Shown here piece after piece: positions 1 through 64,000 of a stretch of 64,000 nt of DNA; the stretch's first letter is position 1; each line of letters opens with the position of its first letter. Both the position numbers and the translations under genes were made by a program. The notes under the pieces are model-generated. The model was not told the origin of the DNA and searched no databases. It worked only from the letters and a program-made list of their open reading frames with translations. The stretch comes from Aminobacterium colombiense DSM 12261 (lineage in GTDB: Bacteria > Synergistota > Synergistia > Synergistales > Aminobacteriaceae): assembly GCF_000025885.1 (NCBI RefSeq), contig NC_014011.1:1674001-1738000 (forward strand), read 5' to 3'.

Positions 1-39
1 GCTTTCAACTCTCTGCGCAGAAAAGGCACAGCTGAATAA
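1..39 (+). CDS. possible C-terminal tail of an upstream gene (partial)
   Basis: Frame 1 is open from the window edge to a TAA at 37-39 and reads AFNSLRRKGTAE. It could be the last codons of a gene starting outside the window. Twelve codons are too few to identify anything, and the open frame may be chance. The TAA sits just before the Shine-Dalgarno sequence of the next gene, which is the spacing expected of an operon. Confidence 0.3.
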   Translation, partial: AFNSLRRKGTAE

Positions 40-54
40 AGGAGAATAGATTCC

Positions 55-660
55 ATGCTTGAAGCTGCAGTAACATGGCTTGTAATAACAATTGGCAAAC
101 TCGGATATTTAGGCATAGTTTGCCTCATGTTCCTTGAGTCTTCCTTTTTTCCCTTCCCCAGTGAAGTCGTAATCCCCCCTGCCGGGTATTTAGCCTTTCT
201 AGGGGAAATGAACCTTTTTCTTGTAATTTTTATGGGTATTCTGGGAAGCATGCTCGGGGCGCTCTTTAATTACTGGATTTCCCTCCGATTTGGACGGCCA
301 TTCTTTCAGAAGTATGGACGATATTTCTTTATCAGCCAATCTACCCTGGATAAAGCTGATGTTTTTTTTGCTCAACATGGCCACATCAGCACTCTTATTG
401 GCCGCCTGCTGCCGGGGATACGACAGTATATATCCCTCCCCGCAGGCCTTTCTCGCATGCCCCTTTTTCCTTTTTGCCTTTTCACAGCCATTGGCTCAGG
501 CCTTTGGGTTGCTGTTCTCGCCTTTGTAGGATATTGGGTTGGAAATAATAAAGAGCTAGTCTCCCAATATCTTCATAATGTCACTATTCTGGCTATTATT
601 CTCTGCCTTCTATTGGGAGGGCTTTATGTCTTCCGTGTGAAGCAGAAAAAATCCCGGTAG
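55..660 (+). CDS. DedA family integral membrane protein
   Basis: 201-residue hydrophobic protein of the DedA/SNARE-associated family, which are inner-membrane proteins linked to lipid (undecaprenyl phosphate or phosphatidylethanolamine) flipping and membrane homeostasis. Visible family marks are the N-terminal membrane segment followed by [20 protein letters not shown] (about residues 28-47), a Gly-rich second segment ([11 protein letters not shown]), the [19 protein letters not shown] loop (about 117-135) and a final hydrophobic helix before a basic tail. ATG 55 has an AAAGGAG ribosome site. The gene is convergent with the DUF255 gene. The exact lipid substrate cannot be read from the sequence. 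Confidence 0.88.
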
Positions 661-685
661 GCAAGAATACGCCCCTGTACAGGGA

Positions 686-2473
686 CTACTCGTCACTTAA
701 AGCAAGAGTTGCCGTAAGAAGATGAGTATACATCGCGGGAACCTGTTGAACCCTCTGAGCAAAAGCTTCGCCTATACCACGAGCCATTTCATAATATTCT
801 TTATTGCCCGTTCTCTTATTGAAGCGCAACAGATTCATCATGGCAACGGAATTTCCTGAAACCATAACGCCGTCTTCCCCACTCCACGGTCTGAAGAAAA
901 GAAGCTCATCTAAGCCCGAGTTCATAAAATATCCGCCCCGTTTCGGGTCGTAAAAAATATCATTCATGGAACGAAGAAGCCCCATCCCTTTCTCACCATA
1001 GTCTTCTTCCCCTGTTGCTTCTTCCAACTCTAAAAGAGCTCTGATGAAGAAGGAATAATCGTTGAGCAACCCCGGAATATGGCCTTTGCCGTCAGCCACA
1101 GAGTGGTAGACTTCTTTTTCTTGATAAACAGCCTTTTCCAGGAGAAAATCAACTGCATTTCGGGCAGCTTCTATGAATTGCCTTTCTTCAAAGATCCGCC
1201 CAGCAAAGGCCAGGGCCTCAATCATCAAGGCGTTCCAGTCCGTTAGAATCTTTCTGTCACAGTGAGGCCGTACTCGCCTGTTTCTCGCTTCAAAGAGCAG
1301 GGCTCGGGATTTTTGTAGGCTTTGATCCAGTTTTTGAAGCTCAACATTATATGTGGCGGCAAGTTCTTCAAGTGAAGCCGGAAGAGCCAGGACATTGCCT
1401 TCCCCATGAATGCCATAGGCCTGTAAAAAAAGCTGACGGTCCTCTGAAGGCACCAGCCTGCGTATCTCCTCTTCTGTCCACACATAAAAACGTCCTTCCA
1501 CCCCTTCACTATCGGCATCCTCCGCAGCAAAGAACACTCCTTCCGGGGATCTCAGGTCTCGCAGAACATAAGCGGCTATTTCAAAGGCTATTTTCTTGTA
1601 TATGTCCCTGCCTGTCATTTCCCAGGCCGCTGTATAGGCCTTGAGAAGAAGGGCCTGATCGTAAAGCATTTTCTCGAAATGGGGAATCTTCCACTCTCTA
1701 TCTGTAGAATATCGGGCAAATCCGCCTCCTAAATGATCCCGTATGCCCCCCATAGCCATACAATCAAGTGTTTTCTCAACCATTTTGATGGCCTTTTCTT
1801 CTTTAAAAATCTTGCCATATTCAAGTAAGAAAAGAAGAACGGGGGGCATTGGAAACTTTGGAGCTTTCGAAAAACCACCCCACAAAGGATCAAAGTTTCG
1901 GCTCAATTCCTGAAAAGCCTTCTTTGCTAAGTTTTTGTCAGGGCATGTTCCCTTTTGATTAGTCATCTCTTTTTCAAGAGCATTCATAATGCTTTCTGCA
2001 GACTTAAGCACGTCCTCTTTTTGCATCAGCCAGAGCCATTTGACCCGGGGAACCATGTCCATAAGGCCGGGGATCCGGCCCGAAGTTTCTTTAGGGATAT
2101 AACTTGCGGCAAAGAAAGGTTTCCCATTGGGTGTGAGAAAAAGGTTCAATGGCCAGCCGCCGCTCCCATTCATAATCAGGCTTACTGCCATACAGACATG
2201 GTCAATATCAGGGCGTTCTTCCCTATCGACCTTTATGGAAACGCACGCATCATTCAGGAGCTGAGCCACTTCTTCATCGCTGAAGCACTCTTTTTCCATC
2301 ACGTGACACCAATGGCAGGTGGAATATCCTATGCTGAGGAAAATTGGCTTATTTTCTTCCTGTGCCTTTGTAAAAGCCTCTTTACCCCAGGGATGCCAAT
2401 CTACAGGATTATGGGCATGTTGGAGAAGGTATGGGCTTTTTTCAGTAATTAATCTGTTCTCCTTATTTTTCAT
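686..2473 (-). CDS. DUF255 / thioredoxin-like domain protein (YyaL, SSP411 family)
   Basis: About 595 residues, the usual size for this widespread family. The N-terminus carries the family signature NPVDWHPWG followed by a thioredoxin-fold motif [16 protein letters not shown] (about 50-65), with a CxxC redox pair, and [10 protein letters not shown]. The remainder resembles an (alpha/alpha)6 glycosidase-like barrel ([33 protein letters not shown] split over two blocks). The biochemical role is unsettled; a redox or N-acylglucosamine-epimerase-like activity has been suggested for relatives. Start: ATG 2473 lies 7 bases after AGAGG; an in-frame GTG directly before it is an alternative. No neighbour suggests a pathway. 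Confidence 0.88.
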
Positions 2474-2513
2474 CACAACACCTCTATTGGTTCAACAAAC
2501 GACAAGACCACTG

Positions 2514-2819
2514 TCAAAATAAGCTCAACGTCACGTATGCGGCAAAAATAGCCGCCAGGACTGACAGAATCAATCCTCCTCTAAACCACGAAAAAAGGGC
2601 AGCTGTACCAATGCCCGCCAACGTAGGCATCATCATTTCAGAAGATGATTCTACTATTCCCCTCACAATAAGGACACCGAGGGCCGTATAGGGAATAGCG
2701 AAGAGAATTTTTCTCATAAAAGGGGATATCCTCTTTTCAGAAAGGGCCAAAAAGGGGCACAGCCTGGGAATATAGGTCACCAAAAGCATCCCGGCAATAA
2801 GAGGCAAAGAACTTTTCAT
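2514..2819 (-). CDS. azlD: AzlD-type small subunit of branched-chain amino acid exporter
   Basis: 101-residue, nearly wholly hydrophobic protein with the AzlD pattern: an N-terminal helix then TYIPRLCPFLALSEKRISPFMRKILFAIPYTALG, which fits the conserved R-P-F loop and following helix of the family. AzlD pairs with AzlC to export branched-chain amino acids and their analogues (azaleucine resistance). Its ATG overlaps the azlC stop in an ATGA, so the two are translationally coupled. For an amino-acid fermenter, export of excess branched-chain amino acids is plausible, but the substrate is inferred from the family only. Confidence 0.85.
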   Translation of the reverse strand: MKSSLPLIAGMLLVTYIPRLCPFLALSEKRISPFMRKILFAIPYTALGVLIVRGIVESSSEMMMPTLAGIGTAALFSWFRGGLILSVLAAIFAAYVTLSLF

Positions 2820-3523
2820 ATCTTATCTCCTTCACAGGAGTCTTTTAAAAGGAAAGGACCTGCAGTGGAGCCTATGATGATGGCTGTAATAAGTTTCCAG
2901 CCATCTGGAAAAAACTTCAAAGCGTCAAGGGCAATATAAGTGAAACCAGATAGGCCAGCGAGAGTAAGGGCTGCCATTGACTTTTTGATTTCTGGCGTAA
3001 GTATGGCTGTGAACATGGCATAGAGACCAACTCCAAGGCTGATTTGGACTGTTTCGGGCAAAATTGTCCCCACCACATAGCCTGTCGCTGTTCCCCCTAT
3101 CCACGCTCCGTAGGAAATTCCATTTAACGCCAGCAAAAATGCAGCGGTAAGCTTGCCCTCGTGCAAAGACGCTACCGAAAATGTTTCATCTGTGATGCCA
3201 AAGGCTATAAAGGGCAGCCATTTCTTATTTATATTATTGAGACGGGCAGCCAGGGAGGCGCTCATCACCATATGACGCAGATTCAAAAGAAATGTGGCTA
3301 AAACAATGTCTCCTGTGGCTATGCCTGCCCTCAGTAGATCAAGAGCCATAAACTGGCTCGCTCCAGCAAACACGAGGATGGAAAAGAGGCAGTTCTCCCC
3401 AAAAGGCACCCCTACATTACGGGCTAAAAGCCCAAAGGCCATGCCGATAGGAACGTATCCTATCACGATAGGGAACCCTGCCTTAAGCCCATCATAAAGG
3501 CTTTTTTCTTGTAGTTTGTTCAT
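2816..3523 (-). CDS. azlC: AzlC-type large subunit of branched-chain amino acid exporter
   Basis: 235-residue membrane protein with about 6-7 hydrophobic segments. Family marks include GLKAGFPIVIGYVPIGMAFG near the N-terminus, VFAGASQFMALDLL (about 52-65), LNLRHMVMSASLA (about 80-92) and FGITDETFSV (about 108-117). These are typical of AzlC exporters. It sits 12 bases after the HAD phosphatase and overlaps azlD by four bases, so all three minus-strand genes probably share a transcript. Confidence 0.88.
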   Translation of the reverse strand: MNKLQEKSLYDGLKAGFPIVIGYVPIGMAFGLLARNVGVPFGENCLFSILVFAGASQFMALDLLRAGIATGDIVLATFLLNLRHMVMSASLAARLNNINKKWLPFIAFGITDETFSVASLHEGKLTAAFLLALNGISYGAWIGGTATGYVVGTILPETVQISLGVGLYAMFTAILTPEIKKSMAALTLAGLSGFTYIALDALKFFPDGWKLITAIIIGSTAGPFLLKDSCEGDKI

Positions 3524-3535
3524 CTCAAGGGGCCT

Positions 3536-4165
3536 CTAAAAAAGAGAGAGGATGTCCTCTATTTTATCGAAGGTGTGCCATGCCCCTGAGATTTCAAGTT
3601 CACGAGCTGAAAAATTACCCGTTGTCAAACCTATACCCCGTACTCCTGCGGCCACTGATGTCATCATATCGAGGTCAGTATCCCCTACATAGAACACTTC
3701 TTCGGCTCCTGCGCCTAGAAGGTCCATGCTCTTGTTCAAGATGTCCGGAGCAGGCTTTGGATGTTCCACATCCTGAATGCCTATAATATGCTCAAAAAAA
3801 GCATCCAGTTTCTGAGACTCTACTACCGGGCGGGCATTCTGACGATTCGATGCCACTGCGAGGCGGATTCCTTTATCACGCAGGGATTCTAAAAGAGGGA
3901 ACGTGCCGGGGAAGACCCGAATTCCAGCATATTCCTGCTCAACAAAAAAACTTCGGTACTCTGTAAGCCATTCCTCTTTAAACTCACCCCAGAGGTGTAA
4001 CCATGAATCTCGAATGGGCATCCCTATGGTCTTCAAGACTTCTTCTCTCGTAACATTACGCAACCCATGTTCCCTCGCAAGACGATTAGTGCTATTGGTA
4101 ATGGCATAGCTGCTGTCTGCCAGGGTCATGTCGAAGTCAAAAATGACAGCTTTTACCACGTTCAT
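3536..4165 (-). CDS. HAD-superfamily phosphatase (phosphoglycolate phosphatase-like)
   Basis: 209 residues. Motif I is FDFDMTLADSS (about 9-19) with both catalytic aspartates, motif II is LAVASNR (about 100-106), the motif III lysine is in HPKPAPDIL (about 135-143), and motif IV is VFYVGDTDLDMM (about 157-168). A helical cap lies between motifs I and II, so this is subclass I, like Gph/PpaX/YjjG phosphatases. The substrate is not determinable. It heads the HAD-azlC-azlD minus-strand group; start ATG 4165 has AAGGTGG just upstream. Confidence 0.85.
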   Translation of the reverse strand: MNVVKAVIFDFDMTLADSSYAITNSTNRLAREHGLRNVTREEVLKTIGMPIRDSWLHLWGEFKEEWLTEYRSFFVEQEYAGIRVFPGTFPLLESLRDKGIRLAVASNRQNARPVVESQKLDAFFEHIIGIQDVEHPKPAPDILNKSMDLLGAGAEEVFYVGDTDLDMMTSVAAGVRGIGLTTGNFSARELEISGAWHTFDKIEDILSLF

Positions 4166-4323
4166 TCCACCTTACTTTAAAGAATTCTTTTACATAACAC
4201 AAGAAATCTTTTTGATTTCAGAGCATACTACCCTAACCTAGAGGAAAAATCAAAAAATTTCTTTATCTCTCAGACTTTGTTTACTATTATAGGCCTAAGT
4301 TTTCTATAAGGGGGGGACTTCTA

Positions 4324-5415
4324 ATGTCATACAAAAAAACAAAACCATTAAGAGCGCTTTTTATAGGATTTGGCCATGTGGGCCAGCAAATTGCCAAAAT
4401 CCTTACCAGAGAAAGGGATAATTTTCCAGGTCTTGCCTCCCTTGACCTCAAGACCATCGCCATTATTGGGAGGTCAAAAGGCAACCTGGTCAATGAAAAA
4501 GAAGGAGTGGACCTCCGAAAAGCCCTCGACGAAGTTGAGGAGATGAAAACATTTTCCTCGTCGAACCCTGACAGAAGAGACATTTCCGCACTAGAAGCCG
4601 CACGCTCTCTTGACTATGATGTTCTCATCGAACTTTCCAACCTCTCAATCGAAAACCGGGGGGAACCGGCAATAAGCCATATTCGATCAGCGCTGGAAAG
4701 AGGGCGCCATGCTATAACGGCCAACAAGGGACCTGTGGCCTTTGCCTATAGCGAACTCAAGGGTCTTGCGGAAAAAATGGAAACTTCACTCCTTTACGAA
4801 ACTACTGTTATGGATGGAGCTCCAGTCTTTAACATGGCACGTTGCTGCTTGAAAGGGTGCACTGTCAAAGGAATTGAAGGGATTCTTAATTCTACTACTA
4901 ATTTTGTCCTTTCCATGATGGAAGAGGGACAATGCATGGATGATGCCGTAAAAGAAGCTCAGAAGATAGGCATAGCGGAAGCTGATCCAAATTACGATCT
5001 GGAAGGATGGGATTCGTCAGCAAAGATCTCGATTCTTGCCAACGCCCTCATGGGAGCATCCATATCCCCCATCCACGTAGACAGAAAAGGCATTGCCGGT
5101 CTGAGCACTGAGGATGTTGAAAAGACTCTGAATTCAGGAAAAAGGCTAAAACTCATCTGCAAGGCCTGGCTCGCGGGGAAGGATGTGAGAGCAAGTGTCA
5201 AATTAGAAGAGATTCCTTCGAGACACCATTTTAACCTGGTAATGGGAAGCGGATCTGTAATCACCATCGAAACGGATCTCATGGGACCCATAGTATTAAC
5301 CCAGCAAAATCCCACTCTTTATGATACTGCCTATGGCGTATTGAGTGATCTTATGACTCTATCGTCCACCATGGAAACCGGTGTGCAAACAGACAGCATT
5401 AACTCTTTACTGTAG
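4324..5415 (+). CDS. hom: homoserine dehydrogenase
   Basis: 363 residues. It reduces aspartate semialdehyde to homoserine, the branch point to threonine and methionine. The N-terminal NAD(P) fold shows LFIGFGHVGQQIAKIL (about 12-27). The catalytic domain shows ITANKGPVAF (about 132-141), EGILNSTTNFVLSMM (about 184-198) and EADPNYDLEGWDSSAKISIL (about 219-238), with the Glu, Asp and Lys residues of this enzyme class. It ends about 70 residues before the usual length of the long form and lacks the C-terminal ACT domain, so threonine feedback through that domain is not expected. Start ATG 4324 follows a GGGGGG-rich ribosome site. No other threonine or methionine synthesis gene is adjacent. Confidence 0.86.
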   Translation: MSYKKTKPLRALFIGFGHVGQQIAKILTRERDNFPGLASLDLKTIAIIGRSKGNLVNEKEGVDLRKALDEVEEMKTFSSSNPDRRDISALEAARSLDYDVLIELSNLSIENRGEPAISHIRSALERGRHAITANKGPVAFAYSELKGLAEKMETSLLYETTVMDGAPVFNMARCCLKGCTVKGIEGILNSTTNFVLSMMEEGQCMDDAVKEAQKIGIAEADPNYDLEGWDSSAKISILANALMGASISPIHVDRKGIAGLSTEDVEKTLNSGKRLKLICKAWLAGKDVRASVKLEEIPSRHHFNLVMGSGSVITIETDLMGPIVLTQQNPTLYDTAYGVLSDLMTLSSTMETGVQTDSINSLL

Positions 5416-5456
5416 AATAAGAATGGTCTTAGCGAATTATTCTGGGAGGGTCATCT

Positions 5457-8390
5457 ATGGTAAGTTTGCCCCGTATTGTTCTGTATCAGAGAATCTCAGA
5501 ACTTGAAAGGGAATTATATACTGATGCTCAAAGGGAACTTTGTACGTTCTTCGTCCCCACAAGTAGAGACAGAAAAATATTGCAAGACTTCCTTCTTCCG
5601 AAAAGCACGGCAGGGGACAGTTCTCCTATTATCTGGAGATGGGAAGACCTGACCCGCCACCTTGAAATACTTCTCGCGGCCAGTTGCGAGGGGTTGCGTT
5701 TTCGACGCCAGATCGACCCACCCGACCACTGGCTTATCGTTCGATATATTTTACATGGCTTCCTGGATGGACACCCTGAGAAAGAGCAGCTGCCTCCCGG
5801 AATTCGTCAGCCCGGATTTATTTCTACCCTGGGGGATCAATTCCGCGAATTGCTTCGAGAGGCTATCTCTCCTGAAATTCTGGGGAGATCCCTCGGCTGC
5901 GGCGCTTGCCAAAAAAATAATTGTACAAAAACTGCCGCCCCTGAAGGCATTTTATGCCGGCTGTTTCATCTTTACGTTGAATATCTGGAAACCTGGCATC
6001 TTATGGACAGCGCCCAAGTCCCCCTCATAGCCCTTGAGCTTCTTCAGAAAGGAGAGCCATCCCTCCTTCAGTGGATAAGGAGCCGCCGCTTCATATTTGT
6101 CGGCTTTCTCAGTTTCAGTTCAAGCCAAATGGCCCTTCTTTCTTATATGTCTTCAATAGGGGTGTCTATCACTTTATATTCTCCCAACACCGGTATCGAT
6201 GACTTTTACACTACAGTGGACCAATTCCCATCAGCTCTAGTGGAGGGAACCCGATCTTCGGGCCCCTTCAAGGCACTCCGCATAGTAGCTGGCTCACCTC
6301 GAATGGAAATGGAGACTCTGGCTCGGGAACTGGTCCTCTGGAAAAACAAGAAGGGCTATCTGTCAGGCCAGGAGATTCTACCTGCCGAAACTCCGTGGCA
6401 AAATATTGGCATGGTTTTTGACGCTCCTCTTTTACCTCTCGCAGAAGAGGTACTGCAGCGATATCGCATCCCTTATTCAATAAATGAGGGCCTCACGGTG
6501 GGACAGACTGCACTCTGGGATATAGCCCGTCGGATCTGGAATGCCGGTGAACATGGATGGCCTCTCGGAGAAACCTGGGATATCCTTCGCGAACCCTGTC
6601 TGGCAGGAAGGGAGATAGCAACTTCACCACCCGCTGATATCTTCACTCTTAATGAGAAAGGGTGGATCGGTTTCTTGGAGCACGCAGCTCCTGAACGAGG
6701 GTTAGACTCTTTTAAAAAGATGTGCCTTTTTGTAAAGACCATAAAAAAAGGCGGCACTCCCGTGGAAATACTATCTGCTCTTTATTCCCTGGCTGCAGAA
6801 AATCCCTCGTGGGGGAAAGAGCTTTCTCTCTGGGCTATGGACCACCCAGAGTTTGACGAATCTATCCGCCGTCTTCAGGCAGCATTGCGAGAGACAGAAC
6901 ATAAGGTTGAAAGTCTTGGAGAGCTTCAAGACCGTATTGGACCTGCGGGGCAGGTTCGGTTCTCCGGTTCTGAAGCCGTCTCCTTTCTACATCACTGGAC
7001 ATCTATGGCTACTATATGGCTTCCACCGGCAATAAAAGGGGCCCTTTCTCTGTTTATAGGAACTCCTCCAGTTCTTGAAAAAAACTCTCTCTGGATCATG
7101 CCAAACATCACTGCTTCCATCTGGCCGGGGAAAATGAGCGAATCCTCCCTTCTTCCCGACAGGCATAAATTGGCGCTGCATGACTTAACAGGTACGGAAC
7201 GAGGGCACCTCCCCCTTTTAAAAGAAAAAAGAGATCAGAGAGAAGCTCTGTTCAGACGTCTCGTTGCCTGTGGAGAAGACCTGCTTATTCTCTCCTCTCC
7301 TTCAACAGATGCCCTAGGAAAACCCCTTCCACCCTCTCCATTCTTAGGAAAAGGGGTTTCTGAGAACTGGATATCCTTCCCTGACGACATGGCTCCTCTG
7401 GAGAGGTCACTCAGTCATCTCCTTCCTCAAAACGAAGAAACCATGGTGCAACATGTGGAGATAGGGGAAGACGCTTCGCCCTATGGAGGGATATTACGAG
7501 AACTGCCTACGTTCAGAGGTGATGCACCTGAACCATTGAAAGGACATTTGAGCGCTCTGGACGATTATGAAAGTTGCCCCTTCCGCTTCGTCAACTTGAA
7601 CGTGCTTAAAATAGAAGAGCCAGCCGAACCTGGACTGGATGTACGAAAATGCGGCAGCACCCTTCACCTTCTCTGGGAAAGGGTGTGGCAAGCCTATGAG
7701 CAGACGTCTCGCCCTCTTTCTTTATTGGCCCGACAGTATTGGGAAGAAACCCTGGAGGAAAGTTACCCTGAATTGCTGAGAGTTCCCCAACTTGCCAGAC
7801 ATAAGGAGTTACTTTTACAACAAGTGACAGGGCTGGCTGATCTTCAGCAATCCATGGAAAACAACGGCCTGGCAGGGCTCCGGCTTAAACAGTTCAGGGA
7901 ATTGGATCTGCCTATTCTAATAGTGGACGGGGTTTCTTTCACTGGAAAGGCCGACCGCATTGAATACCTTCATGACGGAAGAATTCTTATTTTTGACTAC
8001 AAGCTGGGAAAAAGTAACGGACGGAACAAAAGCTTACAGCTGGCGGCCTATGCCCTGGCCCTGCTGGAAGGGAAAGGGAAGAAAACGCACCTTCCGGTAA
8101 CCGGCGTATCAGGGGGCTTATACCTTTGTCATGGCGATACTTCTGTGGCAGGAGCCATTGAAGGGAAAGACCTCCAGAATATAACCGGGGGGAAAAATGG
8201 CCGAAGCAACAATGCTCTGGAAACGCTCTTCCTTGAAGCGCAAGGGGCTCTTGAACGCATGGCTGCAAGTCTGAAGACCGGCGTTTTCCCGCCCTCCTAT
8301 GGTTCGGAAACCTGTCGCCACTGTTCTCTTAATCTTATGTGCAGAAAAAGCGAACTTGGGGGCCAAGGTGAAAATGACGAAAATGAATAG
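5457..8390 (+). CDS. addB: AddB-like PD-(D/E)XK nuclease subunit of helicase-nuclease
   Basis: 977 residues. The C-terminal nuclease domain shows GKADRIE (about 828-834), then IFDYKLGK (about 844-851), matching the D and DxK metal-binding pattern of RecB-family nucleases. Four cysteines form an iron-sulphur staple: one in ESCPFRF (about 704) and three in CRHCSLNLMC (about 953-962). The N-terminal helicase-like half has no clear Walker A, as is common for a degenerate AddB helicase core. It precedes addA with overlapping ends, as in the AddAB double-strand-break end-resection complex. Start ATG 5457 has GGGAGGG upstream. Confidence 0.83.
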   Translation: MVSLPRIVLYQRISELERELYTDAQRELCTFFVPTSRDRKILQDFLLPKSTAGDSSPIIWRWEDLTRHLEILLAASCEGLRFRRQIDPPDHWLIVRYILHGFLDGHPEKEQLPPGIRQPGFISTLGDQFRELLREAISPEILGRSLGCGACQKNNCTKTAAPEGILCRLFHLYVEYLETWHLMDSAQVPLIALELLQKGEPSLLQWIRSRRFIFVGFLSFSSSQMALLSYMSSIGVSITLYSPNTGIDDFYTTVDQFPSALVEGTRSSGPFKALRIVAGSPRMEMETLARELVLWKNKKGYLSGQEILPAETPWQNIGMVFDAPLLPLAEEVLQRYRIPYSINEGLTVGQTALWDIARRIWNAGEHGWPLGETWDILREPCLAGREIATSPPADIFTLNEKGWIGFLEHAAPERGLDSFKKMCLFVKTIKKGGTPVEILSALYSLAAENPSWGKELSLWAMDHPEFDESIRRLQAALRETEHKVESLGELQDRIGPAGQVRFSGSEAVSFLHHWTSMATIWLPPAIKGALSLFIGTPPVLEKNSLWIMPNITASIWPGKMSESSLLPDRHKLALHDLTGTERGHLPLLKEKRDQREALFRRLVACGEDLLILSSPSTDALGKPLPPSPFLGKGVSENWISFPDDMAPLERSLSHLLPQNEETMVQHVEIGEDASPYGGILRELPTFRGDAPEPLKGHLSALDDYESCPFRFVNLNVLKIEEPAEPGLDVRKCGSTLHLLWERVWQAYEQTSRPLSLLARQYWEETLEESYPELLRVPQLARHKELLLQQVTGLADLQQSMENNGLAGLRLKQFRELDLPILIVDGVSFTGKADRIEYLHDGRILIFDYKLGKSNGRNKSLQLAAYALALLEGKGKKTHLPVTGVSGGLYLCHGDTSVAGAIEGKDLQNITGGKNGRSNNALETLFLEAQGALERMAASLKTGVFPPSYGSETCRHCSLNLMCRKSELGGQGENDENE

Positions 8391-11300
8391 TGCTTTTACT
8401 CAGCTTCTAAAAGAAAGAACTCAGCCAGGCCAATTCAAGGCCATTACTGCTGATGCGCCTCTTGTGGCAGTGAGTGCGGGAGCCGGAACGGGAAAAACCT
8501 GGACCCTCGCCTGGCGTTTTATATGGATCCTCGTCACAGGAAGGGCCGACACAAACGAAATCCTTACTCTCACCTTTACAGAAAAGGCTGCTCTGGAAAT
8601 GGCGGAACGAATAAAAAATCTGCTCTTACAACTCGCCATGGAACTACCGTCCCAAAAGGTTTTTTTTCAAAAGGCGGCAGATCGTATCGATGAGGGATAT
8701 ATTTCTACCATCCACTCTTTTTCTATGAGGGTTTTGAAGGAGTGCGGCCTGGCAACGGAGCTGGATCCGGAATCGGGAACCATTGCTCCTCCCCAAGAAA
8801 GTCTCTTCTGGAAAGAAGCGGAAGAGGCCCTTGACCGATGGGATGGAAACTGGTTTGCCAAAAGCTCCTCCCACCTATGGGCCCAGCGGATCGCCAAGCT
8901 TTTCTCAGATCCTCTCTTTATGGATAGTGTCAATACTTTCGGACCAAATGCAACAGTGGAACTGGCTAAGAGCTCCCTCGCTCTTTTTGCCAGCCAGGGG
9001 CAAACTCCAAAAGACCTATGGCAGTGGGGCTCAGACCTTTTTTCTAGAGATCAGGACGCTGTTGACACAGCCAGATTAACGCTCTTTAGGCGATGGGAAG
9101 ATGAATGGCATCGCTTTCTTCAACCTGAATCGGGCATCTTTTACAACCTGAACGAGCTGGGAGGGACTGGTAAACTATGCGGCAATGTCAGAAATCTCAT
9201 AACCCGATGGCAGCAGCAGCCTTCTAAAGAGAATCTGCCGCACTTTATCCAAAGCCTTATAGAGGGGTTAAAGGGTGCCAGTGGAAAACTTGCTAACGAA
9301 ATAGCCTTTCATCTGAAAGAACCTGTTTCCCAATATCGCAACCGCCTCATAAAAGAAGAACCTTGGATAACTGTCTTCACTCAGGGATTTGATGAAAAGG
9401 AACAGGCATATCGAAGCTGTCTTCTTGGTTTTTCCGCCATTCTCTGGCAATTATGGGATGAATTCCGACGAAGAAAGAACCGTCTCTCTTTCGACGACAT
9501 GATTCGCTATGCCATGGAAGCCCTGGAACACAGTCCTTCATACGCAGAGCGTTTTAAAGAGATCCTTGTGGATGAGTTTCAGGACACCAACCCTCTCCAG
9601 GACCGTCTTATCCAGGCAGTACGAAGCCATAGCCAGCGCCTTTTCATTGTAGGGGACCTGAAACAATCAATCTATCGATTTCGCCATGCAGACCTCTCTC
9701 TCTTCGGTTCATACATCAAAAAAGCTAAATACGGTCATGGAGACTATATCCTCCTCGACACAAGCTTCAGAAGCAAAGAAATTCTTGTTCATGAGGTAAA
9801 CGATCTTTTTTCTTCAGTCTGGAAAGATGGTCTAGGGCAGGAATTGCCCCTTCCCTTCGAGTCCCTGGAAGTCCCTCACTATCTTTCTACCCATGAGCTC
9901 CGTCAGCAATGTACCGTAGATCCCTTCCTCACCTATCTCGAAGGAGGCAAGGAAGGCGAAAAGATACGTGAAGCACGGCTTCGCCAGATTAGGCGGCTCG
10001 CCCTTCTTTTCTCTCAATATTACGAAGAAAAGCGAACAGTCTGGGACAAACAGAAAGAGTGTCTCCGTCCAGTGCAGTGGAAGGACATGGCCATACTTGT
10101 GCCATCCCGTACAAGCTGGTTCCCTCTTCTAGAAAAGATATTTTTTGAGGAATTTCAGCTTCCCATATACTTTGAAGGAAGTACAAGCTACTTTTCAAGA
10201 AGCGAAATACAGGATCTCATAGCTCTTCTCAACTTCCTTGATGACCCCGGAAAGGAACTGTACCTTATGAGCTTTCTCTCTTCACCCTTATCCTCTCTTT
10301 CTCTGGAAGAAGTCAGGGATCTTGCCCTCGATGCACCTAAAGGATACCGCCTCCAGGCTTTTCAGGAAAAATGGCCTCATCTTGCGCGGCAAATAGATGA
10401 CTGGCGTTTGATGGCCCATTTCCTCGGGCCGTCTGCCGTTCTGGCATCCTTTCTTGAGAAAAGCGACTCCTTCCTTAGAGCTTTCCCGGCGTGGAAAAGA
10501 CGCGGCGTGGCAGCCAACATGCGAAAAGCTATCGATATGGCCCGAGAGTTTGAGGAAGCTATTGGCACAAGCCTTCCCGGCTGCGCCTCTTATCTGAGGG
10601 AGGCCATGGAAAGACAGGAGAAGTTCGCGGAACCCGATGTTTCCAACGAGAAAGAAAACGTCATCAGAGTAATGACCGTCCATGGCTCCAAAGGACTGGA
10701 ATTCCCGGTGCTGGCTGTTCTCGGTCTCGAAAGAACCAGCAGTGCAGGAGAGAAAGGAAGCCTTATGCCATCCCCCAAAATGGGCGTTGCCCTCAGCCGT
10801 ATTCCGGGCGAAAGAAACTCTGGGCAAGCTCCCCTGGCCTGGTCCCTCTCACGCCTTTTTGAAGAACAGGAAGAGTATGAGGAGTGGCAGCGTCTTTTTT
10901 ACGTGGCATGCACCCGAGCTCGAGATAGCCTCATCTTGTGCGGCCATCTTCCATGGAGAAGGGACGGATATTCACCGGGGGATCGTTCTTGGCTGAAAAT
11001 GCTGCTGTCTTGGAATCCCGAACTGCTTCCATTGACAGACGAACCGGCTGCTAAGGCAGGAGGGCCCAAAGAAGAGAGAGAGCGCTCTCATAAATACAGC
11101 AGTGTTCCCCTCCCTTCTTCTGAACATCAGTATCTGGCAAGAATCAGCGCCACATCCTTTGCTCTTTTTCAATACTGCCCATACGCCTACCGCATGAAAC
11201 ACCGGCAGGGCCATGAACTGGTCTGGGAGCAGCCTGGAGAATATCCCTCAGAGGGCGGCGCAGATGTGGGAAGTCTGGTCCACTATCTGCTCTCACAATG

Positions 11301-11889
11301 GGATTTTGCATCTAAACCTCTTGAGTCTTTCTTTCCTGAAGAGGAGAATTGGGATACTTTCACAGAAACACTGCCGGGGAAACTCAGGGCCGTATGGAAA
11401 CGCCCTCGAGTACCCTCACATATCTACTCCTGGCTCCTCACTTTTCAGCAAGGAGCCATCGTCGGCAGAATCCTTAAAAATAACCTGACCGTCAAGAAGG
11501 AGGTCCCCTTCCGAGCAGATTTAGTCAACGGCCCGACCATGGTTGGAGCCATTGATCTTCTGTGGCACGAAAATGACATGCTGTTTATTCGGGATTTTAA
11601 AATAACCACTATTTCCCAGGTTCCAGAAAACCTTTACAGAGACCAGTTAGCCTTTTATGCCCTGGCCATGAAAAAGACCCTTTCTGTGCCGCGAATCTCT
11701 CTCGGCTTCTGGCATCTGCGGGAAGGAACAGAAGAACTTCTTTCTTCTTTAGAAAGAGAGGACTGGGATCAGATCGAAGGAGAGGTCAGAAAAATGGCCC
11801 GACAGGCCCTATCCGGTCCCTTTAAACCTGTTAAAGGCCGCTGTTCTTTTTGCCCTTTCAAAGGGGAGTGCACATGGCTCCATGCATAG
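8374..11889 (+). CDS. addA: AddA-like UvrD/RecB-type helicase-nuclease
   Basis: About 1171 residues, a superfamily-1A helicase. Visible motifs: Walker A AGAGTGKT (about 35-42), TFTEKAALEMAERI, DEFQDTNPLQDRLI (Walker B), VGDLKQSIYRFR, DTSFRSKE, VMTVHGSKGLEFPV and LFYVACTRARDSL. The C-terminal nuclease has VGAIDLLWH and FIRDFKITT, the D and DxK pair. It also has YCPYAYRMK and CSFCPFKGEC, giving a four-cysteine set with the same CxxCx5C spacing as its AddB partner. ATG 8374 overlaps addB by 17 bases and follows AAGGTG. Together AddAB would resect double-strand ends for RecA loading. Confidence 0.87.
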   Translation: MTKMNSAFTQLLKERTQPGQFKAITADAPLVAVSAGAGTGKTWTLAWRFIWILVTGRADTNEILTLTFTEKAALEMAERIKNLLLQLAMELPSQKVFFQKAADRIDEGYISTIHSFSMRVLKECGLATELDPESGTIAPPQESLFWKEAEEALDRWDGNWFAKSSSHLWAQRIAKLFSDPLFMDSVNTFGPNATVELAKSSLALFASQGQTPKDLWQWGSDLFSRDQDAVDTARLTLFRRWEDEWHRFLQPESGIFYNLNELGGTGKLCGNVRNLITRWQQQPSKENLPHFIQSLIEGLKGASGKLANEIAFHLKEPVSQYRNRLIKEEPWITVFTQGFDEKEQAYRSCLLGFSAILWQLWDEFRRRKNRLSFDDMIRYAMEALEHSPSYAERFKEILVDEFQDTNPLQDRLIQAVRSHSQRLFIVGDLKQSIYRFRHADLSLFGSYIKKAKYGHGDYILLDTSFRSKEILVHEVNDLFSSVWKDGLGQELPLPFESLEVPHYLSTHELRQQCTVDPFLTYLEGGKEGEKIREARLRQIRRLALLFSQYYEEKRTVWDKQKECLRPVQWKDMAILVPSRTSWFPLLEKIFFEEFQLPIYFEGSTSYFSRSEIQDLIALLNFLDDPGKELYLMSFLSSPLSSLSLEEVRDLALDAPKGYRLQAFQEKWPHLARQIDDWRLMAHFLGPSAVLASFLEKSDSFLRAFPAWKRRGVAANMRKAIDMAREFEEAIGTSLPGCASYLREAMERQEKFAEPDVSNEKENVIRVMTVHGSKGLEFPVLAVLGLERTSSAGEKGSLMPSPKMGVALSRIPGERNSGQAPLAWSLSRLFEEQEEYEEWQRLFYVACTRARDSLILCGHLPWRRDGYSPGDRSWLKMLLSWNPELLPLTDEPAAKAGGPKEERERSHKYSSVPLPSSEHQYLARISATSFALFQYCPYAYRMKHRQGHELVWEQPGEYPSEGGADVGSLVHYLLSQWDFASKPLESFFPEEENWDTFTETLPGKLRAVWKRPRVPSHIYSWLLTFQQGAIVGRILKNNLTVKKEVPFRADLVNGPTMVGAIDLLWHENDMLFIRDFKITTISQVPENLYRDQLAFYALAMKKTLSVPRISLGFWHLREGTEELLSSLEREDWDQIEGEVRKMARQALSGPFKPVKGRCSFCPFKGECTWLHA

Positions 11890-11893
11890 GCTG

Positions 11894-12793
11894 CTATAGG
11901 TTTTCCCAGCTCTTGAATCCCTTGCCCAGAACTTCTGATGCATCATTGACAGACATAAAGGCTTTGGGATCCTTTGCGGCCAGAAAGTGTTTCAATGTTA
12001 CCATTTGCCGGGGCTCTAGCAGAGCCAGCAACACTGTTCTCTCCTGCCCCGAGAAACCGCCCTCTCCCTGGAGCAACGTAACTCCCCTGCCAAGATCCTT
12101 CGTGATGAACTCAGAAATTTCATGGGGATAATTCGTAATGATAAACACCTGCTTGCGCCGGTCAAAAGAACGGGACGTATTATCCACCACTATACCGTAA
12201 ACATAAAGCGCGACTACTCCATAGATTGAAGCCTGAATGCCGACAATGAAGGCAGAAAAACCCAGTATTAACGTATTAACACAAATAGAAAACTGCCCCA
12301 TTTCAATTCCGTAACGCTTACGTAACGCCATTCCCGGAATATCTATGCCGCCGGTAGATCCACCTGCTCTGAAGATAATACCCGTTCCGAGTCCCTTGAT
12401 AACACCTGCAAGAACCGCCGCCATAAACTTATCCTCCAAGTTTAGCTGAGGTATAAACTCAAAGACCTTAACTAAAAAAGCAATAAGGGAAACAGAGTAG
12501 CCTGTCCAGATGACAAAACGAGGTGATAGTTCCCGCCATGCCCAGGCCATCAGGGCGCCGTTAGCTGTGAGAAGCACCCATGCCGGAGAAATTCCCCATA
12601 TGTAGTTGGAAAGAACAGAAAGTCCCGCTACGCCGAGGTCGGGGAAACGATTTGGCATTACAAAAACCACCATGGCAAAAGCTATAAGCACATCTCCCGC
12701 CGTAACGGCAAGAAAGGTTCGCCACTCTTTTCGAATACCGAAAACTAAACGAAAAAAAGATTCTTTTAGAAATCCTTGAAAAAAGCCTTTCAA
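11894..12793 (-). CDS. YitT family membrane protein (DUF161 + DUF2179)
   Basis: 299 residues. The N-terminal half holds five or six hydrophobic helices with family phrases such as PNRFPDLGVAGLSVL and GLGTGIIFRAGGSTGGIDI. The soluble C-terminal DUF2179 domain (about 220-290) includes IITNYPHEISEFI and GVTLLQGEGGFSG. Members are common in Firmicutes and Synergistota, and their transport function is not established. The start is TTG 12793, placed 9 bases after GGAGG; no ATG in frame fits better. Convergent with addA, the two stops being a few bases apart. Confidence 0.85.
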   Translation of the reverse strand: MKGFFQGFLKESFFRLVFGIRKEWRTFLAVTAGDVLIAFAMVVFVMPNRFPDLGVAGLSVLSNYIWGISPAWVLLTANGALMAWAWRELSPRFVIWTGYSVSLIAFLVKVFEFIPQLNLEDKFMAAVLAGVIKGLGTGIIFRAGGSTGGIDIPGMALRKRYGIEMGQFSICVNTLILGFSAFIVGIQASIYGVVALYVYGIVVDNTSRSFDRRKQVFIITNYPHEISEFITKDLGRGVTLLQGEGGFSGQERTVLLALLEPRQMVTLKHFLAAKDPKAFMSVNDASEVLGKGFKSWENL

Positions 12794-12883
12794 TCACCAT
12801 ATCCTCCTTACTCTTTCATTTATTCTAGAAATGAGCAATCACTGTAACGCAGTGTCTTTGCAAAAGCAATAGACTTCCATATT

Positions 12884-12892
12884 TGATATAAT
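12884..12892 (+). promoter_or_regulatory. extended -10 promoter for remB-like/gyrB
   Basis: TGATATAAT is a perfect TATAAT with a TGn extension. No good -35 lies 16-18 bases upstream, which fits an extended -10 promoter. It is about 40 bases upstream of the remB-like GTG and is the only strong candidate between the divergent yitT gene and this operon. Confidence 0.55.
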
Positions 12893-12931
12893 AATAGGGT
12901 TGCAACAACAGAATAGAAAGGATGTGAGGCC

Positions 12932-15056
<2,125 letters not shown>

Positions 15057-15080
15057 TATTATGAAATGATTATGGTCAAC

Positions 15081-15117
15081 AAAGGGGCGCTCTGAACAGA
15101 GCGCCCCTTTGTTTTTA
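15081..15117 (+). terminator. intrinsic terminator after gyrB
   Basis: A GC-rich stem of about 13 pairs (AAAGGGGCGCTCT paired with AGAGCGCCCCTTT) with a tiny loop, followed by GTTTTTATTT. It lies 25 bases after the gyrB stop. The M19 gene converges from the other side and may use the same stem. Confidence 0.88.
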
Positions 15118-15133
15118 TTTATTCAGCAGCGCC

Positions 15134-16186
15134 TCAATGGATTGTTTCTTCCAGAAACCTCATGAAATTACCACCTATGATCTTTACAACCTCTTCTTCA
15201 CTGTATCCGCGGGCCAGCAGCTCCGCCGTAAATTCTACACATTGGCCATATCCTTTGATGCAATCATAGTTAAGGTGGGGGCCAGGTTTTGAGAAATCCC
15301 TCATCTCATCGCAAAAGTCAAAGCCAAGCCCTATATGTTCTATCCCTACAAGGTTTCGAATATGGTCAACATGGTCAGCGAGATCTTTTTCATTGAGAAG
15401 TTTTTTTTCGGGGTCTCCAACAAAGGAACTGCACACATTCATCCCCAGAACGCCTCCGCGGGAAGCAAGCCTTTGTATAAAGGCATCAGGAAGATTGCGC
15501 ATGGTGAAAGTGAGATTTCGGCAATTTGAGTGGGAAGCCATGACTGGCCCCTCGTAAAAGGCAAAAAGATCTTCCACTCCCTCATCGTTGAGGTGGCTGA
15601 TATCAATGTACATTCCCAAGTCTACGGCCTTACTCACTACTTTGAGCCCAAAATCTGTCAGGCCGCCTTTTCTGCCTTCCTGGACGGGGCTGAAAAAACA
15701 TCCGTCAGCAGCATAATTTCTGCGGCTCCACGTAAGGCCTGCCCCACGAACCCCCAATTCATAAAAGATTCGCAACAGGGAGAGGTCGTTCCCTATAGGT
15801 TCAAGACCCTCAAAAGAAAGAAGAATGGCAAGCTCACCCTTTTTATGAGCCTCTTTGATCTCCTTTGTATTGCGGCAAATAGAGAAAAGCCCAGGACTCT
15901 CCTCGATTTCTGAATAAAGGGCGCTTACAAGATCAAGGGCCCGGCGAAGGCCCATCTCTGGCAGAAACTCATCTGGGATAAAAAGGGATGAAATAACAAG
16001 CCCCACACCACCCGCCCGCAATGAGGGGAGATAGTCTTTTTCTATCACGTGGGTTTTTCCTTCCTGTCGTTTTGCCAAAACAAGGGGAAGCAAATCGAAG
16101 TGGGCATCCACAACAAAATTATGCTTATGGAGTTTTTCTGCCTGCTTTAAACAAAAAGTCATATCTTTTTTTGGGCAATCGTTCAT
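15134..16186 (-). CDS. membrane dipeptidase, peptidase family M19
   Basis: 350 residues. Renal-dipeptidase-type zinc amidohydrolase barrel cleaving dipeptides, including those with a D-residue. Metal and catalytic positions visible are the HxD in VVDAHFDLLP (about 26-35), the bridging Glu in LLSFEGLEPI (about 121-130), DISHLND (about 195-201) and MASHSNCRNL (about 215-224), and the late Asp in GLGFDFCDEM. No signal peptide is evident, so cytoplasmic action is likely. ATG 16186 has GGAGG upstream. It opens the run of peptidases that continues to 24 kb. Confidence 0.9.
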   Translation of the reverse strand: MNDCPKKDMTFCLKQAEKLHKHNFVVDAHFDLLPLVLAKRQEGKTHVIEKDYLPSLRAGGVGLVISSLFIPDEFLPEMGLRRALDLVSALYSEIEESPGLFSICRNTKEIKEAHKKGELAILLSFEGLEPIGNDLSLLRIFYELGVRGAGLTWSRRNYAADGCFFSPVQEGRKGGLTDFGLKVVSKAVDLGMYIDISHLNDEGVEDLFAFYEGPVMASHSNCRNLTFTMRNLPDAFIQRLASRGGVLGMNVCSSFVGDPEKKLLNEKDLADHVDHIRNLVGIEHIGLGFDFCDEMRDFSKPGPHLNYDCIKGYGQCVEFTAELLARGYSEEEVVKIIGGNFMRFLEETIH

Positions 16187-16311
16187 AAATAATGCCTCCG
16201 TTTTATAGGTACATGACTAGGGATGCGAAGTGTTTTTCCCTTAAATTATAGCCCCTCTCGCAAACATTGTTGTATAGTATGTTTATATTATGTTCATTAT
16301 GGAGGTGCGTC

Positions 16312-17754
16312 ATGCAATTAATCAATGACCCATCACTCTTCAAAGGTCAGCCCCATGTTCGAGGTTTTATGCTTTTTGAAGACACGGATCTCCCTGAAGA
16401 GATAACATCATACAGTCATTTAGCCTCTCAGTGGCGCAAAAAAGGTTTTCTTCAGTTCGTCCCAAAGGTAAAAGAACCTGAACAGTGGATTGCCGTTATC
16501 GGGTTAGGAAAAAGACCTGATAAGAAATCGGCACAAAACTCCCTCTGCCGGAACATGACCGCTGAATTCGTAAGAAAAGGAACGGCTATGCAGCTCTCAT
16601 CTTTCATTCTCGACTTGCCGGAAAAGCCGGATGCCTGGGTAAGCAGAGCCATAGCAGAAGGAGCAGTTCTTGGAAATTACCGCTTTACCAAATATCGCAC
16701 CACCGATCCTTCCCCGGCTGCTCAATGTGAACGTTTTTGCCTTTGCAATGGCGACGCCAGGGCCATGGACCACGGAAGACTTGCGGCAGAAGCTCAGGTT
16801 TACGCCCGCAATCTGGCAAATGAGCCTGGGAACGTTATTTCCCCCCTTACTATGGCTTCCTTTGCTAAAGAGATAGCGACACGTCACGGCATGGAGATTA
16901 CCGTATTTGATGAGCATGAGATTCAGGAAAAAGGTCTTCACGCTCTTTGGCATGTTGGAAAAGGGTCTAAGACTCCCCCGCGACTTGTTCATATGGAGTA
17001 CAGGCCAAAAGAAAGACCCCTGGGGAAAATTGCCCTTGTGGGGAAATGTGTCACCTTTGATAGCGGGGGACTTTCTCTTAAAACAAGTGAAGGCATTATG
17101 ACCATGAAGGGCGATAAGTCCGGCGCCTGCAACCTATTAGGCATAATGAACATTCTGCCTGAACTGAACTGCCCTTACGAAGTACACGGACTTTTTGGCG
17201 CAGTAGAGAACATGCCCGACGGAAATGCCTATAGGCCTGACGATATTATTAAAGCAATGAATGGCAAAACTATCGAAATAAAGAACACCGATGCTGAGGG
17301 GCGTGTTACCCTTGCCGACATGCTGGCCTACACTTCCACTCTCAAACCCGATGGAATAATAGACATGGCAACTCTCACAGGAGCAGCCACTGTAGCCTTA
17401 GGCAACTATACTGCCGCCCTGATTTCCGACTGGGATGATTTGAGCGCGGATATTTTAGAAGCCGCAGAAAAGGCCGGAGAAAGATTTCACCGCTTCACTA
17501 TGGATGATGAAAAACTTAGGGAGCAAATAAACACACCCAATGCCGATGTGGCAAACACTGGCGGCCGAGGCGGCGGAGCCATAACTGCCGGAATGTTCTT
17601 AAGAGAATTCGTTGATCCCCAAATCCCCTGGGTCCATATGGATATCGCCTCTGTAGATTACTACGACAAGGATTTTGATTGCTATGCCTTTGGCGCTTCA
17701 GCCTTCTCTCTCAGAACATGTCTTGAATATCTTATGAAACCTGTCTTTAAATAA
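16312..17754 (+). CDS. leucyl aminopeptidase, family M17
   Basis: 480 residues from ATG 16312, chosen because GGAGGTG is 4-10 bases upstream; the frame is open further but lacks a ribosome site. The catalytic C-terminal domain shows VGKCVTFDSGGLSLK (catalytic Lys and metal Asp), MKGDKSGACNL and NTDAEGRVTLADMLAYTS (metal Asp/Glu and catalytic Arg). It removes N-terminal residues from short peptides in the cytoplasm using two divalent metals. The 3' end overlaps the convergent P1 peptidase by 8 bases. Confidence 0.93.
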   Translation: MQLINDPSLFKGQPHVRGFMLFEDTDLPEEITSYSHLASQWRKKGFLQFVPKVKEPEQWIAVIGLGKRPDKKSAQNSLCRNMTAEFVRKGTAMQLSSFILDLPEKPDAWVSRAIAEGAVLGNYRFTKYRTTDPSPAAQCERFCLCNGDARAMDHGRLAAEAQVYARNLANEPGNVISPLTMASFAKEIATRHGMEITVFDEHEIQEKGLHALWHVGKGSKTPPRLVHMEYRPKERPLGKIALVGKCVTFDSGGLSLKTSEGIMTMKGDKSGACNLLGIMNILPELNCPYEVHGLFGAVENMPDGNAYRPDDIIKAMNGKTIEIKNTDAEGRVTLADMLAYTSTLKPDGIIDMATLTGAATVALGNYTAALISDWDDLSADILEAAEKAGERFHRFTMDDEKLREQINTPNADVANTGGRGGGAITAGMFLREFVDPQIPWVHMDIASVDYYDKDFDCYAFGASAFSLRTCLEYLMKPVFK

Positions 17755-18790
17755 AAAAAGACGTGTATTCTTTCAGGGAATGACGCATGTTCCCGTCTCG
17801 CCCTCTCGTGGGCTCTGAGCAGATCATGGAGTTGAGAACCGCTTCTTCCGCGGCTTCCACCACAGCCCTGAAGACCATGTCCATATTATTTTCGTTGAAC
17901 ATCTCAAGAGCGCAGACCGGGGCCGTTTCATAGTGAAAAAATCGATTGGCGGTAGAAAAAGCTAAAGCTATTTCCCCGCTTCCATTTCCTATATAGGTTC
18001 CCGTTCGTGTAATCCCGACGGAAGAACGGCGGCACAGTCGTTTCAGCTGCCGTTCTGTCATGGGGATATCTGTGGCAATAACAACAATGACAGAGCCCCG
18101 ATCTTCCTTGGGCGGTTCAATAGAGGCTATCTTCTGCCCTACTTTACGGCCATCCACCAGCAAATCTCCCATTTCTCCAAAGTTGGAAAGAACAAGAACG
18201 CCAAGGGTAAAAGCCGCCCTCTCAACCTGGATGATTCTGGAAGCAGTACCTATGCCCCCTTTCAATTGATAACAGGACATGCCGCATCCAGCCCCCGCAG
18301 CCCCTTCTTCAAACTCCTTGTTTGCGTTGGCTATAGCTGTCAGTACATGTTCTTTTCGTACGTGAAGTCCCTGGATGTCGTTAAGAAAACCATCGTTACA
18401 CTCACAGACCACAGGATTCACCGTGCCGGTTTCCCGGCCGATATCACGGTTATCTTTTAGCATATAACGAACGAGAGCTTCAGAGACGGTGCCGGTATTT
18501 AATGTATTGGTGAGGAGAATTGGCGTTTCGATAGTGCCCATTTCCTCTATTTGAATGAGTCCCACTGACTTCCCAAAACCATTGATAATGTGACACGCAG
18601 CAAAAAGCTTTTCTCTAAATAAATTCCCTTCATGGGGTATCACCGCTGTAACCCCTGTATTTATGCCTTCTCCCCTAAGGGTGCAGTGCCCTACCTTTAC
18701 TCCCGATACGTCTGTAATGGAATTGAGGGCTCCCCGTTTCATATGACCTACATGAATGCCATAATCGGCGATACGCTTCTGACCGAGCAT
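17747..18790 (-). CDS. P1 family peptidase (DmpA/BapA-type aminopeptidase)
   Basis: About 347 residues. N-terminal-nucleophile enzyme that self-cleaves and then acts as an L-aminopeptidase, D-esterase or beta-peptidyl aminopeptidase. The processing site is in CGMSCYQLKGGIGTASRII, where the Ser of GTASR is the expected nucleophile. The N-terminus SITDVSGVKVGHCTL is also typical. ATG 18790 has GGGGAGGAAAG directly upstream and is preferred over an in-frame TTG eight codons earlier with no ribosome site. It is divergent from the M55 D-aminopeptidase; both families handle D- or unusual peptides. Confidence 0.88.
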   Translation of the reverse strand: MLGQKRIADYGIHVGHMKRGALNSITDVSGVKVGHCTLRGEGINTGVTAVIPHEGNLFREKLFAACHIINGFGKSVGLIQIEEMGTIETPILLTNTLNTGTVSEALVRYMLKDNRDIGRETGTVNPVVCECNDGFLNDIQGLHVRKEHVLTAIANANKEFEEGAAGAGCGMSCYQLKGGIGTASRIIQVERAAFTLGVLVLSNFGEMGDLLVDGRKVGQKIASIEPPKEDRGSVIVVIATDIPMTERQLKRLCRRSSVGITRTGTYIGNGSGEIALAFSTANRFFHYETAPVCALEMFNENNMDMVFRAVVEAAEEAVLNSMICSEPTRGRDGNMRHSLKEYTSFFI

Positions 18791-18902
18791 CTCTTTCCTC
18801 CCCTTTCCAGGCAAAATGGCGAATGTAGTACTCGCACCAGATGGGTACCACGTTTATAATCATTAACAGATATTATAATATATTGTTATAGAGGTGATCT
18901 CT

Positions 18903-19736
18903 TTGAAAATCTATATCAGCGTAGATATGGAAGGCGCCACTGGAATAGTAAGCTCTCTTCATGTAGTGGATAGTGCCCCGGTGGAATATGCTTTTGGGTG
19001 CAAAATGCAGCTCCATGACCTGCGAGCGGTAATAGATGGAGCCCTGGAGGCAGGAGCTACAGAAATCATTGTAAACGATTCTCATGAGCGTATGATCAAT
19101 GTGGACGTTTCTTCACTCCCAGAAAAAGTCCGCCTTGTTTCAGGAAGCCCTAAAGCCCTCGGCATGATTGAGGGAACTGAGGGCTGCGATGGCATCTTCT
19201 TTGTAGGGTATCATGCCATGGCTGGAACGTCCGGCGCTATTCTAGACCACACCCTTTCAGTCAACACAGTCTTCAATGTCAAGCTCAACGGCACACCTGT
19301 GGGAGAAACAGGGCTCAACGCCGCTGTCTGCGCGGAAAAGAACATTCCTATAGCCCTCGTTACGGGGGATAAAGCCGTTTGTAGGGAAGCTCAGAAGCTT
19401 CTTGGTGAAGATATTACAATCTGTACTGTAAAGGAAGGGCGATCGAATAGCTGCGGCATTCTCTTGCCCCCCTGCGAAACATATCCTCTTTTAAAAAATG
19501 CGGCTAAAGAAGCCGTATCGTCCATTCGTGCCCGCAAGGCCCCTGTTCTGAAGATCTCTTTGCCCTACTCCCTCGAACTTACATTTAAACATACTCGCCA
19601 ATGTGACGAAGTATCCTATATTCCGGGAGTCAATCGCATTGATGGACGAACTGTGATGATGAAAGGTGAATCCATGGAAGAAATGAGGCGATGGATAAGT
19701 GCGGCAACATCCCTGGCAGAGTCTGTCAGACTTTAA
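18903..19736 (+). CDS. D-aminopeptidase DppA, family M55
   Basis: About 277 residues. The family signature SxDxEG appears at the N-terminus as KIYISVDMEGATGI. Other zinc-site segments are IIVNDSHERMINVD and FFVGYHAMAG, with the nucleophile/oxyanion area VGETGLNA. Bacillus subtilis DppA forms a decamer and cleaves D-Ala-D-Ala-type dipeptides. TTG 18903 is preferred because GAGGTGA sits 6 bases upstream; the in-frame GTG 18894 lies within that ribosome site. The name refers to the peptidase, not the binding protein of the Dpp transporter also in this window. Confidence 0.9.
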   Translation: MKIYISVDMEGATGIVSSLHVVDSAPVEYAFGCKMQLHDLRAVIDGALEAGATEIIVNDSHERMINVDVSSLPEKVRLVSGSPKALGMIEGTEGCDGIFFVGYHAMAGTSGAILDHTLSVNTVFNVKLNGTPVGETGLNAAVCAEKNIPIALVTGDKAVCREAQKLLGEDITICTVKEGRSNSCGILLPPCETYPLLKNAAKEAVSSIRARKAPVLKISLPYSLELTFKHTRQCDEVSYIPGVNRIDGRTVMMKGESMEEMRRWISAATSLAESVRL

Positions 19737-19817
19737 CCTTACTTTTTTCGTTTCAATTCAGATTGTCCGGCTTCCTATAGAACTGACACTCTGCCGCGGG
19801 CACTCATTTTTAACACT

Positions 19818-20507
19818 TTAGTTCTCTGGTGTGACGATGGGCTCCTTTCCTAGTCTCTGGAATAGCAGTTCATACAAATTATCAACGTCTTTTTTTCTCA
19901 GACACTGGATAAGCCTTTCGTGGCTTTCCACACTGGCTTTCATCTGCCATTCTTTATAAAGCCACCTGTGAAAAGAACATCCAATCTGGTAGGAAAGGTT
20001 TCTAAGCATCTTTTTGGTCCAGTAGCAGTCATCTTTTGCCAGTGAATGAAGATGCATATGAAAGGCCATTTCTTTTTCGGCAAATTCAAAACCTTTCTCA
20101 TCACCCTGAAGAGAGCTCTCCATTATCATTCGCAATTCTTTATTCAGGGCCTCTGCCCGGTCTAACTCTTCGTCGCTAGGCCCTCCAAGGGCAATTATAG
20201 ATTCGAAAAGGCTATGTTCAAGGAGGGTGCGCAATTTGTTGATTTCGAAAAATTCCTGTTCACGAAAGTCAGCAACAAACCATCCTCTGTATTTAACAGA
20301 AACGATCAACCCTTGCTCTTCCAGCTCCTTCAAAGCTTCACGAATCGGCGCTCTGCTTATTCCCAATATTCGTGAAAGCTCTCTCTCACTTACTTGATCG
20401 CCGCAACACAAGGTCCTGTTTTTAAAGATCTTATCCCTGATATGGGAAATGACAAGGCCTTTTAGCGGTTTCCCTGCATTGGAAAGACTGTTCTTCTCTT
20501 TTACCAT
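19818..20507 (-). CDS. GntR family transcriptional regulator (FadR/FCD type)
   Basis: About 229 residues. The N-terminal winged helix reads GDQVSERELSRILGISRAPI, REALKELEEQGLI, the classic GntR pattern. The helical C-terminal domain (LRTLLEHSLFE..., FAEKEMAFHMHLHSLA) resembles an FCD ligand-binding domain with metal-binding Asp/His positions. ATG 20507 is chosen for GGAGGAAGGG just upstream; a longer frame has no ribosome site. It ends the long minus-strand peptide cluster and is the obvious candidate regulator of it. The ligand is unknown. Confidence 0.88.
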   Translation of the reverse strand: MVKEKNSLSNAGKPLKGLVISHIRDKIFKNRTLCCGDQVSERELSRILGISRAPIREALKELEEQGLIVSVKYRGWFVADFREQEFFEINKLRTLLEHSLFESIIALGGPSDEELDRAEALNKELRMIMESSLQGDEKGFEFAEKEMAFHMHLHSLAKDDCYWTKKMLRNLSYQIGCSFHRWLYKEWQMKASVESHERLIQCLRKKDVDNLYELLFQRLGKEPIVTPEN

Positions 20508-20690
20508 GATCCCTTCCTCCATTTTATTTGGCCAGAAAAGGATAGATCCGCAGCATGACAGACTTGCCCGCCTGCCCCTAGAAACCATCCCAGACAGCGG
20601 GCAAGTCCTGTCGCCTTATCAGAAATATCTTTTTAAACGCAGCCTTAAATTTCGAGAAAATAGACCTTACAGTAACATTGACTTTTTTTA

Positions 20691-21686
20691 TTACCTGACA
20701 GTTTCAAGCACTGTTCTATATACCAGTTCAAGGCGCTCTTCCGGTGTAGAAGGATCTATAACGCAGCCTGGCCCCAAAATTACTCCTTTTCCACCGCTAC
20801 GACCAGCTACTTCTCGAACTTCCGCGACCACTTCTTCATTATTTTTGCTAAGCCATTTTTCACCCCAGCTCAGTCCTCCAACAAAGACCTTGTCGCTATA
20901 ACCACGAACTTCCTCCATGGAGGGACCATCGTCCCGGTCGTGCCAGCTAAGAGCCTGAACGGGATAATCCTGTACCTCCCGAATCATAGCGTTCGCACCG
21001 TGGAGATGCAAGACATTGAACCAGGTGGAATTCTTAACGCCATTCAATACCTCTAAGTCATATTTTTTTACGAAGGCATCATGGGTTTTATCATCAATAA
21101 GATTCTTTGTGGACATTTGAGTGGCGAAGAAAAGGCCGTCAGTTCCAAGAGCAACTGTAGCTTTTACAAACTCAATAGTTGTCGCCGTAATGATTTCAAG
21201 AGCTTTCCTGACCCTTTGGGGATCTTCAGCAATATGCTTTACCAAAAGCTGTGGGCTGCTCAACTTGACAGCAGTTGTCATGGGGCTGAAAACCGTCTGT
21301 AAAAAGGGAAGTTTTTCGTCCATCATTTCGAAAAGGATGCGCTGGGCTTCCAGAACTATGGCATATTCACCGGCAGTTCCTGAAACATAACGAATGTTGT
21401 CCCAATCAGAAACCTTTTCGATCACGGGCTTTTGCGCCACAGGGGCGTCTACAAAACCGGGAAAAACATTAAGATCCATCCCGTAGTCAATAGTGGAGTA
21501 CATTCCAAAAGGCATGAACTTAATGAAATCCAAATCATACTTCTTCTGATAGGCAAGGCTGAGCTCAGCCAGACGTCGAGGATGGCGATCCCTGTTGGGA
21601 AAATGCATCCACATACTATAAGGAAGTCTATCTGTTTCCTTGAAAGCAAGCGTACTTTCAATGCGCTGCCTGTGTGTCATTGGCAT
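20691..21686 (-). CDS. uroporphyrinogen decarboxylase family protein (methyltransferase-like)
   Basis: 331 residues with the UroD/MtaA/CmuA barrel pattern: MTHRQRIESTLAFKETDRLPYSMWMH at the start (split in family fashion), then KFMPFGMYSTIDYG, and SWHDRDDGPSMEEVRGY. Such proteins are often corrinoid-dependent methyltransferases. The zinc motif HxC of MtaA-type enzymes is changed here to LHLHGANA, with no cysteine, while a late LGPGCVID cysteine remains. It is not a haem gene by context: it lies in the peptide-uptake operon between the M20 peptidase and the GntR regulator. Function is unknown. Confidence 0.78.
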   Translation of the reverse strand: MPMTHRQRIESTLAFKETDRLPYSMWMHFPNRDRHPRRLAELSLAYQKKYDLDFIKFMPFGMYSTIDYGMDLNVFPGFVDAPVAQKPVIEKVSDWDNIRYVSGTAGEYAIVLEAQRILFEMMDEKLPFLQTVFSPMTTAVKLSSPQLLVKHIAEDPQRVRKALEIITATTIEFVKATVALGTDGLFFATQMSTKNLIDDKTHDAFVKKYDLEVLNGVKNSTWFNVLHLHGANAMIREVQDYPVQALSWHDRDDGPSMEEVRGYSDKVFVGGLSWGEKWLSKNNEEVVAEVREVAGRSGGKGVILGPGCVIDPSTPEERLELVYRTVLETVR

Positions 21687-21745
21687 TCTATAAAACCTCC
21701 TGCATTAAATTAAAATTTAGAATCTGCAAATAAAGAATTTTCACC

Positions 21746-22936
21746 TTACTGGTTCATATCAAGCACAAACTGTACAAAAAGAGCAGCCCCGTAAGGAAGA
21801 GCTTCTTCCGGAAAGACAAAATTGCCGTTATGGTAAACAGGATCAGGCTCATTCGGTTTCCTTATTCCCAGGCGGGCGAAAACCCCCTCTGGAACGATTT
21901 CGAGATATCTGGAAAAATCCTCAGAACCCATGGCAGGAATATCAATGTGTTTCACCCTATCTGATCCCACCACTTTTTCCGCGCTTCCACGAACTATCTC
22001 TGTAACCCTGGGGGAGTTTGCCAATGGCGGAACACCATAATGGTAATCAAGCTCTGCCTTACATTTGTAAGTAGAAGCTATATTTTGAACGACGTCTAAA
22101 ATACGCTTTTCTATGGAGTTTCTCGTCTCTGCGCTCTGACAGCGGACAGACCCGGAAAATTCTACTGCTTCGGGGATAATGTTCTTTGCCGTTCCTCCAT
22201 GGATCTCACACACAGAGATCACCACGCTGTCTATGGCATCTATCTGCCGGGTAATGATGCTCTGGATTGCCATCACAGAATTCGAAGCTGCCAGAATAGG
22301 ATCGCAGCCAATTCGGTGAGGATAGGCACCATGAGCGCTTTTCCCAGTTATCCTAACAGTGAAGAAATCAGAAGAGGCCATGGCAGGCCCTCCTCTAAGG
22401 GCTATTTCTCCCACATCATAGGATGGGTGCCCATGGAGGCCCAGAATATGGTCCACCTTGGGATTCTCCAGAACGCCCTGCTCGATCATATACTTCGCTC
22501 CACCAAGATTTTCTTCTGCTGGCTGAAAGAGAAGCTTCACCGTTCCTGAAAAATGTCCTTTCAGGGATACCAGCACTTTGGCAGCTCCCAGCAGCATTGC
22601 CGTATGGCAATCATGACCGCAGGCATGCATAACGCCCGGAACAACAGATTTATCTGGCACATCAGCTGTTTCCTGAATTGGAAGGGCATCCATGTCGGCG
22701 CGAAGAGCTGTAACGATCTCTCCACCAGACTTTTCTCCCTTTATGATCCCAAGCACTCCCACATTTTTTTCAAGGGGGATCATCTCTATTCCCATGGTCG
22801 ACAGCTCAGATTTTACAAATGCCGTAGTTTCATATTCCTCCATCCCCAGCTCGGGATGTTTATGGATTTTGCGTTTTACATCGACTATATACTCTTTTAT
22901 ATCGAGAGTTTTTTGAAGTATTTCTGAAATCAACAC
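21746..22936 (-). CDS. M20 family amidohydrolase/peptidase
   Basis: 396 residues. Metal-dependent N-acyl amino acid or peptide hydrolase. Marks include RKIHKHPELGMEEYET (about 21-36), LRADMDALPIQE (about 78-89), MHACGHDCHTAML (about 107-119, metal Cys/His), FQPAEENLGGAKYMI and HGHPSYDVG. The lid domain is present in the centre. The start is GTG 22936 or TTG 22933 next to GGCGGGG. It lies between the M24 peptidase and the UroD-family gene and is probably co-transcribed with the dpp transporter. Confidence 0.9.
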   Translation of the reverse strand: MLISEILQKTLDIKEYIVDVKRKIHKHPELGMEEYETTAFVKSELSTMGIEMIPLEKNVGVLGIIKGEKSGGEIVTALRADMDALPIQETADVPDKSVVPGVMHACGHDCHTAMLLGAAKVLVSLKGHFSGTVKLLFQPAEENLGGAKYMIEQGVLENPKVDHILGLHGHPSYDVGEIALRGGPAMASSDFFTVRITGKSAHGAYPHRIGCDPILAASNSVMAIQSIITRQIDAIDSVVISVCEIHGGTAKNIIPEAVEFSGSVRCQSAETRNSIEKRILDVVQNIASTYKCKAELDYHYGVPPLANSPRVTEIVRGSAEKVVGSDRVKHIDIPAMGSEDFSRYLEIVPEGVFARLGIRKPNEPDPVYHNGNFVFPEEALPYGAALFVQFVLDMNQ

Positions 22937-22999
22937 TACCCCGCCTTTCTAAAAATACTGTGTTTCCTCATATGGCAAGGTTCTCTTTGCGCTGCCTAA

Positions 23000-24094
23000 T
23001 TACAAAACCTGAAGATGTTTTGGATAATGGTTTATGATTTCACGGCCTGACTCTGTCAGCACGACCAGGTCTTCAATACGAACCCCGAACTTGCCTTTAA
23101 GATAGATACCGGGCTCAATGCTGAAGCAATTTCCTTCTACCAGGGGAACATGGTTGCCCTGGGAAATATAGGGAGCTTCATGTCCGTCCATGCCTATACC
23201 ATGTCCCAATCGATGGTTAAAAGAATCCCCATAGCCGTATTCTGTTATGATGTCCCGGGCGGTCTTGTCTATTTCGCTTGGAATCGCGCCGACAGCCACC
23301 TTTTCCTCTGCCGCCAGCTGAGCCTCAAGAACTATTTCATATACTTTCCGCTGCTCTTCTGTGGGGGCTCCTACGAAAAAGGTCCTCGTCATATCATGGC
23401 TGTAGCCATCATACCATCCGCCACAATCCACCAGCACAATGTCATTCTCCTCAATGGCACGGTTATTGTCCCTTCCATAATGAGGCTTTGAGCTGTTGAC
23501 TCCCGTAGCAACACCAGGGACTCGCGGGTTTCCGCCATGAGATTCGTGGAAGTTCATAATAAATTTTATGATTTCGTCTTCATAGAGACCCGGACGAAGA
23601 TAAACCGCAAGGGATTCCATCATCTTATCGTTCATAGCTGACGCTCTTCTCATGAGCTCTAACTCTTCTTTGCTTTTTATGGAACGCATGGGAAAAAGAA
23701 GGGAAAAACCATTGACACACTGTACATTAAGTCCCTCTACTGCTTCAATCATGTCACCGGCTTCAATGCCCCTCGTAAATGCGATTCTCAGATGTCCGTC
23801 CAGCCCTACAAGCTGAAGCCCCCGTCTGAAAGCACCCTGAAACCAGTCAACGTCATTCCACTCCAATATGTGCATTTCTTCCCTGACACTCTCTACATCA
23901 TCCCTATGAAGAGACGGGCAGAGGAAGAAACTTTCTCCTTCTTTGGAAATTAATGCGCCTTTCAAGCGGGAATCAGACCGAAAATCAAGGCCGGTTATAT
24001 ACTTCAGGTCGGAAGATGGGGCAAGAAAAACTGCATCAAGTTTTTGCTCATTCAGTATTTCAACCAATTTTTGAAAACGCTCTTTATGTAGCAT
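23000..24094 (-). CDS. Xaa-Pro dipeptidase/aminopeptidase, family M24
   Basis: About 364 residues. The creatinase-like N-domain includes FLAPSSDLKYITGLDFRSD. The pita-bread C-domain has all five metal ligands: LVDCGGWYDGYSHDMTRTF (two Asp), GHGIGMDGHEAPYI (His), SIEPGIYL (Glu) and GVRIEDLVVL (Glu). It splits peptides ahead of proline. ATG 24094 has GGGGGAGGAA upstream and is preferred over an earlier in-frame ATG without a ribosome site. It follows the peptide-binding protein gene, fitting a role in breaking down imported peptides. Confidence 0.92.
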   Translation of the reverse strand: MLHKERFQKLVEILNEQKLDAVFLAPSSDLKYITGLDFRSDSRLKGALISKEGESFFLCPSLHRDDVESVREEMHILEWNDVDWFQGAFRRGLQLVGLDGHLRIAFTRGIEAGDMIEAVEGLNVQCVNGFSLLFPMRSIKSKEELELMRRASAMNDKMMESLAVYLRPGLYEDEIIKFIMNFHESHGGNPRVPGVATGVNSSKPHYGRDNNRAIEENDIVLVDCGGWYDGYSHDMTRTFFVGAPTEEQRKVYEIVLEAQLAAEEKVAVGAIPSEIDKTARDIITEYGYGDSFNHRLGHGIGMDGHEAPYISQGNHVPLVEGNCFSIEPGIYLKGKFGVRIEDLVVLTESGREIINHYPKHLQVL

Positions 24095-24215
24095 AGATTC
24101 CTCCCCCTTATCCAAAATTTCGGCGCTAGCGAAGTTCTGGAATGAATTATGTATTAGCGGCATGGGTATTGGGCAGCCTGCGTTATAACCACAGCAGCCC
24201 CGTTCCCTTGTAGGC

Positions 24216-24255
24216 GGCCCCGTCCTTGAGAATATCTCTTCTCTGGGACGGGGCC
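24216..24255 (-). other. GC-rich hairpin between peptide-binding protein and M24 peptidase genes
   Basis: Perfect 10-pair stem GGCCCCGTCC with GGACGGGGCC around a 20-base loop, 22 bases after the binding-protein stop. No T-run follows on the minus strand, so it is more likely an mRNA 3'-end stabiliser or partial terminator than a full terminator. This would give more binding protein than downstream peptidases. Confidence 0.55.
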
Positions 24256-24276
24256 AGTAAAAACCTGTGAGTTCGC

Positions 24277-25806
24277 TTAGTCTTTCAAAGAAAGGTTGCC
24301 CAAATAGTTGATCTGGCCATCGGCGAGATCTTCAACTCCAACAAGGTCTCTTCTTACACCGTAAAGCTCGCTTGGTACGGCAAGGGGAACGATTGGATGA
24401 AGCTCGTTCAATCCATCCCATACATTCTGAAGAAGTACAATTCGATCAGCTTCATCAACGGTTGTGTTGACCTTTTCAAGAAGAGCGTTCATATCTGGAT
24501 CATTCAGACGGGCCCAGTTTGCAGAACCGATGCTGCCGGCATGGAAAAGAGTCAGCCAGTAATCTCCGGCGTTACGGCTCGTCTGCATTCCCCACTGGCT
24601 TACGTACAGGGCATGCTCGTTACCGTTCATTTTCGTATTGAATGCCCCTGCTTCGAAGATCTGAATGTTCGTTTTGATTCCCACCTGGGCAAGCATAGAC
24701 TGAATGACTGTGGCTCCATTTACTCTGTCCTGGAAGTTGCTTGTCCAGAAATCAAGGGTCAGTCCGTCAGGATATCCAGCCTCAGCAAGAAGGGCCTTGG
24801 CCTTGGCGGGATCAAAGGGATAAGGCGCAGCGTTCGCAGGGGTGAAGGTGCTTGCGGGCACCAGCGGACCATCAGGCTGTACCGCGTTGTTCTGGTATAC
24901 AACTGCGCAATAGGCTTCTTTATTAATGGCATACTCTATGGCAAGACGCACCCTTGGATCATCAAGAGGCTTCTTATCTGTGTTCATGCCAAGATATTGA
25001 AGTCGAAGGCCCGGGGACGCAACAACCCTAACTTTTTCAGATTCGTTCAGACGCTGATACTCACTTGGAGGAACAGCATAGATCATGTCAACTTTGCCGG
25101 TTTCAAGGGCGATCACTCTGCTGCTGTCATCTGGCAGGACAAGAATGTTAAAGTTTTTGAAGCCGGGCTTCTTTCCGTGGTAGTCTTCAAAGGCAGTGAG
25201 TTCAATGCGCTCACCCTTGACCCAGCTCTTGAATTTGAAGGGGCCGGTCCCCACAGGGTTTCTGAAGTAGTCGGCACCGCCCTCTTCAACGGCCTTCTTA
25301 TTGAAGATACTCGCATAGGGGTGTTTCATCGACTCAAGCCATCCGCCTACGGGACCAACGGTCCTCACGATGACAGTGTGCTTATCAATGATCTCGAAGC
25401 CTTCTGTGTCAATCTTTTTGCCTTTGGACCCAGCGTGCACAGAATCAGGGGAAGCGGCACGAGTCAAAGAGAAAACGACGTCCTCGGCTGTGAACTCTTC
25501 ACCATTATGGAACTTCACACCTTTTTTAAGATAGAATTTGTACGTGTGGTCGTCCAGGACTTCCCAGCGTTCGGCAAGAACGGGCACAAGCTGCTTTGTT
25601 TTTCCATCCACTGTTACCAAAGGCTCATTGATATGCTTGGCAACGGCAAAGGACATGGTGTCCGTCGCCTGATGGGGATCAAGGCTCTTGGCATCCCCGG
25701 GAAGGCCGAGTGTGAATGTTTCCATCACTGCGGCGAAACCAGTTGTTGCGATTAACGTTAATACCGCTACTGCTAACAATAACCGTAAACAAAATTTTCC
25801 TTTCAC
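24277..25806 (-). CDS. peptide ABC transporter substrate-binding protein (family 5)
   Basis: 509 residues. Sec signal peptide (KGKFCLRLLLAVAVLTLIATTGFA) with cleavage likely after GFA; no lipobox cysteine, so a free periplasmic protein. The SBP_bac_5 pattern is clear: LGLPGDAKSLDPHQATDTMS, PVLAERWEVLDDHTYKFYL, KGVKFHNGEEFTAEDVVFSL and RLAIEYAINKE. It binds di- or oligopeptides or similar ligands for the adjacent permease. Unusually it is not first in the cluster but follows both ATPases and a small membrane protein. Specificity cannot be read. Confidence 0.92.
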   Translation of the reverse strand: MKGKFCLRLLLAVAVLTLIATTGFAAVMETFTLGLPGDAKSLDPHQATDTMSFAVAKHINEPLVTVDGKTKQLVPVLAERWEVLDDHTYKFYLKKGVKFHNGEEFTAEDVVFSLTRAASPDSVHAGSKGKKIDTEGFEIIDKHTVIVRTVGPVGGWLESMKHPYASIFNKKAVEEGGADYFRNPVGTGPFKFKSWVKGERIELTAFEDYHGKKPGFKNFNILVLPDDSSRVIALETGKVDMIYAVPPSEYQRLNESEKVRVVASPGLRLQYLGMNTDKKPLDDPRVRLAIEYAINKEAYCAVVYQNNAVQPDGPLVPASTFTPANAAPYPFDPAKAKALLAEAGYPDGLTLDFWTSNFQDRVNGATVIQSMLAQVGIKTNIQIFEAGAFNTKMNGNEHALYVSQWGMQTSRNAGDYWLTLFHAGSIGSANWARLNDPDMNALLEKVNTTVDEADRIVLLQNVWDGLNELHPIVPLAVPSELYGVRRDLVGVEDLADGQINYLGNLSLKD

Positions 25807-25901
25807 TTTCCGTCACTCCTTATACGAAAATATGTGTGATGCCTTTAAATAAAAGAATTACCACATTGAACACTCCCCAGCCTTCTTTTTACTGGGAGAT
25901 A

Positions 25902-26549
25902 TCAATCAAACTTGTCAGCGCCTTCGTCATCAATGGACGCGGAAGAATTGCCTTCCCCGCTGAAACGATCAAATAGCCTCGCGCGCCCAAAGGCGAGAGC
26001 CTGTTCAAAGGTGTTCTGGTCGGGGCAATAGATCCGCATAAGGGTTTTTTTCGTCCCCTTAAGGAATATCACTTGAAGACCAGCCGCCGGTTCGAGAGTA
26101 TGTATGCGCCCCCAGGGAACCATTCTTGTTACACTTTTTGCGGCATTCAGAACTGGCTCAATAGGAAAAGGACGCCAATGCATGCTTTCTCTAAACGAAC
26201 CCGGGCCCTTTCTTATGCTTTCGCAAAAAACGCCCTCGCTATCAAAGCGAAACAAGGCTACATAACGATTTTGAAAGATCAGAAAACTGATAACCAGAAA
26301 TGCCCCAATTATAAAAAGGGCGAGAAAACTGGCGAAGCCGACTGCAGCACTGATCTGGATTCGATTCAACGTTTTGCCAAACAACAGTTGCAAAAAGATC
26401 AAAAATACAAATGATCCTGCCCATAGGATTGCCAAAACCATCCCCAGATCCATCAGGATAAGGGGATTTGTTCCAATGGGAACCCCTGCAAACCATCTGA
26501 GCGTTTCGCTGCTTTCAGCAGAACCCTGTTGCTGTGGCTTCCTTGTCAT
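25902..26549 (-). CDS. hypothetical two-helix membrane protein in the dpp cluster
   Basis: About 215 residues. I do not recognise the family. It has a short polar N-terminus, a hydrophobic segment around 33-55 (MDLGMVLAILWAGSFVFLIF) and another around 67-95 (AVGFASFLALFIIGAFLVIS), then a soluble domain of about 120 residues with alternating strands (GLQVIFLKGTKKTLMRIYC) that could be PH-like, and an acidic tail. ATG 26549 lies 3 bases after the dppF stop (a TTG inside the overlap is an alternative). Its position inside a transporter operon suggests a role tied to peptide uptake, but none is demonstrated. Confidence 0.72.
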   Translation of the reverse strand: MTRKPQQQGSAESSETLRWFAGVPIGTNPLILMDLGMVLAILWAGSFVFLIFLQLLFGKTLNRIQISAAVGFASFLALFIIGAFLVISFLIFQNRYVALFRFDSEGVFCESIRKGPGSFRESMHWRPFPIEPVLNAAKSVTRMVPWGRIHTLEPAAGLQVIFLKGTKKTLMRIYCPDQNTFEQALAFGRARLFDRFSGEGNSSASIDDEGADKFD

Positions 26550-26551
26550 TG

Positions 26552-27538
26552 TCAACTGTTATTTTTTAAATTTCTGGCAAAATGACAGGAAACGAAATGA
26601 CCGGGATCAATTTCTGTAAGTTTCGGGGTCTCGTTCATACAAATCTCCTGTCGATATGCGCACCGGGGCGCAAACCTGCACCCTGGCAACGGATTGATGG
26701 GACTGGGAACGTCTCCCTCAAGGAGGATCCTGTCCTTTTTCCCATCCAGGTCAATAACGGGAACCGCCGAAAGCAGCGCCTGGGTATAAGGGTGAAGGGG
26801 ATCCTTGAAAAGGATAGTATTGCCCGCCTTCTCCACCACCTGCCCCAAATACATGACTGCCACTTCATCTGAGACATATCGCACCACGCTGAGGTTATGG
26901 GAAATAAAGAGGTAAGTATAACCTCGCTCCTTTTTAAGGTCTCCCAGCAAATTCAGTATTTGAGCCTGGATACAGACATCAAGGGCCGATACCGGCTCGT
27001 CAAGAACGATAAACTCCGGGTCAAGGGCAAGGGCACGAGCTACACCGATACGCTGACGACGCCCCCCGTCAAGTTCGTGAGGAAACGATGTTGTGAGACG
27101 TTCGGCCAAACCGACAGTATCCATAAGCTCCTTCACCTTATTGTCAACTTCTTTTCGGCTGCCGCATGCCTTATTGATCAGCAAGGGTTCCGCAATAAGC
27201 TGTGAAACCGACATCCTGGGATTCAGTGAAGAAAAAGGATCCTGAAATACTATCTGGGCCTGCTTGTGAAACTCTCTTTTTTGAGCATTATTGAATTTCA
27301 GAGCGTCCTGCCCCTTGAAGAGAACTTCGCCGCCAGTGGCTTCGATTAGACCGATAACAACCCGCCCAAGAGTAGACTTTCCACACCCTGACTCACCCAC
27401 CAAACCAAGGGTCTGGCCTTTAGTTATGGTAAGGGTTATATCGTCAACGGCATGTAAAAGTCCTTTGCTAACATTGAAATATTTTTTCAAATTCCTTATG
27501 TCAAGAAGAGTTTCGGACGTCTGTATTTGCTTTGTCAT
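26552..27538 (-). CDS. dppF: dipeptide/oligopeptide ABC transporter ATP-binding protein (DppF/OppF type)
   Basis: About 328 residues. Walker A GLVGESGCGKSTLGR, signature LDGGRRQRIGVARALALDPE (LDGG in place of the usual LSGG), Walker B FIVLDEPVSALD, and the C-terminal oligopeptide/nickel domain with PLPGCRFAPRCAYRQEIC. That cysteine cluster is common in Opp/Dpp ATPases and can hold an iron-sulphur cluster. ATG 27538 overlaps the dppD stop in an ATGA. It pairs with DppD to power the DppBC channel. Confidence 0.93.
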   Translation of the reverse strand: MTKQIQTSETLLDIRNLKKYFNVSKGLLHAVDDITLTITKGQTLGLVGESGCGKSTLGRVVIGLIEATGGEVLFKGQDALKFNNAQKREFHKQAQIVFQDPFSSLNPRMSVSQLIAEPLLINKACGSRKEVDNKVKELMDTVGLAERLTTSFPHELDGGRRQRIGVARALALDPEFIVLDEPVSALDVCIQAQILNLLGDLKKERGYTYLFISHNLSVVRYVSDEVAVMYLGQVVEKAGNTILFKDPLHPYTQALLSAVPVIDLDGKKDRILLEGDVPSPINPLPGCRFAPRCAYRQEICMNETPKLTEIDPGHFVSCHFARNLKNNS

Positions 27539-28536
27539 TGCCTTGTCCCCCCATTCATCCCCAAGGGGAAGAAACAATCCACAAAATGATTCGGCTCATA
27601 CTCTTTCATCCCGCACGCCTTTTCATGGCAAATATCCTGGGCATAGGGGCAACGGGGAGAAAACCGGCAACCTTTTGGCAAATCCGTAGGATCCGGCATG
27701 AGCCCAGATATAACGGCGAGCTTTCCACCTGGCTCGCTATCTAGTTTGGGTACGGCATTAAAAAGTCCTTGCGTATATGGATGCATGGGCTTGCTATAAA
27801 GCTGGCGAATATCAGAGTATTCCACCAGACGCCCCGCATACATAATGGCCACCTCGTCACAGATTTCCGCCACGATGCCAAGGTCATGGGTAATGAGCAG
27901 CAAAGAAGTATTGACGATTTTCTGAAGATTCTTTATCAGATCAAGAACCTGGGCCTGAATAGTCACATCCAGAGCTGTCGTAGGCTCATCGGCGATCAGA
28001 AGGGTTGGTTCACAGGCAAGGGCGATGGCGATCCCCACACGCTGGCGCATGCCTCCGGAAAACTGATGAGGGTATTCCTTTCCCCTCTCCGGGCGAATTC
28101 CCACAAGAGCCAACATCTCATGAGCCCGTTTCCGCACCGCTTCTCCCTTAAAGTCAGAGTGAAGTGAGATCATTTCCATAATCTGCTCTTCCACTGTCAT
28201 AATAGGATTGAGAGAAGTCATGGGATCCTGAAAAATCATGGCAATCTTGCTTCCCCGAATATCCCTTTTCTCAGCCTCTGTCATCTTCATGACGTCTTGC
28301 CCATCAAAAAATATCTCGCCATTGGTAATCTCTCCCGGAGGGGACTGAATCAGCTGGAGTACGGCAAGGGCTGTTGTTGTTTTACCTGCTCCAGTTTCAC
28401 CCACAAACCCAAGGGCCTTTCCTCTACGAAGAGAAAGATTTAAATTGTTCACTGCATGCACTATTCCGGAGTCTGTGTTAAAACGTACGGAAAGATTGCG
28501 AATATCCAGTAAAGGAATGTTGTTCTTATCGCCCAT
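27535..28536 (-). CDS. dppD: dipeptide/oligopeptide ABC transporter ATP-binding protein (DppD/OppD type)
   Basis: 333 residues. Walker [16 protein letters not shown], signature [19 protein letters not shown], Walker [14 protein letters not shown]-loop [12 protein letters not shown] and the C-terminal segment [18 protein letters not shown] with the Opp-type cysteines. ATG 28536 has AAGGAGG upstream. It follows dppC by 11 bases and couples to dppF, so dppBCDF are one transcription unit. Confidence 0.93.
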
Positions 28537-28547
28537 TCTTATCCTCC

Positions 28548-29420
28548 TTACCGTTTCTGTTTAGGATCAAGAGCATCGCGCAGCCCATCGCCTATGCAGT
28601 TCAAAGCAACAATAGTGATCATTATCGCCAAACCGGGGAAGATGCTTAGATAGGCGCTGTTCCTCAAATACGGACGAGCTGTCGAAAGCATTCCGCCCCA
28701 TTCAGGGTATGGAGGCTGAATCCCCAGACCAAGGAAACTTAGAGTTGCCGCGAAAAGTATGGCATTTGCAACGCTAAGGGTCGATTGAACAATAAGGGGA
28801 GCCATGCAGTTTGGCAAAATATACATCATAATAATGCGGAAGTGGCTAGCCCCCATGGCTCTTGCGGCTTCAATATATTCCATGCCCTTTATTGAAAGCA
28901 CCGACGCTCTCATGAGACGGGCAAACCTTGGTATAGACGTAATTCCCACAGCTACCATAAGGTTGAACAGGCCTGGCCCAAGGGCTGATGAGATTACAAT
29001 CGCCAATAGTATGGTGGGAATAGCAAGCTGAACGTCCATTATGCGCATTAAGATGTTGTCTATTCTCCCTCCAAAATAACCAGCTATAGCTCCTATGGCG
29101 CCGCCTGCAATTAAAGAGATGGAAACCGCTATCAGGCCAACCTGCAGCGAAATTCTGGAACCATATATCAACCGGCTAAAAACATCCCGGCCAAACTCAT
29201 CTGTTCCAAGAAAATGTTCCGCGGAGGGAGGCTTGCGGATCATCATGTAATCCTGATCAGCATATCCGTAAGGTGCAATTTGTTCTGCGAATATGGCCAT
29301 GAATATAAGCACCAAAAGAACAGCAAGCCCAATCATCGCAAGATAATTTCTGCGCAACCGGATAAAAGTATATCTCCACATTGTGTTGTTTTTCATAGAG
29401 TTGCTTTTTGATGACGACAT
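28548..29420 (-). CDS. dppC: dipeptide ABC transporter permease (DppC type)
   Basis: 290 residues. The N-terminal OppC_N segment (RLRRNYLAMIGLAVLLVL) is followed by APYGYADQDYMMIRKPPSAE and HFLGTDEFGRDVFSRLIYG, a hallmark of DppC. The cytoplasmic EAA loop reads EAARAMGASHFRIIMMYILPN. Five or six membrane spans are predicted by eye. It forms the channel with DppB. The last residues GDGLRDALDPKQKR are the usual C-terminus. Confidence 0.93.
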   Translation of the reverse strand: MSSSKSNSMKNNTMWRYTFIRLRRNYLAMIGLAVLLVLIFMAIFAEQIAPYGYADQDYMMIRKPPSAEHFLGTDEFGRDVFSRLIYGSRISLQVGLIAVSISLIAGGAIGAIAGYFGGRIDNILMRIMDVQLAIPTILLAIVISSALGPGLFNLMVAVGITSIPRFARLMRASVLSIKGMEYIEAARAMGASHFRIIMMYILPNCMAPLIVQSTLSVANAILFAATLSFLGLGIQPPYPEWGGMLSTARPYLRNSAYLSIFPGLAIMITIVALNCIGDGLRDALDPKQKR

Positions 29421-29434
29421 TGCAATTCTCCCCT

Positions 29435-30358
29435 CTATCTCACATGGATCCGAGGATCAACAAAAGCGTAAAGAATGTCCACAGCAAGATTGATCAGGCA
29501 GAAGGCAACGGAAATAAATAGCACCCCGCCCTGAATAATAGGGTAATCTCGCATGTTGATGGCCTCCAGCATGAGCCTTCCTACGCCAGAGATGGAAAAA
29601 ATCGCTTCTGTAATAATCGATCCGCCTAGAAGCATGCCGAATTGCATACTGATGATGGTGAGGATCGGGATCATGGCATTGGGCAAAGCATGGCGGAAAA
29701 TTACCACGCTCTGTTTCTGCCCCTTTGCTTGAGCTGTACGAATGTAATCAGAGTGTATGACTTCCAGCATGCTGGAACGGGTTATTCTGGCGATAATCGC
29801 AACAGCCGAACCAGAAAGGGTAATAATTGGAAGAACCATTTCGCTAACAGTGCTGAACCCCATGGAAGGAAGCCATCCGAGGTGCACTGAAAAGGCCAGA
29901 ATGAAAAGAAGCCCTGTCCAAAAAGTAGGCATTGAAACCCCTAAAAGGGTCAACAGCGTTGTAAGACTATCGAGAAGGGAATACTGGCGTATAGCACAGA
30001 TCACTCCCAAGGGGATCCCCACCAGGGTGCTGAAGGCAACTGCCCAGAAGGCTAGTTTCATTGTTACAGGAATACGCGAAGCCAGCTCAGAAGAAACTGA
30101 GCTTTTCATAACATAGGAATAGCCAAGGTCAGCATGGAACACGGCATTATAAATATAACGACCTAACTGGACCACGTAGGGCGCGTCCAGCCCATGCTCT
30201 GCATTGAAGGCCGCGATGGTCTCTGCGGTTACCTCCTGGCCAAGAGCAATCCTGGCCGGATCACCCGGGGTAAAGTAAAGGATAGTAAAGAGAATAACCA
30301 TAACGCTTAAAATAACTGGAACAAGCAATAAAATCCTTCGAATCACATACTTAAGCAA
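29435..30358 (-). CDS. dppB: dipeptide ABC transporter permease (DppB type)
   Basis: 307 residues. The start LKYVIRRILLLVPVILSVMV and FTPGDPARIALGQ are typical of DppB, as are PTFWTGLLFILAF, the EAA-loop IRTAQAKGQKQSVVIFRHAL and the C-terminus DILYAFVDPRI. The start is TTG 30358, placed 7 bases after GGAGGGG. It is first in the dppBCDF cluster and lies about 120 bases downstream of a good minus-strand promoter. Confidence 0.92.
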   Translation of the reverse strand: MLKYVIRRILLLVPVILSVMVILFTILYFTPGDPARIALGQEVTAETIAAFNAEHGLDAPYVVQLGRYIYNAVFHADLGYSYVMKSSVSSELASRIPVTMKLAFWAVAFSTLVGIPLGVICAIRQYSLLDSLTTLLTLLGVSMPTFWTGLLFILAFSVHLGWLPSMGFSTVSEMVLPIITLSGSAVAIIARITRSSMLEVIHSDYIRTAQAKGQKQSVVIFRHALPNAMIPILTIISMQFGMLLGGSIITEAIFSISGVGRLMLEAINMRDYPIIQGGVLFISVAFCLINLAVDILYAFVDPRIHVR

Positions 30359-30756
30359 AGGCGCTCCCCTCCTTACAAAATATAATTTTCGTCTAGGAAG
30401 AAATTACATTTTTTCTCTATAACTTTATCTGCTGGCGAAGCAGTCTTATAAGCCCTTCGCGAGAGCGTTTTGTGAAAAACAACACGATTATATGAAAACC
30501 TTCCTATTCGTAAAGGAGATATCTCCTTGGGCGAAACGGGTTTTATAAAACGATAGGCAAACTACATAAGGAAGGCTAAAAAGAATTCAACTAGAACCCC
30601 TTTACATGGGGCAGGGAACCAACGAAACAAACTACATGATGTTCGGCTACTAATTTTTCAAAATTCACCTGCGACAGAAGCAATCTTCGAATCTTTTTGA
30701 TAGAACTGGTCGCAATCTGCCTTTAACACACCGTGGTTTTCTAATATCCAGCATAT
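30359..30756 (-). other. long structured leader and promoter region of dppB
   Basis: About 400 bases with no gene. On the minus strand it holds a candidate promoter (separate entry), two perfect short palindromes (30513-30528 and 30540-30551) flanked by a longer imperfect inverted repeat (30499-30511 with 30550-30558 and on to 30570-30575), and in the transcribed leader a hairpin GCGAAG/CTTCGC near 30437-30465. I could not match any riboswitch consensus. The part between 30580 and 30756 shows nothing I can name. Confidence 0.45.
30487..30528 (-). promoter_or_regulatory. dpp promoter with palindromic operator at the -35
   Basis: Minus strand: -35 TTTACG (30509-30514), 16-base spacer, -10 TATAAT (30487-30492), about 130 bases before the dppB start. 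A perfect 16-base palindrome, AAGGAGATATCTCCTT (30513-30528), overlaps the outer edge of the -35. This is a common place for a dimeric repressor to sit. The regulator is unknown; the clustered GntR protein is the obvious candidate. Confidence 0.5.
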
Positions 30757-30806
30757 AAAAAAGGTAATCTTCTGAGGGTCGACCGGTCGACCATCAGAAG
30801 ATTACC
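30757..30806 (-). terminator. very long intrinsic terminator after the CCA/poly(A) polymerase gene
   Basis: 30763-30806 is a 44-base palindrome with a single mismatched pair (30776 with 30793), centred on ACCGGT. On the minus strand it is followed at once by TTTTTT (30762-30757), making an intrinsic terminator about 70 bases after the nucleotidyltransferase stop. The stem, near 20 pairs, is far longer than the usual 7-12. Confidence 0.82.
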
Positions 30807-30876
30807 ACCAAATTTTACGCTAGTCAATCTACATTTCTTTTTTTGATGAGCCCCTGTAGGTTAGAATGCCATGGGG

Positions 30877-32091
30877 CTACGCCTTATCCGGAGCATTTTC
30901 CCATAACCACTTATTAACATCTTCTCTACTCTCTATTTCACCTTTGGCAGCTGCCTGGCGCAACCCTGTTTTTAGCAACCCCACCAAAGGTCCTTCCTCA
31001 ATCCCCAATACTCGTTTCAATTCTTTTCCATCTGGGAGAAAATCAATACATTTAAGCCTCAACACAACACGATTGTACGTTAACAGATTGTCTCGCCATA
31101 CATCTGTAGGCTTTCCCGAAGACGATAAGAACGCATGGGAAAGGTCAAAAAGTTTTCTTACTATATCTTCTCCCAGAGAATCGTATACAGCTATTGCTCT
31201 GTCCAAGGGAAGAGGCTCAAGAAAAAGAGGGAGATTCTTAATGAGAACAACAATTTCTTCTCTGCTGGCAGAAGGCCACGACCAACTCACAAACAATTCG
31301 TTTACAAAATCATAATTCAAATGCTGAAACAATGCGGCCACCTGAACAGACTTGTCTCTCCTCTGTTCCTGGGCAGACTGGAGCGAGAGGAAGGAATGGA
31401 GAAGACAGTCCCCCTCATAAACACTACCGGCCTCCAGACGCTGCCCCCAGAGCTTTTCAAGAAAGGGGAAGAAAACAGCCATTAAGCCATGGCTTCTTAC
31501 AAATCGGAAAAAAAGAAAACCGTCCCCATCAAATGCCCTCGCAACTTCATGGCCTATACGCTCTTGAGATACGCCCGTAATATGAGAAGCAAAATTTTCA
31601 ACGGCAAGTGAGGAATCACCATCGATCCTTAATCCATGAGTAGAAGCAAAGCGGCATAAACGAAGAGCGCGTATGGGATCATCCTTTAGGCGATGAAGGG
31701 GATTGCCGTTAAATCGGAGAATCCCTTTTCTTAAGTCTGAAAAACCATCAAAGGGATCGTAAATATGGCCCCTACTGTCAAGTGCCATGGCATTTACTGT
31801 AAAATCTCGCCGTGCCAAATCCTCCTCAACAGGCTTGTTTCTCAGAGGAAACACGTCAAAAGCCTCCCTATTGAAAGATATGACAGCCGTTCGCTTCTGG
31901 GCTTTTCCTACAATAACCGCCCCTGGGAAAACTCTCTGAATCTCCTTTTCTCCGCCAGAAACTGCTAAATCCACATCTGAAACAGACTGTCGTCCTAAAA
32001 GATAATCACGAACTGCCCCACCGACAACCCAGGCCTTAATCCCTTCTTTTTCAAAAAAACGAAGGAGTTCCAACGCATTAAATAAAGACAC
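30877..32091 (-). CDS. CCA tRNA nucleotidyltransferase / poly(A) polymerase family protein
   Basis: About 404 residues. Class II nucleotidyltransferase head: VVGGAVRDYLLGR, SDVDLAV (two catalytic Asp), EDLARRDFTVNAMALD and DDPIRALRLCRFAST. The C-terminal half is helical with a degraded HD-like stretch. Such enzymes add CCA to tRNA 3' ends or A-tails to RNA; sequence alone does not separate the two here. GTG 32091 is chosen because GGAGGAGGGG lies 8 bases upstream; ATG 32118 is an alternative that would bury that site. It ends at the long terminator and starts beside a REP-like palindrome. Confidence 0.85.
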   Translation of the reverse strand: MSLFNALELLRFFEKEGIKAWVVGGAVRDYLLGRQSVSDVDLAVSGGEKEIQRVFPGAVIVGKAQKRTAVISFNREAFDVFPLRNKPVEEDLARRDFTVNAMALDSRGHIYDPFDGFSDLRKGILRFNGNPLHRLKDDPIRALRLCRFASTHGLRIDGDSSLAVENFASHITGVSQERIGHEVARAFDGDGFLFFRFVRSHGLMAVFFPFLEKLWGQRLEAGSVYEGDCLLHSFLSLQSAQEQRRDKSVQVAALFQHLNYDFVNELFVSWSWPSASREEIVVLIKNLPLFLEPLPLDRAIAVYDSLGEDIVRKLFDLSHAFLSSSGKPTDVWRDNLLTYNRVVLRLKCIDFLPDGKELKRVLGIEEGPLVGLLKTGLRQAAAKGEIESREDVNKWLWENAPDKA

Positions 32092-32208
32092 CTCGTTACC
32101 CCCCTCCTCCAGCGGCATCGCTAGAAAAAGAAAGACTCTCTTGCACTAAAAGAAGACAATGCTATCTTATTCGAATATTGGAAAAACAACATTAAAAATC
32201 TCCCCAAA

Positions 32209-32264
32209 ATGGTGCCAGGTCTTGAAAATGTGCATTAGTGTACATTTTCAAGACCTGGCACCAT
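32209..32264. repeat. REP-like palindromic repeat, full copy 1
   Basis: Inverted repeat of 56 bases whose arms begin ATGGTGCCAGGTCTTGAAAA and differ only at one inner position, around a loop of about four bases. The same arm recurs at 38695, 47015, 56709 and 63904. It lies between the divergent nucleotidyltransferase and Ldh-family genes. Confidence 0.85.
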
Positions 32265-32301
32265 AATACGAACCGATATTCCGCCTAGCGGATAACTTTC
32301 C

Positions 32302-32330
32302 TTGACTTCTCCCCCTTTATTCTCTTATAT
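32302..32330 (+). promoter_or_regulatory. sigma-70-type promoter for the ldh/larA/eda operon
   Basis: TTGACT (32302-32307), 17-base spacer, TTATAT (32325-32330), about 75 bases before the Ldh-family ATG. It is the best match in this intergenic region on the plus strand. Confidence 0.6.
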
Positions 32331-32404
32331 AACTAGTGCCGGATCTAAATTTTCAGCATAAATAATGAAGCTTAATATTAATAGAAAGAAGAGGTGTCAC
32401 CCCT

Positions 32405-33499
32405 ATGTCTTCCCTGTATAAACGTGTTGATTACCAAGCGCTGATTAACTTCTCTGCCGATGTGCTGCAGAGGATAGGATACCCGAGAAACAAAGCTGAA
32501 ATTACAGCTAAAGTACTTGTAGAAGCAGACGCACGAGGAGTTGCGTCTCATGGTGTAACCCGCCTCAAGGTCTACAAAAACGAATTGGAAAGCGGCCATG
32601 TAAAGCCTCTGGCAGACCCTGAGATTGTTTTCGAAACTCCCATATCAGCCGTTATTGACGGTCACTATGGCATCGGATCCCATATTTCTCAATTTGCCAT
32701 GGAAATTTGTCTTGAAAAAACCCGTAAAAATGGTACTTGTTATGTTTCTGTTCGTAACTCTAATCATTTTGGCATGGCAGGCCTTTGGGCCGAAATGGCT
32801 TCCAGGGAAGGGTTCATTGGAAGTGCTTATACCAATACCATCCGATGCGCAGTGCCAGCCCTGGGCCGTCAGCGAATGCTTGGAACCAACCCCATAGCAG
32901 TTTCTATACCCACAGATGAAGAAGAACCTTTCCTTCTTGATATGGCAACAACAACAGCAGCTCGTGGAAAACTGGGCGTCTATAAACGTCGGGGTAAAGA
33001 TCTTCCTGAAGGCTGGATAATAGATGAAGAAGGAGAACCCATCTCTGATGCACAAGCCGCAACAAACCTTCTGGCCGATCCTACACGGGAACTTGGAGGT
33101 CAAGTATTTCTTGGCGGTTCTGGCGAAGAAATGGGAGGACATAAAGGGTACGGGATGGGGCTTTTGGTAGAACTTTTATGTGCTCCCCTTTCCATGGGCA
33201 GCTGGACCCGTGACGTTTTTCAGACTCCTGACGCTAATGTATGCCACTTCTTCTCCGCATTCCGTCTCGATCTGTTTGGAGATCCAGCACCCATAAGAAC
33301 CTATGTGGGAAATATTCTTCGCGCCCTTCGAAACAGTGCTCCTCTTCATGGGGAATCTCAGGTATATACCCACGGCCAAAAAGAAGCTGCCCGCCGAAAA
33401 ATCGCTCTAGAAAAAGGAGTGGAGATAGACGAGGCCACATGGTCTATGCTCAACGGCCTCGCTAGAGACTTCAATTTCGCTTCTTTAGAAGAACGGTGA
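32405..33499 (+). CDS. Ldh family oxidoreductase (malate/L-lactate/ureidoglycolate dehydrogenase type)
   Basis: 364 residues. NAD(P)-dependent 2-hydroxyacid dehydrogenase of the family that is unrelated to classical LDH. Marks are EADARGVASHGVTRL (about 39-53), VRNSNHFGMAGLWAE (about 116-130, catalytic His), GTNPIAVSIPT and DMATTTAARGKL. The substrate could be malate, sulpholactate, diketogulonate or a related 2-hydroxyacid. It is followed 4 bases later by a LarA-type racemase, so oxidation of a racemised hydroxyacid is a reasonable inference. ATG 32405 has AGAGGTG upstream. Confidence 0.87.
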   Translation: MSSLYKRVDYQALINFSADVLQRIGYPRNKAEITAKVLVEADARGVASHGVTRLKVYKNELESGHVKPLADPEIVFETPISAVIDGHYGIGSHISQFAMEICLEKTRKNGTCYVSVRNSNHFGMAGLWAEMASREGFIGSAYTNTIRCAVPALGRQRMLGTNPIAVSIPTDEEEPFLLDMATTTAARGKLGVYKRRGKDLPEGWIIDEEGEPISDAQAATNLLADPTRELGGQVFLGGSGEEMGGHKGYGMGLLVELLCAPLSMGSWTRDVFQTPDANVCHFFSAFRLDLFGDPAPIRTYVGNILRALRNSAPLHGESQVYTHGQKEAARRKIALEKGVEIDEATWSMLNGLARDFNFASLEER

Positions 33500-33503
33500 G
33501 GGC

Positions 33504-34781
33504 ATGAACATTTCAGTTTCCTTCACTTATCCTGATTTTGAGGGTATTTCTATCCCTGAAGAAAATCTTGTGGCTATATTAAGTCCCGCTTGTCCTCCGA
33601 AACCCTTTGAAGACGATATGGATGCCATCAATCGAGGTTTAGATTCTCCAATAGGGGCTCCTCGGTTAGAAGAATGTGTAAGAGCTGAACAGAAGATACT
33701 GATCCTTGCAGATGACAACACACGTAACACTCCAGCACATATTATTATTCCGGAAGTCATCAAACGGCTTAAAAAAGCGGGAATCCAATCCAAGAATATT
33801 TCTATTATGGTTGCCCTTGGAACCCATCGCCCAATGACAGAAGAGGAACTGAAGAAAAAGTTCGGTTCACAGATTCTTCAGAATTTCACAATCCTGCAAC
33901 ATGCCTGGAACGACCCTGATCAGCTTATAGAACTTCCTCCCACAGAAAACGGGACAGAAATATGGGTGAATAAAGCCCTTCTCAAGGCAGATTTTGTTAT
34001 AGGGATAGGGCACATTACCCCCCATCGGGTGGTTGGCTTTTCAGGGGGTGCAAAAATTGTCCAGCCAGGTGTGTCAGGCGGAATTACCACGGGGCAAACT
34101 CACTGGGTAAGCGCCCTTTACGACGGCGAAGATTTTATAGGAAAGATCGACACCCCTGTCCGCAGGGAAATGAACGCCGTAGGGCTGGCTGCGGGTTTGA
34201 AATATATCGTTAACGTAGTAATGGACGGAAACGAAGAGGTCTATCGCTGCGTTGCCGGTGATCCTATAGAAGCCCACAAGGAGGGGTGCTCGGCCTCGAA
34301 AGAAATTTATGGGGCTCCGCTCCCATGTTTGGGAGACATAGTTATTGCAGAGTCTTTCCCGGCTGATGCTGAACTCTGGCAAGCGGCAAAAGGCATCTAT
34401 TCCGGAGATTTGGCATTAAAAAAAGACGGAATTTTAATCCTTGTTACACCTTGCCCCGATGGTGTAGCACAGGGACATCCGGAACTCACAGAAATCGGGT
34501 ATCTTCCCTTCAAAGAAATTAAACAAATGGTTGATGAGAAAGAAATTGACGATCTTACGCTGGCCGCCCACATTTCCCATGTAGGACGTGTCGTTTGTGA
34601 TAAGGGGAGGGGGATACTTGTTTCTCGCGGAATCGATAAGGAAACCACAGAAAAGTTGGGGCTCCTTTGGGCTTCCACCCCTCAGAAAGCATTAGAAATG
34701 GCCTTTGAGCTTAAAGGTTCTGACGCTCGGATCGTGGTGTTAAAAAATGGAGGAGACATATTGCCTCTACTCAATGATTAA
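33504..34781 (+). CDS. LarA-family nickel-pincer 2-hydroxyacid racemase/epimerase
   Basis: 425 residues. DUF2088/LarA fold. Visible active-site segments are ILADDNTRNTP, MVALGTHRPMT (His), IGHITPHRVVGFSGGAKIVQPG (split; His and the Lys that binds the NPN pincer cofactor). LarA enzymes racemise lactate or epimerise longer hydroxyacids including sugar acids. No larB, larC or larE, which make the nickel-pincer cofactor, is in the window. Operon position between a 2-hydroxyacid dehydrogenase and a KDPG aldolase suggests an aldonic-acid substrate rather than lactate. Confidence 0.85.
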   Translation: MNISVSFTYPDFEGISIPEENLVAILSPACPPKPFEDDMDAINRGLDSPIGAPRLEECVRAEQKILILADDNTRNTPAHIIIPEVIKRLKKAGIQSKNISIMVALGTHRPMTEEELKKKFGSQILQNFTILQHAWNDPDQLIELPPTENGTEIWVNKALLKADFVIGIGHITPHRVVGFSGGAKIVQPGVSGGITTGQTHWVSALYDGEDFIGKIDTPVRREMNAVGLAAGLKYIVNVVMDGNEEVYRCVAGDPIEAHKEGCSASKEIYGAPLPCLGDIVIAESFPADAELWQAAKGIYSGDLALKKDGILILVTPCPDGVAQGHPELTEIGYLPFKEIKQMVDEKEIDDLTLAAHISHVGRVVCDKGRGILVSRGIDKETTEKLGLLWASTPQKALEMAFELKGSDARIVVLKNGGDILPLLND

Positions 34782-34813
34782 GAATGAAAAACAAAAGAAA
34801 GAAGAGGATACTT

Positions 34814-35770
34814 ATGAGTACTGTCCTTAACACTATTGGAAGATGCGGTCTCGTACCTGTTATAAAACTCGACAGGTCAGAAGATGCCCTTCCCCTGGGT
34901 GAGGCCCTCATCAAAGGAGGGCTTCCTGTAGCAGAAGTAACCTTCCGCACAGATGCCGCAGAAGAATCTATAGAACAACTTACTTCCCATCTCCCTAACC
35001 TTCTTGTTGGAGCTGGAACCATACTTACAGTTGATCAGGTCAAAAAAGCAGTAGATGCCGGGGCAAAGTTTATTGTCTCTCCTGGTTTTAATCCTACAAT
35101 AGTGGACTACTGCATTGAGCATAAGATACCTATTACGCCAGGCGTCAATTCTCCATCTCAAGTTGAAATGGGGCTTGAACGGGGGCTTTCTGTGCTTAAG
35201 TTCTTTCCGGCAGAAGCATCTGGTGGAGTCTCTATGCTCAAGGCTATGGCTGGGCCATACAAAGACGTTAAATTTATTCCCACAGGAGGCATCAATGCAG
35301 AAAACCTCAACACCTACCTAACATTGCCCATGGTTCACGCCTGTGGCGGCAGCTGGATGGTAAAAAGTGATCTTGTAGCGGCTGGTGCCTTTAACCAGAT
35401 CGTCACACTTGTGCAAGAAGCAGTGTTTACGATGCACAATTTTTCTCTGATACATATAGGCATCAATGAAAACTCTGAGGAAGAAGCTTTACAGTGTGCC
35501 CAGATATTTGAAAAGCTCTTCAATATGCCTGTGAAAAATGGCAACAGCTCTGTTTTCGCTGGGAAATCTTTCGAAATCATGAAGTCTCCCTATCTTGGCA
35601 GCAAGGGACACATTGCCATTAAAACAAACAGTGTGGAAAGAGCGGTAGCCTATCTGAAGACTTTTGGCGTAAAGACCCTTCCTGAAACAGAAAAGAGGAA
35701 AGACGGCAAGCTCAAGGTGGCTTATCTTGACCTTGAAATCTCTGGCTTTGCTATCCATTTGGTAGAGTAA
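34814..35770 (+). CDS. eda: KDPG/KHG aldolase with C-terminal glyoxalase-like domain
   Basis: About 318 residues. Residues 1-205 are a class-I KDPG aldolase: GLVPVIKLDRSEDALPLGEA, GLPVAEVTFRTDAAEE (Glu), LVGAGTILTVDQV, KFIVSPGFNPTIVDYC (Schiff-base Lys region) and KFFPAEASGG (Lys). Residues about 210-318 form a separate alpha/beta domain resembling a glyoxalase/VOC module (FSLIHIGINENSEEEAL ... ISGFAIHLVE). Similar two-domain Eda proteins occur in Clostridia, from memory. ATG 34814 has AGAAGAGG upstream and is preferred to an earlier ATG. It splits 2-keto-3-deoxy-6-phosphogluconate to pyruvate and glyceraldehyde-3-phosphate. Confidence 0.83.
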   Translation: MSTVLNTIGRCGLVPVIKLDRSEDALPLGEALIKGGLPVAEVTFRTDAAEESIEQLTSHLPNLLVGAGTILTVDQVKKAVDAGAKFIVSPGFNPTIVDYCIEHKIPITPGVNSPSQVEMGLERGLSVLKFFPAEASGGVSMLKAMAGPYKDVKFIPTGGINAENLNTYLTLPMVHACGGSWMVKSDLVAAGAFNQIVTLVQEAVFTMHNFSLIHIGINENSEEEALQCAQIFEKLFNMPVKNGNSSVFAGKSFEIMKSPYLGSKGHIAIKTNSVERAVAYLKTFGVKTLPETEKRKDGKLKVAYLDLEISGFAIHLVE

Positions 35771-35829
35771 AAGGTTTTCTTTATAACTGTTTCGCAACAC
35801 TCTCTGATGACAAATAGCTGACTCGTTAT

Positions 35830-35858
35830 TTGACAGGCGTGTAAATTTCAGATATCAT
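35830..35858 (+). promoter_or_regulatory. promoter of the metNIQ leader
   Basis: TTGACA (35830-35835), 17-base spacer, TATCAT (35853-35858). It gives an expected start near 35865, about 38 bases before the leader-peptide ATG and 190 bases before the attenuator T-run. A perfect -35 and optimal spacing make this the strongest promoter I noticed in the window. Confidence 0.78.
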
Positions 35859-35902
35859 ATGCAACAATTTGCGTACCACAATTAAGGAAGGGAGGAGCCA
35901 CC

Positions 35903-35998
35903 ATGCAAAGCAACAGCAGAACAATCGCAATTATGGTTCAGAACAGCATGATGATGTGCATGTGCGGCGGCCCTCCTGACGTGGTCGACGCAGCTTAG
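35903..35998 (+). CDS. Met/Cys-rich leader peptide of metNIQ
   Basis: 31-residue open frame from ATG 35903 to TAG 35996, preceded by a strong ribosome site (GGAAGGGAGGAG). The centre reads MVQNSMMMCMCGGPP: Met at codons 11, 16, 17, 18 and 20 and Cys at 19 and 21. It lies between a strong promoter and an intrinsic terminator just upstream of the methionine transporter genes. This is the arrangement of a classical ribosome-stalling attenuator sensing charged Met-tRNA (and maybe Cys-tRNA). No homologue is known to me; the call rests on arrangement and codon content. Confidence 0.8.
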   Translation: MQSNSRTIAIMVQNSMMMCMCGGPPDVVDAA

Positions 35999-36030
35999 TG
36001 CTGTCGTCCATTGACTTTCAGGCCGGGGCC
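35969..36030 (+). promoter_or_regulatory. predicted antiterminator of the metNIQ attenuator
   Basis: GGCCC(t)CCTGA at 35969-35979, codons 23-26 of the leader peptide, is complementary to TCAGG(ccg)GGGCC at 36018-36030: five pairs, a bulge, five pairs. The downstream arm includes the whole 5' arm of the terminator, so the two structures exclude each other. A ribosome waiting at the Met codons (35948-35962) leaves 35969-35979 free and favours antitermination. A ribosome that reaches the stop codon covers it. Confidence 0.7.
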
Positions 36031-36056
36031 TTCTTACAGAGGGCCCCGGCTTTTTT
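36022..36056 (+). terminator. attenuator terminator upstream of metN
   Basis: Nine-pair GC stem GCCGGGGCC (36022-36030) with GGCCCCGGC (36042-36050), 11-base loop, then TTTTTT (36051-36056). It ends 42 bases before the metN ATG and is therefore in the leader of metNIQ, not at the end of the preceding operon alone. Confidence 0.9.
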
Positions 36057-36098
36057 GTTGTCATCTTAAGATTAGCTTTATACCAGGAGATGAAATAT

Positions 36099-37112
36099 AT
36101 GATCAGCATCCAGAACCTCTATAAGACCTACCCTTGCGAGGGGGGCGATTTTGAAGCGCTACGAAACGTTAGTATTAACATTCAATCAGGAGAGATATTT
36201 GGAATCATCGGCTTGAGTGGAGCCGGGAAATCCACATTGCTCCGCACTCTTAACCGACTGGAAGAACCCAGTTCTGGCTCCATATGCATTGGGGATACTG
36301 ACATTACGCGGCTTTCTACACCTGAGCTTAGAAAGCTGCGCCGACGCGTAGGCATGATCTTTCAACACTTTAATCTTCTTACATCCCGTACTGTTTTTCA
36401 AAATGTCGCCTTTCCTCTAGAGATAGAAAAATGGGAAACTGACGCCATTTCTAAAAGAGTAACAGAGGTACTCGATCTCGTGGATCTTTCAGACAAGGCT
36501 CAAAGCTACCCTTCCCAGCTAAGTGGAGGGCAAAAACAGAGAGTTGGAATTGCCCGGGCCTTGGCCAACAACCCCAGCCTGCTTCTTTGCGATGAAGCCA
36601 CCAGTGCCCTTGACCCTAAAACGACTCAGTCAATTTTGGCCCTTCTCGATGAAATTAACCGGAAGCTCGGCATTACTATAGTTCTTGTCACCCACGAAAT
36701 GGGAGTCATTCGCCAAATTTGTCATCGGGTCGCCGTCTTAGAACACGGACAGGTTGTAGAACTGGGAGCTGTAAAGGATGTTTTTATGAAACCCCAGTCA
36801 AAAACTGCTCGAGAGTTTTTATGCCATCTCCCAAGGACAACCTATGATTTTGAAAACCTCCCTCAGGAAAAAGGCAAGCCTGTAGCAATCTTTGCCTTCA
36901 ATGGTGAAATGGCAGAACAGCCCGTCATATCCCAGGCCATTAAAAAAAGTGGCGCTGAGATCAATATTCTTTCTGGAGAAATCGACCACCTGCATAGCAG
37001 CCGCATTGGCAATCTCACGGTTCAGCTAAAAGGCAGCCCCGCAGAGATCAGCACGGCCCTTTCCTTTATTAGATCCAAAAACGTAGAAGTGGATGTGGTC
37101 TGGAATGGATAA
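36099..37112 (+). CDS. metN: methionine ABC transporter ATP-binding protein MetN
   Basis: About 337 residues. Walker A GLSGAGKSTLLR, Q-loop MIFQHFNLLTSRTVFQNVAF, signature LSGGQKQRVGIARALANNP, Walker B LLLCDEATSALDP and H-loop VLVTHEMGVI. The C-terminal 75 residues (KPVAIFAFNGEMAEQPVI ... NVEVDVVW) are the NIL domain, which in MetN binds methionine and inhibits transport. ATG 36099 lies 9 bases after AGGAG; an ATG at 36090 would sit on that ribosome site. It energises uptake of methionine through MetI, and its expression is probably set by the leader attenuator. Confidence 0.93.
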   Translation: MISIQNLYKTYPCEGGDFEALRNVSINIQSGEIFGIIGLSGAGKSTLLRTLNRLEEPSSGSICIGDTDITRLSTPELRKLRRRVGMIFQHFNLLTSRTVFQNVAFPLEIEKWETDAISKRVTEVLDLVDLSDKAQSYPSQLSGGQKQRVGIARALANNPSLLLCDEATSALDPKTTQSILALLDEINRKLGITIVLVTHEMGVIRQICHRVAVLEHGQVVELGAVKDVFMKPQSKTAREFLCHLPRTTYDFENLPQEKGKPVAIFAFNGEMAEQPVISQAIKKSGAEINILSGEIDHLHSSRIGNLTVQLKGSPAEISTALSFIRSKNVEVDVVWNG

Positions 37113-37767
37113 GTTGGTTGCACTTATAAATCTTCTGGCAGCTCCAACCCTCGAAACGGTCTATATGGTCATGTTCTCAACCTTTTTTGCAACGCTGCTC
37201 GGATTCCCCATAGGAATTGCCCTTGTTGTAACAGAAAAGGGCGGATTGGTTGAGAATGAAGCGATATACAGAATTCTCGACGGCATTGTAAATGTCTGCC
37301 GCTCTTTCCCCTTTATTATTCTCATGATCGTTCTCTTCCCCTTCTCGCGCCTGATCGTGGGAACTACTATCGGCACCACTGCCTCTATTGTTCCCCTCTC
37401 TATTGGAGCCGCTCCCTTTGTGGGACGAGTTGTAGAAAGCGCCTTAAAGGAAGTGGAAAAAGGGCTTATCGAAGCAGCCGTGTCTATGGGAACCAATCCA
37501 AAGGACATTATTTTAAAAGTTATGGTACCAGAAGCACTCCCTTCTCTTATTCTTGGAGAAACCTTAACCGTTATCAATATCATCGGCTATTCGGCCATGG
37601 CCGGTGCTATTGGAGGCGGCGGACTGGGCGACCTGGCCATTCGCTACGGTTTTCACCGCTTTCAGACAGACGTTCTTATAGCGGCTGTCATCGTTATTAT
37701 CATGCTGGTTCAAGTAATTCAGGTCATCGGGAACAAAACAGCTCTCTATGTCGCCCGTAATCGCTGA
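37105..37767 (+). CDS. metI: methionine ABC transporter permease MetI
   Basis: About 220 residues with five hydrophobic spans. Typical phrases are TLETVYMVMFSTFFATLLGFP, NVCRSFPFIILMIVLFPFSR, GAAPFVGRVVESAL and the EAA loop IEAAVSMGTNPKDIILKVMV. ATG 37105 overlaps the metN stop (ATGGATAA). An in-frame ATG at 37093 is an alternative; neither has a strong ribosome site, consistent with coupling to metN. Confidence 0.93.
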   Translation: MDKLVALINLLAAPTLETVYMVMFSTFFATLLGFPIGIALVVTEKGGLVENEAIYRILDGIVNVCRSFPFIILMIVLFPFSRLIVGTTIGTTASIVPLSIGAAPFVGRVVESALKEVEKGLIEAAVSMGTNPKDIILKVMVPEALPSLILGETLTVINIIGYSAMAGAIGGGGLGDLAIRYGFHRFQTDVLIAAVIVIIMLVQVIQVIGNKTALYVARNR

Positions 37768-37832
37768 TCAGCACACTGCGCGCAGAAAAAACGAGCTACA
37801 TTGCACAGAAATATGAACTGGAGGAATGAAAA

Positions 37833-38633
37833 ATGAAAAGAACTGTAGGTCTTTTACTCTCTCTCACAATACTCGCCATATGGGCAGCTTTTATTCCTAA
37901 TGCGGCAGCGGCAGAAGAAGTGATCAAAATCGGGGCAACCCCTGTCCCTCATGCTGAAATATTAAAGGTCATCAAAGAAGACATTGCCAAAGAAGGGATC
38001 AAACTCGAGATCATAGAGTTTACTGACTATGTAAAGCCCAACCTGGCGCTGAATGATAAGGAAATAGATGCCAACTATTACCAGCACCTTCCCTATCTGG
38101 AAAACTTTAACGCTAATCACCGTACCAAACTTGCGGCTATAGGGACTGTTCATGTAGAAGCCATGGGGTTGTACTCTGAAAAGGTGAAGCATATTGACGA
38201 GCTGAAAGAAAAATCCCTTATCGCTGTCCCCAGTGATAGTGTGAATGGTGGGCGCGCCCTGCTCCTTCTGCAGGCTAACGGTCTTATCACCCTTTCAGAC
38301 AAGGCGGGATTGGAAGCCACAGAGAGAGACATCGTGGAAAATCCCAAAAAGCTCCGCTTCAAATCCATTGAAGCAGCTCAGCTGCCGAGGATACTTCCCG
38401 ACGTGGATGGCGCTGTCATCAATGGAAACTATGCGTTGGAGGCAGGATTTAATCCCACAGAGGATGCTGTGTTGCTGGAAGGCAGCGAATCTCCTTATGC
38501 GAATATAGTTGTAGTTCATGAAGATTCGAAGGATGACGAAAAGTTTGCCATTCTGATGAAACATCTAAATTCTGAGAAAGTGGCCCAATTTATTCTTTCA
38601 ACATATAACGGCGGAGTTACCCCTGCTTTTTAG
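37833..38633 (+). CDS. metQ: methionine-binding protein MetQ (NlpA family)
   Basis: 266 residues. N-terminal Sec signal (KRTVGLLLSLTILAIWAAFIPNAAAAEE) with cleavage likely near AAAA. There is no lipobox cysteine, although most MetQ proteins are lipoproteins, so this one is probably free in the periplasm. The NlpA pattern is clear: IKIGATPVPHAEILKVIK, EIIEFTDYVKPNLALNDKEI, DANYYQHLPYLENF and GAVINGNYALEAGF. It is the last gene of metNIQ and is followed by a hairpin. Ligand is methionine by family and by the Met-coded leader. Confidence 0.93.
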   Translation: MKRTVGLLLSLTILAIWAAFIPNAAAAEEVIKIGATPVPHAEILKVIKEDIAKEGIKLEIIEFTDYVKPNLALNDKEIDANYYQHLPYLENFNANHRTKLAAIGTVHVEAMGLYSEKVKHIDELKEKSLIAVPSDSVNGGRALLLLQANGLITLSDKAGLEATERDIVENPKKLRFKSIEAAQLPRILPDVDGAVINGNYALEAGFNPTEDAVLLEGSESPYANIVVVHEDSKDDEKFAILMKHLNSEKVAQFILSTYNGGVTPAF

Positions 38634-38648
38634 GGGGATGCGGATAGT

Positions 38649-38686
38649 ACAGAAGGAGGCTGCCGGTGAATGACAGCCTCCTTCTG
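38649..38686 (+). terminator. hairpin after metQ
   Basis: Fourteen-pair stem ACAGAAGGAGGCTG with CAGCCTCCTTCTGT around a 10-base loop, 16 bases after the metQ stop. A T-run is nearly absent on the plus strand (ATACC follows), so termination may be weak. The repeat half-copy at 38695 follows immediately. Confidence 0.6.
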
Positions 38687-38694
38687 TATACCAA

Positions 38695-38719
38695 TGCACA
38701 ATTTCAAGACCTGGCACCA
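38695..38719. repeat. REP-like repeat, half copy 2
   Basis: TGCACAATTTCAAGACCTGG followed by CACCA is one arm of the element seen at 32209, in the opposite orientation, with no partner arm nearby. It lies between the metQ hairpin and the 3' end of the galactonate dehydratase gene. Confidence 0.8.
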
Positions 38720-38720
38720 A

Positions 38721-39872
38721 TTACCATTCGGCGATGGTGCCGTCTTCTAGCCTCCATACAGGGTTTTTCCAATTCATATTTTCATCGGTCTTCTGACGAA
38801 CCACTTCTTCATTAATGGAAACCCCCAGGCCTGGGCCTTTAAGCAGTTTTATATAACCATTTTCATATTCAAAGAGTGCCGGGTTTTCGAGATAGTCAAG
38901 CAGGTCCGCACCTACATTGTAATGGATGTTCAGGCTTTGTTCCTGAATGATAGCGTTTGGCGTACAGAAATCAACTTGCAGGCACGCAGCCAGGGCTATG
39001 GGGCCCAGAGGGCAATGGGGGGCCAGAGCCACATCGTAGGCTTCTGCCATAGCGGCTATTTTGCGCACTTCCCAGATTCCGCCGGCGTGACTGAGGTCAG
39101 GCTGAATAATATCTACCGCCCCATCGGTGAGAAGAGTTTTGAAATCCCAGCGCCCAAAGTTCCGTTCCCCTGTGGCAATGGGCATAGTCGCATGACGGCG
39201 CAGTTCCACAAAGGCCTCGCGATTCTCTACCAGTACCGGCTCCTCAACGAACATGAGCCGGTAGGGTTCAAGCTCTTTCATGAGAATTCTAGCCATAGCC
39301 TTATGTACCCGTCCATGAAAGTCAAGGGCTATGTCTATTTTTTGTCCTAATGCGTCTCTAATAGCCTGAACCCTGGCGAGTACTTCATCCACCTTTTCAT
39401 AAGAGTCGATCCAGCCCAACTCTTCGGTGGCATTCATCTTTATTGCCGTCATGCCAGCGTCATACTTCGCTTTGGCTTCGGCTGCCACGTCAGAAGGCCT
39501 GTCCCCACCGATCCACGAGTAAACTCTGATCTTCTGACGTACTGCGCCGCCAAGCATTTTATAAACGGGCAAACCGTAGATTTTTCCGGTAATGTCCCAT
39601 AGGGCCTGTTCTATACCGGAAATCGCGCTCATGAGTACGGGGCCGCCGCGATAAAAGCCACCCCGGTAGAGAACCTGCCAGATATCCTCAATTTCTGTAG
39701 CATCCCGGCCGATAAGATATTCTTCCATCTCCCGAACAGCAGCTGCCACTGTAGTGGCTCTTCCTTCAACTACTGGCTCTCCCCATCCCACCACTCCATC
39801 ATCAGTAACAACTTTTAAGAAAAGCCATCGCGGTGGAACTTTAAAAAGATCGAGACTTGCTATGCGGCTCAT
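38721..39872 (-). CDS. dgoD: D-galactonate dehydratase
   Basis: 383 residues, enolase superfamily (mandelate racemase group). All DgoD active-site residues are visible: DFHGR (Asp, His; about 184-188), VEEP (Glu), TGERNF (Glu), APHCPLGP (catalytic His; about 283-290) and IIQEQS (Glu). Other close matches to Escherichia coli DgoD are RGGFYRGGPVLMSAISGIEQ, YSWIGGDRPSDV and QPDLSHAGGI. It dehydrates D-galactonate to 2-keto-3-deoxygalactonate. It ends a minus-strand cluster with the kinase and aldolase that would complete the pathway. Confidence 0.92.
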   Translation of the reverse strand: MSRIASLDLFKVPPRWLFLKVVTDDGVVGWGEPVVEGRATTVAAAVREMEEYLIGRDATEIEDIWQVLYRGGFYRGGPVLMSAISGIEQALWDITGKIYGLPVYKMLGGAVRQKIRVYSWIGGDRPSDVAAEAKAKYDAGMTAIKMNATEELGWIDSYEKVDEVLARVQAIRDALGQKIDIALDFHGRVHKAMARILMKELEPYRLMFVEEPVLVENREAFVELRRHATMPIATGERNFGRWDFKTLLTDGAVDIIQPDLSHAGGIWEVRKIAAMAEAYDVALAPHCPLGPIALAACLQVDFCTPNAIIQEQSLNIHYNVGADLLDYLENPALFEYENGYIKLLKGPGLGVSINEEVVRQKTDENMNWKNPVWRLEDGTIAEW

Positions 39873-39887
39873 AAGAGGTCTCCTCTA

Positions 39888-40916
39888 TTAGCGCTGTACG
39901 CGCCCGCTGGCATCGCCGCCAGCCAGAGTCAAAGCATCTTTCACCGTAACCCTATTGAAATCTCCATAAATAGTATGTTTCAGTGCTGAGGCCGCCACCG
40001 CGAACTCCAAAGCCTCCTGAGGCGTTTCGAAGTTATTGAGACCATATATCAGACCAGATCCAAAAGAATCGCCGCCGCCGATACGGTCTACTATATGGCG
40101 GATTTCGTACTTTTTGCTGACGTGGACTTCTCCTCGTTCAGCAAGGATAGCTGACCAGTTGTTCCAATCCGCGCTGATACTTTCTCGCAGGCTTACGGCC
40201 AGATATCTCACTCTGGGGAACTGTGCGAGCATTTTCTGGCTCAGGGCCCTATATTTATCTATATCCAGGGATCCCGAGGTCACATCCACATCGGCTTCGA
40301 TGCCCAGACATTTCTGGCAGTCCTCCTCGTTAGCGATAACAAGATCCACATAGTTCATGAGCTCAGGCATAACCTCAAGGGGAGTTTTGCCCCATTTCCA
40401 CAACTTATTGCGATAGTTGAGGTCGCATGAAACAGTAATGGCTTTTTCTTTACATTTTTTGAGGGCTTCAAGGGTTACATCGGCAGTCCCTTCGGCAATG
40501 GCGGGGGTAATGCCAGTAACATGAAACCACTTGGCCCCATCGAGTATGGTATCCCAATCAAAATCTCCGGGTTTTACCTCGGCAATAGCTGAATGGGCCC
40601 GATCATAGATAACCCTGGAAGGGCGCATGCATGAACCGGTTTCTGTGTAGTATATGCCAAGGCGCTCTCCGCTCTTCCGTATAAAGCGAGTATCGACACC
40701 AAAACCTCTCAATTCATGAATAACACCATCGCCAATAGGGTTGTCAGGAACAGCTGTTACAAAAGCCGCATCTTCACCATAATTAGATAAGGCAACGGCC
40801 ACATTAGCTTCGGCACCGCCAAAAGTAGCCACAAATTGCGGTGTCTGGAGAATTTTTTCGCGGCCTGGAGGAGTAAGCCTCATCATAATTTCACCAAAGG
40901 TAATAAACTTTGCCAT
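39888..40916 (-). CDS. kdgK: PfkB family sugar kinase, probable 2-keto-3-deoxygluconate/galactonate kinase
   Basis: About 342 residues. Ribokinase fold with [12 protein letters not shown] at the start, [15 protein letters not shown] (sugar-binding glycines), [22 protein letters not shown] and the catalytic [14 protein letters not shown] (Asp base). The longer insert after ANEEDC is common in KDG kinases of this type. Position between dgoD and the aldolase supports phosphorylation of 2-keto-3-deoxy-galactonate or -gluconate. ATG 40916 is used because AAGG lies 12 bases upstream, while the earlier ATG touches it. Confidence 0.86.
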
Positions 40917-40933
40917 AACCGAACGCATCCTTT

Positions 40934-41596
40934 CTATTTCAAACCAGCCCGAATTCGGGTAATTTCATGTAATACTTTCTCTACTGCCTCTCGAACAGCC
41001 TCGTAACTGCCATCTGTACCCGCAGGCTTAGTGAGAGCACTTCCCAAACCAACAGCAAAGGCTCCGGCCTTGAACCATTCCTCCATATTCTCGAGAGAAA
41101 CACCGCCAATAGGCATTATATTGGCATAAGGAACCGGTCCATGTACGGCTTTGATGAATTTGGGGCCAAGTACGCTGCCAGGAAAGGCTTTCACTACGTC
41201 AACACCAAGTTCCAACGCATGCATGAGTTCTGTAACTGTCCCTATACCTGGCATTGCAGGCAAGCCATAACGGTTGCAAGTGTAAACAACGTCATCGCTA
41301 AGACTTTGGGACACAATAAACTCTGCGCCATTGGCAATACACATTCTGGCTGTAGCTTCATCCACAACGGTTCCCGCCCCAACAAAACATCCCTGTCCTC
41401 TATGGCGCTCGGCAGAAGTGCGCATAATGTCGAGAGACCCGGGAAAGGTCATGGAAACTTCAACGGCTTTCATCCCCGCGTCAAACATGGCGTCTGCCAT
41501 GGCAATTCCTTTTTCCACACTTTCTGTACGGATAATACCCACGACACCTTGTTCTTCTATAGCTGAAAGAATTTCATATTTTCTAATACGGATCAT
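40934..41596 (-). CDS. 2-keto-3-deoxy-6-phospho-gluconate/galactonate aldolase
   Basis: About 220 residues, single-domain class-I aldolase. Marks are [36 protein letters not shown] (Glu), [41 protein letters not shown] (Schiff-base Lys) and [14 protein letters not shown]. It splits the kinase product into pyruvate and glyceraldehyde-3-phosphate. ATG 41596 overlaps the IclR stop by one base (TAATG) and has GGAGG upstream. It is a second KDPG-type aldolase in the window, distinct from the two-domain one at 34.8 kb. Confidence 0.87.
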
Positions 41597-42384
41597 TACC
41601 ATCCCTCCTTAGTAGTTTCTAAATGACGTCGATTGATTCGAAGGGAAATTTTTGCAGTTTCCTGCGCCAGTTTCCGTCCCACCAACGCAGCCTGTTTATC
41701 ATCAAAACGATAGGCTGGTGCGGAAACGCTTACTGCTCCCAGGGGGAATCCATTTCTGTCAACAATAGGAGCAGCCACGCAGCGAATTCCTTCTTCATTC
41801 TCCTGATTTTCTTCGCTATACCCTCGCGTTTTATATATTTTTAATAGATTCAATAACTCTTTAGGATCGGTGATCGTATTCGCTGTCCTACTTTCAAGGG
41901 GTGTTCTTTCTAAATAGATTTCAACTTGGCCTGCAGGAAGAGCCGAAAGTATCGCTTTCCCCCCAGCAGTGCTATAGAGAGGAAGTTCCGCTCCCACCTT
42001 CGATCTCATCAACAGCGGACTTGGACTCTCAAGTTTTTCCAAGTAATAGGCTCGCCCGCTTTCGAAAACAAAAAGATGGATCGTCTCGCCTGAATAATCT
42101 CTCATAATCTCTAGGATGTCACGAGACATTTCCAGCAGTCCTGACCGCTTATTGTAGCTTGCAGACCACTTCACCACCGCTGGCCCTATTTGATAGCGCC
42201 CATAGGGATCTTTTATGAGAATATTGCTATCGACAAAGGTTGCGAGAATTCGATATGCTGTTGTTTTCGAAAGTTTTGTGGCATTCGCTATTTCTGTTAA
42301 CCCGACAGGTTCAGGCCTATTAGAAAGATCTTCTAGTACGGCAATCGCTTTTTGAAGAACCTGCACCCTGTTTTTCTCAGACAT
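41596..42384 (-). CDS. IclR family transcriptional regulator of the sugar-acid cluster
   Basis: 262 residues. N-terminal winged helix VGLTEIANATKLSKTTAYRILATF (recognition helix), then the IclR effector domain with LYSTAGGKAILSALP, RGYSEENQENEEGIRCVAAPI and GAVSVSAPAYRF. It resembles KdgR-type regulators of sugar-acid catabolism. Translationally coupled to the aldolase and downstream of the TRAP genes, so it is most likely the local regulator. No operator was identified. Confidence 0.9.
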   Translation of the reverse strand: MSEKNRVQVLQKAIAVLEDLSNRPEPVGLTEIANATKLSKTTAYRILATFVDSNILIKDPYGRYQIGPAVVKWSASYNKRSGLLEMSRDILEIMRDYSGETIHLFVFESGRAYYLEKLESPSPLLMRSKVGAELPLYSTAGGKAILSALPAGQVEIYLERTPLESRTANTITDPKELLNLLKIYKTRGYSEENQENEEGIRCVAAPIVDRNGFPLGAVSVSAPAYRFDDKQAALVGRKLAQETAKISLRINRRHLETTKEGW

Positions 42385-42410
42385 GCACTATCACCTCTCC
42401 ACCCCTCATC

Positions 42411-43685
42411 TTACATTAAAGAGGGCAGCCACAACACGATTTGTGGAACATATGTTACGAGCATCACAACGATAAAAAGAGCTACGTACATGGGAACAAG
42501 AGATCGAACCAATGATATCAGGGACACTTTTGATATGGAGTTTGTCACATAAAGGACTGTCCCTACCGGCGGTGTGATGAGTCCGACACAAAGGTTCGTT
42601 ACCATAATGACGCCAAAGTGTATATCGTCAATCCCGTAACTTCTGCATACAGGAAGGAGAATCGGAACAAGAAGAAAAAGAGCTGGGGTCAAGTCAATTA
42701 CCATCCCCACAAGGAAAAGCAGAACGTTCAGGATAAGAAGAAACATGAGCTTGTTTTTAGTAATGCTCATAATCACTTCGGTAAGAAGCTGGGGAACCTG
42801 GGCCACAGCGAGAAACCACGTCAACGCCATAGCTGATGCGCACACCAACATGACTACTCCTGTATTAAGGGAAGCACCTTTGAGTATTTCCGGATAGTCA
42901 GACCATCTCACATCATATAGGAAATATGACACAATAATAGCATAGACAACAGCGACCGCTCCGGCTTCTGTGGCTGTAAAAATACCGCCGAGAATGCCTC
43001 CCAAGATAATAACGGGGAGAATTAATGCCCAAACTGTTTTTCTGAAAATCCCCAAAAACTCTCCAAAACCTACTCGATCACCCACAGGGTAATTATTTTT
43101 GCGAGCTATGAAATAAGAAACAGCTAGAAGGGCAATTCCTATAAGAATTCCTGGAATCGCGCCGCCAAGAAAGAGCTTAGCAATAGAAATCTGAGCAATA
43201 GACCCAAGAATGATCATGGGAACGCTGGGTGGAATAATTGGGCCAATAACAGAAGAAGCAGCAGTGATAGCCGCAGAGAATTCTTTGTCATACCCGCCTT
43301 TTTCCATCATGGGAATCTCAAGAGAGCCCAATGCGGCAGCGTCAGCAACTGCAGAACCACTAATTCCCGCAAAAAGCATGCTGGCAACTACATTAACGTA
43401 GGCAAGCCCACCTTTTACCCGACCAACGAGAGCGTTGGCAAAGAGCAAAATATCGTTGACAAGTCCCGCTTTGTTCATTATTTCGCCGGCCAGCATGAAA
43501 AATGGGATAGCCAAAAGTGTATAGACATCAACACCGGTAATCATACGTCGAGCGAGAACCATAGGCTCAAAAGTTCCCGTCACAAACATAAGGGCCAATG
43601 CGGAAAGGCCTATTCCAAATCCGATGGGAACGCCAAGAATAGTCAACCCCAACAAAGAACCAAGAAATGCTAACAAAACTACCAT
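42411..43685 (-). CDS. TRAP transporter large permease (DctM type)
   Basis: 424 residues, about 12 hydrophobic spans. DctM signatures: LTILGVPIGFGIGLSALALM, IPFFMLAGEIMNKAGL, NVVASMLFAGISGSAVADAAALG, GPIIPPSVPMIILG and DLTPALFLLVPILLP, ending with LCVGLITPPVGTVLYVTNSI. It is the ion-coupled transport subunit of a tripartite periplasmic-binding-protein transporter. ATG 43685 overlaps the region just after the DctQ stop. Substrate is probably a sugar acid, from the surrounding enzymes. Confidence 0.92.
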   Translation of the reverse strand: MVVLLAFLGSLLGLTILGVPIGFGIGLSALALMFVTGTFEPMVLARRMITGVDVYTLLAIPFFMLAGEIMNKAGLVNDILLFANALVGRVKGGLAYVNVVASMLFAGISGSAVADAAALGSLEIPMMEKGGYDKEFSAAITAASSVIGPIIPPSVPMIILGSIAQISIAKLFLGGAIPGILIGIALLAVSYFIARKNNYPVGDRVGFGEFLGIFRKTVWALILPVIILGGILGGIFTATEAGAVAVVYAIIVSYFLYDVRWSDYPEILKGASLNTGVVMLVCASAMALTWFLAVAQVPQLLTEVIMSITKNKLMFLLILNVLLFLVGMVIDLTPALFLLVPILLPVCRSYGIDDIHFGVIMVTNLCVGLITPPVGTVLYVTNSISKVSLISLVRSLVPMYVALFIVVMLVTYVPQIVLWLPSLM

Positions 43686-43686
43686 G

Positions 43687-44172
43687 TCAGGCTTCCTCCA
43701 CTTCAGAACACCAAATACGTGCTATCTGACGAGCCATTTCAAGAAGCATCATCATTGTGGCAAAGGGAACGGCCGAATACTGCCATGCCACCGAAATAAC
43801 GAGAATAGATGTTTTCTGCACATATATCCTGGAGATGTAATCAATTCCTCCCTTAAGAAGGATGAACAGAAAAGTCGTAATCAGAAGGGCTATGGTTATT
43901 TTCAACCCCTTTCCTGTCGAGCCCTTGGTGCGCTCAATAAGAACATCAAAAGCCGGGTGCAGACCAATTTTTAATCCGGAAGCGATAGCCATAAAAGACA
44001 TCCATACAAAAGCAAAACGGCTCACCTCATCGACCCAGGGAAAGGCCATATGGAAAAAACGGAAAATAACGTTTGTAAAAACCGAAAACACCATAACCCC
44101 GAGCATAACAATCGCTATACCGTCAGCCAAACGATACATATAACGATACAGGGCATTCATAAAACTCTTCAT
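43687..44172 (-). CDS. TRAP transporter small permease (DctQ type)
   Basis: 161 residues with four hydrophobic spans. Typical phrases are VMVFSVFTNVIFRFFHMAFPWVDEVSRFAFVWMSFMAIASGLK (read in blocks) and the amphipathic HPAFDVL. DctQ is the small membrane partner of DctM. ATG 44172 has GAGGAG upstream. Confidence 0.88.
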   Translation of the reverse strand: MKSFMNALYRYMYRLADGIAIVMLGVMVFSVFTNVIFRFFHMAFPWVDEVSRFAFVWMSFMAIASGLKIGLHPAFDVLIERTKGSTGKGLKITIALLITTFLFILLKGGIDYISRIYVQKTSILVISVAWQYSAVPFATMMMLLEMARQIARIWCSEVEEA

Positions 44173-44220
44173 AATACGAACGAGCTCCTCTCGCCATGTT
44201 CTTCCTTAAAATTAAAATCC

Positions 44221-44264
44221 CGGCAGAAAGGAGCCTGCTTTCTAAAAACAGCTCCTTTCTGCCG
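44221..44264 (-). other. intercistronic hairpin between dctP and dctQ
   Basis: Perfect 14-pair stem CGGCAGAAAGGAGC with GCTCCTTTCTGCCG. On the minus strand it follows the dctP stop by 17 bases and is trailed by GGGATTTTAATTTT. It probably partly terminates transcription or protects the upstream mRNA, so that binding protein exceeds permease. Confidence 0.65.
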
Positions 44265-44281
44265 GAAAAGTTACCTACTGC

Positions 44282-45283
44282 TTATTTTTCAAACTTTTTG
44301 CCAATCTCTCTGATCTGCTCAACAAATGGGGCCGCTTCGGGGCAGCTCTTTATATAATCTGCAATAATTGGCTCTGTACTTTCAATGAAAGGTTTTAGAT
44401 CAGGATAGGTAACTTCAAGACCTTTATCAATGGTTTTCTGCAATACCAGTTCGTCTTCTTCTCTTGTCCGCTTGTCAATCTCCGCAATGGAAGCCATAGT
44501 TGCGTCATAAACAATGGTCTGTTCTTCTGCTGTAAGTTTATCCCATACCTTCTGATTGATGACAAAGTACTGGAATCCAAAAATATGATTTGTCATGGCT
44601 ACATACTTCTGAACATCGTACCATCCAGAGTAATATGAAGTCATAAGGGGGTTATCCTGACCATGAACAACACCCTGCTGCAACGCTGTAAAGACTTCGC
44701 TCATGGGCATGACAACTGTGCTGAAGCCAAATCCCTGCATTAGTTTAATGATAACTTCGCCCTGCCATACGCGCATTTTTATGCCCTTACAATCTTCAAA
44801 AGAGTTAATGGGCTTCTTATTGTTTGAAATAACCCTGAAACCTCTCGGGAAAGCTCCAAGAATTTTAACGCCGAGAGGCTCAAGGCTTTTATAGATCTCT
44901 TCCCCGATAGGACCGTTAAAAACGGCGTCTGCATGTTCATAGCTATTGAACATATAGGGAAGCTGAAGCAATTTGAACAAATCTACGGTGTTTTCCCAAA
45001 GATTTCCTGTAAGAGCCATTTCAATGGTTCCCAACTGCACTCCCTCTACGAACTCCTGCTCGGCACCAAGCTGGTTATTTGGGAATATCTGTACCTTTAA
45101 GGAACCATTGCTTTTAGACTCGACATTCGCTTTAAAAATATCATTAAGCACAACGTTGGCGGGGTGATCCGCTGGAAAATAATTTGCGATCTTCAATGTC
45201 GTAGCCGCAAAAGCCATGGATGAAAAAGCTACAATAAAAAGAGCTGTCAAAGCTACTGTACGAACAACACGTTTCATCTTCAC
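44282..45283 (-). CDS. TRAP transporter substrate-binding protein (DctP type)
   Basis: About 333 residues. Sec signal (VVRTVALTALFIVAFSSMAFAA), then the DctP fold: LKIANYFPADHPANVVLNDI, LGAEQEFVEGVQLGTIEMAL, KGIKMRVWQGEVIIK (Arg that binds the ligand carboxylate), MPMSEVFTALQQGVVHGQDNP. It captures an organic acid in the periplasm. GTG 45283 sits 9 bases after GAGGAGG; ATG 45277 is an alternative and the earlier ATG overlaps the ribosome site. Ligand is most likely an aldonate or uronate by context. Confidence 0.9.
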   Translation of the reverse strand: MKMKRVVRTVALTALFIVAFSSMAFAATTLKIANYFPADHPANVVLNDIFKANVESKSNGSLKVQIFPNNQLGAEQEFVEGVQLGTIEMALTGNLWENTVDLFKLLQLPYMFNSYEHADAVFNGPIGEEIYKSLEPLGVKILGAFPRGFRVISNNKKPINSFEDCKGIKMRVWQGEVIIKLMQGFGFSTVVMPMSEVFTALQQGVVHGQDNPLMTSYYSGWYDVQKYVAMTNHIFGFQYFVINQKVWDKLTAEEQTIVYDATMASIAEIDKRTREEDELVLQKTIDKGLEVTYPDLKPFIESTEPIIADYIKSCPEAAPFVEQIREIGKKFEK

Positions 45284-45399
45284 AACAAACAGCCTCCTCA
45301 AAAAAAGTTTTTAAGTGTACCGTTCTTACTGCCCGATCAAGCCAATGCGTGATTCTACTCTTTACACAATCCCCCGGGAAGCAGCTCCTCCTTTCGTTT

Positions 45400-46884
45400 T
45401 TATAAGATCACTCCATGTTTAAATAAGCCGATCTCCCCTATATTTAAATGTTCATTAGAGGTTTCCCGGCCATTGGCCACTTCAAACACAAGATCAATGA
45501 GATCGCCAAGAAGAGCGTCCCGCTCTTCACCTTCTAAAAGACGCCCCCCATTAAAATCCATCCAGCTTTTCTTCCTTTTGTAAAGGGACGAATTGGTAGC
45601 TATTTTTATTGATGGAACTACTGAACTATAGGGAGTCCCCCGGCCGGTGGTAAAAAGGGTCAAAACAGCTCCGCTTGCCGCGAGAGAAGTTACAGAAACG
45701 GGGTCATTTCCAGGACTGAAAACAATATTCACACCTGAACGGCCGTAGCACTCTCCATATTGCAAAACATCCGCTACTAAACCGGAACCAGTTTTTTGCA
45801 CAGCACCCAGGGATTTTTCCTCAAGAGTGGTAATACCTCCCTCTTTGTTTCCAGGAGAAGGGTTTTCATATACAGGCTGGTGATAAGAAGTGTAGTATTC
45901 CTTGAACCAATTGATCATTTTCACAAAACGGATAAAAACATCTTCTTCTTCAATTCGGGAGGTCAGAGTATCCTCCGCCCCGAACATTTCAGGGATTTCT
46001 GTAGCGAGCAGAGTCCCTCCCCAATGGGTCAGATAGTCTGAAAAAAGACCAACCAGAGGGTTGGCGGTAATACTTGAAAAGGCATCGCTGCCGCCGCACT
46101 TTACCCCAACAACCAAATCTGACGAAGGGCACTCCTCTCGCGTAAAACAACCACCCGCCGCTAACTTGTCAAGACGGGAAAAAAGCGCCTCTACATCATC
46201 GGATTCTTCTTGAAGCACTGTATATTCAACATTAAAATGATGGGAAAGACGGTCTTTCATATAGGATATCTGCAAATTTTCACACCCCATCCCCACCACT
46301 AACACCCCTGCGGCATTGCCATTAAAGGCCAAACCTGAAAGAGCTTGCAAAGTAAACTCAAAATCATCGCCTAGCTGGGAACAACCGTAGGGATGCGCTA
46401 ATACCCGTACTCTGTCTATCCAATCCGGTGCTTCATATCGTGGGATGAGATTTCGCAAAATATCGTTAATGCAGCTTACTGTGGGAATGACCCAAAGTTC
46501 ATTGCGGATACCAACTCGACCGGTAGGGCGGCGATATCCCATAAAGCTTTTGGCTTGAAAGGGAGTTTTTACTTGAGGAGAAACGTAATTCCATTCAGCT
46601 GGCCAATCAACTCCGAGGGCTGTTTTCAGGTTATGGGTATGAACCCAGTCACCAGCCCGTATATTGCACAATGCCACCCCTATGGGATGGCCGTATTTTA
46701 TAACCTTCTCTTGAGCTGCTATATCTTTCAACGCAACCTTGTGGCCCGCGGGGATCCTTTCATTCACAGGAATAGAAAAACCTTCATCCAGTACAAGAAT
46801 GTCACCTTTACTTAGTTCGTGAACTGTCACAGCAATGGTGTCCTCTGTCCTCAACCTTACTCCCTGAAAAGACCTCATCTTCAT
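45400..46884 (-). CDS. uxaA: UxaA-type altronate/galactarate-family dehydratase
   Basis: 494 residues, full-length: an N-terminal SAF domain (about 1-95, AVTVHELSKGDILVLDEGF, HPIGVALCNIRAGDWVHTHN) and the large catalytic domain with GYRRPTGRVGIRNELWVIPT, LAHPYGCSQLGDDF, GVLVVGMGCENLQ and VGVKCGGSDAFSSITANPLVG. The SAF-containing long form is typical of D-altronate dehydratase UxaA; galactarate dehydratase GarD is the main alternative. The product, 2-keto-3-deoxygluconate or a deoxy-ketoglucarate, could enter the kinase and aldolase steps of the same cluster. ATG 46884 has GGGGGG upstream. Confidence 0.85.
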   Translation of the reverse strand: MKMRSFQGVRLRTEDTIAVTVHELSKGDILVLDEGFSIPVNERIPAGHKVALKDIAAQEKVIKYGHPIGVALCNIRAGDWVHTHNLKTALGVDWPAEWNYVSPQVKTPFQAKSFMGYRRPTGRVGIRNELWVIPTVSCINDILRNLIPRYEAPDWIDRVRVLAHPYGCSQLGDDFEFTLQALSGLAFNGNAAGVLVVGMGCENLQISYMKDRLSHHFNVEYTVLQEESDDVEALFSRLDKLAAGGCFTREECPSSDLVVGVKCGGSDAFSSITANPLVGLFSDYLTHWGGTLLATEIPEMFGAEDTLTSRIEEEDVFIRFVKMINWFKEYYTSYHQPVYENPSPGNKEGGITTLEEKSLGAVQKTGSGLVADVLQYGECYGRSGVNIVFSPGNDPVSVTSLAASGAVLTLFTTGRGTPYSSVVPSIKIATNSSLYKRKKSWMDFNGGRLLEGEERDALLGDLIDLVFEVANGRETSNEHLNIGEIGLFKHGVIL

Positions 46885-47014
46885 TGCCCCCCTGCTCTTT
46901 TCCGCGATGTGGACTTCTTAGCCGTAATGCGAACCATTACGTCTATTAAGCCATGGTTGGACATAAAAAGCAAGGCCTTCCAGACTCTTCATTGATCCTG
47001 TTTTTGTATACTTA

Positions 47015-47037
47015 TGCACAAATTCAAGACCTGGCAC
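47015..47037. repeat. REP-like repeat, half copy 3
   Basis: TGCACAAATTCAAGACCTGG followed by CAC, one arm of the dispersed element, alone. It lies in the 261-base region between the divergent uxaA and pstS genes, just upstream of the phosphate-box repeats. Confidence 0.8.
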
Positions 47038-47053
47038 GATTTTCTTAACATTA

Positions 47054-47098
47054 CTGTTACAAAGACGAAACATGGGCGTTACAAAGGGCCTTTATACT
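47054..47098 (+). promoter_or_regulatory. candidate PhoB boxes and -10 of pstS
   Basis: Three consecutive 11-base units: CTGTTACAAAG (47054-47064), ACGAAACATGG (47065-47075), GCGTTACAAAG (47076-47086). The first and third share GTTACAAAG exactly, 22 bases apart. The first resembles the CTGTCATAAA half of the Escherichia coli Pho box. A -10 TATACT follows at 47093-47098 with no recognisable -35, as in PhoB-activated promoters. Confidence 0.6.
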
Positions 47099-47145
47099 GT
47101 GAAATAACATCTCTGATACGTTAAATACAAGGAGGTTTTCAGGAA

Positions 47146-47955
47146 ATGAAGAAATTTATAGCAGGAGCAGTTCTCGCTGCAACTCTCGCCGTGAGCGGAA
47201 CCGCATTTGCAGCAGAGCTCGTCATCAAAGGATCCACAACAGTTCTTCCCATCGCACAATCGGCCGCTGAGAAATACATGACGGCCCATCCTGAAGTAGC
47301 CATTACAGTTTCTGGCGGCGGCAGCGGCAACGGTATTAAGGCCATTATCGACGGAACCACCGATATTGCTGATTCTTCAAGGTTCATAAAAAATGAAGAA
47401 GTGAAGGCTGCCGTAGAAAAAGGAACCTACCCTGTTCCTTTCGGTATCGCCATGGATGCCCTGATCCCTGTGGTTCACCCTTCTAACCCTGTCCAGGACC
47501 TTTCTATTGAACAGCTGAAAAAGATCTACATGGGTGAAATAAAGAACTGGAAAGATGTGGGCGGTTCAAACAAGCCCATTGCTATAGTGAGCCGTGACAC
47601 AAGTTCCGGAACCTACGAAACCTGGGAAAGCAAAATTCTCCATGGTGAGCGGGTAGACAAACGGGCGCTTATTGTTGCCTCTAACGGAGCCATGGTGCAA
47701 ACGGTGGCAAAAAATGAGAACGCTGTAGGTTATATAGGCCTTGGCTACCTCAATGACTCTGTAAAGGCCCTTAAAGTTGAAGGAATCTCTGGAAACAAAG
47801 AAAATGCGCTGAATGGAACTTTCCCTGTATCCCGTTACCTTTACATGTTTACAAAAGGATGGCCCTCTGGGGATATCCTCAACTTTATCAACTTCGTTCT
47901 GAGTGACGAAGGGCAAAAATTAGTTGGAGAAGCAGGCTTCGTGCCTATTCGATAA
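47146..47955 (+). CDS. pstS: phosphate-binding protein PstS
   Basis: 269 residues. Signal peptide KKFIAGAVLAATLAVSGTAFAA with cleavage after FAA. Phosphate-binding loops: LVIKGSTTVLPIAQSAAEKY, VSGGGSGNGIKAIIDGTTDI, ADSSRF and IVSRDTSSGTYETWES. It is the periplasmic receptor for the Pst uptake system. ATG 47146 has AAGGAGG upstream. It is the first gene of a complete pst-pho operon under candidate PhoB boxes. Confidence 0.94.
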   Translation: MKKFIAGAVLAATLAVSGTAFAAELVIKGSTTVLPIAQSAAEKYMTAHPEVAITVSGGGSGNGIKAIIDGTTDIADSSRFIKNEEVKAAVEKGTYPVPFGIAMDALIPVVHPSNPVQDLSIEQLKKIYMGEIKNWKDVGGSNKPIAIVSRDTSSGTYETWESKILHGERVDKRALIVASNGAMVQTVAKNENAVGYIGLGYLNDSVKALKVEGISGNKENALNGTFPVSRYLYMFTKGWPSGDILNFINFVLSDEGQKLVGEAGFVPIR

Positions 47956-48012
47956 ATATAGATAGACCCGACCCTCCTCCTATATGGCACTGTCAGCTAT
48001 AGTAGCACCTCA

Positions 48013-48045
48013 GGAATTCGCCCGTCCCCCCGGTGGGCGAATTTC
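48013..48045 (+). other. intercistronic hairpin between pstS and pstC
   Basis: Eleven-pair stem (GGAATTCGCCC with GGGCGAATTTC, one G-T pair) and an 11-base loop, 58 bases after the pstS stop; only ATTTCTG follows. It is a likely mRNA-stability or partial-termination element that raises PstS relative to the membrane genes. Confidence 0.6.
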
Positions 48046-48079
48046 TGCCTGGCATAGAAAGAACTAAGGAAAGGGAATA

Positions 48080-48958
48080 GTGATATCCATGAAAAAAGAA
48101 CAAGCACCTGGCATAATCATTATGTCCATATCATCTATGGGCATTTTTATCATATTGTTTATTCTTTTTTTCTTGATTAAGGAAGGACTTCCAGTTCTGA
48201 AAGAAGCCTCTCTTTTATCAATAGTGACAGGCTCTGACTGGTATCCCACAGAAACACCTCCAGCCCTGGGCATGCTGTCCCTTATAGTGGGATCGGTAGC
48301 CGTTACAATTCTTTCGTCCTTGCTCGCCCTTCCCATAAGTCTTTTTATAGCTATTTTTATTTCTGAAATCGCCTCTGAGAAAATGCGTAATATTTTAAAG
48401 CCCATTCTGGAGCTGCTTGGATTTCTCCCGTCCATTATTCTTGGTTTTCTTGGCATGGTTCTTATCGCCCCGTGGCTTCAGGCCAATTTCACCATTCTTT
48501 CTGGCCTGAATCTGCTGAACGCGTCTATACTCTTAGGTTTTCTCATCATTCCCATTGTGGGGTCCCTTGCAGAAGAAGCCCTTTCAGCCGTTCCGTTGGA
48601 ACTTCGCAACGCTTCTTATGCACTGGGCGCTACGCGGTGGGAAACCATCAGCAAAGTTGTTTTCCCGGCAGCCCTTCCCGGCATTCTCTCCGCCTGCCTT
48701 CTTGGGATAATGAGAGGGATGGGAGAAACCATGGTGGTACTTATGGCGGCAGGGGGAGCTGCCATTATTCCAGTTTCTCTTTTCGATCCGGTACGCCCAC
48801 TCACATCAACCATTGCGGCCGAAATGGGAGAAACCCCCGTGGGCTCCCCCCACTATCACGCTCTCTTTTTTGCAGGGCTTATTCTTCTCATTATTACCCT
48901 GGCCATCAATCTTCTATCGAGCTGGATCGAGAGCAAAAGGAGAGTGAGACCCTCATGA
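48080..48958 (+). CDS. pstC: phosphate ABC transporter permease PstC
   Basis: 292 residues, about six spans. Family marks: SWYP-type segment GSDWYPTETPPALGMLSLIVGS, LPSIILGFLGMVLIAPWL and the EAA loop LRNASYALGATRWETISKVV. It forms the phosphate channel with PstA. GTG 48080 or ATG 48089 is the start; both follow AAGGAAAGGG. It overlaps pstA by four bases. Confidence 0.92.
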   Translation: MISMKKEQAPGIIIMSISSMGIFIILFILFFLIKEGLPVLKEASLLSIVTGSDWYPTETPPALGMLSLIVGSVAVTILSSLLALPISLFIAIFISEIASEKMRNILKPILELLGFLPSIILGFLGMVLIAPWLQANFTILSGLNLLNASILLGFLIIPIVGSLAEEALSAVPLELRNASYALGATRWETISKVVFPAALPGILSACLLGIMRGMGETMVVLMAAGGAAIIPVSLFDPVRPLTSTIAAEMGETPVGSPHYHALFFAGLILLIITLAINLLSSWIESKRRVRPS

Positions 48959-49806
48959 CAAGACGGAGAATCGTTGATCGCCTTATGACCTTTATGCTCT
49001 GGGGAGCCGCGGCCCTCTTGGTCTTTCTGCTGCTGGCCATAATCCTCTATATTTTTATCAACGGCTATGAGGCCCTTTCATGGAGCTTCTTGACAGAACC
49101 GCCACGGGATAATATGACCCGAGGTGGAATCAGCACTCCCCTCATGGGAACCTTGCAGCTCGTTGTAGTTTCTATGCTTTTCTCCCTTCCCGTAGGCATC
49201 GCTACGGGCCTCTACCTCGCCGAATACTCCCGGAAAGGACAGTTTACCGCACTTCTTCGCCTGGCTATCCGCTCACTTGCCGGTGTTCCTTCGGTGGTCT
49301 TTGGCCTTTTTGGCCTATCTCTTTTTGTCATCCTGTTAAAGTTTGGCTCATCGCTGCTCTCAGCGGGACTGACACTGGGATGTCTGGCATTGCCCCTTAT
49401 CGTAACGGCATCAGAACAAGCATTTCTTGCGGTTCCCCAGGATTATCGCGCCGCCTCCTACGCCCTTGGCGCATCAAAGTGGCAAACCATCTGGAAGGTC
49501 GTTTTTCCTGCCGCCTCCTCTACCATCATTACCGGTGGAATTCTAAGCATCGGGCGGGTTGCTGGGGAAACCGCTCCCATAATCTTTACAGGCGCCGCCT
49601 ACTTTACCCCCGGAGTGGCAAAAAGTGTTTTTGATGAAGTCATGGCCCTGCCATACCATATTATGGTTCTTGCCACTGAAGGTACCAATATTACTCTCAC
49701 AAGGCCCATACAATATGGAACCGTTCTGGTGCTTTTAGCTTTTGTACTCGGCATCAGCGCCATTGGTGTGATTATGCGAGCCCGCCTGAAACAGAGCGGG
49801 CGATAA
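48955..49806 (+). CDS. pstA: phosphate ABC transporter permease PstA
   Basis: 283 residues. Typical PstA phrases are SWSFLTEPPRDNMTRGGIST, LPVGIATGLYLAEYSRKG, LAGVPSVVFGLFGLSLFVIL and the EAA loop DYRAASYALGASKWQTIWKV. ATG 48955 overlaps the pstC stop in an ATGA. The reading frame is open upstream inside pstC, but that stretch is a shadow of pstC. Confidence 0.93.
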   Translation: MTRRRIVDRLMTFMLWGAAALLVFLLLAIILYIFINGYEALSWSFLTEPPRDNMTRGGISTPLMGTLQLVVVSMLFSLPVGIATGLYLAEYSRKGQFTALLRLAIRSLAGVPSVVFGLFGLSLFVILLKFGSSLLSAGLTLGCLALPLIVTASEQAFLAVPQDYRAASYALGASKWQTIWKVVFPAASSTIITGGILSIGRVAGETAPIIFTGAAYFTPGVAKSVFDEVMALPYHIMVLATEGTNITLTRPIQYGTVLVLLAFVLGISAIGVIMRARLKQSGR

Positions 49807-49830
49807 ATTGCGAGCAAGGAGTCGGTAACA

Positions 49831-50589
49831 ATGGAAAAATCCCAGCTTATCGTTTCAAATCTGAACCTTTTCTATGGCAAAAATCAGGTGCTGCACAATA
49901 TCAATATGGATATTTTCGGGAAGACCGTAACAGCTCTTATCGGCCCCTCAGGATGCGGGAAAAGCAGTTTTATCCGCTGCCTCAACCGGATGAACGACTT
50001 TATACCAAACGTCAAAGTTGAGGGGGATATTTACCTCGAGGGAAAAAACATCTACTCTGGCGCAACGGATGTCATCGCGTTACGCCGTCAGGTGGGCATG
50101 GTCTTTCAGAAACCTAACCCGTTCCCCATGGCCATTTACGATAATGTAGCCTATGGCCCTCGCCTTCAGGGCATCAAGTCTAGAGAAAAACTTGATGAAA
50201 TAGTGAAACGAAGTCTCATTGGAGCCGCTCTCTGGTCGGAAGTAAAGGATAATTTGAAATCATCGGGACTTGGCCTTTCTGGAGGACAACAGCAGCGTTT
50301 ATGCATTGCCAGGGCAATTGCAACAGAACCGGAAGTTTTGCTCATGGATGAGCCTACAAGCGCTCTTGACCCAATGGCAACAGCCCGTATTGAAGAACTT
50401 GTGAGAACCCTCAAAGAAAGATACACTGTAATTATCGTCACCCACAACATGCAACAGGCTGCCCGCATCTCAGACTATACGGCCTTTTTTCTTATGGGAG
50501 AACTTATAGAATATGGTAAAACACCGAAGCTCTTCACATCTCCTGGCGATAAACGGACAGAGGATTATATTACGGGTCGATTCGGTTAA
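49831..50589 (+). CDS. pstB: phosphate ABC transporter ATP-binding protein PstB
   Basis: 252 residues. Walker [20 protein letters not shown], the PstB-specific [21 protein letters not shown], signature [19 protein letters not shown], Walker [13 protein letters not shown] and H-loop [14 protein letters not shown]. It powers PstCA and takes part in PhoR signalling with PhoU. ATG 49831 has AAGGAG upstream. Confidence 0.96.
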
Positions 50590-50626
50590 ATTTAAGAGGA
50601 TCCCTTTGGGAAGGAAGTGACTGTTT

Positions 50627-51316
50627 ATGAATCAGATTAACGCTCGAAGACAAATAGAAACAGAATTGACAGAACTTATCCGAATGGCCATACGACTTGG
50701 GAAAATGTCCGAGGAATCCCTTACCAGGGCAGTTTGGGCCCTTAAAAATCAAAATGCCGATGTGGCCCGGGAAATCATTAAAAGAGATGACGCCATAGAT
50801 GATCTGGCTTCAGAGATCGATATGGCTTGCATGCAGTTTACCGCCCGTTTTCAGCCATTGGGAGAAGACTTGCGCACCGTTTCCTCCCTTATGCATATAG
50901 CCGTAGACCTCGAGCGGTTAGGGGACTACGCCAGCAATATTTCAAAAGCTGCCATAGAAGTCGCCGATAAAGAACTTATGAAGCCTCTTATAGACATTCC
51001 ACGCATGGTAGAGATCCTTTCTGAAATGCTTGAAAAATCCCTAGAGGCTCTTGAAAGTAAAAATGATGCCTTGGCTTACAGGGTCTTTCCCCTTGATGAC
51101 ATTGTGGATGACCTTGAAAAACAGATTATGCGAGAACTTCTGCTTCTTATGATGGAACGTCCCCAAAGAATAGAACAGGCTACTCTCCTCCTCAACGTAG
51201 CGAGAACCCTGGAACGGGCTGGAGACCATATTACAAACGTGGCAGAACGAGCCATCTACATTATCACCGGCAAAACTATAAAGGCTTCGGCCTACAGACG
51301 ACCGAAGGAGCATTGA
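50627..51316 (+). CDS. phoU: phosphate signalling regulator PhoU
   Basis: 229 residues, wholly helical, two PhoU repeats. Metal-binding signatures: IAVDLERLGDYASNISK (about 89-105) and VARTLERAGDHITNVAERA (about 190-208), the E/D-x-x-x-D type. PhoU links Pst transport to PhoR and represses the regulon in high phosphate. ATG 50627 has GGAAGGAAG upstream. Confidence 0.94.
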   Translation: MNQINARRQIETELTELIRMAIRLGKMSEESLTRAVWALKNQNADVAREIIKRDDAIDDLASEIDMACMQFTARFQPLGEDLRTVSSLMHIAVDLERLGDYASNISKAAIEVADKELMKPLIDIPRMVEILSEMLEKSLEALESKNDALAYRVFPLDDIVDDLEKQIMRELLLLMMERPQRIEQATLLLNVARTLERAGDHITNVAERAIYIITGKTIKASAYRRPKEH

Positions 51317-51317
51317 A

Positions 51318-52016
51318 GTGAGCGGCGATCGAATTCTTATTGTAGATGATGAAAAGGGAATACAGGATATTGTCTCACAGGCGCTGAAAAGACGGGGATA
51401 CGAAACAATATGCGCCAGCGATGGAGACTCTGCTCTTGATCTTGCCTTCGCCGCCCATCCAGATCTTATTATCCTCGACCTTATGCTCCCCCGTATGGAT
51501 GGCTGGGAAGTCTGCCGCCGTCTAAAAAGCAACAAAGAGACAGCCCTGATCCCCATTATTATGCTCACCGCCCGCCGGGATGAGATGGATGTAGTAGAGG
51601 GGCTGGAACTTGGCGCGGATGATTATATGAAAAAACCTTTTTCCCTGGCAGAACTTGTAGCCCGCGTGGGCGTATTGCTGCGCCGAACCAGAATGACAGA
51701 AGAGACAAGGCAGATCACTAACGGCGATCTTGTTATGGACATCGAAAACCAATGGGTCATGCTGCGAGGCAACAGCCTCGATCTCAGCCCCACTGAATTT
51801 CGTCTTCTTGAACTTCTCGCCCACCGCTTCGGACGAACTGTAAGCAGAGACGAGCTGCTGGGAAGAATCTGGAACCTCTATGGAGGGGACACTCGCACTG
51901 TGGATGTGCATATTTCACGGCTTCGAAAAAAACTGGACGACAATAAACACCCGGCGCTCCTCATTCAGACGCTCCGGGGCAGAGGGTACAGGATCACATG
52001 GGAGGATAAACCATGA
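51318..52016 (+). CDS. phoB: phosphate response regulator PhoB/PhoP-type (OmpR family)
   Basis: 232 residues. Receiver domain with acidic pocket (ILIVDDEKGI), phospho-Asp in LIILDLMLPRMDGWEV, switch Thr in IIMLTARRDE and Lys in DYMKKPFS. C-terminal winged helix with LDLSPTEFRLLELLAHRFGR and DTRTVDVHISRLRKKL. The start is GTG 51318, directly after phoU. It presumably binds the candidate boxes upstream of pstS. The 3' end overlaps phoR. Confidence 0.92.
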   Translation: MSGDRILIVDDEKGIQDIVSQALKRRGYETICASDGDSALDLAFAAHPDLIILDLMLPRMDGWEVCRRLKSNKETALIPIIMLTARRDEMDVVEGLELGADDYMKKPFSLAELVARVGVLLRRTRMTEETRQITNGDLVMDIENQWVMLRGNSLDLSPTEFRLLELLAHRFGRTVSRDELLGRIWNLYGGDTRTVDVHISRLRKKLDDNKHPALLIQTLRGRGYRITWEDKP

Positions 52017-53776
52017 AAACACTGAAAGGGAAGGTCACAGCCGTATTAGCTTTTGTTACCGTCATCGCCTTTGCTGTCAGCTGGTTCCTCGTATCGGGAA
52101 TAATGAAACATCACCTTGTTGACAGCGCTTTCGACCAGCTTAAAAACAATACTGCCGCACTCTCAGAAGTGATCCGGAATGAGGGATATAGCTCTTTTCA
52201 AAAGAACTTTCGCCAATGGCAGGAGATATTTGAAAGCCGCATTACCATTATAAACGCCAAAGGAAGGGTTATCCTCGATAGTGCCACTGACGCAGAAACC
52301 CTCGACAATCATCTGAACCGTCCAGAAGTCAGGCAGGCTGCGAAGGATGGGGTTGGAACCACCTCAAGATACAGTCAGACCCTTGGAGCCCAGCTTGTCT
52401 ATGTGGTTCGAAAAGTAGAAGGCGGGGAAGATGATCTGTTCATTCGTATGGCCCAACCCCTCAACGCTCTTCAAAAAGCCCTTTCCGATGTGCGCTATCG
52501 TTTTCTTTCGTACATCATTATGGCGGCTTTTCTCATCCTGGGCTTTGAACTATGGATTGTACGCCGGTTCTTTGCCCCTCTCGAAAAGATCGTGATGGCA
52601 GCTCAGGCTATATCGGGAGGCAATGAAGCCCGCTTCCCCCTTATGGGCGACCGGGAATTGCAGAGACTTTCCGACTCCCTTCAATACATGTCCTCTCGCC
52701 TGAAAGGGACCCTTGAAGAGCTGAAAATAGAAAGAACGACCCTTTCAACAATCCTGTCTTCACTGCCGGTAGGAGTGATCCTCCTCGACAAGGACAACAG
52801 GTTCCGGTTCGTGAATGACGAGGCACGAAACCTGCTTGGAATGAAGGTGCCAGTGGAAGAGGGACAACCTATAGAACGGTTTCTAACCTGCGGCGAGATC
52901 TACCCTTTGCTTAAAGAAGCAAAGGGGGGAGTGGAACAGGCAATAAAAGTAGAAATGCCGGAGCTCGGCAAGGGGGGTCGCCACCTCAGTCTTTATGGGC
53001 GACAGACAGAAAGCGGCCCACTGCTTGTGATTACCGATCTTACAGAAGAATTTCGTCAAGAACAGGCGCGGCGTGATTTTATCGCTGATGCCGGACATGA
53101 ATTCCAGACACCGCTGACAACAATTCGCCTCACGGCAGAATACCTGCAGGACGAATTGCGTGGCAATGAAGACGTGGCAGGACACTTACAATCTATCATC
53201 CAGCAACAGGAAAGAATGACGCAGCTTGTAGATGATCTGCTTCTTCTCTCCCGCCTCGAAAGCCAGCCGCCCCAGGAAGCGGAAGAAGAACTGGATCTGG
53301 CCTTTCTTGTGGACACCATAACAGGTGAAAGCCTCCACCACCCACTAGCCGAGGCTATCGACATAGAAAAAGTGTCGCCGGAAGAAGCTTTAATGATAGG
53401 CCAGAGCAGAGACCTTGCACGGGCTATACGAAATATCATTGATAACGCTATAAAATACGTTCACGAAAAATTTGGGGGAAGTGGCGGAGGCAAGGTAAAA
53501 ATCGAACTTTTCAGCAGAGATTCTTGGTGGGTCATTCAAGTGCAGGACAACGGGGTAGGCATTTCAGAAGAAGCCGCCGCTACCATTTTTGACCGTTTCA
53601 GCCGCGGCGACAGCCATCGTGCACGGGGACAATGGGGATCAGGCGGTTACGGATTGGGCCTTGCCATAGCAAGAAGAATATTTATGGCCCATGGCGGCGA
53701 CATCGCCCTCATTGCCGCCAATGGAGGCCAAACAATCTTTGAAATCACCCTGCCCAAGGAAATCTTGAAAGTGTAA
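52013..53776 (+). CDS. phoR: phosphate sensor histidine kinase PhoR
   Basis: 587 residues. An N-terminal membrane helix (about 8-28), an extracytoplasmic sensor of about 130 residues, a second helix (about 162-184), HAMP, PAS-like domain (about 235-345), then HisKA with the phospho-acceptor in FIADAGHEFQTPLTTIRL (Phe replaces the common Leu), and HATPase with NIIDNAIKY, VQDNGVGI and GYGLGLAIARRIF. The extracytoplasmic domain fits the long Gram-positive-like PhoR type. ATG 52013 overlaps phoB in an ATGA. Last gene of the operon. Confidence 0.92.
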   Translation: MKTLKGKVTAVLAFVTVIAFAVSWFLVSGIMKHHLVDSAFDQLKNNTAALSEVIRNEGYSSFQKNFRQWQEIFESRITIINAKGRVILDSATDAETLDNHLNRPEVRQAAKDGVGTTSRYSQTLGAQLVYVVRKVEGGEDDLFIRMAQPLNALQKALSDVRYRFLSYIIMAAFLILGFELWIVRRFFAPLEKIVMAAQAISGGNEARFPLMGDRELQRLSDSLQYMSSRLKGTLEELKIERTTLSTILSSLPVGVILLDKDNRFRFVNDEARNLLGMKVPVEEGQPIERFLTCGEIYPLLKEAKGGVEQAIKVEMPELGKGGRHLSLYGRQTESGPLLVITDLTEEFRQEQARRDFIADAGHEFQTPLTTIRLTAEYLQDELRGNEDVAGHLQSIIQQQERMTQLVDDLLLLSRLESQPPQEAEEELDLAFLVDTITGESLHHPLAEAIDIEKVSPEEALMIGQSRDLARAIRNIIDNAIKYVHEKFGGSGGGKVKIELFSRDSWWVIQVQDNGVGISEEAAATIFDRFSRGDSHRARGQWGSGGYGLGLAIARRIFMAHGGDIALIAANGGQTIFEITLPKEILKV

Positions 53777-53804
53777 CCTGCAAACTTTTTGAAGCCGCAC
53801 AATA

Positions 53805-53845
53805 AAACAAGGGGCGGGTTCTTATCAAACCCGCCCCTGTTTGTA
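53805..53845. terminator. bidirectional terminator between phoR and folT
   Basis: GC-rich stem of 14-15 pairs, CAAGGGGCGGGTT with AACCCGCCCCTG, and a 7-base loop. T-rich tracts lie on both sides (TGTTTGTATTT on the plus strand, TTGTTTTATTG on the minus strand). It sits between convergent genes and suits both. Confidence 0.85.
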
Positions 53846-53856
53846 TTTACATATCA

Positions 53857-54387
53857 CTACCCTGCCATAACCAGAAGCCTTTTAGCTATTCCACGCAGTA
53901 ATATAGCATACAGAGGAACCTGTATGAGTTGTGTCTGCAGTTGGGCTGGAACTGTTGTTACGAGGGGTATTCCAAACAACATCTGCAAAAAATAGGGAAC
54001 GAGAAGCACAGATGTTACCAATTGGCTTATCCCGATAACAACCATAACTTGCCAAAGGGGATGCTGATCTTTTGATTTAAAAACCTTCAGCAGAAGGGCT
54101 GGAAGGATCCCCGTTAAAGCGGCTGTTAGTGTGAAATGGGGCATATACGCTCCCATGGGATTGATCCAGAAACCCACCACATCTCCTAGGGCACCCACTA
54201 CCCCGCCGGCCTTGGCGCCAAAATAGTATCCGGCAAAGATAACCGGCAGCGCTCCAAATCCGATACGAAGAGTTTCGATACCCGCTATTGGAATTCTGAT
54301 GCTGGCCATACGGGTCAAAACAATGTTCAACGCTATGAGAAGAGAAAAATAGACCAGTTCCTGAACTGAAAAGTGATTCCTTTGCAT
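53857..54387 (-). CDS. folT: folate ECF transporter S component (FolT-like)
   Basis: 176 residues, six hydrophobic spans. It has the ECF S-component and FolT pattern: RIGFGALPVIFAGYYFGAKAG, GVVGALGDVVGFWINPMGAY and FTLTAALTGILPALLLK. The substrate-binding subunit would team with shared EcfA/A'/T subunits encoded elsewhere. The call to folate is strengthened by the upstream tetrahydrofolate riboswitch. ATG 54387 has GAGGAGG upstream, which may be sequestered by the leader. Confidence 0.85.
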   Translation of the reverse strand: MQRNHFSVQELVYFSLLIALNIVLTRMASIRIPIAGIETLRIGFGALPVIFAGYYFGAKAGGVVGALGDVVGFWINPMGAYMPHFTLTAALTGILPALLLKVFKSKDQHPLWQVMVVIGISQLVTSVLLVPYFLQMLFGIPLVTTVPAQLQTQLIQVPLYAILLRGIAKRLLVMAG

Positions 54388-54428
54388 AAAAAAACCTCCT
54401 CTAATATGGGCAGTTCTGCCACATCAAA

Positions 54429-54564
54429 GGAGATCTATAGTCTTACTGTAAACCATCTTTCGACGTAACAGCGAACGCGGGGCTTTACCGCAAGTCTTTA
54501 CAGACTTTTCGTCTCAAAGCAACGTCCCATCTCTGAGCACTTTACGTAAAGCTCCTACTCTGCC
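54429..54564 (-). ncRNA. tetrahydrofolate (THF-I) riboswitch and leader of folT
   Basis: Read on the minus strand. Aptamer 54564-54467: P1 GGCAG with CTGTT; P2 GCTTTAC (54552-54546) with GTAAAGC (54488-54482); P3 CTCAGAG (54537-54531) with CTTTGAG (54519-54513), enclosing the conserved ATGGGACGTTG; and a further hairpin AAGTCT-gtaa-AGACTT. The core words GAGTAG, CGTAAAGTG and GGGACGTTG match my recollection of the class-I THF riboswitch consensus. Downstream, TCTCCT (near 54429) can pair with the AGGAGG of folT, suggesting control of translation. Confidence 0.8.
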
Positions 54565-54582
54565 TAATTCAATTTCCCGCAC

Positions 54583-54610
54583 ATTATATCATTTATTCCA
54601 TGAATATCAA
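54583..54610 (-). promoter_or_regulatory. promoter of the folT riboswitch leader
   Basis: Minus strand: -35 TTGATA (54605-54610), 16-base spacer, -10 TATAAT (54583-54588). Transcription would start near 54576, about 12 bases before the aptamer. It overlaps the last bases of the racemase gene. Confidence 0.75.
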
Positions 54611-55320
54611 TTATTTGAATACAGCAGTCTGAGACACCCTTCCGCAAGGGCTCCCAAACTCGAAACCATGCCCAACTCAGGCAAATCAGAAGCATCGTAA
54701 GCCAGGGGTAATTCCGTACAGGCAGCTACAATGGGAACTTCCCGTTCCTTCCAGAGCTTCTCCACAACACCCTGAAGAAGCAACCCAGCCTCTCTCAACC
54801 TGTTGGCCTTAACAAGAATAATGGTTTCCTGTACTTTGCCCTGATCTTCCTCTGTAGGCAAAAAAAAGGGATACCCTTTCTTTTCGGCATATCGCTCATA
54901 CATCCCACTCCGCTTCGTTCCACTTGTGGCAAGAAGCCACGCCCCCTCACGGCTTCTCTCTGCAGCCAGTTCCACTGTGGCCTCGATAATATGCACAAAG
55001 GGCACAGGCAACTCCTCTCGGAAAGAGTCGATAAAATAGTGGGCTGTATTACAGGGAACAGCTAAAATATCCGCTCCCCATCGCGCAAGGGTCAGCAATC
55101 CTTCTTTCAGCGCTGGAGCCGGGCTTTTCCCCCGCCCAAGAATCGCACTGCTGCGGTCAGGAATTTGAGGGTTGGAAAGAACGTACAATTTAGGATGTTC
55201 CTGATCACGTGCAGCCGGAGCCTTCACCGCAAGCAACCTCATAAATTCAGCAGTGGCTGCCGGCCCCATACCGCCAAGAATTCCAAGTATTTTAGAAGGT
55301 TCTTTTGTTGCCAAGCTCAT
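54607..55320 (-). CDS. aspartate/glutamate racemase family protein
   Basis: 237 residues. Two-cysteine racemase of the aspartate racemase (YgeA/Asp_Glu) family: LGILGGMGPAATAEFMRLL at the N-terminus, LAVPCNTAHYFID (first catalytic Cys, about 84), LLATSGTKRSGMYERY and VAACTELPLAYD (second Cys, about 200). It interconverts L- and D-aspartate or glutamate without PLP. ATG 55320 has GAGGATG upstream. It stands alone on the minus strand after a terminator. Confidence 0.87.
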   Translation of the reverse strand: MSLATKEPSKILGILGGMGPAATAEFMRLLAVKAPAARDQEHPKLYVLSNPQIPDRSSAILGRGKSPAPALKEGLLTLARWGADILAVPCNTAHYFIDSFREELPVPFVHIIEATVELAAERSREGAWLLATSGTKRSGMYERYAEKKGYPFFLPTEEDQGKVQETIILVKANRLREAGLLLQGVVEKLWKEREVPIVAACTELPLAYDASDLPELGMVSSLGALAEGCLRLLYSNN

Positions 55321-55394
55321 CTTGTCACATCCTCATCTTAGAATAAATTGCCGTGGTAAAAAATCCTCATGCCGCCAAATACGTAATTTAGCTG

Positions 55395-55422
55395 AAAAAA
55401 AGCCCCGTAAAAGTGACGGGGT
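55395..55422 (-). terminator. minus-strand intrinsic terminator
   Basis: Stem CCCCGT with ACGGGG (7-base loop) followed on the minus strand by CTTTTTTT. It is about 130 bases downstream of the metallophosphoesterase stop and is the probable end of that transcript before the racemase gene. Confidence 0.75.
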
Positions 55423-55532
55423 CACCATGGCGCCACTCATATAATATATACTTAACTTATGCCATAAAAGATATCTCACGATAGTAAAGATGTCGCAATG
55501 GCACTCAAGAAAAATATCTCCCTTTTTTTGCG

Positions 55533-55563
55533 GAGGCCTTCCCCCAAGGCCTCTTATTTTTTT
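55533..55563 (+). terminator. plus-strand-oriented terminator-like hairpin
   Basis: GAGGCCTT with AAGGCCTC, 5-base C loop, then TTATTTTTTT on the plus strand. It overlaps the 3' end of the minus-strand metallophosphoesterase gene. No plus-strand gene is recognisable upstream within 230 bases. Confidence 0.55.
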
Positions 55564-56690
55564 GCTGTTTCACTGCTCACAATATCTATAATAACGACTT
55601 CAGGAGCGGCCAAAAAACGCATGGGGGGGCCCCACGTCCCTGCCCCGGAGGTAACATAAAGCATTGCCCCGTTTTTTAGTCTATGAAGGCCTGTTCCCAT
55701 AGGATACACAGCCCGAGTCACAAAAGTAAAGGGCCACATTTGCCCGCCATGGACATGTCCCGATAATTGCAAATCAAAAAAATCAATGGAGTCTTCCATC
55801 ACTACGGGCCGGTGCTTTAAAAACAAACGAAACCGGTGAGGGGACAAAGAAGAAAGAAGATTCTGCTCTGATGAGGAAAAGGACTCTGCCATTTTTATAT
55901 CGTCATCATCCACGCCAGCAAGTAGAAGGGGGGCGAGAGCTAGAACCTCATTTCTGATCATCTGAAAACCGCATTCCTCAATAAATGATGCGGCCTGATT
56001 GAGCCCCGCGTATACTTCATGGTTCCCGGTTACGGCAAATTTGCCCAAGGGTGCAGAAAGGCTTTGCAACAGATCGATCTCCTTCTGCCGTCCATCCATC
56101 TGTCCATCCACCAAATCCCCAGTGGAAACCACAAGGTGGGGACTAGAGGCTTCAATGGCTTCAACGATCTTTTTCAGCCGATCTTCACGAACTATAAGCC
56201 CCAAGTGTACATCTGAAATCTGGGCAACGCGCACATATGGCCACTCCGGGGGCAACTTGGCAGTTTCCACCTTGATGTAGTTCACCTTAATATCCCAGGC
56301 TTGAGAGTACCCCAAAAGACAACATAGAAAAGCCAGAAAAAGAGCTATTGACGAACAACACCTCAGCCCTAAATCACTCAACGCAACCCTTCGGCACCAA
56401 AAAAGAATGCGAAAAACAAAAAAAAGCAACAAAAGGCAAAAGGCAAAAAAGACAAAACCCATCCACACATAAGCAATCCACGCCGCGATATGGCGAAGTT
56501 CGCTGTGTCCCAGCCCATCCCATCGACGGAGCAAAAGGGGAGAAGCCACCATGAGAGCTCCCCATATATTGCATACCCACACTGCTATCCCTCGCAAGGC
56601 CAGAACTCGAACAAGGGAAGTCAATACCATCCACGTCATTCCGCCATAAATAGCTATATATAGAGTAATAACAAGTACAAAAAGCCCCAT
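55554..56690 (-). CDS. membrane-anchored metallophosphoesterase (YkuE/YaeI type)
   Basis: About 378 residues. Four hydrophobic segments in the first 150 residues anchor it; the calcineurin-like domain follows: AQISDVHLGLIVREDRL (Asp, His), VVSTGDLVDGQMDG (Asp), FAVTGNHEVYAGL (Asn-His) and LQLSGHVHGGQMWPF (His-x-His). Relatives act on phosphodiesters such as UDP-diacylglucosamine or on unknown substrates. ATG 56690 has GGGAGG 6 bases upstream; a TTG two codons earlier is less likely. Confidence 0.87.
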   Translation of the reverse strand: MGLFVLVITLYIAIYGGMTWMVLTSLVRVLALRGIAVWVCNIWGALMVASPLLLRRWDGLGHSELRHIAAWIAYVWMGFVFFAFCLLLLFFVFRILFWCRRVALSDLGLRCCSSIALFLAFLCCLLGYSQAWDIKVNYIKVETAKLPPEWPYVRVAQISDVHLGLIVREDRLKKIVEAIEASSPHLVVSTGDLVDGQMDGRQKEIDLLQSLSAPLGKFAVTGNHEVYAGLNQAASFIEECGFQMIRNEVLALAPLLLAGVDDDDIKMAESFSSSEQNLLSSLSPHRFRLFLKHRPVVMEDSIDFFDLQLSGHVHGGQMWPFTFVTRAVYPMGTGLHRLKNGAMLYVTSGAGTWGPPMRFLAAPEVVIIDIVSSETAKK

Positions 56691-56708
56691 ACCCAACCTC
56701 CCTTAATG

Positions 56709-56766
56709 GTGCCAGGTCTTGAAAATGTGCATTTGTATGCATCTGCACATTTTCAAGACCTGGCAC
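56709..56766. repeat. REP-like palindromic repeat, full copy 4
   Basis: Perfect 23-base inverted arms beginning GTGCCAGGTCTTGAAAATGT, with a 12-base loop. The arms match copy 1 at 32209. It lies between the divergent metallophosphoesterase and IclR genes. Confidence 0.88.
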
Positions 56767-56805
56767 TGCCCTTTCATTCTAACAGAATATTTAAAATCTA
56801 TTTTA

Positions 56806-56834
56806 TTGACACAGTTGTGAATCTAATATAATAT
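56806..56834 (+). promoter_or_regulatory. promoter of the IclR/TRAP/ort operon
   Basis: TTGACA (56806-56811), 17-base spacer, TAATAT (56829-56834). A small inverted repeat TTTAC-taat-GTAAA (56855-56868) lies downstream between promoter and start codon and could be an IclR operator. Confidence 0.65.
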
Positions 56835-56904
56835 CCTTTCTATAATAAATCTTGTTTACTAATGTAAAACTTCTTTTTGCACACCAGAACAAGGAGGGGA
56901 TTTA

Positions 56905-57699
56905 TTGGAACAAGCTAAAAAAAACCCACCAGTACTCTCCGTAATAAAAGCCTTGAAAATTCTGGAACTCCTTAATGAAAAGGGCACACTTACTATATCG
57001 GAGATCAGTGCCTCCTTAAAGATAAATAAAAGCACTGTTTCCAGGCTTCTATCTACTCTTTCCGAGGGGGGATATACAAAAAGGATTTCTCGCAATACCG
57101 GCTACGTTAACACCTTGAAATTATTCGAAATGGGAAACAGAGAAGTTGAACGCCTTGGCATATGGCAAATGGCTCAACCTTATCTTAAGCATTTAGCATG
57201 TGAAACCAGGGAAACCATAAACCTGGCTATTTTATCAGGAGCCTCACTAATATATATTGATAAGATCGAAAGCCCTGATGCAGTGCGAGTAGGGCTCGGC
57301 TCCAGCAAAAGGGTTCCCGCATACTGCACAGGCCTTGGCAAAGCCATGCTCGCATTTATGGAAAAAGAAAAGGTTAAGAAAATATTGAGCACGGTGGATT
57401 TTGTGCATTTTACACCTACAACCATCACTTCACCCGAGCTCCTTTTCAAGAATTTTGAAGAGATAAGAGAACGAGGTGTTGCCTACGACGACTGCGAGTA
57501 CGAAGAAGGACTAGCCTGTGTCGCTGCTCCCATAATCAACGCAAGAAACGAAGTGGTTGCATCCATGAGCATAGCGTACCCTCGCTCTCGCTATGGAAAA
57601 AACAGCTCAGAAGAGAGGGCTTTTTCTAATCTTATTCGTAATGTAACACATTCTTTTTCTCTGGATCTCAGATATATGGGGGATAATCTGATCTTTTAA
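56905..57699 (+). CDS. IclR family transcriptional regulator of the TRAP/ort operon
   Basis: 264 residues. Winged helix with LTISEISASLKINKSTVSRLLSTL; effector domain with AILSGASLIYIDKIES, VPAYCTGLGKAMLAF, RGVAYDDCEYEEGLACVAAPI and MSIAYPRSRY. The start is TTG 56905, 7 bases after AGGAGGGG. It precedes the second TRAP transporter and the class-III PLP enzyme and ortAB genes by 18 bases, so it probably senses the imported compound or a product of it. Confidence 0.9.
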   Translation: MEQAKKNPPVLSVIKALKILELLNEKGTLTISEISASLKINKSTVSRLLSTLSEGGYTKRISRNTGYVNTLKLFEMGNREVERLGIWQMAQPYLKHLACETRETINLAILSGASLIYIDKIESPDAVRVGLGSSKRVPAYCTGLGKAMLAFMEKEKVKKILSTVDFVHFTPTTITSPELLFKNFEEIRERGVAYDDCEYEEGLACVAAPIINARNEVVASMSIAYPRSRYGKNSSEERAFSNLIRNVTHSFSLDLRYMGDNLIF

Positions 57700-57717
57700 G
57701 AAGGAGGCACAGTTTTT

Positions 57718-58290
57718 ATGAAAAAAGCGTTTCTTCTCTTATGGTTCACTCTTGGGAAAATACAGCGCTACATTATGGTTATAACATCTATTATTCTTGT
57801 AAGCCTTGTTATAGCACAGGTTTTATTACGGTATGTTTTGAAGCTTCCTATTATGGGCATTGAGGAACTGGCATGTCTCGTAGGATTCTGGATGTATATG
57901 ACCGGTGCCGCAACTGGCTCGCGAGAAAGAAGCCACATCCAGGCTGATTTGCTTCATGTACTTATTAAGGATGCCCGATTCTTTGCCTGGGCAAAAACAG
58001 TTACGTCTATTATGACCACTCTTCTCACTTTTATCATGACACAATGGGCATGGAATTATGTCGTATGGTCTTTTAAAAGCTGGGAACGTTCACCTGCCCT
58101 TATGATCCCCATGATTTTTGCCCAAACGAGCCTCCTGGTAAGCTCTTTCCTCATGAGTTTCTATTCTTTTGTTATGACAGTGGATTATGCACGCTCAGCA
58201 TTAGGGTATCCAAAACTTAATCTGCCCTACAACAGTAAAAACTGGCAGGGTTTTTGCAATGAAATTTCAAGGAAGGAGGAGGGCTTTTAA
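57718..58290 (+). CDS. TRAP transporter small permease (DctQ type), second system
   Basis: 190 residues, four hydrophobic spans. DctQ-like phrases: VLLRYVLKLPIMGIEELACLVGFW and TGAATGSRERSHIQADLLHV. ATG 57718 has AAGGAGG upstream. The stop overlaps the dctM start (TAATG). Confidence 0.87.
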   Translation: MKKAFLLLWFTLGKIQRYIMVITSIILVSLVIAQVLLRYVLKLPIMGIEELACLVGFWMYMTGAATGSRERSHIQADLLHVLIKDARFFAWAKTVTSIMTTLLTFIMTQWAWNYVVWSFKSWERSPALMIPMIFAQTSLLVSSFLMSFYSFVMTVDYARSALGYPKLNLPYNSKNWQGFCNEISRKEEGF

Positions 58291-59591
58291 TGCATATCAT
58301 TATTGACCTTCTTATACTTGTTACAACTATCATCCTGGGTATACCCGTTCCCTTCTGCTTTATGGCTGCCGCTCTGTATATGGGACTGGTATTTTTCCCA
58401 GACTTCTCATTCCTTATGACAGTCGGGTTCCGCGGCCTTAACTCTCTTACTTTGCTGTCGATCCCTTTCTTCATTATGGCCGGGGCCCTTATGGGTTCAG
58501 CTGGTATCGCTGAGAAGCTTACAAACTTTGCCAACTCCATGCTCGGACGAATCCGGGGCGGTATGGGGGCGGCCACCATTGTAGCCTGTGCCATTTTTGG
58601 TGCCATTTCTGGAACAGCTTCATCTGCGGTAGCCTGTATAGGAACCATCATGATACCCCGTCTCGAAGAGCTGGGATATCCACGAAATTACAGCACAGCT
58701 ATGGTAAGCTGCGCGGCGGTGCTTGGCCAGCTTATTCCTCCAAGCGTTCCCATGATCCTCTATGGATGGGTAACGCAGCAATCAGTAGCCGCCTGCTTCC
58801 TCTCGACAGTTGTACCAGGTGTCCTTACCATGACCCTTTTCTGCGTCATCAACTATTTTATGTGTAAAAAGTTCCCTAATTTGCAGGTGGGGAAAAAGAT
58901 CTCCAAAAAAGAACGCAACCAAGAAATCTTCGTGGCAACAAAAAAAGGCTTCTGGAGCTTGCTTATGCCCTTCATCATTCTCGGCGGTATCTATGGAGGA
59001 ATAACAACTCCTACCGAATCAGCTGCCGTTGCCGTTCTTTATGCAATCTTAGTAGGATTTTTCATTCATAAGGAACTCAAAATGGACATTTTAGGCGAAG
59101 CCTTTCACAATTCGGCAACAACGAGTGGGGTTATCGTCCTTATGCTCTTCTTCGTCACCATACTTGGGCGCCTATATACTATGCAGCGAGTTCCCATGAT
59201 GGTCGCCGACTTCCTTCTCGGGGTGTCTGACAACAAATTCGTTATTCTGTTCATGGTCAACATTTTCCTTATCATCATTGGAATGTTGATGGACGACTTG
59301 AGCGGAACCATGCTCGTCGCTCCCCTCCTCATGCCCCTTATGCTCAAGATCGGCGTGCACCCCATACACTTTGCGGCAATTCTTGGAACGAACCTGGGAC
59401 TTGGAAATGTCACCCCTCCGACAGCACCGATCCTCTATTTGGGGGGGCGCATTGGCGGCGTCAACATAGACGAGTACATCAAGCCGGCTCTTATATTCAT
59501 GATCTTTGGCTCTATACCAATCGTTCTTTTAACAACGTATGTCCCAGGGCTCTCACTGTTCCTTCCCAGACTTATCATGGGAATCAAATAA
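58290..59591 (+). CDS. TRAP transporter large permease (DctM type), second system
   Basis: 433 residues, about 12 spans. Signatures: IILGIPVPFCFMAAALYMGL, IPFFIMAGALMGSAGIAEKL, IFGAISGTASSAVACIGTIM, GQLIPPSVPMILYGWV, ITTPTESAAVAVLYAI and NLGLGNVTPPTAPILYLGGR. ATG 58290 has GGAGGAGGG upstream. A 108-base gap with no obvious hairpin precedes dctP. Confidence 0.92.
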   Translation: MHIIIDLLILVTTIILGIPVPFCFMAAALYMGLVFFPDFSFLMTVGFRGLNSLTLLSIPFFIMAGALMGSAGIAEKLTNFANSMLGRIRGGMGAATIVACAIFGAISGTASSAVACIGTIMIPRLEELGYPRNYSTAMVSCAAVLGQLIPPSVPMILYGWVTQQSVAACFLSTVVPGVLTMTLFCVINYFMCKKFPNLQVGKKISKKERNQEIFVATKKGFWSLLMPFIILGGIYGGITTPTESAAVAVLYAILVGFFIHKELKMDILGEAFHNSATTSGVIVLMLFFVTILGRLYTMQRVPMMVADFLLGVSDNKFVILFMVNIFLIIIGMLMDDLSGTMLVAPLLMPLMLKIGVHPIHFAAILGTNLGLGNVTPPTAPILYLGGRIGGVNIDEYIKPALIFMIFGSIPIVLLTTYVPGLSLFLPRLIMGIK

Positions 59592-59699
59592 ATAAGGGAG
59601 GTGGTTGCTTTACAGGGTAGATTAAAGGTTTCTTATCAAGGTGGGGCAAGTTGTCGTTTAAATTCTGCTTGATTCTACAACACGAAACGGAGGTGCGAT

Positions 59700-60737
59700 A
59701 TGAACGATAGAAAACGTTGGGCCTTTACACTACTTGTATTATTTGCACTCGCATTGACCCTTGGCACTTTTGTCCAGCAAGCTGAAGCAGCGAAACCCAA
59801 ATACCAGTGGCGTATGGCACAAGTCCACCCGGTAGACAGTGACTTTGACATTCGCGCAAAAGAATTTGCGAGAAAAGTTTTCGAGAGAACAGACGGACAG
59901 ATCAAAATTGATGTCTTCTCTGGCGGGGTTCTTGGAGACTGGACAGAAACCTTTGAAATGCTCATGCGAGGCACGATCGAGCTCAATGTGGCCCAGGCAA
60001 ACTCTAACTTTGATCCCAAACTGAATTTGGCATACTACTTCCCTTACGTCGTAAAAGACATTGAAGAAGCCAAAAAGGCTTATGGTCCTGACGGATGGGC
60101 TTTTGACATCATTAAAGACCTTTGGGCAACCCATAACATCAAAGCCCTGGCCGTTCTGCCCATAGGGATGTCTGGTGTTTCTCTAAGCAAGAAACCCGAC
60201 AACTATGCAGATCCAACAGTAAACAAAGGGATGAAAGTACGCGTTATGCCCATTAAACCCTGCGAAGCCACATATGAAGCGCTAGGATATATTCCTACGC
60301 CCATTCCATACGCAGAGGCATACAGTGCCATTCAGACCGGTATTGCTGATGGCCAGATGGGCGGACCCCCTTTCCAGGCCTGGCAGTTCAAAGACGTCAA
60401 TAAGGTCTGGATCCAGTATAATGATTATTTTGAATCATGGTGGTTCTCCATCAACATGGATGTCTGGAACAAGCTGACTCCAGAAGAGCAGGAAATTATA
60501 CAGCAGGCTGCTAATGAAGAATCCCTTATTCGTTGGGATAATGTTGCAAAGGAAGACGAAGAATATCGTCAGAAGCTGCACAACGAATATGACTGGGAAA
60601 TCGTTATACTGACTCCGGAAGAATTGGAAAACTGCGCAAAAGTCGTAAGGCAAAAAGTTTGGCCGAAAATGGAAGAGCTCGTTGGCAAGGATATTATGGA
60701 ACGAGTTTATGAGGGATCAGGCGTTCCTCGTCAATAA
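59700..60737 (+). CDS. TRAP transporter substrate-binding protein (DctP type), second system
   Basis: 345 residues. Signal peptide RKRWAFTLLVLFALALTLGTFVQQAEAA, cleaved after EAA. DctP fold with YQWRMAQVHPVDSDFDIRAK, GQIKIDVFSGGVLGDW, GMKVRVMPIKPCEATYEALG (ligand Arg) and AIQTGIADGQMGGPPFQAWQ. Its ligand is unknown; the following genes point to an amino acid or keto amino acid. ATG 59700 has GGAGG upstream. Confidence 0.9.
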   Translation: MNDRKRWAFTLLVLFALALTLGTFVQQAEAAKPKYQWRMAQVHPVDSDFDIRAKEFARKVFERTDGQIKIDVFSGGVLGDWTETFEMLMRGTIELNVAQANSNFDPKLNLAYYFPYVVKDIEEAKKAYGPDGWAFDIIKDLWATHNIKALAVLPIGMSGVSLSKKPDNYADPTVNKGMKVRVMPIKPCEATYEALGYIPTPIPYAEAYSAIQTGIADGQMGGPPFQAWQFKDVNKVWIQYNDYFESWWFSINMDVWNKLTPEEQEIIQQAANEESLIRWDNVAKEDEEYRQKLHNEYDWEIVILTPEELENCAKVVRQKVWPKMEELVGKDIMERVYEGSGVPRQ

Positions 60738-60754
60738 GATATAATCTGCTACAA

Positions 60755-60796
60755 TTAAAGAGCTTTTCAGCGATCCTTTGCTGAAAAGCTCTTTAA
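60755..60796 (+). other. long intercistronic hairpin between dctP and the class-III PLP enzyme gene
   Basis: Perfect 17-pair stem TTAAAGAGCTTTTCAGC with its complement and an 8-base loop, 17 bases after the dctP stop. No T-run follows. It likely stabilises the dctP message or reduces read-through. It also argues against any start codon for the next gene before 60800. Confidence 0.65.
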
Positions 60797-60819
60797 ATCA
60801 TGTAAAGGGGATGAATGTT

Positions 60820-62175
60820 ATGGCTTTGCATATTCCTAAGTGTTTAGAGCTCGTTGACCTTGATCAGCAAATGACCTCTCCCGCAGCAAAAGTTCCCTAT
60901 TACCCGCTGGTTGTCGATAAAGGAAAAGGAGCTACAGTTACAGATGTGGACGGAAATCAGTATATTGACCTTCTTGCCAGCGCAGGCGCTATAAATACTG
61001 GACACTGCCACCCAAAAGTCGTTGAAGCCATAAAAAAACAGACAGAGCAGCTTATTCTTTACACGCCAGTATATATGTATCACCGCCCTCTTATCGATCT
61101 TTCCCAAAAACTTATTGAAATCACACCAGGAAATTACAGGAAGAGAGTCTTCTATGGCTTATGCGGATCCGACGCAAACGATGGTGCCATAAAAATGGCC
61201 CGTACCGCCACAAAAAGAAAGAAGATCCTTTCATTCCTCAGGGCCTATCATGGAAGCACCTACGGGGCTATTTCTCTAAGTGCCGTCAGCCTGCCCATGC
61301 GCCGGGGACTCGGCCCGCTACTTCCGGAAATACACCATATCCCCTACCCAGACACTTATAGGACCCCATTTGCGGGAATGAGTGAAGAAGACGTCACTGC
61401 CTATTCCATAGAGAGAATAAAGGAACTCTTCACAACATGCGTACCGGCAGAAGAAGTTGCAGCAATATTTTTTGAGCCTATCCAGGGAGACGCTGGACTT
61501 ATAGTTCCCCCTACAGGTTACGTTAAAGCTTTACGAGAACTCTGTGACACATACGGAATACTTCTGATTTCTGAAGAAGTGCAACAAGGCTTCGGCCGTA
61601 CAGGCAAATGGTTCGGCATAGAAAACTTCGACGTTATACCCGATGCCATTGTCATGGGTAAGGCCATAGCTTCCGGCATGCCTCTTGGCGGCGTGGTGGC
61701 AAAAGCAGAATTAATGGAACAGTGGGAGGCTCCTGCCCATCTCTTCACCGCCGCAGGAAATCCTGTATGTTGCGCTGCTGCCTCTGCTACAATCGATGTC
61801 ATTAAAGAAGAAAATTTAAGAGAAAACGCCACAGAAATAGGTGCCTACACCCTTTCCCGCTTCAAAGAAATGCAAAAACGGTTTGAATTCATCGGAGATG
61901 TGAGAGGCATTGGCCTCTCCATAGGCGTTGATCTTGTAAAAGACAGAACCACTAAAGAAAGAAACACCGAAGCGGCAGCCAAGGTCTGCTATCAAGCATG
62001 GCAAAAGGGACTTCTTCTCTCTTTCTTCAGCGGTTCCGTATTGAGAATACAGCCTCCACTTGTCATTTCAAAACAGCAGATCGACACGGCTCTTGCCAAA
62101 ATAGAAGAAGCCTTTGAAGAGTACGAAGCGGGAGCAATTCCTGACAGTGTATTGGAAACTGTGAAAGGCTGGTAG
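60820..62175 (+). CDS. class-III PLP-dependent aminotransferase or amino-acid racemase
   Basis: About 451 residues. Fold-type I enzyme: SAGAINTGHCHPKVVEAIKK, FYGLCGSDANDGAIKMART, FLRAYHGSTYGAISLS, FFEPIQGDAGLIVPP and the PLP lysine in IVMGKAIASGMPLGG. The segment that normally reads DEVQ, with the Asp that contacts the pyridine nitrogen, reads ISEEVQQGFGRTG here. The stretch EAPAHLFTAAGNPVCCAAASATI recalls lactobacillar isoleucine 2-epimerase (from memory), so racemase activity is as likely as transamination. ATG 60820 lies 9 bases after AAGGGG. It is followed by ortA and ortB. Confidence 0.8.
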   Translation: MALHIPKCLELVDLDQQMTSPAAKVPYYPLVVDKGKGATVTDVDGNQYIDLLASAGAINTGHCHPKVVEAIKKQTEQLILYTPVYMYHRPLIDLSQKLIEITPGNYRKRVFYGLCGSDANDGAIKMARTATKRKKILSFLRAYHGSTYGAISLSAVSLPMRRGLGPLLPEIHHIPYPDTYRTPFAGMSEEDVTAYSIERIKELFTTCVPAEEVAAIFFEPIQGDAGLIVPPTGYVKALRELCDTYGILLISEEVQQGFGRTGKWFGIENFDVIPDAIVMGKAIASGMPLGGVVAKAELMEQWEAPAHLFTAAGNPVCCAAASATIDVIKEENLRENATEIGAYTLSRFKEMQKRFEFIGDVRGIGLSIGVDLVKDRTTKERNTEAAAKVCYQAWQKGLLLSFFSGSVLRIQPPLVISKQQIDTALAKIEEAFEEYEAGAIPDSVLETVKGW

Positions 62176-62182
62176 ATATATC

Positions 62183-62500
62183 ATGGCAGAAGAAATAATC
62201 AAAAAAGGAAGCTGGGTTCAAATCCACTATATCGTTCTTCAGCCGTCAGAACGGGCAGATAATGTTCCTGAAGATACAAAACAGGTTCCCCTGGAGCTCT
62301 GGGTAAAAGGGTATTTGGACCATGACGCTTCTATCGGAAGTTCCGTCACAATAACAACCGTGACCGACAGAAAAGTACAGGGAACTCTGGTGGCTCAGAA
62401 TCCTCCCTACATACACACCTTTGGTCGTCAGATTCCTGAACTCCTATCTGTTGGCAAAGAGTTTCATGCCCTTATTTCCAAGGCAGGTGAACAAGCATGA
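62183..62500 (+). CDS. ortA: 2-amino-4-oxopentanoate thiolase, alpha subunit (OrtA)
   Basis: 105 residues. Small partner of OrtB. Marks: KKGSWVQIHYIVLQPSERA, VPEDTKQVPLELWVKGYL, GSSVTITTVTDRKVQGTL and IHTFGRQIPELLSVGKEF. In Clostridium ornithine fermentation OrtAB cleaves 2-amino-4-oxopentanoate with CoA to acetyl-CoA and alanine. It starts 7 bases after the PLP-enzyme stop and its own stop overlaps ortB (ATGA), giving coupled synthesis. Confidence 0.88.
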   Translation: MAEEIIKKGSWVQIHYIVLQPSERADNVPEDTKQVPLELWVKGYLDHDASIGSSVTITTVTDRKVQGTLVAQNPPYIHTFGRQIPELLSVGKEFHALISKAGEQA

Positions 62501-63897
62501 ACCCCGTATTTGACGCTGTAGCCAACCGAAAAAACGAAATTCTAAAAAAAGCGTTAGGCATTGATTACTCGGAGTTTGAACTGCCTGGCATCGCTTTCGA
62601 CTACGAAGGAATGATGGGCAAGACAGGGTACACCCTTGAAGAAATCCGTGCCATACAGGCCGAAACCAACATAGGAAACACTCCCATGCTTGAACTGCGG
62701 AACCTTACCGCCGCGGCCAGGGCCCTCGCTGGACCAGGAAAAGGCGCTCGCATTTTCCTTAAAGACGAAGCGACAAATCCTTCTGGAAGCTTTAAAGCGA
62801 GAAGGGCTGCCATGTCATGCTATTATGCCCAGCAAAAGGGATACGCCGGTGTCATCGCCGCTTCAAGCGGAAACTACGGGGCGGCTGTAGCTTCTCAGGC
62901 AAACATGAGAAATCTGAAAGCTATCATCGTTCAAGAACTCTTCGATAGCAGACATGTGGGGCAACCTGAAATTCTGGAAAAAGGCCGCATCAGCGAAGCC
63001 TTTGGGGCAGAAGTGGTTCAGTTGACGGTAGGACCGGAGCTCTTTATCGAGTTTTTGAGACTCTTGGACGAAACAGGGTACTGCAGCGCCTCCCTCTATT
63101 CCCCCTTCGCCATTGCCGGAATAGAAACACTGGGAGATGAAATAGCAACTCAGATCAGACAAAAATGCGGCAGAGATCCTGACGCTGTCGTTATAACAAA
63201 CGCAGGAGGCGGAAACCTGACCGGTACTGCAAGAGGCCTTATCAAAGCCGGCTGTTCCAATACCCAGATCGTAGCAGCCAGCGTGGATATCACAGGGCTT
63301 CATATGGCCAGCGACAAAGCCTTCAACCGAAAATCCTTTACCACGGGGCATACGGGATTTGGAATGCCCTTCTCAACGTGGCCCGACAGAACAGACGTCC
63401 CCCGCAACGCAGCAAGGAGCTTGCGGTATACGGATCGTTACGTCCTCGTAAGCCAGGGGGAAGTCTTCTATATGACCGAAGCCCTTGCCCAGCTTGAAGG
63501 GCTGGAACGAGGGCCTGCGGGCAATACCTCCCTCACAGCGGCCTTTGCTCTTGCCCAGGAAATGGATAGGGACCAGGTTGTCGTTATTCAGGAAACGGAG
63601 TACACAGGGGCGGGGAAACACGTTACAGCGCAACTCTCTTTTGCCCGGGAACAGCTGGGTATCGAAGTCCGAAGAGGAAACCCAGAAGAGCAGATCCCTG
63701 GCAAAAACATTATCATCCCGGAAAATCCAGGCCAGGTGAAAGCTCGGGACATAAGCCTTGATGACCTGAGACGGTCCTATTGCAAAAACGTTCTCAAAAT
63801 GAATAACATCACTAAAGAACAGCTTACCAACAATGATATAAAATTCATGGCAGAGGACACAAAAACTACAGAGGACTACATCCGCAGCATCCTGTAA
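62497..63897 (+). CDS. ortB: 2-amino-4-oxopentanoate thiolase, beta subunit (OrtB)
   Basis: 466 residues, PLP fold-type II (threonine-synthase-like). Marks: FDYEGMMGKTGYTLEEIR, GNTPMLELRNL, the PLP lysine in TNPSGSFKARRA (about 94-105), AASSGNYGAAVASQA (phosphate loop), TNAGGGNLTGTARGL and GLERGPAGNTSLTAAFALAQ. It is the catalytic subunit with OrtA. The other ornithine-pathway genes (oraS, oraE, ord, racemase or) are absent from this operon, which ends at a terminator after ortB. Confidence 0.92.
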   Translation: MNPVFDAVANRKNEILKKALGIDYSEFELPGIAFDYEGMMGKTGYTLEEIRAIQAETNIGNTPMLELRNLTAAARALAGPGKGARIFLKDEATNPSGSFKARRAAMSCYYAQQKGYAGVIAASSGNYGAAVASQANMRNLKAIIVQELFDSRHVGQPEILEKGRISEAFGAEVVQLTVGPELFIEFLRLLDETGYCSASLYSPFAIAGIETLGDEIATQIRQKCGRDPDAVVITNAGGGNLTGTARGLIKAGCSNTQIVAASVDITGLHMASDKAFNRKSFTTGHTGFGMPFSTWPDRTDVPRNAARSLRYTDRYVLVSQGEVFYMTEALAQLEGLERGPAGNTSLTAAFALAQEMDRDQVVVIQETEYTGAGKHVTAQLSFAREQLGIEVRRGNPEEQIPGKNIIIPENPGQVKARDISLDDLRRSYCKNVLKMNNITKEQLTNNDIKFMAEDTKTTEDYIRSIL

Positions 63898-63903
63898 CAA
63901 ATT

Positions 63904-63927
63904 GGTGCCAGGTCTTGAAATTGTGCA
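63904..63927. repeat. REP-like repeat, half copy 5
   Basis: GGTGCCAGGTCTTGAAATTG followed by TGCA, one arm of the dispersed element alone, 6 bases after the ortB stop and before its terminator. Confidence 0.82.
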
Positions 63928-63947
63928 TGTGTGAAAAGAAACACAAC

Positions 63948-63981
63948 AAAAGAGGAGGGATTGTTTTCCCTCCTCTTTTTT
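63948..63981 (+). terminator. intrinsic terminator after ortB
   Basis: Stem of 12 pairs, AAAAGAGGAGGG with CCCTCCTCTTTT, 8-base loop, running into a T-run to 63981. It closes the IclR/TRAP/PLP-enzyme/ortAB operon. Confidence 0.9.
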
Positions 63982-64000
63982 CTGATCAAATTGTATTCGC

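Follow-up and report, generated by a model that had tools for sequence, protein, structure and literature searches.

The metNIQ operon of Aminobacterium colombiense DSM 12261, which lies in a window of 64,000 nucleotides (the whole stretch of DNA analysed), raises the question of how methionine import is controlled in this bacterium. The known control of met genes relies on SAM riboswitches, T-boxes or repressors. The metNIQ leader, however, shows no match to the covariance models of the SAM riboswitches (RF00162 and the other SAM classes) or of the T-box (RF00230). It holds a small open reading frame (ORF) with a run of Met codons, and it very likely constitutes a ribosome-mediated transcription attenuator that reads these codons, a conclusion based on comparison and not on transcription or codon-replacement data. 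Methionine is the amino acid least expected for attenuation by a leader peptide, because cells short of it also have less of the initiator tRNA with which translation of the leader must begin. This effect could reduce leader translation, and it counts against a Met attenuator.

Table 1. Features of the metNIQ leader and of the genes behind it (positions in the window).
Feature	Position	Strand	Basis or remark
Sigma-70-type promoter TTGACA-17-TATCAT	35830-35858	+	11/12 matches; hexamers and spacing kept in the congeners (L002, L003)
5' UTR segment including the leader Shine-Dalgarno ("segment 1")	35871-35897	+	Pairing to the antiterminator arm without a ribosome is inferred
Leader Shine-Dalgarno, GGGAGGAG	35890-35897	+	Ahead of the leader ORF
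31-codon leader peptide ORF, MQSNSRTIAIMVQNSMMMCMCGGPPDVVDAA and stop	35903-35998	+	Homologous leaders in relatives
Control codons ATG ATG ATG TGC ATG TGC (MMMCMC)	35948-35965	+	Leader comparison, stall geometry
Antiterminator 5' arm (A), GGCCCTCCTGA	35969-35979	+	Truncated folds; covariation in relatives
Hairpin around the leader stop codon, nested within the antiterminator	35985-36015	+	Truncated folds
Antiterminator 3' arm (A'), common to the terminator 5' arm	36018-36030	+	Truncated folds, covariation
Intrinsic terminator: hairpin 36020-36052 with 15-pair stem, T6 at 36051-36056	36020-36056	+	
metN, methionine ABC transporter ATPase with NIL domain	36099-37112	+	TIGR02314, E 3.2e-112; PF00005 and PF09383
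metI, permease	37093-37767	+	NF008049, E 6.7e-65, above cut-off; PF00528
metQ, substrate-binding lipoprotein	37833-38633	+	NF008285 / PF03180

The promoter and the terminator (Table 1) appear once each in the region, while shuffled sequences are expected to hold 1.3 and 0.7, respectively, and the score of either one alone is not above chance. None of 200 shuffles folds as well as the 195-nt leader RNA (z -3.9). Two further species of the genus retain every element (promoter, leader, Met run, antiterminator, terminator) even though their N-terminal leader codons differ, and for this reason the set of elements as a whole goes far beyond chance. The leaders of these congeners have another N-terminus, followed by the same NSMMMCMCGGPP(D/G)VV and the same terminator. 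Sequence and comparison are thus enough to show the parts and their conservation. Regarding metN, ATG 36099 is likely to be a better start than the mechanical ORF start at 36090, an inference made from sequence alone, because an AGGAG ends at 36089, 9 bases ahead, and the TIGR02314 match begins at residue 4.

As for the surroundings of the operon, the gene upstream of the promoter (34784-35770, + strand) encodes a KDPG aldolase extended at its C-terminus by a domain of about 110 residues, which we take to be a glyoxalase/VOC fold, and it belongs to a run with genes for a LarA-like racemase and a malate/sulfolactate-type dehydrogenase. Elsewhere in the window, a THF riboswitch (RF01831; 54467-54564, - strand) is found ahead of the gene for a 176-aa membrane protein (53857-54387, - strand), which by its appearance we take to be an ECF folate transporter.

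The leader is not restricted to the genus. The pattern ATGATGATGTGYATG, searched in 188 Synergistota genomes, gives 40 matches, spread over 38 genomes, whereas the reversed control gives 1. Short leader ORFs with a ribosome site, followed by a terminator and a gene (mostly metN, O-acetylhomoserine sulfhydrylase or metQ), account for 38 of these matches; the two others, L031 and L041, are not leaders. The design of the window, in which GSSPG, GSSPD or GGPPG comes between the Met run and the stop codon, is exhibited by 31 of the 38 leaders, and the remaining seven (L040, L042-L045, L061, L068) hold other C-termini and another terminator. Among relatives, there is wide variation in the N-terminal part and in the residues immediately following MMM.

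Some Met leaders depart from this design. L040 and L061 are near-identical leaders located 13 kb apart in one genome (G007), with the sequence MMMCMGMMMRM(C/Y)TMDAVR and a different terminator, and a MetN gene lies downstream of L040. Single-sequence antiterminator folds are not significant for the L040 and L061 leaders and are modest (z about -2) for L044, L045 and L068. In addition, another type of leader, which contains Met together with Arg and Cys and is exemplified by MRMSMMRFQDACSARCRAPG, is found upstream of metN at L015, L022 and L023, and also at L039 after its Met leader; these leaders resemble Cys/Arg-rich leaders in Actinobacteria.

The antiterminator was studied in 29 distinct leaders of the window's design, selected by their Met run and belonging to related loci. 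RNAalifold on a full MAFFT alignment returned only the terminator, with arm A aligned in two registers; for this reason, truncated sequences and a named structure were used. A first alignment (A1) was discarded because it mixed GGATCC and GGCTC types. Truncation at the terminator loop represents the state in which RNA polymerase has transcribed A' and not yet the last arm. In this state, the A:A' antiterminator forms in all 29 leaders, with arm A just 3' of the Met run and the stop codon inside the nested hairpin, and in A. colombiense position 35969 closes with 36030. The arms pair better with their own partner (mean of -20.7 kcal/mol) than with partners from other leaders (-15.1 kcal/mol), and better than shuffled arms (mean z -3.3). 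Compensatory change is visible in alignment A2, in which the third antiterminator pair is CG in 11 leaders, AU in 8, GC in 2 and GU in 2. The A:A' pairing has a covariation score of 0.328, versus 0.155 in shuffles, none of 500 being as high, and this score falls once the partner is slid; relatedness is not removed by these shuffles. According to these data, an antiterminator that is mutually exclusive with the terminator, and supported by covariation, is shown at the computed and comparative level.

In RNA free of ribosomes, arm A is predicted to pair with the leader's own Shine-Dalgarno in 23 of the 29 leaders. A default-off state in the absence of ribosomes is possible on this basis. The evidence for it is a model prediction and remains weak, because pyrimidine-rich arms often match a Shine-Dalgarno.

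A preliminary description of the locus had proposed the promoter, the 31-codon leader with MMMCMC and the terminator with its T6, which hold base for base, as well as an antiterminator pairing 35969-35979 with 36018-36030 and excluding the terminator, which holds exactly in the truncated folds. Its spacing of 7 bases from the last Met codon of the run to arm A was slightly off, since 6 intervening bases are found. The conservation of Met runs with variable flanks in Synergistota leaders, the covariation of the antiterminator and the presence of related leaders on other met genes were looked for and found.

These results bear on a simpler explanation, namely that the terminator serves only to end the KDPG-aldolase operon upstream, or to insulate metN, the ORF encoding a functional small protein. 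The upstream gene does lie on the same strand and ends at 35770, and leader peptides able to act in trans have been described elsewhere (PMC7298713). However, a conserved promoter separates the KDPG-aldolase gene from the leader, the unit of leader and antiterminator/terminator is found behind many unrelated upstream contexts, and the antiterminator covaries with the terminator. This explanation can be practically ruled out.

Reading of the Met codons by the ribosome is best supported by a natural exchange of codons on a common RNA design, which is comparative evidence, without experiment. A covariance model was built only from arm A to arm A', with no Met codon in it and with the window's genus left out, and it matched 66 of the 188 Synergistota genomes. 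Among the 48 leaders that were new to the Met pattern, 32 are Met-rich, 14 are Val/Leu/Ile-rich and two are of other types (one of them Cys-rich). The new Met-rich leaders mostly keep MMM and vary in the next residues (MMMCL, MMMCA, MMMRM, MMMQM), and the run of the Val/Leu/Ile-rich leaders is devoid of Met, as in MKLMKNLAVQSLVALLIVLIISSGSPPGVIGI from the A. colombiense genome itself (G000:C1:81653).

Downstream genes were named by BLASTP against NCBIfam-named references. Behind the Met leaders are found MetN (31), MetQ (18), O-acetylhomoserine sulfhydrylase (15) and genes of the cystathionine synthase/lyase type (2), together with one CoA ligase and three unknown genes; behind the Val/Leu/Ile leaders, IlvH (5), IlvD (1) and eight unknown genes. 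No crossover is thus observed among identified genes, with 66 met and 0 ilv genes for the Met leaders and 0 met and 6 ilv genes for the Val/Leu/Ile leaders. The association between leader type and gene type (Fisher p = 6e-9) is overstated, as the loci are not independent. Codon-reading attenuation is favoured because the same RNA design, with differing control codons, precedes matching genes, which neither an arrest peptide nor a riboswitch predicts.

Several of these leaders have unexpected neighbours. At L051 (G009:C113), a gene similar to phenylacetate-CoA ligase, a target with no simple fit, lies behind a Met leader of the window's design. The Cys-rich leader L127 (G022:C180:4342-4400), with the sequence FCAMCLCG and the same antiterminator, precedes an ABC permease gene, which by appearance we take to belong to a sulfonate/nitrate-type transporter, and may represent a Cys-codon version of the switch. 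The Val/Leu/Ile leader L131 (G000:C1:81653-81940) precedes no ilv gene and is followed by a small ORF with WRGPFEGYR or AFRGPFEGYR at its C-terminus, an arrangement repeated at L114-L116, L120, L125, L133, L139 and L211-L213; the ORFs at the last three, in other genomes, hold the WRGPFEG motif twice. These small ORFs have no Pfam or NCBIfam family, and their function is unknown.

The same comparison argues against a nascent-chain arrest peptide with Met or SAM as ligand, similar to TnaC or to the MTO1 region of plant CGS1. The conserved C-terminal GSSPG/GGPPG..GA and the rigid Met run of many leaders would support this mechanism. Nevertheless, the leaders compared lack the peptide conservation near the stall site, irrespective of codon identity, that this mechanism requires, given the variable N-terminus and residues after MMM. 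The conserved C-terminus is encoded by the antiterminator arm and appears in identical form with Val/Leu/Ile runs before ilv genes, and leaders from Ruminococcaceae (see below) have no common sequence beyond their Met richness. An arrest peptide is consequently regarded as very unlikely. The leader peptides have no family in Pfam or NCBIfam.

An uncharacterised riboswitch or protein-binding leader, in which the small ORF would be incidental, has in its favour that SAM riboswitches are common in the phylum (113 of 188 genomes) and occupy the place of the leader at the metNIQ homologs of some relatives elsewhere in the family. In A. colombiense, the sole SAM riboswitch (S-box) of the genome lies ahead of a gene which, named from its sequence, we take to be metK, and none of the five T-box matches is at metNIQ. 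Against this possibility, no Rfam family matches the leader at the gathering threshold, and the relaxed threshold only adds sX11 and suhB (E about 0.2), which are terminator-like chance matches. Furthermore, the register in which the antiterminator overlaps the ORF and its stop codon is constant, arm A invariably lying downstream of the Met run, and codon content tracks the downstream gene. This alternative is all but excluded.

Attenuation by translation of the Met codons also agrees with the geometry of the stalled ribosome, computed on the assumption that the ribosome covers 13 bases from the A site (a standard footprint) and without ribosome profiling. When the A site is on the Met codons at 35948, 35951 and 35954, the antiterminator is fully available (-33.9, -33.9 and -33.4 kcal/mol), the third Met still leaving 16 antiterminator pairs. 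It declines to -29.5 kcal/mol on the Cys codon at 35957 and to -20.4 kcal/mol on the Met codon at 35960, and it is absent past the glycines. A ribosome at the leader stop codon covers arm A. This geometry is shown by computation. For the full-length RNA at equilibrium, the terminator is favoured at every ribosome position, from which it is inferred that the decision must fall during transcription.

According to the proposed mechanism, transcription would start near 35865 and a trailing ribosome would translate the 31-codon leader. With ample charged Met-tRNA, this ribosome would reach the stop codon (35996-35998) and cover arm A, so that A' would pair with the downstream arm, the terminator would form, and transcription would end near 36056. 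Under a shortage of charged Met-tRNA, stalling would place the ribosomal A site on the Met codons at 35948-35956, leaving arm A free to pair with A' ahead of the synthesis of the last terminator arm, and transcription would continue into metNIQ to increase methionine import. In the absence of a ribosome, arm A would probably be held by the leader Shine-Dalgarno region and the switch would be off. Stalling, read-through, the ribosome-free off state and the signal itself (Met-tRNA, perhaps also Cys-tRNA) are all inferred.

With respect to the signal, it could be proposed that Cys or the general sulfur status is sensed, by stalling at Cys codons alone or together with Met. Cys follows MMM in nearly all Met leaders, the window holds two Cys codons, and L127 places a Cys-rich run on the same design before an ABC permease gene, whose sulfonate reading rests on appearance. 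However, Met is present in every Met-type leader, whereas Cys is absent from L091, L132 and L140; the geometry favours the Met triplet, with the Cys codons located where arm A starts being covered; and the downstream genes serve Met import and Met synthesis. A Cys signal is considered unlikely. The preliminary description had inferred that stalling for want of charged Met-tRNA, or alternatively Cys-tRNA, turns on metNIQ. The Met part is supported by comparison, including the Met leaders before met genes and Val/Leu/Ile leaders before ilv genes retrieved by a model free of Met codons, although not by experiment, and the Cys-tRNA alternative remains unresolved.

The leader works like the classical attenuators (trp, his, leu, thr, ilv), with which it has in common a short ORF led by a Shine-Dalgarno and holding a run of control codons, an exclusive antiterminator/terminator pair, and genes for the same amino acid. 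Every testable defining feature is met: the ORF lies between promoter and genes, its control codons match these genes, the terminator precedes the first of them, the exclusive antiterminator is backed by covariation, and a stall at Met frees the arm that a ribosome at the stop codon covers. The response to methionine supply is inferred. Contrary to the classical systems, the control codons are those of Met, whose shortage also affects the initiator tRNA, the first arm is inferred to pair with the leader's own Shine-Dalgarno and not to form a separate pause hairpin, and the leaders occur in Synergistota, on transport and sulfhydrylation genes.

The preliminary description knew of no Met leader-peptide attenuator, which holds only in part. 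A small leader named metL, MSTTSDRTPATEATTTPGARCMCRRMCAF, with several Met, has been predicted upstream of metNIQ in Streptomyces lividans (PMC8079986, Table 4). Unlike the leader described here, metL is leaderless and has no clear terminator, no conservation or antiterminator has been shown for it (PMC8079986), and no sequence similarity is apparent between both. This weak prediction is the sole earlier proposal of a Met leader found in the open-access literature searched, which holds no Met attenuator in Synergistota (subscription papers may hold more). A survey from 2005 reported no conserved RNA structures at the methionine operons of Actinobacteria, and polycysteine leaders at their cys operons (PMC1262725). 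The latter likewise have a small leader ORF with codons for a sulfur amino acid, although these are Cys runs without conserved terminators. The SAM riboswitch RF00162 and the Met T-box likewise control the transcription of met genes, and are found at metNIQ in some relatives, but in them the RNA senses SAM or uncharged tRNA directly. A replacement of T-boxes by leader peptides has a precedent in the histidine leaders found at hisS in Firmicutes by a 2010 survey (PMC2965389), which differ in that the amino acid is histidine and not methionine.

Outside Synergistota, a scan of 84,980 named species genomes with ATGATGATGTGYN{3,24}GGNTCCTCNCCNG gave 29 matches, of which 27 are from Synergistota, one from Chloroflexi and one from Ruminococcaceae. 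The Chloroflexi match (L148) is not a leader. The match in Ruminococcaceae bacterium RUG13855 is a real leader, MRITSVNSMMMEMYMCGMCMMMCALKS and stop, with promoter and terminator, ahead of metN. Met-rich leaders of unrelated sequence, each with a terminator, are found at 13 among the closest MetN homologs from this family, and three more distant Ruminococcaceae MetN genes have T-boxes. Only leader, terminator and gene are shown for this set, as its antiterminators are not significant by single-sequence folding.

A bolder reading is that Synergistota inherited one design, consisting of an arm A that encodes GSSPG/GSPPG at the leader end, a first arm pairing with the Shine-Dalgarno, and a shared terminator arm, in which Met and Val/Leu/Ile have replaced one another as control codons while the unit came to stand ahead of different genes, and that the Ruminococcaceae leaders arose separately in replacement of a T-box. 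The balance tilts only slightly in favour of this reading. The phylum-wide Met leaders, together with a sister set differing only in the control codons, represent a natural codon-swap experiment. The Met leader set explains how met genes are controlled in genomes without an S-box at metNIQ, provides annotators with a searchable model, and makes the question of initiation versus elongation testable. If the bolder reading is true, the sensing of Met-tRNA by a leader peptide would be a widespread and overlooked control of methionine supply.
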